From Candidatus Cloacimonadaceae bacterium (lineage in GTDB: Bacteria > Cloacimonadota > Cloacimonadia > Cloacimonadales > Cloacimonadaceae), in assembly GCA_030693415.1 (NCBI GenBank), contig JAUYAR010000055.1, positions 1 through 34,073 on the forward strand: a stretch of DNA of 34,073 nucleotides, written 5' to 3'. The position numbers were made by a program, and so were the translations under genes. The notes beneath the pieces were generated by a model, which did not search any database, had not been told where the DNA came from, and was given only the letters and a program-made list of their open reading frames with translations. How positions within the stretch are numbered: the first letter of the stretch is position 1; every line of letters begins with the position of its first letter. This document shows positions 1 through 34,073 of this stretch, in pieces.

Positions 1-134
1 AAGAATAACTCACAGGATTCACGCGTATCCAGTGGCTTGTTGATCTGCACGAAAACTTCGCTTGGGGGGACATACTATGGAGGGGTGTAGCGCTATCGCA
101 AAAAGTGGCAACCTAGTGTCAACTATATTAGGAC

Positions 135-392
135 TTGACAAGAAACGATTTTATTAGATGGAAGAAACAAACACGTGTAGCGCCAATATGTTATCTAAAT
201 AAATGTAGGACAGGTAGATACAATTTGAAATGGCAAAGTTTTGAAAAAATAATAGAGAAAGCTGTTGACAAGAAATCGAGCTTGGATTTATTGTGGAAAC
301 AGTTGATTGTGATGGGTGCAATCAGCAAAAAGTATAGTTTGTGTGAGGCGAAGACCCGCTGGCGGGGAATCAAAGAGTATGAGAAACAATGA
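135..392 (+). CDS. Doubtful small hypothetical ORF near the left edge
   Basis: An open frame of 85 codons starting with TTG encodes a basic, tryptophan- and lysine-rich peptide that I do not recognise. No convincing ribosome-binding site precedes it and no domain motif is visible. It is AT-richer than the genes to its right, which fits either a remnant of transferred DNA or chance. It could be the 3' end of a degraded gene, because the first 134 bases hold no frame that reads convincingly into it. A longer minus-strand frame (191-646) overlaps it and runs into the start of the next gene, so it is an unlikely alternative. Treat as tentative. Confidence 0.25.
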   Translation: MTRNDFIRWKKQTRVAPICYLNKCRTGRYNLKWQSFEKIIEKAVDKKSSLDLLWKQLIVMGAISKKYSLCEAKTRWRGIKEYEKQ

Positions 393-482
393 GATGAAAT
401 GGGTGCCAACATCGGGGGTCTCAATTCATGAAATTCGAGCAAAATTAACCGACAATAACTCACTATGAGGATCGAGGTGTTT

Positions 483-2606
483 ATGAAAGCTCTTGCAATC
501 TGCACGGCTTTGTTATTATGTGTTTCAACCAGCTTTGGGATCAAAGTCCCCCAATCTACCATTCCAGTGAAGACAGACGAGAACAGCCTGACTGAGTTTG
601 TCCGGGTTAGTCCAGATGATAAAGCGTTAGAGAAATTGCTCACCAAGGCATGGTTGTGGCAGGACGGAGACTATTTGGTGGCACACGTTGAGAGCGCGAT
701 AGACAAGGATTTCAAGAGTGGCGCCATTGGTCCCAGAGATCAGTATCCCACTGCTGATTACATCCGCATCCATCTCGTCACCATCCCCGATGCCTACTAC
801 GCTTATTATTACATGGCATTCCCCACCGGCAGCTTGGTTGATGGGGTTCGAAACAGTGATCTGTATATGAGCTCAGAATGGGACAGCCGTTATAGTTATG
901 AGACGGCATCCAACGATACTCTGTGGACGGTGACGATGCGGATACCACTGACTGAGCTGCGGTTCAAGCAAAAACTGCCCTACCGCTGGAAGATTATCCT
1001 GACCAAGTATAACCACGAGGCGAAGGAAAGCTATTCGGTGCCCTATATCAACACGAAAATGGGCAATGACTATTTTCTGAAAGCGCAGGATATTGAACTG
1101 AACCACCTCATCACACAAAAGGTGGATTTGACTTTTCGCTCTTACTTTGTAAAGAGCTATGATCTGATCGCGAAGACCGGCAGCTTTGATCCTGATCATC
1201 TGGGGTTGGACGTTGCCTTCAATCCAGGGCAGCGGACGCGCATCAAGCTGACGATGAATCCCGATTACTCCGATATTCCGCCGGATAATGCCCAAGACAA
1301 TTACAACAGCAAATACCCTCCATATTTAGGTGAAAACCGCTTTTTCTTCACGGAGGATATCGACGTGCTCGGAGTTGAATCCAATACCTTCTATTCCCGA
1401 AATATCGTTCAGCCGCGGCTGGCATTCAAGATGACCGGTAACAGCAAAATCCTGAACTGGGGGCTCCTCGGCGCCTTTGATAAAGAAATCCGTGGTGAAG
1501 GCTACATCATCAATCCCGACGATTACTATCAGGTGTTGGCGTTCGTCCCTTCCTGGCGCAAGTTTCGCAGCTCAAATCTATTGGTCAGCCGCGTGAACGC
1601 CGGATACTATAACCATGTGGGAAGCAGTGGTTTCAGGTGGGAAATCCTACCCAAGGTCTTCCTGAATTCATCCTTGACGGCAAGCGTCAGAAAAAACGAG
1701 AATGAAGCGGACAGTAGCGCCCTCTACGGATACATGACGCATATTTCTCTGGCTGCCAAACCGGGAAATCTGAGTTGCTCTGCAGACTACTCTATGTCCA
1801 GCCGAGATTTGCGCACTGATGCAGGATTTTATGCGGATACCGACTGGGACTCTATTAGCGGGCAGCTCTACTGGAACAGCGAAGACAGCAAGAACTATCT
1901 GGAAAGTTTCAGAATTAGCGCCTGGGGCGGATACAATCGCCTATTTCTCAGCACCACTCCCATCGGCTCTTATCATTCCGGAGCCAACGCCTGGCTCAGT
2001 TTTCGTCCGAAGTTTTCTTTTTCTGGATCTGGCAACAAAGGCACCGATCTGGACTTGAGCAACGCTAAACATGATACGGATCATCTAAGCTTAAGTTTTA
2101 GCTTCCATAGCTGGGATGCAATGGGCGTCTCTTGTGGAGTGGGACGTTCCCACAGCTTGATTTACGACCTTTATGATACGAGGCTCGGGATGAACTATTA
2201 TTCGTTCTTTTGGGGCGCACTAACCAAGAAACTGCGTTATTCGGCGTCGGTCAGGGGGCGTGATTATGACTATCCCAAAGTGAATGTGGTCATTGTGGGT
2301 GGAGACACCTTGACGGTCAAGCTCGACAACCGCTATGCAATCGCCAATGCATCGCTGGCATACACACCCAGCCAAAAACTTCAGCTCTCCAGCGGGATTG
2401 GCATCAGCACCTATGAGCGCGCCGGCTCATTTGCCGATCTAAGCTACTATACCAATATCCGTTATGAGTTTATGAAGGACTATTTCATCTATGCCGGATT
2501 CAAGAGCAATCAGACTATGGATGAGGAATCAAACTATTCTGACCCAATGGGACATTTCCGCAAAAACAGTGCTTCCGCCTATGCGAAATTGGCGGTTACT
2601 TTTTAG
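483..2606 (+). CDS. DUF5916-like outer-membrane protein with CBM9-type N-terminal domain
   Basis: The predicted 707-residue protein starts with a clear signal peptide (MKALAICTALLLCVSTSFG). I chose the ATG at 483 because GAGGTG lies just upstream and the signal peptide begins there; an in-frame ATG at 465 would add six residues in front. Residues of about 25-200 resemble the carbohydrate-binding-module-9-like domain found at the start of DUF5916 proteins. The middle carries the family-like stretch FNPGQRTRIKLTMNPDYSDI followed by a GENRFFF segment (family proteins show PEKRPFFLEG-like text here). The rest alternates polar and aromatic residues as in a beta-barrel and ends in AKLAVTF, a typical terminal-Phe barrel signature. 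Family function is unknown; outer-membrane location is inferred. It stands alone and converges on the minus-strand gene at 2786. Confidence 0.7.
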   Translation: MKALAICTALLLCVSTSFGIKVPQSTIPVKTDENSLTEFVRVSPDDKALEKLLTKAWLWQDGDYLVAHVESAIDKDFKSGAIGPRDQYPTADYIRIHLVTIPDAYYAYYYMAFPTGSLVDGVRNSDLYMSSEWDSRYSYETASNDTLWTVTMRIPLTELRFKQKLPYRWKIILTKYNHEAKESYSVPYINTKMGNDYFLKAQDIELNHLITQKVDLTFRSYFVKSYDLIAKTGSFDPDHLGLDVAFNPGQRTRIKLTMNPDYSDIPPDNAQDNYNSKYPPYLGENRFFFTEDIDVLGVESNTFYSRNIVQPRLAFKMTGNSKILNWGLLGAFDKEIRGEGYIINPDDYYQVLAFVPSWRKFRSSNLLVSRVNAGYYNHVGSSGFRWEILPKVFLNSSLTASVRKNENEADSSALYGYMTHISLAAKPGNLSCSADYSMSSRDLRTDAGFYADTDWDSISGQLYWNSEDSKNYLESFRISAWGGYNRLFLSTTPIGSYHSGANAWLSFRPKFSFSGSGNKGTDLDLSNAKHDTDHLSLSFSFHSWDAMGVSCGVGRSHSLIYDLYDTRLGMNYYSFFWGALTKKLRYSASVRGRDYDYPKVNVVIVGGDTLTVKLDNRYAIANASLAYTPSQKLQLSSGIGISTYERAGSFADLSYYTNIRYEFMKDYFIYAGFKSNQTMDEESNYSDPMGHFRKNSASAYAKLAVTF

Positions 2607-2643
2607 CCAAAGTTTCTCAATATTGCGCATAAGTTATTGCAAG

Positions 2644-2670
2644 AACCGACGGGGATGCCGGTAATTCCAT
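2644..2670 (+). repeat. 27-bp hairpin repeat, diverged third copy
   Basis: This matches, with two differences, the 27-bp sequence starting AACCGACGGGG and ending TAATTCCAT found at 21512-21538 and inverted at 21332-21358. The differences weaken its hairpin. It lies between convergent genes. Confidence 0.7.
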
Positions 2671-2673
2671 AAT

Positions 2674-2718
2674 CATGGAACGCCGCCTCATGGAACGCTG
2701 CCTCATGGAACGCCGACG
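2674..2718 (+). repeat. Three tandem 15-bp units (CATGGAACGCCGCCT type)
   Basis: Units at 2674-2688, 2689-2703 and 2704-2718 read CATGGAACGCCGCCT, CATGGAACGCTGCCT and CATGGAACGCCGACG. The third unit runs directly into the hairpin at 2711-2730, so the array and the hairpin share bases. Confidence 0.8.
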
Positions 2719-2730
2719 TCCCCGTCGGCG
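2711..2730. repeat. Perfect GC-rich hairpin (8-bp stem, TCCC loop)
   Basis: CGCCGACG and CGTCGGCG pair perfectly around a TCCC loop. The same CGACGTCCCCGTCG core occurs in the repeats at 21332-21358 and 21512-21538. It sits between convergent genes and could act as a bidirectional transcription stop, but no T-run follows on either strand, so a repeat of the REP type is at least as likely. Confidence 0.7.
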
Positions 2731-2785
2731 ACACGAAGCTCTATCCCACAGGCGAAAATAGCGATGAACCTGACACATCCATTTC

Positions 2786-3118
2786 TTATCTGAGGGCGAG
2801 GATCGTCTCCTTGGCGGAGGGAACGGCGTTGTATAGAAATTCGTTTGTGGCGCATGGGAAGTCTTTGCACTCGGCGCAGCTTTGATAGTCTTTGTTTACC
2901 ACGCAAGCACGGATGGGGCATTTGGCGCACCAACCGAAATGCGTGCCATCGCTCATGCAGCCATCGCAATTGATATCTTCGGGGCTGAGGTTGGCATCAT
3001 AGTTTTTGCTCCACCGGACGGCAATGTCCTTCTTATTCTCCATGTCTTTTTCCTGGGTGGCGGTGTAGCATTCGCAAGTCTGGCAGTCCAAACCGCAAGC
3101 GGATAGAAAACTGTTCAT
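2786..3118 (-). CDS. DUF3795 cysteine-rich protein
   Basis: This 110-residue protein carries the DUF3795 pattern: an N-terminal ACGLDCQTCECY segment, an aromatic helix with KWS-like text (VRWSKNYD), then INCDGCMSDG and a chain of further cysteines (WCAKCPIRAC, SCAECKDFPC). I count 12 cysteines, which suggests metal or Fe-S binding, but the family has no established function. AAAGGAG lies six bases before the ATG. The gene begins only 11 bases after the trmFO stop, so it is probably the last gene of that operon. The cysteine spacing makes the family call firm; the metal is inference. Confidence 0.85.
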   Translation of the reverse strand: MNSFLSACGLDCQTCECYTATQEKDMENKKDIAVRWSKNYDANLSPEDINCDGCMSDGTHFGWCAKCPIRACVVNKDYQSCAECKDFPCATNEFLYNAVPSAKETILALR

Positions 3119-3129
3119 GTGTATCTCCT

Positions 3130-4434
3130 TTATTTTATGAACTGTTGCAATGAATTCAAGCTACGCTGAGCGAGCAAGTCTTTTTTTAGTTTTTTATCGC
3201 GGATGGGTGATTCAAGGGCTGGCAGAAGCCCAAAATTGGCATTGACGGGTTGAAAGTTCTTGCTGCCGGAATCGATCAGGCGTCGCCATAACTGACCGAG
3301 GATGGTTTCCTGGGGCAGGATTTCAAGTGCTTCGCTGATGATTTTCGCGATCAAGAGCCCGCTGCCGATGCTTTCCACATAGCCTTCCACGCCGCTTAGT
3401 TGTCCGGCGATGAAGATGTCCTTGTCTATTTTGAGAGATAGATCGGAGCTCAGAACCTGGGGAGAGCACAGATATGAATTGCGGTGGATGGAACCATAGC
3501 GGAGAAATTCCACGTTTTCCAATCCCGGAATGAGGCGAAAGATGCGTTTTTGTTCAGGATAACGCAGCATGGTTTGGCAGCCGACCAGATTGTATGCTGT
3601 CAGATCCCGATTTTCTGCTCTAAGCTGAAGCACCGCAAAGGGTTTTTTGCCGGTTTTGGGATCTTCCAAGCCCATGGGACGCATCACTCCATGGCGCAAA
3701 GTGTCCACTCCGCGGCGGGCGAGTTCCTCGATCGGAATGCAGTTTTCATAGTAATGAAACTTCACGCTGCGGAAGAAATCATCCTCAAACTCGTGCGCCT
3801 GGCGCTTTTCGCCGCAGATCAAAGCATCGACGAAACGGTAATATTCCTCTTTGTCGAAGGCGCAATTCAGATAATCCGCGTCGCCTTTGTCATAGCGGTC
3901 TTTTTGATAGATATTGCTTCTGTCTATGCTTTCGGAATCTATGATCGGAGCGATGGCGTCGAAGAAGTATAAATGCTGGTCTCCCAGGCGTTTTTGCAGT
4001 TCATGCATGAGCGCGTCGCTGGAAAGCGGACCACCAGCAATGATGCATTTGCCTGATGGAATGGATGTTGCCTCTTCGCGGATGAGACGAATATGGGGAT
4101 GATTGTCCAGCTCGGTTTGCACCAATTTGCCGAAAGCCTCGCGATCGACTGCAAGCGCATGTCCGGCAGGAACCCTGCAAGCCTCAGCCAGTGGCAACAG
4201 CTTGCAGCCCAAGAGCTTGAGCTCTGCTTTCAAAAGTCCGGAAGCGGTATCCCTCCGGGTCGATTTGAGTGAATTACTGCAAACAAGCTCAGCAGGATTT
4301 CCACTTGTGTGCGCCGCGGTCATTTTTGCGGGACGCATCTCATACAGATCGATCTCAAAGCCCTTTTCCGCAAGATACAAAGCGGCTTCGCAACCTGCCA
4401 GTCCCGCTCCGATAATGGTGATTTTTTCCTTCAT
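3130..4434 (-). CDS. trmFO: tRNA (uracil-54-C5)-methyltransferase, folate-dependent (TrmFO)
   Basis: TrmFO makes 5-methyluridine at position 54 of the tRNA T-loop using methylenetetrahydrofolate and FAD. The 434-residue length is normal for the family. The N-terminal FAD-binding motif IIGAGLAGCEAALYLAEKG is intact. The motif ELVCSNSLKS holds the family cysteine (C52), and a second conserved cysteine lies in YENCIPIEELARRG. The DTLRHGVMRPMGL stretch corresponds to the conserved segment that follows. It lies about 130 bases downstream of rnc with a DUF3795 gene after it. A GGCAGAG/CTCTGCC inverted repeat at 4476-4511 lies between rnc and trmFO, but has no T-run. Folate use fits with folC being further upstream, though they are not in one transcript. 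Confidence 0.95.
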   Translation of the reverse strand: MKEKITIIGAGLAGCEAALYLAEKGFEIDLYEMRPAKMTAAHTSGNPAELVCSNSLKSTRRDTASGLLKAELKLLGCKLLPLAEACRVPAGHALAVDREAFGKLVQTELDNHPHIRLIREEATSIPSGKCIIAGGPLSSDALMHELQKRLGDQHLYFFDAIAPIIDSESIDRSNIYQKDRYDKGDADYLNCAFDKEEYYRFVDALICGEKRQAHEFEDDFFRSVKFHYYENCIPIEELARRGVDTLRHGVMRPMGLEDPKTGKKPFAVLQLRAENRDLTAYNLVGCQTMLRYPEQKRIFRLIPGLENVEFLRYGSIHRNSYLCSPQVLSSDLSLKIDKDIFIAGQLSGVEGYVESIGSGLLIAKIISEALEILPQETILGQLWRRLIDSGSKNFQPVNANFGLLPALESPIRDKKLKKDLLAQRSLNSLQQFIK

Positions 4435-4565
4435 TGATACTCAGTCGGCTATTATTCTGTTTACGTGGTCAAGTTGGCAGAGGGTGAAAGCCGTCAAGAC
4501 GAAACTCTGCCGAAAACAACGCTATACTTACGAGACCCCACTGTGCCTTTGTCCAAAATCGTCCA

Positions 4566-5399
4566 TCACACCCCAAGTTTCTGGCATGCCGCATGGGCTG
4601 CGTCCTGATGCGCGGTTTTCTTGGTGTTGCCTTTTCCGGTGCCCATCAGTTTTCCGCTAACGTGAACTTCCACGATGAAGGTTTTGTTGTGTTCTGGACC
4701 CTCTTCAGCGGTGGTGATATAGCGTGGCGGGTCTTGGTTTTTGGATTGCATGTATTCCTGCAGGATGCTTTTATAGTTCACGAGTTCGTTGCGGTTGACC
4801 GTGGTTTCGTAGTCTTTGATGATGAAGTTTTTGATGAATTTGTTGGCAGAGGCGATGCCGCTGTCCAGATAGATGGCGCAGATGAGCGCTTCCATGGTAT
4901 CGCTGAGGATGGAGGCTTTTTTGGCACCGCCGGATTGTTGTTCTTCGGGGCTGAGCAGCACGTATTTTCCGAGTTCCAAAGAGTTTGCCTTGAAGGTGAG
5001 ATAGGTCTCCGAAACGATCTTGGATTTGAGCTTGCTGAGCTTTCCTTCCTGTTCGTCCGGATGGCGGGTAAATAGTTCTTTGGAGACGGCAAAGCCGAGG
5101 ATGGAATCACCCAGAAACTCCATGCGTTCAAAGGGGGAGGGAGTTTTGTGGTCGTCGTATTTGCGCCGCAGATAGGATTTGTGGGTGAGCGCCGCCCTCA
5201 GTATAGTGCTGTCTTTGAAGGAATATTCTATCTTCTTCTGCAATTGCACGAGGCTCTTTTCCCATTTGGGATATTGTTCCGCGATGCGCTTGCCGTTGAA
5301 GTATTCAATGATCCTGGAAATGATCGGATTCACGGTTTTCCTCGTTTTCGCGGGGCTTTTATCCGCCTTGGGGTCTGCAAAAGGCTTGCCATCAGGCAT
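4566..5399 (-). CDS. rnc: Ribonuclease III
   Basis: RNase III cleaves double-stranded RNA in rRNA processing and mRNA turnover. The signature ERMEFLGDSILGFAVSKELF sits at residues 91-110, and the second acidic cluster ILSDTMEALICAIYLDSG follows. A double-stranded-RNA-binding domain occupies the C-terminal 70 or so residues, ending in KKTAHQDAAHAACQKLGV. At 277 residues it is longer than typical enzymes (about 225-230) because of a basic N-terminal extension of some 45 residues. The ATG at 5399 is the first start of the frame; a shorter start inside the extension cannot be excluded. It lies 50 bases after fabF, the arrangement seen in many bacteria. Confidence 0.95.
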   Translation of the reverse strand: MPDGKPFADPKADKSPAKTRKTVNPIISRIIEYFNGKRIAEQYPKWEKSLVQLQKKIEYSFKDSTILRAALTHKSYLRRKYDDHKTPSPFERMEFLGDSILGFAVSKELFTRHPDEQEGKLSKLKSKIVSETYLTFKANSLELGKYVLLSPEEQQSGGAKKASILSDTMEALICAIYLDSGIASANKFIKNFIIKDYETTVNRNELVNYKSILQEYMQSKNQDPPRYITTAEEGPEHNKTFIVEVHVSGKLMGTGKGNTKKTAHQDAAHAACQKLGV

Positions 5400-5449
5400 G
5401 ATGATCCAAGGGCTTCAACGTTTTCAACAAGTTGTCTTAGTCCTATGGC

Positions 5450-6691
5450 TCAGAGATATTTCGTGATGACGATGGCGGAATTGTGTCCGCCGAAACCGAG
5501 TGAATTGGATAGAGCAGCTTTGACGTCAAACTTTCTCGATTTGTGCGGCACATAGTCCAGATCGCACGCTGGATCGGGATTGTCCAGATTGATGGTGGGA
5601 TGGACGATGCCGGTCTCAATGGATTTCACGCAGACGATGGCTTCGATGCCTGCAGCGGCGCCGAGCATGTGTCCGACCATGGATTTGGTGGAATTGATCA
5701 AGAGTTTGTAGGCATGCTCGCCGAAGCTATTTTTGATGGAAAGCGTTTCGCCTTTGTCGTTGAGCGTGGTCGAAGTGCCGTGGGCGTTGATATAGTCGAT
5801 GTCTTCAGGTTTCAGCCCGGCATCGCGGATTGCGGCTTCGATGGCTCGGCTGCTTCCTTCTCCATCTTCTGTGGGCGCTGTGATGTGGTAAGCGTCGCCG
5901 GTGGCGCCATAGCCGGAAAGTTCGGCATAGATCCTCGCTCCGCGCTTGAGCGCGTGTTCGAGTTCTTCGAGGATGAGGATGGCGGAGCCTTCGCTCATGA
6001 CGAATCCATCGCGGTCAACATCAAAGGGACGCGATGCTGCCTGAGGATTGTCGTTTCTGGTGCTGAGCGCGCGCATGGCGGAAAATCCACCCACTGCCAA
6101 TGGTGAAACCGCCGCTTCCATGCCTCCGCTGACAATGATGTCCGCGTCTCCATATTGGATCATGCGCATGGCGGTTCCCAAAGCGTGGTTGGCACTGGCG
6201 CAAGCACTCATAACGTTGAAGTTGACACCTTTAAAGCCATGTTCGATGGAGATGTGCGCAGCGGCAATGTTTCCGATCATCTTGGGAATGAAGAAAGGAC
6301 TGATGCGGCGAAAACCCTGGGTGTGGGCTTTGACGCATTCTTCTTCAAAAGTGAGGATTCCACCAATGCCGGCACCGGTGATCACGCCAACGCGGTTTGG
6401 ATCATAGGAACCCGGAACGAGGTTTGCGTCCTTGACTGCTTCGCGGGCTGCTACCATCGCGTATTGGGTATAAAAATCAAGCTTTCTGGCTTCCTTGGCG
6501 TCAAAATGATCTTCCGCGCGGAAGTTTTTCACCTCTGCGGCAATGTGGGTAGGCAGGACGGAGGCGTCGAACTTGGTGATCAATCCGACCCCGGAAACGC
6601 CGTTGATCAGGTTTTGCCACACTTCCGCGACGTTGTTTCCAACGGGAGTGATAGCTCCGAGCCCGGTGATGACTACTTTTTTCTTACTCAT
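5450..6691 (-). CDS. fabF: 3-oxoacyl-[acyl-carrier-protein] synthase II
   Basis: FabF condenses malonyl-ACP with the growing acyl-ACP in fatty acid elongation. The 413-residue protein has the catalytic cysteine in MSACASANHALG (C164) and the two catalytic histidines in NAHGTSTTLND and KSMVGHMLGAAAG. GAGG precedes the ATG at 6691 by six bases. It follows acpP in the usual order, but a strong terminator (6789-6837) lies between them, so fabF-rnc-trmFO probably also has its own promoter within 6692-6788. A weak candidate on the minus strand there is TTGATC-16 bp-TATGTT. Confidence 0.97.
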   Translation of the reverse strand: MSKKKVVITGLGAITPVGNNVAEVWQNLINGVSGVGLITKFDASVLPTHIAAEVKNFRAEDHFDAKEARKLDFYTQYAMVAAREAVKDANLVPGSYDPNRVGVITGAGIGGILTFEEECVKAHTQGFRRISPFFIPKMIGNIAAAHISIEHGFKGVNFNVMSACASANHALGTAMRMIQYGDADIIVSGGMEAAVSPLAVGGFSAMRALSTRNDNPQAASRPFDVDRDGFVMSEGSAILILEELEHALKRGARIYAELSGYGATGDAYHITAPTEDGEGSSRAIEAAIRDAGLKPEDIDYINAHGTSTTLNDKGETLSIKNSFGEHAYKLLINSTKSMVGHMLGAAAGIEAIVCVKSIETGIVHPTINLDNPDPACDLDYVPHKSRKFDVKAALSNSLGFGGHNSAIVITKYL

Positions 6692-6788
6692 AAAAACCTC
6701 ATGTACTATTAGACTTGTCCTTGTATTATTTATGTTGGTCTAAAACATAGCGGCGCCATATCTTAGATCAATACAGACGGTTGACTTC

Positions 6789-6837
6789 AAAAAAGCGGAA
6801 TCAGTCCTGATAACAAAAGCTATCAGGATTGATTCGC
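6789..6837 (-). terminator. Rho-independent terminator downstream of acpP
   Basis: Read on the minus strand, a 17-18-base stem (arms at 6821-6837 and 6795-6812, one bulged base and one G-T pair) with an 8-base loop is followed immediately by six T residues (6794-6789). It closes the rpmF-acpP transcript before fabF. Confidence 0.85.
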
Positions 6838-6848
6838 GGTTGATGCGA

Positions 6849-7082
6849 TTAACCCAGTTTTTCCGTGAGATAATCGATGGCTTGGCCAACGGTGCGGAGT
6901 CTTTCCTGATCTTCATCAGGAATGACGATCTTGAATTCATCTTCAAAAGCCATTACGAGCTCCACGGTGTCCAAGGAATCGGCGCGCAGGTCATCGATGA
7001 AGTTAGCTGTAGGAACGATCTGAGATGCTTCCACATTCAGCTTGTCCATCACTATCTGTTTTACTCTTGCTTCAATATCCAT
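6849..7082 (-). CDS. acpP: Acyl carrier protein
   Basis: The 77-residue acidic protein carries the growing acyl chain on a phosphopantetheine arm. The attachment serine is S36 in the motif [13 protein letters not shown] start at the ATG at 7082, preceded by GGAGGAAT; the frame extends 20 codons upstream but that extension is not conserved-looking and has no ribosome site. It lies 61 bases after fabG and ends just before the terminator at 6789-6837, so it is the last gene of the long lipid operon. Confidence 0.97.
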
Positions 7083-7143
7083 TATTCCTCCTATGTTATT
7101 GAAGTGTGTTTTTTCATTGATGGGGCGAAAGCCCCGGTTCAAT

Positions 7144-7893
7144 CTATTGCATGGTCAAGCCACCGTCAACGGCGATGGTCTGACCTGTGATATAAGCGCT
7201 TTCGTCGGACGCCAGAAAGAGGCAAAGCTTGGCGACGTCCGCGGGTTTTCCCATCTTTGCCAGAGGGATGGCTTTGCCATAGCTTTCCACCACTTCGGGA
7301 GGGAGCTTGGCGGTCATTTCGGTTTCTATAAATCCGGGGGCAATGGCGTTCACACGCACACCGCGGGAAGCGAATTCCTTGGCGCAGCTTTTGGTGAAGG
7401 CGATCATTCCACCCTTGGAGGCGGCATAGTTTGCCTGTCCGGCGTTGCCCATGATTCCGATCACGCTGGCGATGTTGATGATGCTGCCTTTGCGGGTTTT
7501 CATCATGTATTTAAAAACTTTCTGAGTGCAGAAGAACGTACCCTTGAGGTTGATGTTGAGCACGCTTTCCCATTCCTCTTCCTTCATCCGCAGGACAAGG
7601 TTGTCTTTGGTGACTCCGGCATTGTTGATCAGGACGTCGATGCCGCCAAGATCGCTGACGATTTTGGCAAAGAGTTCGTCCATACCGGCATTGTCCGTGA
7701 CGTTGCCGATATAGCCAAAAGCCTGATATCCGCAGCCTTTGAGCTTCTGCACCGCGGCATCCACAGTTTCCGGCATCAGGTCGATGATCACGACCCGCGC
7801 GTTGTTTTGGGCAAATGTTTCCGCGATGGAATAGCCGATGCCTCTGGCGCCACCGGTAATCACCACTACCTGGTTGTCTATATCATATTTCAT
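7144..7893 (-). CDS. fabG: 3-oxoacyl-[acyl-carrier-protein] reductase
   Basis: FabG reduces 3-oxoacyl-ACP with NADPH. This 249-residue short-chain dehydrogenase has the cofactor motif TGGARGIG (residues 13-20), NNAG at 90-93, and the catalytic serine, tyrosine and lysine at S143, Y156 and K160 (NYAASKGG). The C-terminus [14 protein letters not shown] is typical of FabG. It lies between fabD and acpP, as in many fab clusters. A long open frame on the opposite strand (7042-7908) is a shadow of this gene. Confidence 0.97.
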
Positions 7894-7935
7894 AATTTCC
7901 TCGAATGAGACTTGCGTGTTGAGCGCTCTACAACA

Positions 7936-8865
7936 TCAAAGCGAGAGCATCAAAGCGTCAAGTTCTTCCAATTTGCCATAGTTTAAAACCAGTGCATCTT
8001 TGTCAATATTCTTTATCATGCCGGAGAGAACTTTCTGGGGTCCGAACTCGATAAAACGCTGCACGCCATGATCTAACATATATTGAACACTTTCCACCCA
8101 ACGTACCGGCGAGATGATCTGACGTTCGAGTTTTTGGCGGGCGGTATCTCCAATCGTATTGGGTAGGGCGTCGAGATTGGATATCAGTGGGATAAAGCTA
8201 TTCTTAAACTCGGCTTTTGCCATTTCCTGCGCGAGCCAGTCGCTTGCCCGGACGATCAGCGGAGTGTGGAAAGGCCCGCCCACGACGAGCGGGACGACCT
8301 TTTTGGCGCCTTTGCTTTTGGCGATCTCACCCGCTGTCGCGACTCCTTCTTGGGTGCCGGAGATCACGGTTTGGATCGGAGTGTTGAAGTTTACCGCGCG
8401 CACCAGTCCCACCGTTTCAGCTTCGATGCAGGCTTCGATCACGAGTTCTGCAGCAAGACCGATGATCGCCGCCATGGCAAAGGGTGCGCCATCATTGGCT
8501 TTGATCATGAATTCGCCACGCTTGTGCACCAAGTGCAGGGCATCGATCCAGGAAATGGTTCCATTGGCAACGAGGGCGCTGAATTCCCCCAAAGAGTGTC
8601 CGGCAACGAAGTCTGCGGTGATCCCGCTGCTCTTTTCAAAGCTTTTCATCGCGCAGATACTGTGAAAAAGGATGGCGGGCTGAGTGAACCGAGTCTCTCT
8701 GAGCAAGTCTTCGGGGCCATCGGAGATGATCTTCCGGAGTTTGGTGCCGTGAGCTTGGTCAAAATCATCCAACACTCTGGCATATTCCGGCACGGCGGCG
8801 ATAAAATCCGTCGCCATGCCCACATATTGGGCTCCCTGTCCGGGAAATATAAAAGCTGTTTTCAT
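7936..8865 (-). CDS. fabD: Malonyl-CoA:ACP transacylase
   Basis: FabD loads malonyl groups from CoA onto ACP. The 309-residue protein starts MKTAFIFPGQGAQYVGMA, with the catalytic serine S91 in GHSLGEFSALVANG and the catalytic-region histidine in GGPFHTPLI. I start at 8865 because this is where FabD similarity begins; the frame is open for another 87 codons, but these overlap fabH and are its shadow. It lies between fabH (23-base gap) and fabG (42-base gap) in one operon. Confidence 0.97.
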   Translation of the reverse strand: MKTAFIFPGQGAQYVGMATDFIAAVPEYARVLDDFDQAHGTKLRKIISDGPEDLLRETRFTQPAILFHSICAMKSFEKSSGITADFVAGHSLGEFSALVANGTISWIDALHLVHKRGEFMIKANDGAPFAMAAIIGLAAELVIEACIEAETVGLVRAVNFNTPIQTVISGTQEGVATAGEIAKSKGAKKVVPLVVGGPFHTPLIVRASDWLAQEMAKAEFKNSFIPLISNLDALPNTIGDTARQKLERQIISPVRWVESVQYMLDHGVQRFIEFGPQKVLSGMIKNIDKDALVLNYGKLEELDALMLSL

Positions 8866-8888
8866 CTCGATTCCTATTTTGTAGTGTA

Positions 8889-9881
8889 TTAGTATCTCGC
8901 CAGGACGCTTCCCCAGGTCAAACCCGCTCCAAATGAAGTGAGCAGGATGATGTCCCCGCGGCGGATCTTTTTGCTGCGGATCGCTTCGTCGGCGGCGAGA
9001 GGAATCGTAGCGGAGGAAGTGTTGCCATATTTTTCGATATTGACGATGACCTTGCTCATCGGTACGCGCATTTTGTCCGCGAGCCCTTCGATGATACGAA
9101 GGTTTGCCTGATGCGGGATCACCCAATCGACGTCTGCGACCGTGAGTTTGTTGCGGCGCAAGATTTCGTCCGAGGAGGCAAACATGGATTTGATCGCATT
9201 TTTGTAGATGCGATTGCCTTCCATATAGACGGTATGCAGGTTTTTGTCCACGGTTTCGTGAGAAGCAGGCATCCGCGATCCACCGGCTTGTTGGATCAGG
9301 TAATCACCCTGGCTGCCATCGGCATCGATCAGGATGTCTATGATTCTGGAGATATCGCTGGTTTCGGCTCTGGAAACGATTGTCGCTCCCGCACCATCGC
9401 CAAAGAGAACGCAGGTGTTGCGATCCTGCCAGTTTGTGATCTTGGTGAGGATATCCACTCCCAGGACGAGGACGTTTTTAGCAATGCCGTTTTCCACGTA
9501 TTGCCGCGCTACGTCAAGGGCATAGACAAATCCGGCACAGCCTGCCGAGACGTCGAAGGCGGGGACGTTTTTCAGCCCCAGTTTCTTTTGGATAATGCAG
9601 GCGGTGGAGGGGAAAGGATGGTCTCCGGTGACCGTCGCGACCACGATGAGCTCGATCTCGCGATATTTGATCTGTGAAGCTTCGATGGCTTTGATCGCTG
9701 CCTGATAGCCAAGGTCGCTGGCAGCTTCATCCACGGTGGTGATATGGCGTTCAAACATTCCCGTGCGGGAGCGGATCCATTCGTCCGTGGTATCCACAAT
9801 CTTTTCCAGATCAAAGTTATTGAGGATCTTCTTTGGCACGTAGCTTCCGAAGGAAGAGAATTTCGCATGATAAATAGCCAT
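8889..9881 (-). CDS. fabH: 3-oxoacyl-[acyl-carrier-protein] synthase III
   Basis: FabH starts fatty acid synthesis by condensing acyl-CoA with malonyl-ACP. The 330-residue protein has the catalytic cysteine C115 in DVSAGCAGFVYALD, the histidine in WVIPHQANLRIIEGLA, and the asparagine in KYGNTSSATIPLA. Its ATG shares one base with the plsX stop codon (TGATG), indicating translational coupling. Length and motifs are normal. Confidence 0.97.
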   Translation of the reverse strand: MAIYHAKFSSFGSYVPKKILNNFDLEKIVDTTDEWIRSRTGMFERHITTVDEAASDLGYQAAIKAIEASQIKYREIELIVVATVTGDHPFPSTACIIQKKLGLKNVPAFDVSAGCAGFVYALDVARQYVENGIAKNVLVLGVDILTKITNWQDRNTCVLFGDGAGATIVSRAETSDISRIIDILIDADGSQGDYLIQQAGGSRMPASHETVDKNLHTVYMEGNRIYKNAIKSMFASSDEILRRNKLTVADVDWVIPHQANLRIIEGLADKMRVPMSKVIVNIEKYGNTSSATIPLAADEAIRSKKIRRGDIILLTSFGAGLTWGSVLARY

Positions 9882-10879
9882 CAGGATAACCTCTCAAAGT
9901 ACTCTTTGGTGTGTTGGACAAAGCCCGTCTTGGCAATGCGCGCGGCAAAGTGGATGGCGTTTTTTATCGCCTTGGCGTTTGATCTGCCATGGGAAACGAT
10001 GCTGACGCCATTCAACCCTACCAACAGCGCGCCGCCATATTCAGTGTGATCGAGTTTGCGCTTGAGATATTTATAGACCGGGTAGGAGAGCATTGCGCCA
10101 AATTTCGCGATCCAATCTTTGTTAAACTGTTCTTTCAGGATGCCGAAAATGGATAGCACCGCCCCTTCGAGCGTTTTGAGCACGATGTTGCCGACAAAGC
10201 CATCGCAGACGATCACGTCTGTGACGCCTTTGAGCACGTCCTTACCCTCGATGTTGCCGGTGAAATTGATGTCCGCTGCATTTTGCAAAAGCATGTACGC
10301 CCCGCGGGAGACGTTGTTTCCCTTGGCGCTTTCCTCTCCGATATTGAGCAGCGAGACGCGTGGAGAAGCTGTCTTATAGAAAAACTGGTAATAGATGCTG
10401 CCGAGATGGGCAAACTGCAGCAGGTGCTCCGCCTCGCAATCGACGTTGGCACCCACGTCCAGGATGATCTCGTGATTGGCTTGAGTGGGAAAAGTGACGG
10501 CGATGGCGGGTCTGAGAACACCTTTGATGCGTCCATAAGCCAATAATGATGCCGCCATCATGGCGCCGGAATTTCCGGCGCTGAGCGCTGCGTCGGCAAG
10601 ACCTTTTTGATGCAATTCCACCGCGCGCACCATCGAAGAATCCCTTTTGGCGCGCACTGCCGTGGCGCCGTAGTCTTCCATTAATATGCGCTCGCTGGCA
10701 TGAACGACGCGGATTCTTTGCGGGTCATAAAAGTATTTGCCAAGCTCCTTGTTCAGGATGGTTTCATCCCCCACCAGGATCACTTCGCTGCAAAAATCTT
10801 CTTTGATTGCCTGGATTGCGCCTTCTATTTCCGGAAACGGCGCGTTGTCGCTTCCGAAAGCATCGACGGCGATTCGCAT
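9881..10879 (-). CDS. plsX: Phosphate acyltransferase (acyl-ACP:phosphate)
   Basis: PlsX turns acyl-ACP into acyl-phosphate, the donor for PlsY in phospholipid synthesis. The 332-residue protein begins MRIAVDAFGSDNAPFPEIEG; most family members read AMGGDNAP here, so the second glycine is a serine in this one. SAGNSGAMMAASLLAYGRI and NIGEESAKGN are characteristic. The frame is open 28 codons further upstream but that stretch lies inside the shadow of rpmF, so the ATG at 10879 is preferred. It follows rpmF directly with a 1-base gap, and overlaps fabH by one base. Confidence 0.96.
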   Translation of the reverse strand: MRIAVDAFGSDNAPFPEIEGAIQAIKEDFCSEVILVGDETILNKELGKYFYDPQRIRVVHASERILMEDYGATAVRAKRDSSMVRAVELHQKGLADAALSAGNSGAMMAASLLAYGRIKGVLRPAIAVTFPTQANHEIILDVGANVDCEAEHLLQFAHLGSIYYQFFYKTASPRVSLLNIGEESAKGNNVSRGAYMLLQNAADINFTGNIEGKDVLKGVTDVIVCDGFVGNIVLKTLEGAVLSIFGILKEQFNKDWIAKFGAMLSYPVYKYLKRKLDHTEYGGALLVGLNGVSIVSHGRSNAKAIKNAIHFAARIAKTGFVQHTKEYFERLS

Positions 10880-10880
10880 T

Positions 10881-11060
10881 TTACTCCTTGGCGGCTTTGA
10901 TCTTTCTGCCGTCGTAGGTGCCACAATGATCACAAATGTGATGCGGGCGGGTGGCTTCGCCACACTTGGAACAGGTCGTGAACGCAGGAGGGGTCAGCGC
11001 GTCGTGCGTTCTGCGTTTGTCACGACGGGTTTTTGACGTCTTTCTTTTCGGGACAGCCAT
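10881..11060 (-). CDS. rpmF: Ribosomal protein L32
   Basis: This 59-residue basic protein ([20 protein letters not shown] start) is bL32 of the large ribosomal subunit. It keeps both CxxC pairs (CSKCG and CDHCG), so it is the zinc-binding form. GGAGAAACC precedes the ATG at 11060; the frame continues ten codons upstream but L32 proteins begin at MAVPK. It heads the lipid operon, directly before plsX. The DUF177/YceD gene that often precedes rpmF is absent. Confidence 0.97.
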
Positions 11061-11131
11061 TGGTTTCTCCTTAAACACAATCAGCAGCAATGATATGATA
11101 ATCCATAACCGCCGATTTTCATGATAATGAC

Positions 11132-11159
11132 AAGATACACTGCTGCGATGCTGTGTAAA
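11132..11159 (-). promoter_or_regulatory. Candidate promoter of the rpmF-plsX-fab operon
   Basis: On the minus strand TTTACA (11159-11154) is separated by 16 bases from TATCTT (11137-11132), leaving about 65 bases to the rpmF ATG. The match to a sigma-70 consensus is fair. No FapR- or FadR-like operator is obvious to me. Confidence 0.35.
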
Positions 11160-11382
11160 GTTTAATCTATCGAATCACAAACCTTGAAGGGCGCTTTTTT
11201 GTCAATGAAAATTGCTATCGCTGCGTTTTTGAAGGACTTGGAAACGTCATAAGCACAACTGTAATAGCCTCAAGAGAGAGGTCGTACCGATACCCGAGAT
11301 GACTGCCCTTTCGATTTTATGTCTCAGCAATGCGAAAACTGGATTATTCACCAGTTCAACCCGTTCACCCGAAATTCGGTTC

Positions 11383-11460
11383 TTCCCCCATAGCATTACG
11401 GAATCAATACGGACTCATTACGGACTAAGTCCGTATTGACTCCGTAATGCTAAGGGGGAA
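11383..11460. repeat. Large palindromic repeat, copy A (58-bp core)
   Basis: The core at 11393-11450 has 23-base arms (11393-11415 and 11428-11450, one mismatch) around a 12-base loop. The arms extend outward through TTCCCCC and GGGGGAA to 11383 and 11460. The core differs by a single base from a second copy at 21651-21708. The arms are made of short TACGGA/TACGGACT units. No T-run follows, so it is more like a REP/MITE-type element than a terminator. Confidence 0.85.
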
Positions 11461-11466
11461 TGTGTC

Positions 11467-11618
11467 GCAGCATGCCGATGCTGCGGAGGCGATAAGCTGG
11501 AAGAGTGGAGAGATGTTTGTCGGTTAACAGGTGAACTGATGAACAGGTGAACGTGTGAGTTGCTCGTTCACCTGTTTACCCGTTCACCTTTCCACCATCC
11601 GCAGCATCGGCATGCTGC
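11467..11618. repeat. Nested inverted repeats just after folC
   Basis: A 21-base sequence at 11467-11487 (GCAGCATGCCGATGCTGCGG core) is exactly inverted at 11598-11618, which ends one base before the folC stop codon. Inside lies a second inverted repeat, AACAGGTGAACG (11542-11553) against CGTTCACCTGTT (11565-11576), with an outer pair GGTGAAC/GTTCACC (11530-11536 and 11582-11588). Confidence 0.8.
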
Positions 11619-11619
11619 G

Positions 11620-12897
11620 CTACAGCTCTTTCCACTCCTGCAAGACCTCTCCGACGGTGTAGAGCGAGCCGCAACAGATGAGGACGTCGTCCGATTCCAT
11701 ATCGGAAAGAGCAAGATTGAGAGCCGCGGCGACGGAATCGGCGATCGTATATGGGACAGAGTGTTTGCCTACCTGTTTTGCCTGGTCTTCGGCAGTGGCG
11801 GCACGGTCGGATTGGTTTTGGGCGATATAGATATGAAAAGCTTTGCTGCAGAAAAGCGAGATCATTTCAAGATAGTCTTTATCCGCGAGGATGGAGATCA
11901 GGAAGCGGAGTTTTTGCTGCGGGAAGATGTTGTCAAGGGTATGGATGAGCGCTTGGACTCCCTGGACGTTGTGCGCACCATCGAGGATGATAACAGGTTG
12001 TTTGGAAAGCACTTGCATGCGTCCTTTCCAGTTGATCTTTTCCAATGCCGAGCGAATTGCTTCCTCACTCACAGCGATACCATGCTTCTGCGCATAAATA
12101 ATGAAAGCGGCGAGGGCAACGGATAGGTTGGCGCTTTGGTGGCTGCCGATCAGGTTTGCCCCAAGGCTCTCAAACACCAGTTCTCCAAAGCGGAAATTGA
12201 AACAGATGCCATCGATATCCTGATTGACGGGATCAACATGGAAATCTCTACCTATCATAAAGATAGGCGCATTGCGTTCAAGGGCGATAGCTTCGATCAC
12301 TGAAGAAGGCGAGGGATCGATATAGCCCATCACCAAGGGAATTCCTGCTTTGATAATCCCCGCTTTTTCCGCGGCGATGAGTTCAACCGTCCCACCCAAA
12401 GTTTTGATGTGATCCAGCCCAATGGAAGTGATGGCGGTAACCGACGGAGTAAATAGATTCGTGGCATCCAGCCTGCCGCCGAGACCCACTTCGATGACGC
12501 TGCAATCAAGCTCAGCTTCCACAAAGAGTTCAAAAGCGATGGCGGTGCTGATCTCAAAAAATGATGCATCCCACTTTTCAAAGAGCGTTTCATAGCGGTG
12601 AAAGCAATCCAATATCTGTGGAAACGAAAGGTCTTTGCCGCCCACGCGAAAGCGTTCCGTGTAATTGATCAGATGCGGGGAAGTATTCATTCCGGTGGAG
12701 AGTCCATGAGCTATGCAAAGGGCTTCGAGAGTGGCGCAAACGCTTCCCTTGCCGTTGGTTCCGGCGATGTGAAAACCATCGAGGCGGGTTTGCGGATCGC
12801 CCATTTCCGTCATCAGATTGCGCATGCGGTCGAGCTCCAGTTTCACGTTGCCGGAGTATTTCTTGTAGATATGATCGAGGAATTCCTGATACAGCAC
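11620..12897 (-). CDS. folC: Folylpolyglutamate / dihydrofolate synthase
   Basis: FolC adds glutamate to folates and, in bifunctional forms, makes dihydrofolate from dihydropteroate. The 425-residue Mur-ligase-fold protein has the ATP loop GTNGKGSV, the segment SPHLINYTERFRV, the central motif GLDHIKTLGGTVELIAAEKAG and the C-terminal LDGAHNVQG. It starts with GTG at 12897, preceded by AAGGAG at a good distance. It is isolated by repeat-rich gaps on both sides, with a probable terminator upstream (12926-12956), so it likely has its own promoter. Confidence 0.95.
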   Translation of the reverse strand: MLYQEFLDHIYKKYSGNVKLELDRMRNLMTEMGDPQTRLDGFHIAGTNGKGSVCATLEALCIAHGLSTGMNTSPHLINYTERFRVGGKDLSFPQILDCFHRYETLFEKWDASFFEISTAIAFELFVEAELDCSVIEVGLGGRLDATNLFTPSVTAITSIGLDHIKTLGGTVELIAAEKAGIIKAGIPLVMGYIDPSPSSVIEAIALERNAPIFMIGRDFHVDPVNQDIDGICFNFRFGELVFESLGANLIGSHQSANLSVALAAFIIYAQKHGIAVSEEAIRSALEKINWKGRMQVLSKQPVIILDGAHNVQGVQALIHTLDNIFPQQKLRFLISILADKDYLEMISLFCSKAFHIYIAQNQSDRAATAEDQAKQVGKHSVPYTIADSVAAALNLALSDMESDDVLICCGSLYTVGEVLQEWKEL

Positions 12898-12925
12898 CGG
12901 TGCTCCTTTTCTTTGGATAAGAATT

Positions 12926-12956
12926 ACCCGGCTCCGCCCAAAAAGGAGAGCCGGGT
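12926..12956 (-). terminator. Probable terminator after the pilin-like gene
   Basis: ACCCGGCTC (12926-12934) pairs perfectly with GAGCCGGGT (12948-12956) around a 13-base loop. On the minus strand the trailing sequence AATTCTTAT is only moderately T-rich. It lies between the gene at 13078 and folC. Confidence 0.45.
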
Positions 12957-12991
12957 TATGCTACATATTGCGTATTTGCGCATATTGGGAT

Positions 12992-13024
12992 GCCGAATTG
13001 CGATTCGGCTGTGGTGAATCGCAA
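12992..13024. repeat. Two overlapping, mutually exclusive hairpins
   Basis: GCCGAAT/ATTCGGC (12992-13009) and TTGCGATTC/GAATCGCAA (12998-13006 with 13016-13024) share bases and cannot form at once. They lie in the 180-base gap downstream of the 13078 gene. Confidence 0.6.
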
Positions 13025-13061
13025 TTCCCCACCCCAATGGGAAACGGAATTCCCCACCCCA
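13023..13061 (+). repeat. Direct repeat AATTCCCCACCCCA, two copies
   Basis: The 14-base sequence occurs at 13023-13036 and 13048-13061, 25 bases apart, in the gap just downstream of the pilin-like gene. The first copy overlaps the second hairpin at 12992-13024. Confidence 0.7.
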
Positions 13062-13077
13062 TGCTTGACACAGCTTA

Positions 13078-13734
13078 TTACATGCCCATGTTTGGGGCGC
13101 TTGGGAAAGCTTCCGGGAAGATCATTCTCTTCAGGACGGTGCTATCCGTTTTGCGTTTGGCAAAGGCTTCGCGGTCGGTCTTCCAGATGTTGATATACTG
13201 CATGATGGCGTTGAACTTTTTGGCGCCGTTGGATTTGGTCTGTTGGTCGATCCAGTCCATGTCGTCGATCATATAGTTCTGAAGGTTAGTGGGGCTCATA
13301 TTTTCATAGAAGGTCTTTCCCAGGAAGTGTTTGGGAAACTTTTCCAGATTGGGGCAGATGACGATGACGCCGGTGTTTTGCTTGACCTCTTGGTTGAGCA
13401 TTTCCTCCACGTATTTGCCAAAGACGATATAGCCTTTCTTTTCGCGATGCGTTTCGGGGCAATAGGTGATCTGCGCAAGGTAGGTGGCTTTGGGATTCTG
13501 CGCTTTGGGTGTGTTTCTCAGCACATTCAAGTCCCCGCCAAAATCGGATCTTTGATCACGCACAAAGTCCGTGGTCGCCACCCAGATGGATTTCATGTTG
13601 GTGGTGCAGTCATCGACGTTCTTTTCTTTGTCCAGGTTATAGAAATAGGGCAGCGCCAGCACAAAGATCAAGGCGGCAAACAGTATGATACTCAGTATGG
13701 TATATACCGAGATTCCCTTCTGGTTATGCAACAT
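13078..13734 (-). CDS. Pilin-like membrane-anchored protein of unknown function
   Basis: The 218-residue protein has a short basic leader ending in QKG followed by a long hydrophobic helix (about residues 8-30, ISVYTILSIILFAALIF) and then a soluble part. This is the layout of type IV pilin-like proteins, with cleavage expected after the glycine at position 7. The usual glutamate at mature position 5 is tyrosine here, so it may be a simple signal anchor instead. The soluble domain has cysteines (DDCTTNMK, ITYCPETH, VICPN) that I cannot assign to a family. It is separated from the transglycosylase upstream by 53 bases, perhaps co-transcribed. Confidence 0.6.
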   Translation of the reverse strand: MLHNQKGISVYTILSIILFAALIFVLALPYFYNLDKEKNVDDCTTNMKSIWVATTDFVRDQRSDFGGDLNVLRNTPKAQNPKATYLAQITYCPETHREKKGYIVFGKYVEEMLNQEVKQNTGVIVICPNLEKFPKHFLGKTFYENMSPTNLQNYMIDDMDWIDQQTKSNGAKKFNAIMQYINIWKTDREAFAKRKTDSTVLKRMIFPEAFPSAPNMGM

Positions 13735-13787
13735 AAGTTACTCCTGAATGTTTCATGCTATTACCAGATTTTAAAGCGCGTTTCCCG

Positions 13788-14309
13788 TCAAGCCTTTTTT
13801 GCGGGAGGGAGGATTTTGTTGATGTAATTGTAGGTTTCCGGGATGTCCTTGAAGCGGTGACGATAGTCCTGATTTGGATCAATAGCTATATTTCGCATGC
13901 GTTTGGACACCTTGGTTTCGCCCCAGTTGTAGGCGGCGAGGATGAGAGACCAATTGCCGTCGAAACGCTTACTCAAATACTTTATGTACTTTGCGGAAAG
14001 GCGCAGATTGTATAGCGGAATGAAGAGCATACCGCGTTTGTGCTTTTCATGGATGTAAAACGCGGTGGATTCGCGGATCTGTCCCAAACCAATGGCGGAA
14101 CGAGGCGAAATCGCGAAACTTCGAAAGGCGCTCTCCGTGCGGATCAACCGATAGAAGATCACCGGATCGATGCCATAATAGATCGCCACGCCGACCGTCA
14201 TCAAGCGGATGGAAATGGGATTGAAAAGCGTGATCAAAAGCACCAAAAGCAGAACCGCGAACCCGGTCAAGAGTTTCTTGGTTCTGCCTTTGGTTTTCTT
14301 TTTGGACAT
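13788..14309 (-). CDS. Membrane-anchored lytic transglycosylase (SLT domain)
   Basis: This 173-residue protein has a basic N-terminus, one membrane segment (about residues 12-34) and an SLT-type lysozyme-like domain. The catalytic glutamate is E59 in LIRTESAFRSFAISPRSAIG, followed by GLGQI and the late motif AAYNWGE. Such enzymes cleave peptidoglycan strands to form anhydro-muropeptides in the periplasm. It is compact, without extra domains, and lies 8 bases after the ferritin-like gene. The specific role (remodelling or secretion-system assembly) is not shown; the adjacent pilin-like gene hints at an envelope structure. Confidence 0.85.
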   Translation of the reverse strand: MSKKKTKGRTKKLLTGFAVLLLVLLITLFNPISIRLMTVGVAIYYGIDPVIFYRLIRTESAFRSFAISPRSAIGLGQIRESTAFYIHEKHKRGMLFIPLYNLRLSAKYIKYLSKRFDGNWSLILAAYNWGETKVSKRMRNIAIDPNQDYRHRFKDIPETYNYINKILPPAKKA

Positions 14310-14317
14310 GCGGAAGC

Positions 14318-14803
14318 TTATTTGAGATTCTTTTTGAAGTCGTTCAGCTTGAGGACGTGGGAGACCTCTTCGTTGATGATCCGGCGCAGGATTTCCTTGG
14401 CGTGGGGATCGTTGATCGTGTCGTTGACTGCGTGGAAATAGAGCAGGGTGTCCTTTTCAAAGGTGATGGCGTGGTCGATGACGCCATAGATGTCTTTGGC
14501 TTCGGCGGCTTTTTTGATGGCGGAAAACTCATTGTGAAAGATCCTGCCATCCACGATGGTTTTCAGATAGGCGGTGACGAGTTCCCAATCCGGGGAAAGC
14601 TCGAGGACTGTCATGTCCATGTCATCCCTAAGGTTGAGGAAGGTCTTTTCGTGGTTGAGTTCCTGATCTCTTAGCAATTCAAGGAATTCGATCGCTTGGA
14701 GATCGAGATCCTTGCGCTTGGTGGCTTCGTGATAGAAAGCATAGCCGTTGCGCTCGATCTGAACAGCCATTTCGACGATTTCGTTTACGGAATAGGTTGG
14801 CAT
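14318..14803 (-). CDS. Ferritin-like / rubrerythrin-type diiron protein
   Basis: The 161-residue all-helical protein shows ferritin-like metal residues: E17 in QIERNGYAFYHEA, E48 and H51 in DQELNHEKTF, a further glutamate in FEKDTLLYFHAV and the C-terminal INEEVSHVLKL. It has no rubredoxin domain, so it is an erythrin-like short form. The family is linked to iron handling and peroxide defence; the substrate here is unknown. The ATG at 14803 follows GGGAGGAATT; the frame extends 37 codons upstream without support. It lies between a RodZ-like gene and the transglycosylase. Confidence 0.85.
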   Translation of the reverse strand: MPTYSVNEIVEMAVQIERNGYAFYHEATKRKDLDLQAIEFLELLRDQELNHEKTFLNLRDDMDMTVLELSPDWELVTAYLKTIVDGRIFHNEFSAIKKAAEAKDIYGVIDHAITFEKDTLLYFHAVNDTINDPHAKEILRRIINEEVSHVLKLNDFKKNLK

Positions 14804-14897
14804 AATTCCTCCCGGGTGTTTTGATATTTCTGTTATGGATATGATGTTCTGGTCTCGGGATTTGGCAAACTGAAAGTGTGGCGTTAGTTGAGATTTA

Positions 14898-15515
14898 TCA
14901 TTGGGTGAGGACATTGATCGGGCTGTTGCCCAAAAGGTTGCCCATATAATCCGTGGTGTCGCTCAGGGCTTTTTTTGTGCCGTCTTTTTGTTTGCCGACG
15001 GGTTCGCTATATATGGTTTCGCTCAATTGGCGCATCTTCAATCTGAGGGAGTCCGGTTTGATCTCTTGGGTGGTTTCCTTTTCGGCGGCGAGGTTTTTGT
15101 CCGCCGTTTCGGTTTTGAAGAGTTCGGGAGTCCTTAACCAATCTTGCATGTAGGCATAATAGACAAATGATGCCAGGACGAGGGCGAAGATGACGATGCC
15201 CACGCTCCAGAGAAAGTTTGTGGAAAGAAGTATCTTGCTGTGCCGGACGTTTTGGGGTCGGGCGTGGCTGGTTTTGGTGTGTTCAGGCATCATAACACTC
15301 AGCTCCGCCATCACTTCCGGAACGTCGGCTTCCAGATAACGGGCATAGTTATAGACGATTGCCTTGGCGACGCCATAGGGTCCGAGGTCGAAAAAGCGGT
15401 TTTCCTCGATCAGTTTGATCTGTTCAGGGCGGATGCGGATATCGAGAAAGATGGCGCGGTAATCCAGTTCTTTGCTTTCGCGCAGATCATGCAGATGCTT
15501 GCCTAAATTTTCCAT
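14898..15515 (-). CDS. RodZ-like helix-turn-helix membrane protein
   Basis: The 205-residue protein starts MENLGKHLHDLRESKELDYR, an N-terminal helix-turn-helix of the RodZ type (about residues 5-70, including GPYGVAKAIVYNYARYL). A single membrane helix follows at about residues 101-122 (FLWSVGIVIFALVLASFVYY), then a charged periplasmic tail of about 80 residues. RodZ links the MreB cytoskeleton to cell-wall synthesis; this one lacks the long C-terminal domain of enterobacterial RodZ. It overlaps the end of dapF by 13 bases, so translation is probably coupled, and both contribute to wall formation. RodZ function is inferred from architecture only. Confidence 0.75.
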   Translation of the reverse strand: MENLGKHLHDLRESKELDYRAIFLDIRIRPEQIKLIEENRFFDLGPYGVAKAIVYNYARYLEADVPEVMAELSVMMPEHTKTSHARPQNVRHSKILLSTNFLWSVGIVIFALVLASFVYYAYMQDWLRTPELFKTETADKNLAAEKETTQEIKPDSLRLKMRQLSETIYSEPVGKQKDGTKKALSDTTDYMGNLLGNSPINVLTQ

Positions 15516-16282
15516 TGATACGCTCCGCTGAATGTTTCCGAGACTTCTCCCCCGAGAACGCATTCGCCGCTTTCCAGATATTGGATGCTGACCGCTCCGC
15601 CGGGCATGTTCACCGTCACGCGTTTTTTGAGGATACCTTTTTCCATGCCGCAGAGAACGCAAGCCGCCGCTCCGGTGCCACATGCAAAAGTTGCGCCCAC
15701 GCCGCGTTCCCAGATTTTGATCTCGATCTCTTCACTGGAAATGACGCGGACAAAATGCGTATTCACCGCTGAGGGCAGATCCGGGTGCCGTTCAAAGACG
15801 GGTCCGTAGTGCAAATGGGGATCATCCTCCAAAGGAAGGTCAAAGCAGACGAAATGGTGGTTTCCGACGTTGACGAGGCAGCCATTGATCCCTTCTACGA
15901 CGATCATTGGAGAAACGATGAAGGGTTTGCCGAGGCTGACTTGGACAGTGTTATTTTCGATCAGGATAGGGCGGATGCCGGCATCGGTGGCAATCTCTGC
16001 TTCCGTGATTCCGGAAAGCTCCTTCAATAGGCGGGAAATGCAACGCAGAGCCGATCCGCACATGAGAGCGCGACTACCATCGGAATTGAAGATCTGCATC
16101 TTTGCCGCTGCGATTTCGGAATCCAAAAGCAAGACCAAGCCATCCGCTCCGACGCCGAAACGCCTGTCGCAGATGTCTTTCGCCAAGCGTGCGGCATCGA
16201 AATCCGCTTCCTGATGACCAAGCAGATTGAGGATGACGAAGTCGTTGCCCTGAGCCTGCATCTTAATGAAGGGAATCTGCAA
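15503..16282 (-). CDS. dapF: Diaminopimelate epimerase
   Basis: DapF converts LL- to meso-diaminopimelate for lysine and peptidoglycan. The 259-residue protein begins MQIPFIKMQAQGNDFVILN with a TTG start at 16282, preceded by GGAGGAGAT; starting at the internal ATG would cut off the conserved IPF segment. The two catalytic cysteines are C75 in ALMCGSALRC and the one in FACGTGAAAC. The first motif is usually CGNGxRC, so the asparagine-glycine pair is replaced by Ser-Ala here. It overlaps the dapB end by 20 bases. Confidence 0.93.
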   Translation of the reverse strand: MQIPFIKMQAQGNDFVILNLLGHQEADFDAARLAKDICDRRFGVGADGLVLLLDSEIAAAKMQIFNSDGSRALMCGSALRCISRLLKELSGITEAEIATDAGIRPILIENNTVQVSLGKPFIVSPMIVVEGINGCLVNVGNHHFVCFDLPLEDDPHLHYGPVFERHPDLPSAVNTHFVRVISSEEIEIKIWERGVGATFACGTGAAACVLCGMEKGILKKRVTVNMPGGAVSIQYLESGECVLGGEVSETFSGAYQWKI

Positions 16283-17024
16283 GGATCTCCTCCATCATTT
16301 GATTGAAACTATAAAAGCCCTTGCGCCCTGATATCCATTTTGCCGCCTGCAAAGCTCCGAGGGCAAAGCAGCTGCGGTTGCGCACCCGATGCACGAGTTC
16401 GACGGTATCCGCTTCGGAATCGAAACCCACGGTGTGGGTTCCCGGTATTCTGCCTCCGCGGACGCTGGCAAAATGCAATTCATCCTCTTCTATCCTGCGG
16501 TCGAGCTTTTCATAGACCGCTTTGTTCTTGCGGCTGCTGTGGCTGATGATGGCACGCGCGAGCTGGATGGCGGTGCCGGAGGGGCTGTCCGCTTTTTGGT
16601 TGTGGTGCAGTTCATAGCCAAAGACGTCATAAGTCGCGAAGGGATCAAACAAAGCCGCCGCCTGTTCCACGATGCGGGTGAAGAGATTCATCCCGATGGA
16701 GAAATTCGCGCCAAAGACGATCCCGATCTTGTATTCTTCCGCCAGGGCACGCACTTCACTGTGATGTTCGTTCCAGCCGGTAGTGCCGATCACCATGGAT
16801 TTCCCAAGTTTGGCAAGCTGGCGGACGTTTTCCAGAACCGCGGAGGGGTGACTGAAATCGAGGCAGACGTCTGCACCGCGGACGCTTTCTTCGGTGATTG
16901 CGTCAAATTGGACATCCTGATGGGGATCGATAATGGAAGAGACGTTGCACTCCATGCTTTCTGCCAGAGAGTGGATCATTTTACCCATCTTGCCATAGCC
17001 GACTATCGCGATTTGATCGATCAT
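16263..17024 (-). CDS. dapB: 4-hydroxy-tetrahydrodipicolinate reductase
   Basis: DapB reduces hydroxy-tetrahydrodipicolinate in the diaminopimelate/lysine pathway. The 253-residue protein has the N-terminal dinucleotide motif IAIVGYGKMGKMI, a short form lacking the insert seen in larger DapB enzymes, and the substrate motif ELHHNQKADSPSGTA with its catalytic histidine and lysine. It is followed by dapF with a 20-base overlap, and starts 4 bases after the M20 peptidase gene. This makes a tight peptidase-dapB-dapF-rodZ-like run. dapA and the other pathway genes are not in the window. Confidence 0.95.
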   Translation of the reverse strand: MIDQIAIVGYGKMGKMIHSLAESMECNVSSIIDPHQDVQFDAITEESVRGADVCLDFSHPSAVLENVRQLAKLGKSMVIGTTGWNEHHSEVRALAEEYKIGIVFGANFSIGMNLFTRIVEQAAALFDPFATYDVFGYELHHNQKADSPSGTAIQLARAIISHSSRKNKAVYEKLDRRIEEDELHFASVRGGRIPGTHTVGFDSEADTVELVHRVRNRSCFALGALQAAKWISGRKGFYSFNQMMEEILADSLH

Positions 17025-17028
17025 TTTC

Positions 17029-18153
17029 CTATCCTTCGCTGTGCAGGCGGATCAGCATATTGATGAACTCAACTCCGCGCTGCAGCTCTTTGATTTCGAT
17101 ATCTTCTTCGACGGTGTGCACCTTGTTCATGCCGGTGCCGCAGATGATCATCGGCAAGCCTTGTCCGTTGAAGATATTAGCATCGCTGCCTCCGCCGCCG
17201 ACCGTGGTTTCGGCAGTGATTTGAAGCTTTGAGAGCGCGTCCAATGCGAGCTGCACCACTTTCTGATCCTCCGGAATGCGGAAAGCGGCATATTCCTGAT
17301 GCATCACAAATTCGTATCCTGCAAAGCCGAAATCATAGTGATGCCGCTGCACCGCACTTTCCACGGCATGACGAATATCGAGGCAGACCTGTTCAAGCTT
17401 GTGCGGGTTGTGGCTGCGCGCTTCACCTTTGAGGATCACCTTGTTTGGAACGATGTTTGTGGAGGAGCCGCCATTGATGACCCCCATGTTGCAGGTGGTT
17501 TCATGATCGATCCTGCCCATGGGCATTGAGGCAATCGCTTCGGCGGCGACGCAAATGGCATTGATGCCTTTTTCAGGTTCCACTCCCGCGTGCGCTTCCT
17601 TGCCGGTGATAGTGATGCGAATGGAGTTTTGCGCCGGTGCGCCAAGGAGAAGATCGCCGACGCGATGCGCATCCAAAGCGTAGCCAAAGGCGGCTTTGAG
17701 CAAGCTTCGATCAAAATTCTTCGCTCCCAATAGACCGATCTCCTCGGATACGGTGAAGAGCACTTCGATGGGCGCGAGCGCGATCCCGCTTTCCTGCGCT
17801 TTCTTGATCCCGAAAAGGATCTCCGCCACGCCGGATTTGTCGTCTCCGCCAAGCACTGTGCTGCCATCGCTGCAGATGCGGTTTTCACAGATCTGGGGAT
17901 GGATTCCCTTGCCGGGCTTGACGGTATCCATGTGTGCGCAGAAAAGGATCGGAGCGATATCCGCTCTTCCGGGAAAACGGGCAAGGATGTTTCCAGCGTT
18001 TCCGCCGATGATAACGTATGCGTTATCTTCCACCACTTCCGCCCCGAGCGAAAGCAGGTCTTCCTTGACGGCATCGACGACGGCGCGTTCGTCCAGCGAT
18101 TCGCTGTCGATGGTGACAAGCTGCATAAAATAGCTGACGATGTCTGAAAGCAT
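17029..18153 (-). CDS. M20 family metallopeptidase, PepT-like
   Basis: This 374-residue protein belongs to the M20 zinc peptidases and resembles peptidase-T-like proteins. Metal ligands and catalytic residues are visible: H74 and D76 in CAHMDTVKPG, the aspartates in LGGDDKSGVA, the glutamate pair in VSEEIGLLGAKNFD, the aspartate of YALDAHRVG, and a late histidine in NKVHTVEEDIEI. The dimerisation domain contains GKEAHAGVEPEKGINA. No signal peptide is present, so it acts in the cytoplasm, probably on tripeptides or related amides. The placement before dapB suggests, but does not prove, a link to amino-acid supply. Confidence 0.85.
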   Translation of the reverse strand: MLSDIVSYFMQLVTIDSESLDERAVVDAVKEDLLSLGAEVVEDNAYVIIGGNAGNILARFPGRADIAPILFCAHMDTVKPGKGIHPQICENRICSDGSTVLGGDDKSGVAEILFGIKKAQESGIALAPIEVLFTVSEEIGLLGAKNFDRSLLKAAFGYALDAHRVGDLLLGAPAQNSIRITITGKEAHAGVEPEKGINAICVAAEAIASMPMGRIDHETTCNMGVINGGSSTNIVPNKVILKGEARSHNPHKLEQVCLDIRHAVESAVQRHHYDFGFAGYEFVMHQEYAAFRIPEDQKVVQLALDALSKLQITAETTVGGGGSDANIFNGQGLPMIICGTGMNKVHTVEEDIEIKELQRGVEFINMLIRLHSEG

Positions 18154-18249
18154 GATTAGCCTCTATATTTATCTCTTACGACCATGCAATTTGGGCTCTT
18201 GCTTTTTGTCAAAAGAATTATTGCCGAAAGAGGTCAACTCCGCCCTAAC

Positions 18250-18284
18250 AAAGAAAAACCCCGGGTAATATCTTTCCCGGGGTA
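18250..18284 (-). terminator. Rho-independent terminator after the large secreted protein
   Basis: On the minus strand CCCCGGG (18282-18276) pairs with CCCGGGG (18265-18259) around a 10-base loop, and TTTTTCTTT follows. It separates the 980-residue gene from the M20-dap operon. Confidence 0.92.
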
Positions 18285-18307
18285 GATTCGGAAGTTATGA
18301 TAAAACG

Positions 18308-21250
18308 CTATTTTGCCAGCACCATCTTCTTGGTGATGAGCTGGGTTGAAGTGCTCAACCGGTAGAGATAGATTCCGCTTGCTGCTTTTCTTCCTTGTTC
18401 ATCCAATCCGTCCCAGAGAATGCTGTGGTTTCCAGCGTTCAGAGTGCTATCTTTGAGCAGTGTTTTGACAAATTGCCCTTTCAGGTTATAGATTTTCAGA
18501 CTTGCCGTATCCGCCTTGACCAGGTCAAAAGCGATGGTAGTGACTGGATTGAAAGGATTGGGATAGTTCTGGTATAACTGCGGCAAAGCTGCCGGGGGGC
18601 TATATTCATCGTCGTTGTCCACCGGAAAGCTGGATATCCTGATCGCTAAGATCGAGGAAATAAAGCCATCGCATCTAAACACTCCGGCACGCGCATCTGA
18701 CCAAAGCAGCATGGCGTTTTCTCCGATGACCGCTGCGCTGATCCCTCTTTGATCGTAAGGCGCGTCGCAAACTACTATCGGAGCATAGCCCACTGCCTGT
18801 CCCTGCGGATTGATATGGCGGATAAATATGTCTTGCCACCCCTCTTGGTCAAGGCTGTTCTCAGACCAATAGCAGGTCATCTTTCCGCTGGCATATTTGA
18901 GCAGAACTGCTCCATCGCAGTTATCAAGCTCGGAGCTTATGAGGTTTCCAGCTTGGGGATAAAGCAATGTGCCGGAAGAAGATATCTTTTGCAGACGCAA
19001 GTCCCATGTATTGGAAAAAAACATATAGACAAACGTGACCGCTTCGTCATAAACTGCGTCCATGACCCACAAATTGGCTCCCAGGGCAATGCCGTTATCA
19101 CCCCACTCACGCGTTCCGGCGGAGCTGATCTTTTGGACAAAGACGTTTGGTGTGTATAAAAAACTGATGAAGACGATCAGGTCATCTCCATTCAAACCAC
19201 ATTCGACTATCCCCTGATTGTCGGTGTTGTCTTCCGAGAGCAGAGAAACGCCCGCGGCGCTCCAACCCGCTTCCGGATAACCGTTAGCGTTCATCAGCAG
19301 TGCCTTTACACTACTTTCCGAAGTCATTTCGTCTAAGCGATGTTTCCAAAGAAAGTATCTACCCCGCACTGTGGAAAAACACACGCCGCCATAATCAGCA
19401 TGTGATGCAATCACGATCCCGTTTTCACCCCACATTTTCTGTCCGCCGGAGACGCGTTGCCCTTTGACCAGTCTCGCATTCGAGATATTTTCGCTCCATC
19501 CGATATAGATGTCCCCATCGGAATAGCTCAGATCAACGCTTGCCTCCAAAAAACTACCGGAGGCGATGATGATTCCTCTATCCGGATAGATCGTCGTTCC
19601 GTTGTGATCGATTTTCTGGAGATAGCATTTCATCACGTTTTGCACAGGAGTGGAATAGAGAATTGCGACGGAGTTATCCGGCAGTCCGATCAAGCGGAAA
19701 TAGGAATCCTCTCCCGGAGCTAAATTCAACGCTCTGCCGTTTGCCTCCAACTGCGGATTTAGGTCTGAATAGCTGATCTGATAATAGATTTTGTGTTCAT
19801 TGCTGCGAGAGTCTATCCAGGCGCTGAAGTATTTGTCGTTCATGGCGATCGTGTTGCCTCCGGCTGCCATTCCATTTAGGACATCGACCACCGGAAGCCC
19901 GCCTTGGGCAAGATACAAAGTGCCGCCGGTACTGACTACCTGGCGGCGGATAAGCTTTTTCACTCCGGTAACTTCCTGCCACAAAAACATGGCACGATCG
20001 GCAAAGGCGATGCAGACGGGGCTTTGCACCCACCGGTCGGCGATGCTCAGTTGCATCCCCCCGGTAGCCCATTGCGGAGTGCCGGAGGAGTCAAAATGCT
20101 GTGCCTTCACCTGTAATTCCTGATCGTCATTCTGAGACAGAATCCAACTGATCCAGGCTTTACCGTTGGCATGCACGCTCAGGCGCTTTTGACGGATAAC
20201 GAGACCTTGACCGCTGCAGATCTCGATCCCTCCCGGAGTCCAAAGCGGAGCGAAGCTGGCGTCCAGCTTCTGGATCATAAATCTTGAGATCCATGTGTCG
20301 GTCACATCATTCCAGATGATCACCAGCCCGCCATCGGGTGTGCATTGAAGTTTCACGGCATCGTCGCCATAATAGACCGGGGCTATGCCGGTATTTACGG
20401 CTCCGGGCAGCAGCAGGTTGCCGCTGTTGTCCATTTTATGCAGATACAGCACATTTTCGTAATCTGTGAATGTAGAGAATAGTATGAACTCGCCACCCAC
20501 GCCCGGTGTGATCGAATACTTGCCTCCGGGAAAAGCCGCAGCCGCCAGCATGGGGTTGTTCCCGATCACTTCTCCGGAGGGGGAAACGCGAAGTAAATGA
20601 TTCCCCGCCTGGCTGATTTTAACGTTTACGATCGCTCCTCCGCTGCCGTCTCTCACCGCTGCATCTATCGAAAAGTAAGTGCTGAAACTGTGAATAGCAG
20701 CTCCTCCGGCTTGCCAAAGCTGATTGCCCCAGCCGTCCAGATTCTGTCCCAAAAGAATATTCGCTCCCATGATGTTCCGGAAAAAGACATAGGCGCCACC
20801 GTTTGCGTTTGGCACCAAACAGTGTCTGTAATAATAAGCGACGGTATCCGTGATCTGGATTCCGCCTGCGGGCCATAATAGCTGTCCGTTGGAGGTAAAC
20901 TTTTGCACCCAGATCGTGACCGGGGATTTGATTGGACCATCTTCCCACATGATGATGAAGTTATTGTCCGAGCTGGGAATCACCGCGTTGATGGTTTGTC
21001 TTCCGGGTTTGAGGACGATCGGCAATGGCTGCTGCCACAACATTTGTCCGGAAGAATTGATCTTCTGGGCATAAATGTTCAGATCGCCGCCTATGGTGTC
21101 CTCCCAGAGCACAATCTCGCAATTATCCGGCGTGCGGATGTGATGCGTGTTCCAATGGATGGTCCTTCCCTCGCGGATGGCAATTTCCTCCGCGGAAACC
21201 GAACAAGCCAAAACCAATAGCAACAAAGCCGTGAGCAGCAAAATACGCAT
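18308..21250 (-). CDS. Large secreted repeat protein with YQNYPNPFNP sorting / FlgD-like tail
   Basis: The 980-residue protein begins with a signal peptide (MRILLLTALLLLVLACSVSA); the ATG at 21250 is preceded by GGAGGTTCTC, while the frame continues 14 codons further without support. The body consists of repeats around a motif like SSGQ-LW-GGI-I (for example SNGQLLWPAGGIQITD, SSGTPQWATGGMQLS, SAGTREWGDNGIALG), suggesting a beta-propeller or similar repeated sheet fold. The last 90 residues begin LPQLYQNYPNPFNPVTTIAF and end GIYLYRLSTSTQLITKKMVL, the FlgD-like/type-A sorting module seen in Cloacimonadota, Ignavibacteria and relatives. It is probably exported and held at the surface. Binding target unknown. 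It stands alone, with a strong terminator after it. Confidence 0.85.
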   Translation of the reverse strand: MRILLLTALLLLVLACSVSAEEIAIREGRTIHWNTHHIRTPDNCEIVLWEDTIGGDLNIYAQKINSSGQMLWQQPLPIVLKPGRQTINAVIPSSDNNFIIMWEDGPIKSPVTIWVQKFTSNGQLLWPAGGIQITDTVAYYYRHCLVPNANGGAYVFFRNIMGANILLGQNLDGWGNQLWQAGGAAIHSFSTYFSIDAAVRDGSGGAIVNVKISQAGNHLLRVSPSGEVIGNNPMLAAAAFPGGKYSITPGVGGEFILFSTFTDYENVLYLHKMDNSGNLLLPGAVNTGIAPVYYGDDAVKLQCTPDGGLVIIWNDVTDTWISRFMIQKLDASFAPLWTPGGIEICSGQGLVIRQKRLSVHANGKAWISWILSQNDDQELQVKAQHFDSSGTPQWATGGMQLSIADRWVQSPVCIAFADRAMFLWQEVTGVKKLIRRQVVSTGGTLYLAQGGLPVVDVLNGMAAGGNTIAMNDKYFSAWIDSRSNEHKIYYQISYSDLNPQLEANGRALNLAPGEDSYFRLIGLPDNSVAILYSTPVQNVMKCYLQKIDHNGTTIYPDRGIIIASGSFLEASVDLSYSDGDIYIGWSENISNARLVKGQRVSGGQKMWGENGIVIASHADYGGVCFSTVRGRYFLWKHRLDEMTSESSVKALLMNANGYPEAGWSAAGVSLLSEDNTDNQGIVECGLNGDDLIVFISFLYTPNVFVQKISSAGTREWGDNGIALGANLWVMDAVYDEAVTFVYMFFSNTWDLRLQKISSSGTLLYPQAGNLISSELDNCDGAVLLKYASGKMTCYWSENSLDQEGWQDIFIRHINPQGQAVGYAPIVVCDAPYDQRGISAAVIGENAMLLWSDARAGVFRCDGFISSILAIRISSFPVDNDDEYSPPAALPQLYQNYPNPFNPVTTIAFDLVKADTASLKIYNLKGQFVKTLLKDSTLNAGNHSILWDGLDEQGRKAASGIYLYRLSTSTQLITKKMVLAK

Positions 21251-21331
21251 GAGAACCTCCAGGTGCTTTCGCGATGACATAGCATGTAGCAAATATTATT
21301 CCATCTTTGGAAGAATATCCCAAAAAGGAAC

Positions 21332-21358
21332 ATGGAATTACCGACGTCCCCGTCGGTT
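21332..21358 (-). repeat. 27-bp hairpin repeat, inverted copy
   Basis: This is the exact reverse complement of 21512-21538. It forms a 7-base stem ACCGACG/CGTCGGT with a TCCC loop, followed by the conserved non-paired arm ATGGAATT. A two-mismatch copy lies at 2644-2670. Confidence 0.85.
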
Positions 21359-21511
21359 CATGCGCGTCCGCCCCATCATTGACGACACAACATCATGTAG
21401 TATAGCATAAAGTTTCACAGGGTGATCAGCAAATCATCTTCTCTCTTTATACATATTGTGTCCTCCACCCCGAGCTATCTTGTGTCGCCACTGATGGGAT
21501 TGCGGCGTTGG

Positions 21512-21538
21512 AACCGACGGGGACGTCGGTAATTCCAT
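21512..21538 (+). repeat. 27-bp hairpin repeat, forward copy
   Basis: An exact inverted match to 21332-21358, with 153 bases between them. The two may delimit a small element or be independent insertions of one repeat family. Confidence 0.85.
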
Positions 21539-21562
21539 ATTCATTCCACCCTTTTCAGGACA

Positions 21563-21632
21563 CCTCATCTCTCATCTCTCATCTCTTATCTCTCATCTCT
21601 TATCTCTCATCTCATCTCTCAGCTCTCATCTC
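21563..21632 (+). repeat. Degenerate TCTCATC / TCTTATC tandem tract
   Basis: About 70 bases of pyrimidine-rich 7- to 10-base units (CTCATCTCTCATCTCTTATC style) without unique spacers. It is not a CRISPR. Such tracts are prone to slippage. Confidence 0.75.
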
Positions 21633-21640
21633 GGGACATC

Positions 21641-21718
21641 TTCCCCCTTTGCATTACGGAATCAATACGGAGTCATTACGGACTAAGTCCGTATTGACTC
21701 CGTAATGCTCACGGGAAG
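21641..21718. repeat. Large palindromic repeat, copy B (58-bp core)
   Basis: The core at 21651-21708 matches 11393-11450 with one base changed, so its arms carry two mismatches. Outside the core the TTCCCCC / GGGAAGGG flanks are only partly kept. It lies about 110 bases before the candidate promoter of the defence-like operon. Confidence 0.85.
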
Positions 21719-21828
21719 GGATAGATGCGCTATTAAGTATCATGTTGCCACACAGGGAGATATGTCAATTTAGTCCATCTATCCCAAATTGCTTCGGTCA
21801 ACAACGCTATCTTTCTTACATTTTTCCA

Positions 21829-21856
21829 TTGACAACCAAAGTCCCTTCGGTATTTT
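21829..21856 (+). promoter_or_regulatory. Candidate promoter of the helicase-methylase-ATPase operon
   Basis: TTGACA (21829-21834) is a perfect -35 box; TATTTT (21851-21856) follows after 16 bases as a -10 box. This would leave a leader of about 105 bases before the ATG at 21970. It is the best promoter-like match in the interval. Confidence 0.5.
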
Positions 21857-21969
21857 GAGACTTGGTATGTGTTTATCAAATTACTGATTCGATTTACATC
21901 TTTGGCAGGGCTTGTATCAAGCCTGAAAAGCATGAAGCGAAATCAGGCAAGATACTATCGGGAATAGGT

Positions 21970-24900
21970 ATGATCAGATTAGAAGACATAAAAGCAGGAG
22001 CCCTGATTCAGGGCTTGGAACCGGGAGAAGTGGTTCGCATTGTGACGAGTGAACCCATCGGAACTAATGCGCTCACAGTTTATTACAAGAAAAACGACGG
22101 CGCCCTTTTAGAACGTCTGATTTACCGCACTGACGAGATCAATCTTGCACTGGCAGTATCCGGTCGTCCTTGGTCATTTGATGCGGCAGGTGCTGATTTT
22201 AAGCTGGCTGTGGAGGCTTGCCGGATCAATCTCGCATATCTCTTTGACCCTATGATGGCAGTGCATACTTCAAACATTGAACCCTTACCTCATCAAATCA
22301 CCGCAGTTTATGAATCCATGCTTCCCAGGCAACCGTTGCGCTACATCCTTGCTGATGATCCCGGAGCAGGAAAGACGATCATGGCAGGGCTATATATGCG
22401 GGAACTTATCATGCGAGCCGATGCCAAACGCATATTGATTATTGCTCCCGGTTCATTAGTAGAGCAGTGGCAAGATGAAATGTATGAGAAGTTCGGTCTG
22501 GATTTCTTTATATTTTCTCGTGATATGGAAGCCCAATCTCATAGTGGAAACCCCTTTGAGGATTTTGATTACCTGATTGCCCGGATAGACATGGTTTCTC
22601 GTGATGAAGAGCTGATGGAAAAGCTGAAACTCACCTATTGGGACTTGGTGGTGATAGATGAAGCCCATAAGTGTTCTGCATCATGGTTTGGCAATGAACT
22701 AAAGAAGACCAAACGCTATAAACTTGCCGAAGATGTGGGCAGCATCACCCGGCATTTCCTTTTGATGACGGCTACACCTCATAAGGGCAAGGACGAAGAC
22801 TTTCAAACCTTCCTGGCACTACTTGATTCTGACCGCTTCTATGGCAAAACTCGTGATAGTGCACAATCTATAGATATTTCCGACCTTATGCGTAGAATGG
22901 TAAAGGAAGAGCTGCTCAAATTTGATGGCACTCACCTTTTCCCTGAGCGGAAAGCCTATTCAGTCTCGTATAAGCTTTCAGATCTGGAAGCTGAGCTATA
23001 CCTTGCTGTTACTGAATACGTTCGTGAGGAAATGAATAAGGCAGACCGACTGGAAGGCAAGCAAAGGAATACCATCGGCTTTGCACTTACAATTCTGCAA
23101 CGCCGTCTGGCATCGAGCCCGGAAGCGATATACCAATCTTTAAAACGCCGGATGGAAAAGCTGACCCGCAGATTGGAAGAGGAAAAGCTCATCCTGCGAG
23201 GTGAACTGATTCGTAAGGCAGATGATTTGGACGTCCCGGAAGACCTTGACGATTTGAATAGTGAAGAGCAAGAAAACATGGAAGAGGAATTGGTCGATAG
23301 AGCTACCTCTGCTCAGACCATCCAAGAATTTGAGCATGAAATCATCATCCTGACCAGACTTACCAAACAAGCAAAAGAGCTGCGTGATTCAGGTCTTGAC
23401 CGCAAGTGGGAAGAGCTTTCCAACCTCTTTGAGAACAACCCACATATACGAGAAAAGAGCGGTCGTTATCGCAAGCTCATAATCTTTACCGAGCATCGAG
23501 ATACCTTGAATTATCTCCATAACCGGTTAAACGATTTGATTGGCAATCCAGGTGCCGTTATCATCATCCACGGTGGTGTCAAACGAGAAGAACGGCACAA
23601 AGCTCAGGAGCTGTTCCGAAACGACCCCAGAGTTAGTATTTTGCTGGCAACTGATGCTGCCGGTGAAGGTGTGAACCTCCAAAATGCCAACCTGATGGTC
23701 AATTATGACCTACCCTGGAATCCCAATCGCATTGAACAGCGCTTTGGACGTATCCACCGTATTGGTCAGCAGGAAGTCTGCCATCTCTGGAATATGGTGG
23801 CAATGGAAACTCGGGAAGGCGATGTATTCCTCAATCTCTTTAACAAACTCGAAATACAGAGACAAGCTCTGGGTGGACGTGTATTCGATATCCTCGGTGA
23901 TGTCTTTGAAGAAATAAGCCTGCGGGATTTACTCATTGAAGCCATCCGTTATGGAGACGACCCTGTCGTGCGAGCCAGGCTCTTTGAAGTGGTGGAAGGC
24001 GTGCTCGATACCGAACATATCAAAAACATCCTCAACCGCAATGCCTTGTGTGAGGAAGTGATAGACGAAAAGCGCCTTTTTTCAGTAAAAGCAGAGATGG
24101 AAAAAGCTGAAGCCAGGAAGCTGCAGCCCTATTTCATTCGTGCCTTCTTCAGCAAAGCCTTTGAACAACTCCGTGGTGAGCTTCGAGCACGTGAATCCGG
24201 CAGATGGGAAATCACCTATGTTCCTGCCAACATTCGTGAAAGAGATCGACAGATATCAGGCAGAAACCGACGTAATATGAATCCCGTCACTACAAAGTAT
24301 GAGCGTATCTGCTTTGATAAACAGTTCGTTCGGTTAGCCACCCGGGAATTGGCAATGGCAAGTTTTATCCATCCCGGACATCCACTCATGATGGCTGTAA
24401 CGGATTTGATGCTGGAAGCGCATCGAAACAAACTGAAACAAGGCTCTGTGATGCTCGATCCCAACGATGATGGCATAGTGCCCAAAGCACTGATTATCAT
24501 CGACCATGCTATCAAAGAAGGTTATAATCGGGATCGATGCGTCTCCCGTCGGATGCAGTTTGTAGAAATCACTCCCGAAGGAGTTGTCAGTAATTCCGGT
24601 TGGGCACCCCATCTCGATCTTGAACCCATTTCAGATAGTGATTTAAATCTGATCAAAGGCATCCTCTCGTCTGAATGGCTATCAGAGAATTTGGAACAGG
24701 AAGCTCTTGCCTATGCCACTGCTCAGCTTGCACCAGAACACTTTAGTGAAGTGCAAAGCCGCAGAGAGCAGCATGTTTCCAAGACTCTAACTGCGGTGCA
24801 TCAAAGACTAATCAAAGAGATAAACTACTGGTCGGATCGCAAAATCAAGCTGCAGGATGATTTGGCTGCCGGAAAGCAAACCAGAGTTAACATAGATAAC

Positions 24901-25473
24901 GTAAATCGTACCATAGATGAGCTAACTCATCGGCTTGAATCCAGAAGCAAAGAGCTGAAAGAAATGCGCCATATCGTCTCAGAAACACCTCATGTCATTG
25001 GCGGTGCTTTGATCATTCCTGCTGGTTTGATAGCTCAAATCAAAGGTGAACCCAACTGGTCTGCCGATGCAGAAGCTCGTAGCCGGATTGAACTGAAAGC
25101 CATGCAAGCTGTGATGAATTACGAGAAGTCACTTGGATGCGATGTTATTGATGTTTCAAGTAATAACTGTGGTTGGGACATCACCAGCATTCCACCGATG
25201 CTGAATGGTCGCTTACCTGAGACCAAGCACATCGAAGTAAAGGGAAGGGTCAAAGGACAATCCACGATCACAGTTACCCGCAACGAAGTTCTCTATGGCT
25301 TGAATCAGGCAGATAAATTCATCCTGGCGATTGTCGTCATAGATGGTGATGACTTTGAAGGGCCTCACTATATCCGTAATCCTTTTACTCTGGAACCTGA
25401 TTGGGCAGTAACCAGCATCAATTTGGATATAGGCAGTTTGCTGAATAGGGCATTTAATAATGAGGGTTTATGA
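21970..25473 (+). CDS. SNF2/HepA-type helicase with C-terminal DUF3883 domain
   Basis: The 1167-residue protein is a superfamily-2 ATPase of the RapA/HepA kind. Walker A is ADDPGAGKT (residues 128-136), the DEAH box VIDEAH is at 228-233, motif III reads [10 protein letters not shown], and the helicase C domain ends in [17 protein letters not shown]. The last 130 residues or so match DUF3883, with GWDITSIPP and [12 protein letters not shown] and ExK residues there recall a PD-(D/E)xK nuclease site; activity is inference. I start at 21970 ([10 protein letters not shown]), where family similarity begins, although the frame is open from 21862. This is the same helicase group (COG0553) as BrxHII of BREX type 3. 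The stop overlaps the next ATG by four bases (ATGA). Confidence 0.9.
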
Positions 25474-26498
25474 ATAAGGATATAGCAGCTTTTAAACCAG
25501 AGTTTTGGGTTTATAGTTCAGAAGATGGAACTATAAAAATCCAAGCCAATCTGAAGGGCGAAACTCTATGGCTTTCGGCTTTACAAATGTCGGAGCTTTT
25601 TGGCATAAACATTTCTGGCATTAGAAAACACCTAAAGAACATCTTTGATAGTGGAGAACTCGAGCGGGATTCAGTTAGTGCAATTTTTGCCTTAACTGCT
25701 AGTGATGGGAAAACCTATAAGGTAGAACATTACAACCTTGATGCCATCATATCTGTGGGTTACCGTGTGAATAGCATCATTGGCACCAGATTCCGCATTT
25801 GGGCTACTCAGCGCTTGAAAGAATACCTGATCAAAGGCTTTACGATGAACGATGAGCTTTTGAAGCAAGCTGGCGGCGGCTCTTATTTTGACGAATTGCT
25901 CTCCAGAATCAGGGATATCCGCTCCTCTGAAAAGGTCTTTTGGCGTAAAGCGCTGGATATCTATGCTACCAGTATCGATTATTCTCAAAGGGCTGAAGTC
26001 TCCCGCGATTTCTTCAAAGTAATCCAAAACAAAATGCACTGGGCAAGCCACGGTCACACCGCTGCAGAGATTATCTACCAGAGAGCCGATGCAGAGCTGC
26101 CAAACATGGGCTTAACGAATTGGCCCGGATCAAAGCCACTTAAAGCAGACACAGAAATTGCCAAAAACTACCTCAATAAAGAGGAATTGGATATCCTTAA
26201 CCGGATCGTAAGCATGTACTTGGATTTTGCTGAATTGCAGGCATTGAACAGAACGCCCATGTATATGAAGAATTGGATTGTGAAGCTGGATGAATTCCTA
26301 AAGCTTAGTGGAAGAGATATTCTGGGACACTCAGGAAATGTAAGTCATGAAAAAGCCCTGCTCAAAGCCCGCTTGGAATATGATAAATGGCATCACACAG
26401 AGCTTGAACAGCCTTCGGATGCTGACAAACACTTTGTGGAAGCAATGGACGAAGTTAAACAGATTACCAACCAAACCAAGCCTAAGAGAAATAAATGA
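25470..26498 (+). CDS. RhuM family protein
   Basis: The 342-residue protein matches the virulence RhuM family: an N-terminal [20 protein letters not shown], a helix-turn-helix-like part [20 protein letters not shown], then [22 protein letters not shown] and [19 protein letters not shown]. The C-terminal half includes the [20 protein letters not shown] segment typical of longer family members. Biochemical function is unknown. RhuM genes are often found inside type I restriction-modification operons, and here the gene overlaps both neighbours by an ATGA (25470-25473 and 26495-26498), so its translation is tied to the helicase and methylase. Confidence 0.88.
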
Positions 26499-29407
26499 GT
26501 GAATACAAAGTTAGAGCACCCAAGAAGCTAATAGAAGTAGCGCTTCCTCTCAAAGAAATAAATGAGGCTTGTGTCCGTGAAAAGTCCATCCGGCATGGTC
26601 ATCCTTCTACTCTGCATTTGTATTGGGCAAGGCGACCTCTTGCTGCTGCCCGAGCGGTTCTGTTTGCTCAATTAGTCAATGACCCCGGCTGGGATGAGGC
26701 GTTGCAAATCGGTAAGAAACGTAAAACCGATGCCAATAAAGAGCGTGAACGGCTCTTTGAGATCATCCGCAAACTGGTGAAATGGGAAAATACCAATAAC
26801 GAAACAGTATTGGAAGAAGCCAGAGCTGAGATTCGTAAAAGCTGGAAAGTAACCTGTGAACTAAATAAAGACCATCCCGATGCGGCAACCCTCTTTAACC
26901 ATGATAAACTCCCCGCTTTCCATGATCCCTTTGCCGGGGGAGGTTCCATTCCCTTGGAAGCCCAACGACTTGGCTTGGAAGCTTGGGCAAGCGATCTGAA
27001 TCCGGTAGCTGTGCTGATCAATAAAGCCATGATTGAGATACCACCTATGTTTGTGGGCAGACGTCCAATTGGACCTATCCCGGAGCATGAAAAACAGATG
27101 GAGATGGAAAGATATACGTGGGGTGGAGTTAGCGGCTTGGCAGAGGATGTCCGCAGATATGGACATTGGATGAGAGAAGAAGCATATAAACGTATTGGAC
27201 ACTTTTATCCTCCAATCGAAGTGACTCCAGAAATAGTGAAAAATAGACCTGATTTAAGTCAATATAAAGGAAAGCATCTTACAATTATTGCCTATATTTG
27301 GGCAAGAACTGTTAAAAGTTCTAATCCGCTCTTTTCGCATGTCGATGTTCCATTAGTATCAACTTTTCTATTATCCGACAAGGTCGGTAAAGAAGCTTAT
27401 ATTGAGCCGATTATTGATGGAGATAAATACGATTTTAAAGTCCGTGTTGGTATGCCAGATGATATTGAGACTGTAAAGAAAGGTACTAAGGCAACTGGCA
27501 GGACATCTAATTTCTATTGCTTGCTATCTAATACTCCAATAGATGGGAAATATATCAAATCAGAAGGTCAAGCTGGTAGAATAGGCACAAAACTAATGGC
27601 ATTAGTAGCAGAAGGAAAGAATTGTAGAGTGTATCTTTCTCCGGATGAGCATCAGGAGATGATAGCAAAATCCGCAGTTCCCACTTGGAAACCAGAGCAA
27701 TATCTTGTTGGTAAAAGTGCAGATCAATTACCTTTATATGGGATGAAACAGTATAAAGATCTGTTTTCAGATAGGCAGTTGATGGCGCTAAATACTTTCT
27801 CAGAACTAATCCCTGAGGTAAAGCAACTTGTATCAACGGTAGAGGGTTCAATAATTGGGTACAAAGTTGATTCTCCTCTAATTATCAAAAACATTGGGGT
27901 ATCATTTTTAGAAGCGATTTCATTATATTTAAGCTATGTTATTGATAAATGCACTGATTATTGGACTAATGTATGTAGTTGGCATATTAGTAAGTCATTA
28001 ATCAGAAATACATTTGGTAGGCAGGCAATAGCGATGGTATGGGACTATGCAGAAACTAATCCATTCAGTTCTTCTTCTGGCAACTTGATTTCCATGTTAG
28101 ATTGGGTATGCCAGGCAATTAAAAAATTACCTGCTCAGCAACATGGAATAGCAGTTCAATCTGACGCTGCTATTCAGGATATCTCAGCTAACAAAATTGT
28201 CTCGACTGATCCCCCATATTATGATAACATTATGTATGCTGATTTATCGGATTTTTTCTATGTTTGGCAGAAACAATCACTGAAATCAATCTTCCCATAT
28301 TTATTCACTACTTTGGCAACCCCCAAAGAGAACGAACTTGTAGCCTCCCATTATAGACACAGAACAAAGAAGGAAGCAGAGCAGTTTTTTCTGTCTGGCA
28401 TGATCAAGGCTATGAGCAATATCTCTCATCAATCGCATCTAGCGTTTCCAGTAACTATTTATTATGCCTTCAAGCAATCAGAGACTACCGATGGTGGTAG
28501 TTCTTCTACTGGGTGGGTTACTTTTTTAGAAGCTGTTATTGAATCAGATATGGCAATTGTTGGTACTTGGCCAATGCAAACAGAACTTGCAAACAAGGTA
28601 AGTGGTATTGGCAGCAATATGCTTGCCTCGTCAATTATCCTTGTCTGCAGAAAACGCGGTGATAATACTCTTAGCATCTCCCGAAAGGACTTTCTCCGTA
28701 AACTTAGCTCATCGCTGCCAATAGCCCTGGACGCCATGATCAATGGTAGTGAGACCTCAAGCCCTGTTGCTCCGGTTGATTTAGCGCAAGCTACCATTGG
28801 GCCCGGAATGGCAGTTTATTCCAAATACAAAGCAATCTTAGAATCTGACGGCAGTCCAATGACGGTACATACAGCGCTTATTCTCATCAACAAAGTTCTG
28901 GATGAGTATTTCAAAGAGCGGGAAGGCGATTGGGATAATGATACCCGTTTCTGCCTGCAGTGGTTTAGCGAATATGGTTGGAAAGAAGGTGCTTATGGTG
29001 AGGCGGAAGTGCTTGCCACGGCAAAGGGGCTTTCTGTCGAAGGTGTGCGTGATAGTGGAGTTTTGATTGCCGGCAGTGGTAAAGTGCGCCTGTATCGCCC
29101 GGCTGAGTATCCCTCGGACTGGAATCCACTTAAAGATGACCGAACTCCAGTCTGGGAAGTATTGCATCAGCTAATCCGGGCACATCAAACCAGTGGCGAA
29201 TCTGCTGCCGCAGAGATAGCATCGGCAGTTCCGCAATTAGCAGCAACTGCCAGACAGCTTGCTTTCCTGCTATATACTTTGTGCGAACGTCAAGGCTGGG
29301 CAGAAGATGCCAGACCCTATAATGATCTTGTCACTGCCTGGCTTTCCATCGAAAAACAAGCTCAGGATAGAGGTATAAAAGGTGATCAGATTGAGGCTGA
29401 GTTTTAG
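26495..29407 (+). CDS. DUF1156 adenine-specific DNA methylase (COG1743-like), zinc ribbon lost
   Basis: The 970-residue protein begins with the DUF1156 hallmark: KKLIEVALPLKEINEACVRE, then RHGHPSTLHLYWARRPLAAA. The SAM-binding motif is DPFAGGG (residues 144-150) followed by ASDLNPVAVLINKA; the catalytic motif is STDPPYYDNIMYADLSDFF (DPPY at 572-575). It is expected to methylate adenine N6 in DNA. Family members normally carry a zinc ribbon (ARTVKCPNPxCG-like, then CPxCG); here these read ARTVKSSNPLFS (269-281) and CLLS (342-345), so three of four cysteines are gone. The stretch of about 27130-28300 is much AT-richer than both ends, suggesting replacement of the target-recognition part. PglXI of BREX type 3 belongs to this group. 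Confidence 0.9.
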   Translation: MSEYKVRAPKKLIEVALPLKEINEACVREKSIRHGHPSTLHLYWARRPLAAARAVLFAQLVNDPGWDEALQIGKKRKTDANKERERLFEIIRKLVKWENTNNETVLEEARAEIRKSWKVTCELNKDHPDAATLFNHDKLPAFHDPFAGGGSIPLEAQRLGLEAWASDLNPVAVLINKAMIEIPPMFVGRRPIGPIPEHEKQMEMERYTWGGVSGLAEDVRRYGHWMREEAYKRIGHFYPPIEVTPEIVKNRPDLSQYKGKHLTIIAYIWARTVKSSNPLFSHVDVPLVSTFLLSDKVGKEAYIEPIIDGDKYDFKVRVGMPDDIETVKKGTKATGRTSNFYCLLSNTPIDGKYIKSEGQAGRIGTKLMALVAEGKNCRVYLSPDEHQEMIAKSAVPTWKPEQYLVGKSADQLPLYGMKQYKDLFSDRQLMALNTFSELIPEVKQLVSTVEGSIIGYKVDSPLIIKNIGVSFLEAISLYLSYVIDKCTDYWTNVCSWHISKSLIRNTFGRQAIAMVWDYAETNPFSSSSGNLISMLDWVCQAIKKLPAQQHGIAVQSDAAIQDISANKIVSTDPPYYDNIMYADLSDFFYVWQKQSLKSIFPYLFTTLATPKENELVASHYRHRTKKEAEQFFLSGMIKAMSNISHQSHLAFPVTIYYAFKQSETTDGGSSSTGWVTFLEAVIESDMAIVGTWPMQTELANKVSGIGSNMLASSIILVCRKRGDNTLSISRKDFLRKLSSSLPIALDAMINGSETSSPVAPVDLAQATIGPGMAVYSKYKAILESDGSPMTVHTALILINKVLDEYFKEREGDWDNDTRFCLQWFSEYGWKEGAYGEAEVLATAKGLSVEGVRDSGVLIAGSGKVRLYRPAEYPSDWNPLKDDRTPVWEVLHQLIRAHQTSGESAAAEIASAVPQLAATARQLAFLLYTLCERQGWAEDARPYNDLVTAWLSIEKQAQDRGIKGDQIEAEF

Positions 29408-29422
29408 TAGTGAGGAGATATC

Positions 29423-30784
29423 ATGCTGAGGATAGTTGAACTGCTTGCCCGGGAAGAAGGCAAGACTCTGGAATTCAAGCGTGATTGCAGTTCGCTTGAT
29501 CCGATTGTCAAAACAGTGATAGCCTTTGCCAATACTGCTGGTGGCCAAATTCTGATTGGGATTCGAGATCAGAACAAAGAGATAGTTGGGGTTGAAGATC
29601 CTACCAGCGATGAATCCAGGTTGTGTAATGCCTTCTCTGACATGATATGCCCACAAATGATCCCCGACATAAATATAATAAACTACAGGGGATTATCCCT
29701 TCTTTTGATTAGCGTCCCTCATCTCAGCGGACCGTATTACCTTAGATCGGTTGGCTTGGAGCGTGGTGCATATATCCGTTTGGGGTCATCAAACCGTGTG
29801 GCAGATGTGGACATGCTTGAAGAGCTCAAACGCCAGGCACAGAATAAGTGTTATGACGAAACTCCTCTGCTCGGAATGAACTCGGAACAAATAGACTTCC
29901 GAGTAGCTTCCGAGTTGTTTGCCAAGCATGGTAAACTCATTGATATGAATAAGCTTGCGAATATAGGAGCTCTGCAATTACATGGTGAGAGGCTGGTACC
30001 AAGTATTGGAGGACTACTTCTATTTGGCTTAAACAAAGCAACGGAGTTTCCCGATGCAAAAGTTAAATGTGCCAGATTCAAAGGGACCGTGAGTACTGAA
30101 TTCGTGGACAATCTGGAAACCAGTTCGGGCTTGATAGATGCTGTGGATGAAACTATTGCATTTATCCGCAGACACTCCAAACAGGGGCTGGAGATTGGCA
30201 CCATCGCCCACAAGGTAATCTCGGAATATCCTGATATAGCTATACGGGAAACGGTTATAAATGCCATTGTTCACACCGATTATGCTATCAAGGGGATGAG
30301 TATCAGAGTGGGAATTTTTGATGATAGAATTGAAATCACGAATCCTGGAAGCCTACCCTTCGGGATTAGCATGGAGCATTTATTCTCTGGTGTATCCAAG
30401 CTGAGAAACAGAGTAATCGGCAGGGTATTTCATGAACTGGGCTTGATTGAGCAATGGGGTACAGGTATTTCCAGAATCAAAGAAACCTGTCGCCTGGCAA
30501 ATCTTCCCGAGCCGCGCTTTGAGGAACTTGGCGGGAGCTTTAGAGTAACTCTATATTCTAGTTCTCAGCCACATATTGCTAAACGGGGATGGGAGTTGCA
30601 GCTTGTGGAATACCTGCAAAAACATCAGGAAATAAGCTCAAAGCAAGCAGCAGACCTTTGGGGAATAAGTGAAAGGGCTGCCAGAACGAAGCTAAAGGTT
30701 TTGATTGAGGATAGAGTCATTACCAAGATCGCCACCAACCCCAACGACCCTAAAACTGTATATGTATTACAATCTTGGAATTGA
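29423..30784 (+). CDS. AlbA_2 (Schlafen-like) ATP-binding protein with HATPase-like and winged-helix parts
   Basis: The 453-residue protein has an N-terminal AlbA_2 domain (residues about 5-125; REEGKTLEFKRDCSSLD, FANTAGGQILIGIRD, GAYIRLGSSNRVA). A HATPase_c_4-type region follows (about 270-380; ETVINAIVHTDYAIKG, RIEITNPGSLPFG, GLIEQWGTGISRI), and a C-terminal winged helix (EISSKQAADLWGISERAARTKL). Such proteins are annotated as transcriptional regulators or ATP-binding proteins; the AlbA_2 fold is shared with Schlafen nucleases. GAGGAG precedes the ATG. It lies 15 bases after the methylase and 12 before the DUF499 gene. It may regulate the operon or be a second effector; both are guesses. 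Confidence 0.88.
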   Translation: MLRIVELLAREEGKTLEFKRDCSSLDPIVKTVIAFANTAGGQILIGIRDQNKEIVGVEDPTSDESRLCNAFSDMICPQMIPDINIINYRGLSLLLISVPHLSGPYYLRSVGLERGAYIRLGSSNRVADVDMLEELKRQAQNKCYDETPLLGMNSEQIDFRVASELFAKHGKLIDMNKLANIGALQLHGERLVPSIGGLLLFGLNKATEFPDAKVKCARFKGTVSTEFVDNLETSSGLIDAVDETIAFIRRHSKQGLEIGTIAHKVISEYPDIAIRETVINAIVHTDYAIKGMSIRVGIFDDRIEITNPGSLPFGISMEHLFSGVSKLRNRVIGRVFHELGLIEQWGTGISRIKETCRLANLPEPRFEELGGSFRVTLYSSSQPHIAKRGWELQLVEYLQKHQEISSKQAADLWGISERAARTKLKVLIEDRVITKIATNPNDPKTVYVLQSWN

Positions 30785-30796
30785 TCAGGAGACAAC

Positions 30797-33637
30797 ATGA
30801 TAAAAGCATGGCGAGACATCGCAATTCCGCATCAGGACGTGCTGAAAGGCACTTTCAAACAATCAGAATTTGCAGCAGACCTTTCACGAGTGCATACCGG
30901 TGATGCCGGTGAAGAATACCAAAACCCGGTTATGTTCTTTCAAAGAACCTTTATCACAGAAGGGATGAGGTTGCTTTTAGATTCAGTTATCCAGCGTCTT
31001 AGCGGCAAAGATGGTGACCCGGTCATACAATTACAAACAGCTTTTGGTGGTGGGAAAACGCATACCATGCTGGCTGTTTACCATCTTGCCAAGGGCGAAA
31101 CACCCTTATCTGAATTGCAAGGCATTCCACCTATTATTGATAAAGCCGGTATCACTTCATTACCTAAATCGAAAGTAGTAGTAATTGATGGAAATAATCT
31201 CAAACCTGGAAGTACTTGGGTTAGAGATGGAATTACAATTAATACTCTTTGGGGCGAACTTGCCTGGCAATTGGGTGGAGCAAATGGCTATGAACTGGTC
31301 AAACAATCTGACTTGAGCGGAACTTCTCCCGGCAAGGAAGATTTGATCACACTTCTCAAGCAATATGCACCCTGTGTGATCCTGGTCGATGAATTGGTGG
31401 CATATATACGTCAATTTGAACCCGGCAAGACCTATACAGGTGGCAGCTATGACTCTAACATCTCTTTTATCCAAGCTCTGACCGAAGCTTTAAAAACAGT
31501 ACCAAATGCTCTAATGCTGGTTTCCTTGCCAGATTCCAATCGGGAAGCCGGAAGCCAGAATGGAGTCAATGTACTCAGAACTCTGGAGCATTTCTTTGGA
31601 CGCATCCAAGCACTGTGGAGACCGGTAGCTACTGAGGAAGCTTTTGAGATAGTCCGTCGCAGGTTATTTTCCAATATCACTGACCAAGCTTCAGTGGAAG
31701 AAACCTGTCGAACCTTTGCAGACTATTATATCGCCAATAAGAACGACTTTCCCAATGAAACGCAGGAAGCCCACTATTATGAACGATTGAAACAGGCATA
31801 TCCTATCCATCCGGAGATCTTTGACCGTCTCTATGAAGACTGGTCATCTTTGGATAACTTCCAGAGGACACGCGGAGTATTGAAACTGATGGCAAAGGTC
31901 ATTCACAAACTCTGGATAGACGATCATAAAGACCCGCTGATCATGCCCGGTAATCTGCCGCTGTATGATGCTGATGTACGAAATGAAACTATTTATTACC
32001 TACCCCAAGGTTGGGATCCTGTATTGGAAAGGGACATTGATGGTTCTCGATCTGAAACTGCCCATATTGAGAGGAACGAAGCCAGGTTTGGTCAGTTACA
32101 GGCTTGCAAGAAGCTGGCACGAACCATCTTCTTTGGAAGTGCTCCCCACGCTGTGGCTTTGCATTCCGCCCGATCTTCACGTGGAATCGAATACAATAGA
32201 ATCCTGCTTGGTAGCGTCCAACCAAATCAGGTGATTGGAATCTTCAAAGATGCCATGAATAGACTGGTGGATAAGCTGCATTACCTGAGCAATGCTGATA
32301 ACAAACTGTTTTGGTTTGATACGCGTCCTAACCTCAGGCGGGAGATGGAAGACCGCAAACGCCGCTTTAATGATAAAGACGATGTCGTGCCGGTAATCAA
32401 AATAGAACTTCAGCGGTTGCTGCCCAATGGCTGTTTCGACGGAATCCATATTTTCACACGTTCTGATGATATTCCGGATGATTACTCGCTTCGGCTGGTT
32501 ATCTTGCCACCTGATGCCTATTATCTACGTTCTGGAGGCAGCCTTGCCATTGACGGCGCGCCGAATAGTGATGGAGCTAAAAAAATACTCACAAACCGGG
32601 GAGAACAACCGAGACTGAAACAGAACCGACTTATCTTTCTTGCTGCCGATGGGGACGTTGTAGGCAGGTTGAAAGACCAGGTGCTTACATTGTTGGCTTG
32701 GGATTCCATTCTCAAAGATATTCAAACCGTGAAACTCAATCTCGATCAATACCAAAGCAGACAAGCAAAGACCGGATTTGAAGATGCTAAGAAGTCATTG
32801 GATCGAATTGTAAAAGAAACCTATAAATGGATATTAGTGCCAGAGCAGGTTAAAGTGCCGGGAGATAAGTTTGAGCCTTTTACGATCAATCCGAGTGTGC
32901 CAAATATTGTGGAAGAGATTGAACGGATTCTCAAAGAAAGCGAGCATCTGATTACTGGGTGGGCGCCGATTCATTTGCATAACCTGCTCAAGAGATGGTT
33001 CTGGAAGGACGATGTCAAAGAAGTGAGAGCTAAGGATATATGGCATAGCACCTGTTGTTATCTGTATCTGCCAAGGCTCAAGAATGAAAACACATTCTCG
33101 AATGCTATCAATGCCGGAGCTGAGAACAGAGACTTCTTTGGTTTGGCTTATGGAAAGGAAACAGATAAGTATATTGGGTTCTCTTATGGAACGCTCGTGT
33201 CTCCTGTGTTTGATAGTTCGCTGCTGCTAATCGACCCTCTGTGGGCAGCGGAGTATCAGGCTAATAAGGTTGTGATGGTTGGTCCTCCAAATCAACCATT
33301 AGTTGGCACTGAAACAGGTGGAAGAGGTATTGGTGGTGCGACAGGTAGTGGCACTACTCCTCCCGGAGGCGTTGGCGGTGGTGGAGCAACACCCATTCCT
33401 ACAGTTATACGAAAACACTTTTATGGGAGAGTGGATTTGAAACCAACCCGTGCAAAAGCGGACTTTGCTACGATTGTGGAAGAGATTGTCCTGCATCTGA
33501 TTAATAGCCCAACGGTTATTGCCGGCATCAAAATCGAAATCGAAGCAGACTGCCTTGAAGGGTTTGACGAAGCCACCCAGCGCACGATCAAAGAGAACTG
33601 CAATACACTCAAGTTTGATTTGAGTGAGTTTGAGTAA
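30797..33637 (+). CDS. DUF499 ATPase (COG1483-like)
   Basis: The 946-residue protein starts [20 protein letters not shown], as in DUF499 proteins. Walker A is [10 protein letters not shown] (residues 81-90), Walker B is [12 protein letters not shown] (193-204), and a sensor-like strand LMLVSLPDS (239-247) follows. Late in the protein (about 837-866) is a glycine-rich linker ([11 protein letters not shown] onward), then an 80-residue tail ([20 protein letters not shown] onward). DUF499 is also found in BrxC/PglY of BREX, but this protein is shorter than typical BrxC. AGGAGA lies before the ATG. As the ATPase partner of the methylase and helicase it may power a large DNA-sensing or remodelling complex; that role is inferred. 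Confidence 0.88.
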
Positions 33638-33699
33638 AATTTATTTTACCAGTTCAAATCATATAAGATATGAAATTAGCATCTAAATGCGAGGGATGA

Positions 33700-33996
33700 A
33701 TGAATTTTAACGAAATTTGGACAGGTGCGAGATGGTGGAAATTTGACATCCAAACGCATACTCCTGCTTCTGATGATTATCCGATTAAAACTGATTCACC
33801 AGAAGAATGGCTAATAGCTTATATGAAAGCTGGAATAGACTGTGTTGCAATTACAGACCATAATTCAGGAGATTGGGTTGATAAGCTAAAACAAACCTAT
33901 TTGCATATGCAACAATCTAATCCATCCGGGTTTGGATATTTCGGAGTAACTGAGCCATGTGTTTCGCCTAATGAGAGCCATGCTCTCGGAAAATAG
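33700..33996 (+). pseudogene. 5' fragment of a TrlF-like PHP-domain gene
   Basis: The first 80 or so residues match the start of PHP-domain/ATPase proteins of the TrlF kind: ARWWKFDIQTHTPASDDYP, SPEEWLIAYMKAGIDCVAIT and DHNSGDWVDKLK. Full proteins of this type are many hundreds of residues long; here the frame stops after 98 codons, and the last 20 codons no longer look like the family, where a FPGVE-type strand is expected. The break coincides with the GAGCCA repeats that begin at 33952. The PHP motif normally reads HTHTPAS after FDF or FDI; here the first histidine is glutamine (CAA), so metal binding is probably damaged. It lies 62 bases after the DUF499 gene. Confidence 0.6.
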
Positions 33997-34073
33997 AGCC
34001 ACTCAATTCGCTGATCAGAGCCAGTATGGCTTATACTATTAGATAGCAATCAGTTGTGCCATATTGTAGATGG
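33946..34073. mobile_element. Probable insertion-sequence end (IS21-like terminal repeats)
   Basis: GAGCCA occurs at 33952, 33975, 33996 and 34018, at steps of 23, 21 and 22 bases. Regularly spaced sites of this kind are typical of the multiple transposase-binding repeats at the ends of IS21-family elements. The array starts exactly where the PHP gene loses its family resemblance. No transposase is visible before the window ends, so family and exact boundary are unproven. Confidence 0.45.

What the first reader, a model, noticed from the sequence alone, without database searches (positions are those of the whole stretch)
33700..34073. PHP gene downstream of the operon broken by a probable IS21-type end
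Seen: the TrlF-like PHP start loses family resemblance after about 80 codons, its first metal histidine is glutamine, and four GAGCCA motifs spaced 21-23 bases apart begin at the break. Known: evenly repeated transposase sites mark IS21-family ends. Inferred: an insertion sequence has cut the last gene of the defence cluster, perhaps in step with decay of the system.
Basis: partly seen in the sequence, partly recalled or inferred. Interest (0 to 1): 0.5.

Follow-up and report, generated by a model that had tools for sequence, protein, structure and literature searches.

The report
IS21 element interrupting a phage-defence gene
A common kind of jumping gene (IS21 family) sits inside a phage-defence nuclease gene next to an otherwise intact-looking defence operon, and because the genome carries many copies of it the assembly stops there; this is ordinary biology, well documented here.

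Summary
The window is one whole contig of a Cloacimonadota genome. Its last 141 bases (33933-34073) are the istB-side terminus of an IS21-family element, with four GAGCCA sites 21-23 bases apart. Twelve such right ends (this one included) and eleven left ends were found in the genome. One sister copy runs into an istB remnant; another contig holds istA and istB in IS21 layout. Four other copies have both flanks, with 5-6 bp target duplications. The cut gene is an N-terminal piece (77 whole codons) of a Ppl/TrlF-type PHP-ATPase; its close homologues run about 890-930 codons, two of them beside hmaC. In 9 of 11 right ends measured, this one included, the contig stops 139-141 bases into the element, so the stop looks like an assembler repeat break. 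Not shown: the far side of this insertion. Neither a matching target duplication nor the rest of the gene was found in the 99.8%-complete assembly, so simple insertion, IS-linked deletion and missing contigs stay open. 'Decay of the system' is not supported: five upstream defence genes have no inner stops and cover their profiles or domains. The histidine-to-glutamine change is real and unique among the homologues examined. Verdict: ordinary IS21 gene disruption.

The parts
33933..34073 (-). Right (istB-side) terminus of an IS21-family element, reading inward on the + strand; its istB would lie to the right on the - strand, as in the C94 copy. Contig ends 141 bases inside the element.
   Evidence: Same start in 12 right ends of the genome; copy in C94 leads to an istB remnant; element part at the contig end 139-141 bases in 9 of the 11 right ends measured, the others 119 and 49.
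33952..34023 (+). Four GAGCCA sites (33952, 33975, 33996, 34018), probable IstA-binding terminal repeats
   Evidence: near-identical spacing in the five left and right ends compared. The role as IstA sites is inferred from the IS21 literature.
33928..33932 (.). GGGTT, the expected target-duplication copy on this side; the partner copy was not found
   Evidence: Position deduced from 5-6 bp duplications of four other copies; no partner with up to one mismatch.
33700..33932 (+). 5' fragment (77 whole codons) of a Ppl/TrlF-type PHP-AAA ATPase gene; holds PHP motifs I (with Q18 in place of H) and II; the reading frame runs 21 codons into the IS, stop codon ending at 33996
30797..33637 (+). hmaC, DUF499 ATPase, 946 aa, full length
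   Evidence: PADLOC HmaC profile 3-940 of 941
29423..30784 (+). Schlafen/AlbA_2 plus HATPase_c_4 protein, 453 aa, embedded between hmaB and hmaC
   Evidence: Both Pfam domains complete (1-117 of 118, 1-89 of 89); whole-protein length not compared with an orthologue
26495..29407 (+). hmaB, DUF1156 DNA methyltransferase, 970 aa, full length
   Evidence: PADLOC HmaB profile 3-964 of 967; DPPY and DPFAGGG present
25470..26498 (+). RhuM-family gene, 342 aa
   Evidence: Pfam PF13310 2-248 of 252; PADLOC PDC-S05 7-328 of 330
21862..25473 (+). hmaA, SNF2/DEAD helicase with NOV_C, 1203 aa from first TTG (profile match starts at residue 37)
   Evidence: PADLOC HmaA profile 1-1172 of 1176

Best explanation
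An IS21-family element transposed into codon 78 of a Ppl/TrlF-type PHP-ATPase gene that sat directly behind hmaC. IstA binds the repeated GAGCCA sites at each end, and IstA with IstB joins the ends to target DNA with a 5-6 bp duplication (steps inferred from sister copies and from IS21 biology). The insertion removes everything behind PHP motif II, so the rest of the metal site and the whole ATPase part are lost and the nuclease should be dead; hmaA-hmaB-hmaC with the Schlafen and RhuM genes remain intact in sequence. The contig stops because the element is multi-copy. Shown: the terminus, its boundary, the multi-copy state, istA and istB in sister copies, target duplications of four sister copies, truncation of the gene. 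Inferred: that a full or partial element lies to the right here, and that Ppl function is lost.
For: The window end matches 15 other places in the genome: 11 right ends and 4 left ends. works with 12 right ends (the window's included; TGGAYATTYCGG...) and 11 left ends (TGAATAAT...). C94: the same end, then a 180-codon istB remnant on the opposite strand (PF01695, 153 bits over a cut-off of 24), cut by an IS630-like transposase (name recalled). Control: that Pfam family is over its cut-off in 12 of 14 control genomes, so it says little alone; the IS21 transposase model is over its cut-off in 3 of 14. C46: left end, istA 543 aa (244 bits, cut-off 160) overlapping istB by 4 bases (istB cut by the contig end, 203 bits, cut-off 200). 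Four right/left pairs share a duplication in the right orientation: CACTT, CCAAG, ATTAT (5 bases) and TTCAAT (6 bases). For five-base matches, random flank positions give 0.16 on average and never 3 in 2000 draws; the six-base pair lies outside that control. Two of the four joined empty sites give open frames of 692 and 210 codons; the other two give only 75 and 35. Element part at contig ends: 139-141 bases in 9 of 11 right ends, and 138-140 in 5 of 8 left ends. Left and right ends align as imperfect inverted repeats, with the four-site pattern in the five ends compared. Complete homologues: E. coli plasmid Ppl 891 aa; a 927-codon frame of Methylococcus capsulatus inside an Hma operon, 56% identical over the fragment.
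Against: For this copy no partner flank of 4 or more bases exists among the 11 left ends, nor does a pattern search with one mismatch find one. The rest of the Ppl gene was not found in the assembly: the family search gives only the window fragment, and a full-length homologue gives only that plus three weak hits, one a short PHP frame and two that look like ordinary ABC-transporter ATPases by eye. The bin holds contigs down to about 1 kb (20 of 185 lengths seen) and is 99.8% complete. None of the four right ends of this subfamily (C55, C94, C120, C162) has a matching duplication. The element part of contig ends is not uniform: 119 and 49 at two right ends, 154-225 at three left ends. So rearrangement or deletion after insertion, or insertion into an already broken gene, is not excluded.
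Confidence: 0.9

Rival explanations
1. The IS end now borders the gene fragment because of an IS-linked deletion or recombination between two IS copies; the rest of the Ppl gene is gone and the far flank is unrelated DNA.
For: No rest of Ppl found in a 99.8%-complete bin that keeps contigs of about 1 kb. No target duplication for this copy nor for its three closest right-end relatives. Twelve right and eleven left ends offer much substrate for recombination.
Against: Missing or unbinned contigs give the same picture; unmatched flanks are also common for the other subfamily (4 of 8 right ends).
Confidence: 0.4
2. Simple insertion with an intact mate that is missing from the assembly; only the far contig was lost.
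For: Four sister copies show both flanks with 5-6 bp duplications, as simple insertions do.
Against: The remaining part of the gene alone would be about 2.5 kb, above the size of several kept contigs (six of the 20 lengths sampled are 1009-2439 bases).
Confidence: 0.45
3. Assembly chimera: the gene fragment was wrongly joined to the repeat.
For: The contig is from a fragmented assembly (185 contigs) and ends in a repeat.
Against: The junction falls on the same terminal base as at the 11 other right ends and leaves a 141-base element overlap, close to that of 8 others, as expected of a graph branch at the true boundary.
Confidence: 0.04
4. The gene ends here naturally as a short PHP protein of 98 aa.
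For: The frame is open to 33996.
Against: The last 21 codons are IS terminus; close homologues run about 890-930 codons.
Confidence: 0.01

Closest known systems
IS21 family insertion sequences (istA/istB)
   Same: istA-istB order with a 4-base overlap, both proteins over NCBIfam cut-offs in sister contig C46, TG... ends, repeated terminal sites forming inverted repeats, 5-6 bp target duplications in four sister copies
   Different: Four repeats in each of the five ends compared; the passage seen in PMC11208146 gives 'at least two' per end for the archetype. A length near 2.7 kb is my composite estimate from two subfamilies (coordinates), not a measured element.
Ppl, single-gene anti-phage PHP-ATPase (E. 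coli)
   Same: 54% identity over 72 residues of the PHP start, motifs I and II in register
   Different: Only 77 whole codons left; Q at the first motif-I histidine; lies behind hmaC
TrlF family AAA-like ATPase (NF045780)
   Same: The complete Hma-embedded homologue of M. capsulatus scores over this model's cut-off (612 bits against 350) and under Ppl's (520 against 1000)
   Different: The fragment itself scores better with Ppl (90 against 70 bits)
Hma system (treated as part of the DUF499-centred BREX-related systems in PMC12839542)
   Same: HmaA, HmaB and HmaC full length in order, with an embedded Schlafen gene
   Different: RhuM gene between hmaA and hmaB (also in relative G017); Ppl fragment behind hmaC rather than before it as in the two other Ppl-bearing loci

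Membership tests
IS21 family | IstA DDE transposase of the family | tested here: met
   C46 istA 543 aa, NF033546 244 bits against cut-off 160. This is a sister contig, subfamily 2; not readable in the window copy.
IS21 family | IstB helper ATPase downstream of and overlapping istA | tested here: met
   C46 istB overlaps istA by 4 bases, NF038214 203 bits against cut-off 200 with its end cut by the contig; C94 istB remnant next to the same right end as the window's
IS21 family | Terminal inverted repeats made of repeated sites | tested here: met
   Four GAGCCA sites in the window's end and in four other ends compared, ends alignable as inverted repeats; the C41 left end has GAGGCA at its first site
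IS21 family | Short target duplication | tested here: met
   5, 6, 5 and 5 bp in four sister copies, of 12 right ends
IS21 family | Short target duplication at the window's own copy | tested here: inconclusive
   No partner flank in the assembly
Ppl anti-phage protein | N-terminal PHP start with motifs I and II | tested here: met
   motif I carries Q in place of its first H
Ppl anti-phage protein | Whole-protein NCBIfam cut-off (1000 bits) and ATPase part | tested here: not met
   90 bits, 77 residues only: a fragment, not a functional member
Hma system | HmaA, HmaB and HmaC together | tested here: met
   Near full-length PADLOC matches

The most novel reading that the evidence does not exclude
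This IS21 lineage repeatedly lands in the nuclease or helicase genes of defence systems while neighbouring genes stay intact: of five insertion sites whose gene context was read (the window plus four target-duplication pairs, of 12 right ends known), three lie in defence genes: ppl here, a probable restriction endonuclease beside its methyltransferase (C67/C78), and a TOTE primase-helicase (C46/C140). This would be selection for silencing self-harming effectors, or preferred landing in defence islands. The sample is five and was not set against the share of defence genes in the genome; the endonuclease match is under its Pfam cut-off, and the TOTE gene also shows a frame break near the insertion, so it may have been broken already.
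Probability: 0.1. Interest if true: 0.45.

Novelty: new member of a known kind. Interest (0 to 1): 0.22.

Why it matters
It explains why the contig ends and why the gene looks broken, so this Ppl should not be counted as an active defence gene while the Hma operon can be. It shows that the slot behind hmaC varies between relatives (Ppl here; a Shedu SduA gene in G013 and, by likeness of the frames only, in G038) and that a Ppl plus Schlafen pair sits before hmaC in two bacteria of another phylum. The wider question of whether IS elements disproportionately silence defence nucleases can be tested with the same pairing of ends.

Tried and rejected
Natural gene end: rejected, close homologues run about 890-930 codons. 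Chimera: unlikely, same terminal base as 11 other right ends and a 141-base overlap. Search for the far side: left-end search, duplication pairing, pattern with one mismatch, family and homologue searches for the rest of Ppl: nothing usable. ORFs next to the other ends: a 968-aa frame with a PHP-like start beside the C13 end begins differently from Ppl and was not matched by the Ppl family search. Other Cloacimonadota as a source of an intact version: 24 of 124 genomes match Ppl, the window's own among them, but the closest to the fragment come from elsewhere: M. capsulatus, a Hydrogenophaga bin, E. coli plasmids and viral contigs. Among the 33 named hmaC loci plus 8 stretches from the phylum (two of these repeat named loci: L125 = L148, L132 = L152), only L113 and L127 show Ppl in the stretch held; many stretches are cut close to hmaC, and weak rows (E over 1e-8, except for the fragment) were dropped before that table. 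Decay of the operon: no inner stops; dN/dS about 0.06 (hmaA, G013), 0.09 (hmaC, G038) and 0.11 (hmaC, G013), averages that cannot see very recent relaxation. The repeat-protein frame split by C118/C131 was not tested against families (one search failed); TPR is by eye. E. coli Ppl against solved structures: 10 sequences, Rad50 or SMC ATPases only, no Ppl.

Papers: PMC11208146, PMC8565338, PMC12839542 and PMC12904381 were seen as found passages only; a find in PMC13092281 gave none. Eight literature searches ran; searches gave nothing usable. That Ppl was first described in a 2020 screen is recalled, not seen.

Full report
The window is the whole of contig C55 (34073 bases) of a genome of 2.81 Mb in 185 contigs, 99.8% complete. 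The phylum is inferred to be Cloacimonadota: two contigs of genomes of the same family have the same lengths and the same matches as records named so (G013 C97 and PHBQ01000020, 41139 bases; G023 C108 and JAJBBF010000036, 6286 bases).

Four GAGCCA sites lie at 33952, 33975, 33996 and 34018, a spacing pattern absent from 100 shuffles. The frame that begins at 33700 matches the anti-phage protein Ppl over residues 8-74 and loses resemblance at 33933.

What begins at 33933 is a terminus of an IS21-family element. Searching the genome with the window's end gives 15 other places, 11 of them right ends. Twelve right ends (the window's included) and eleven left ends were then compared. The copy in C94 runs from this same terminus into an istB remnant on the opposite strand, which is then cut by a second transposase, IS630-like by recall. 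Contig C46 carries a left end, istA and istB, both over NCBIfam cut-offs. In the five left and right ends compared, four sites recur at nearly the same spacing, and a left and a right end align as imperfect inverted repeats. [quoted passage not shown]

Pairing the flanks of the 12 right and 11 left ends gives four pairs with a target duplication in the correct orientation: C118/C131 CACTT, C67/C78 CCAAG, C35/C110 ATTAT and C140/C46 TTCAAT. The chance mean for five-base matches is 0.16, and no draw of 2000 gave three; the six-base pair is outside that control. The window's own flank (GGGTT) has no partner, nor do the three right ends most like it. The element makes up 139-141 bases of the contig end in 9 of 11 right ends measured (141 in the window; C162 has 119, C105 has 49) and 138-140 in 5 of 8 left ends (the other three 154-225). 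This is what one expects if an assembler with k near 141 (a recalled MEGAHIT setting) stopped where several flanks meet one repeat.

The interrupted gene is a Ppl/TrlF-type gene. Complete homologues are an E. coli plasmid Ppl of 891 aa, a 927-codon frame in Methylococcus capsulatus between hmaB and a Schlafen gene of the Hma operon, and a frame of about 917 codons in a Hydrogenophaga bin upstream of a Schlafen gene and hmaC (its contig begins just before the gene). Motif I reads DIQTH here; in the 17 distinct motif contexts recovered from other loci the residue is H each time (two contexts, from L059, L061 and L182, belong to short PHP proteins that are not Ppl). A 2026 review (PMC12904381, two passages seen) describes E. 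coli Ppl as a single-strand 3'-5' exonuclease with a PHP exonuclease domain and an NTPase domain, so the loss of everything behind motif II should abolish function (inference).

The rest of the gene was not found in the assembly, although contigs down to about 1 kb are kept (20 of 185 contig lengths sampled). This leaves simple insertion with a lost contig and IS-linked deletion about equally likely.

The defence operon itself looks intact: HmaA, HmaB and HmaC match nearly the whole PADLOC profiles, the RhuM gene nearly its whole profile, the Schlafen gene both its Pfam domains; no inner stops occur, and pairwise dN/dS is about 0.06 (hmaA), 0.09 and 0.11 (hmaC). Decay of the system is therefore not supported. 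[quoted passage not shown] the terms PHP, TrlF and histidinol were not found in its main text as held.

In relatives the slot behind hmaC holds other genes: a Shedu SduA gene and a 558-aa gene in G013 and, by likeness of the frames, in G038 (SduA profile tested only for G013). Other copies of the same IS lineage interrupt a 692-codon frame that looks like a TPR protein by eye (C118/C131), a probable type II restriction endonuclease beside its methyltransferase (C67/C78; RE_MjaI 20.1 bits, under the cut-off of 22.7; PADLOC REase_II 18 bits), and a TOTE primase-helicase gene with a frame break near the insertion (C46/C140), while C35/C110 seems intergenic. Three of five sites in defence genes is suggestive but too few to claim a preference.

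Noticed in passing
L083:103-582 (+) and 557-1624 (-), contig C78, with C67: Another IS21 copy with duplication CCAAG splits a probable MjaI-like restriction endonuclease gene (weak family match); the methyltransferase beside it matches 1-335 of a 352-position PADLOC profile.
   Followed up: partly
L192:796-3131 (C46) and L032:138-260 (C140): An IS21 copy with duplication TTCAAT sits in a TOTE conflict-system primase-helicase gene, which also shows a frame break near the insertion.
   Followed up: partly
L132:15828-16304 (G013): A GmrSD_N/DUF262 start is fused to a second copy of the hmaC 3' tail, 3 kb behind the full hmaC, with a Shedu gene between: a scar that suggests cassette exchange behind hmaC.
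   Followed up: partly
L127:5963-9761 and L113:110-3884: A Ppl/TrlF-type gene followed by a Schlafen/AlbA_2 gene lies before hmaC in Methylococcus capsulatus and a Hydrogenophaga bin; a Schlafen-like match also lies on 5 of 19 stretches fetched around Ppl matches in the window's phylum.
   Followed up: partly
L188 near 6988 (C41) and L191 near 576-714 (C164): IS21 left ends inside long contigs; the IS21 transposase search gave no match on these contigs, so they may be old remnants.
   Followed up: no
window 18308-21292 (-): A 994-aa protein with FlgD_ig and Por secretion-tail domains lies upstream of the defence operon.
   Followed up: no
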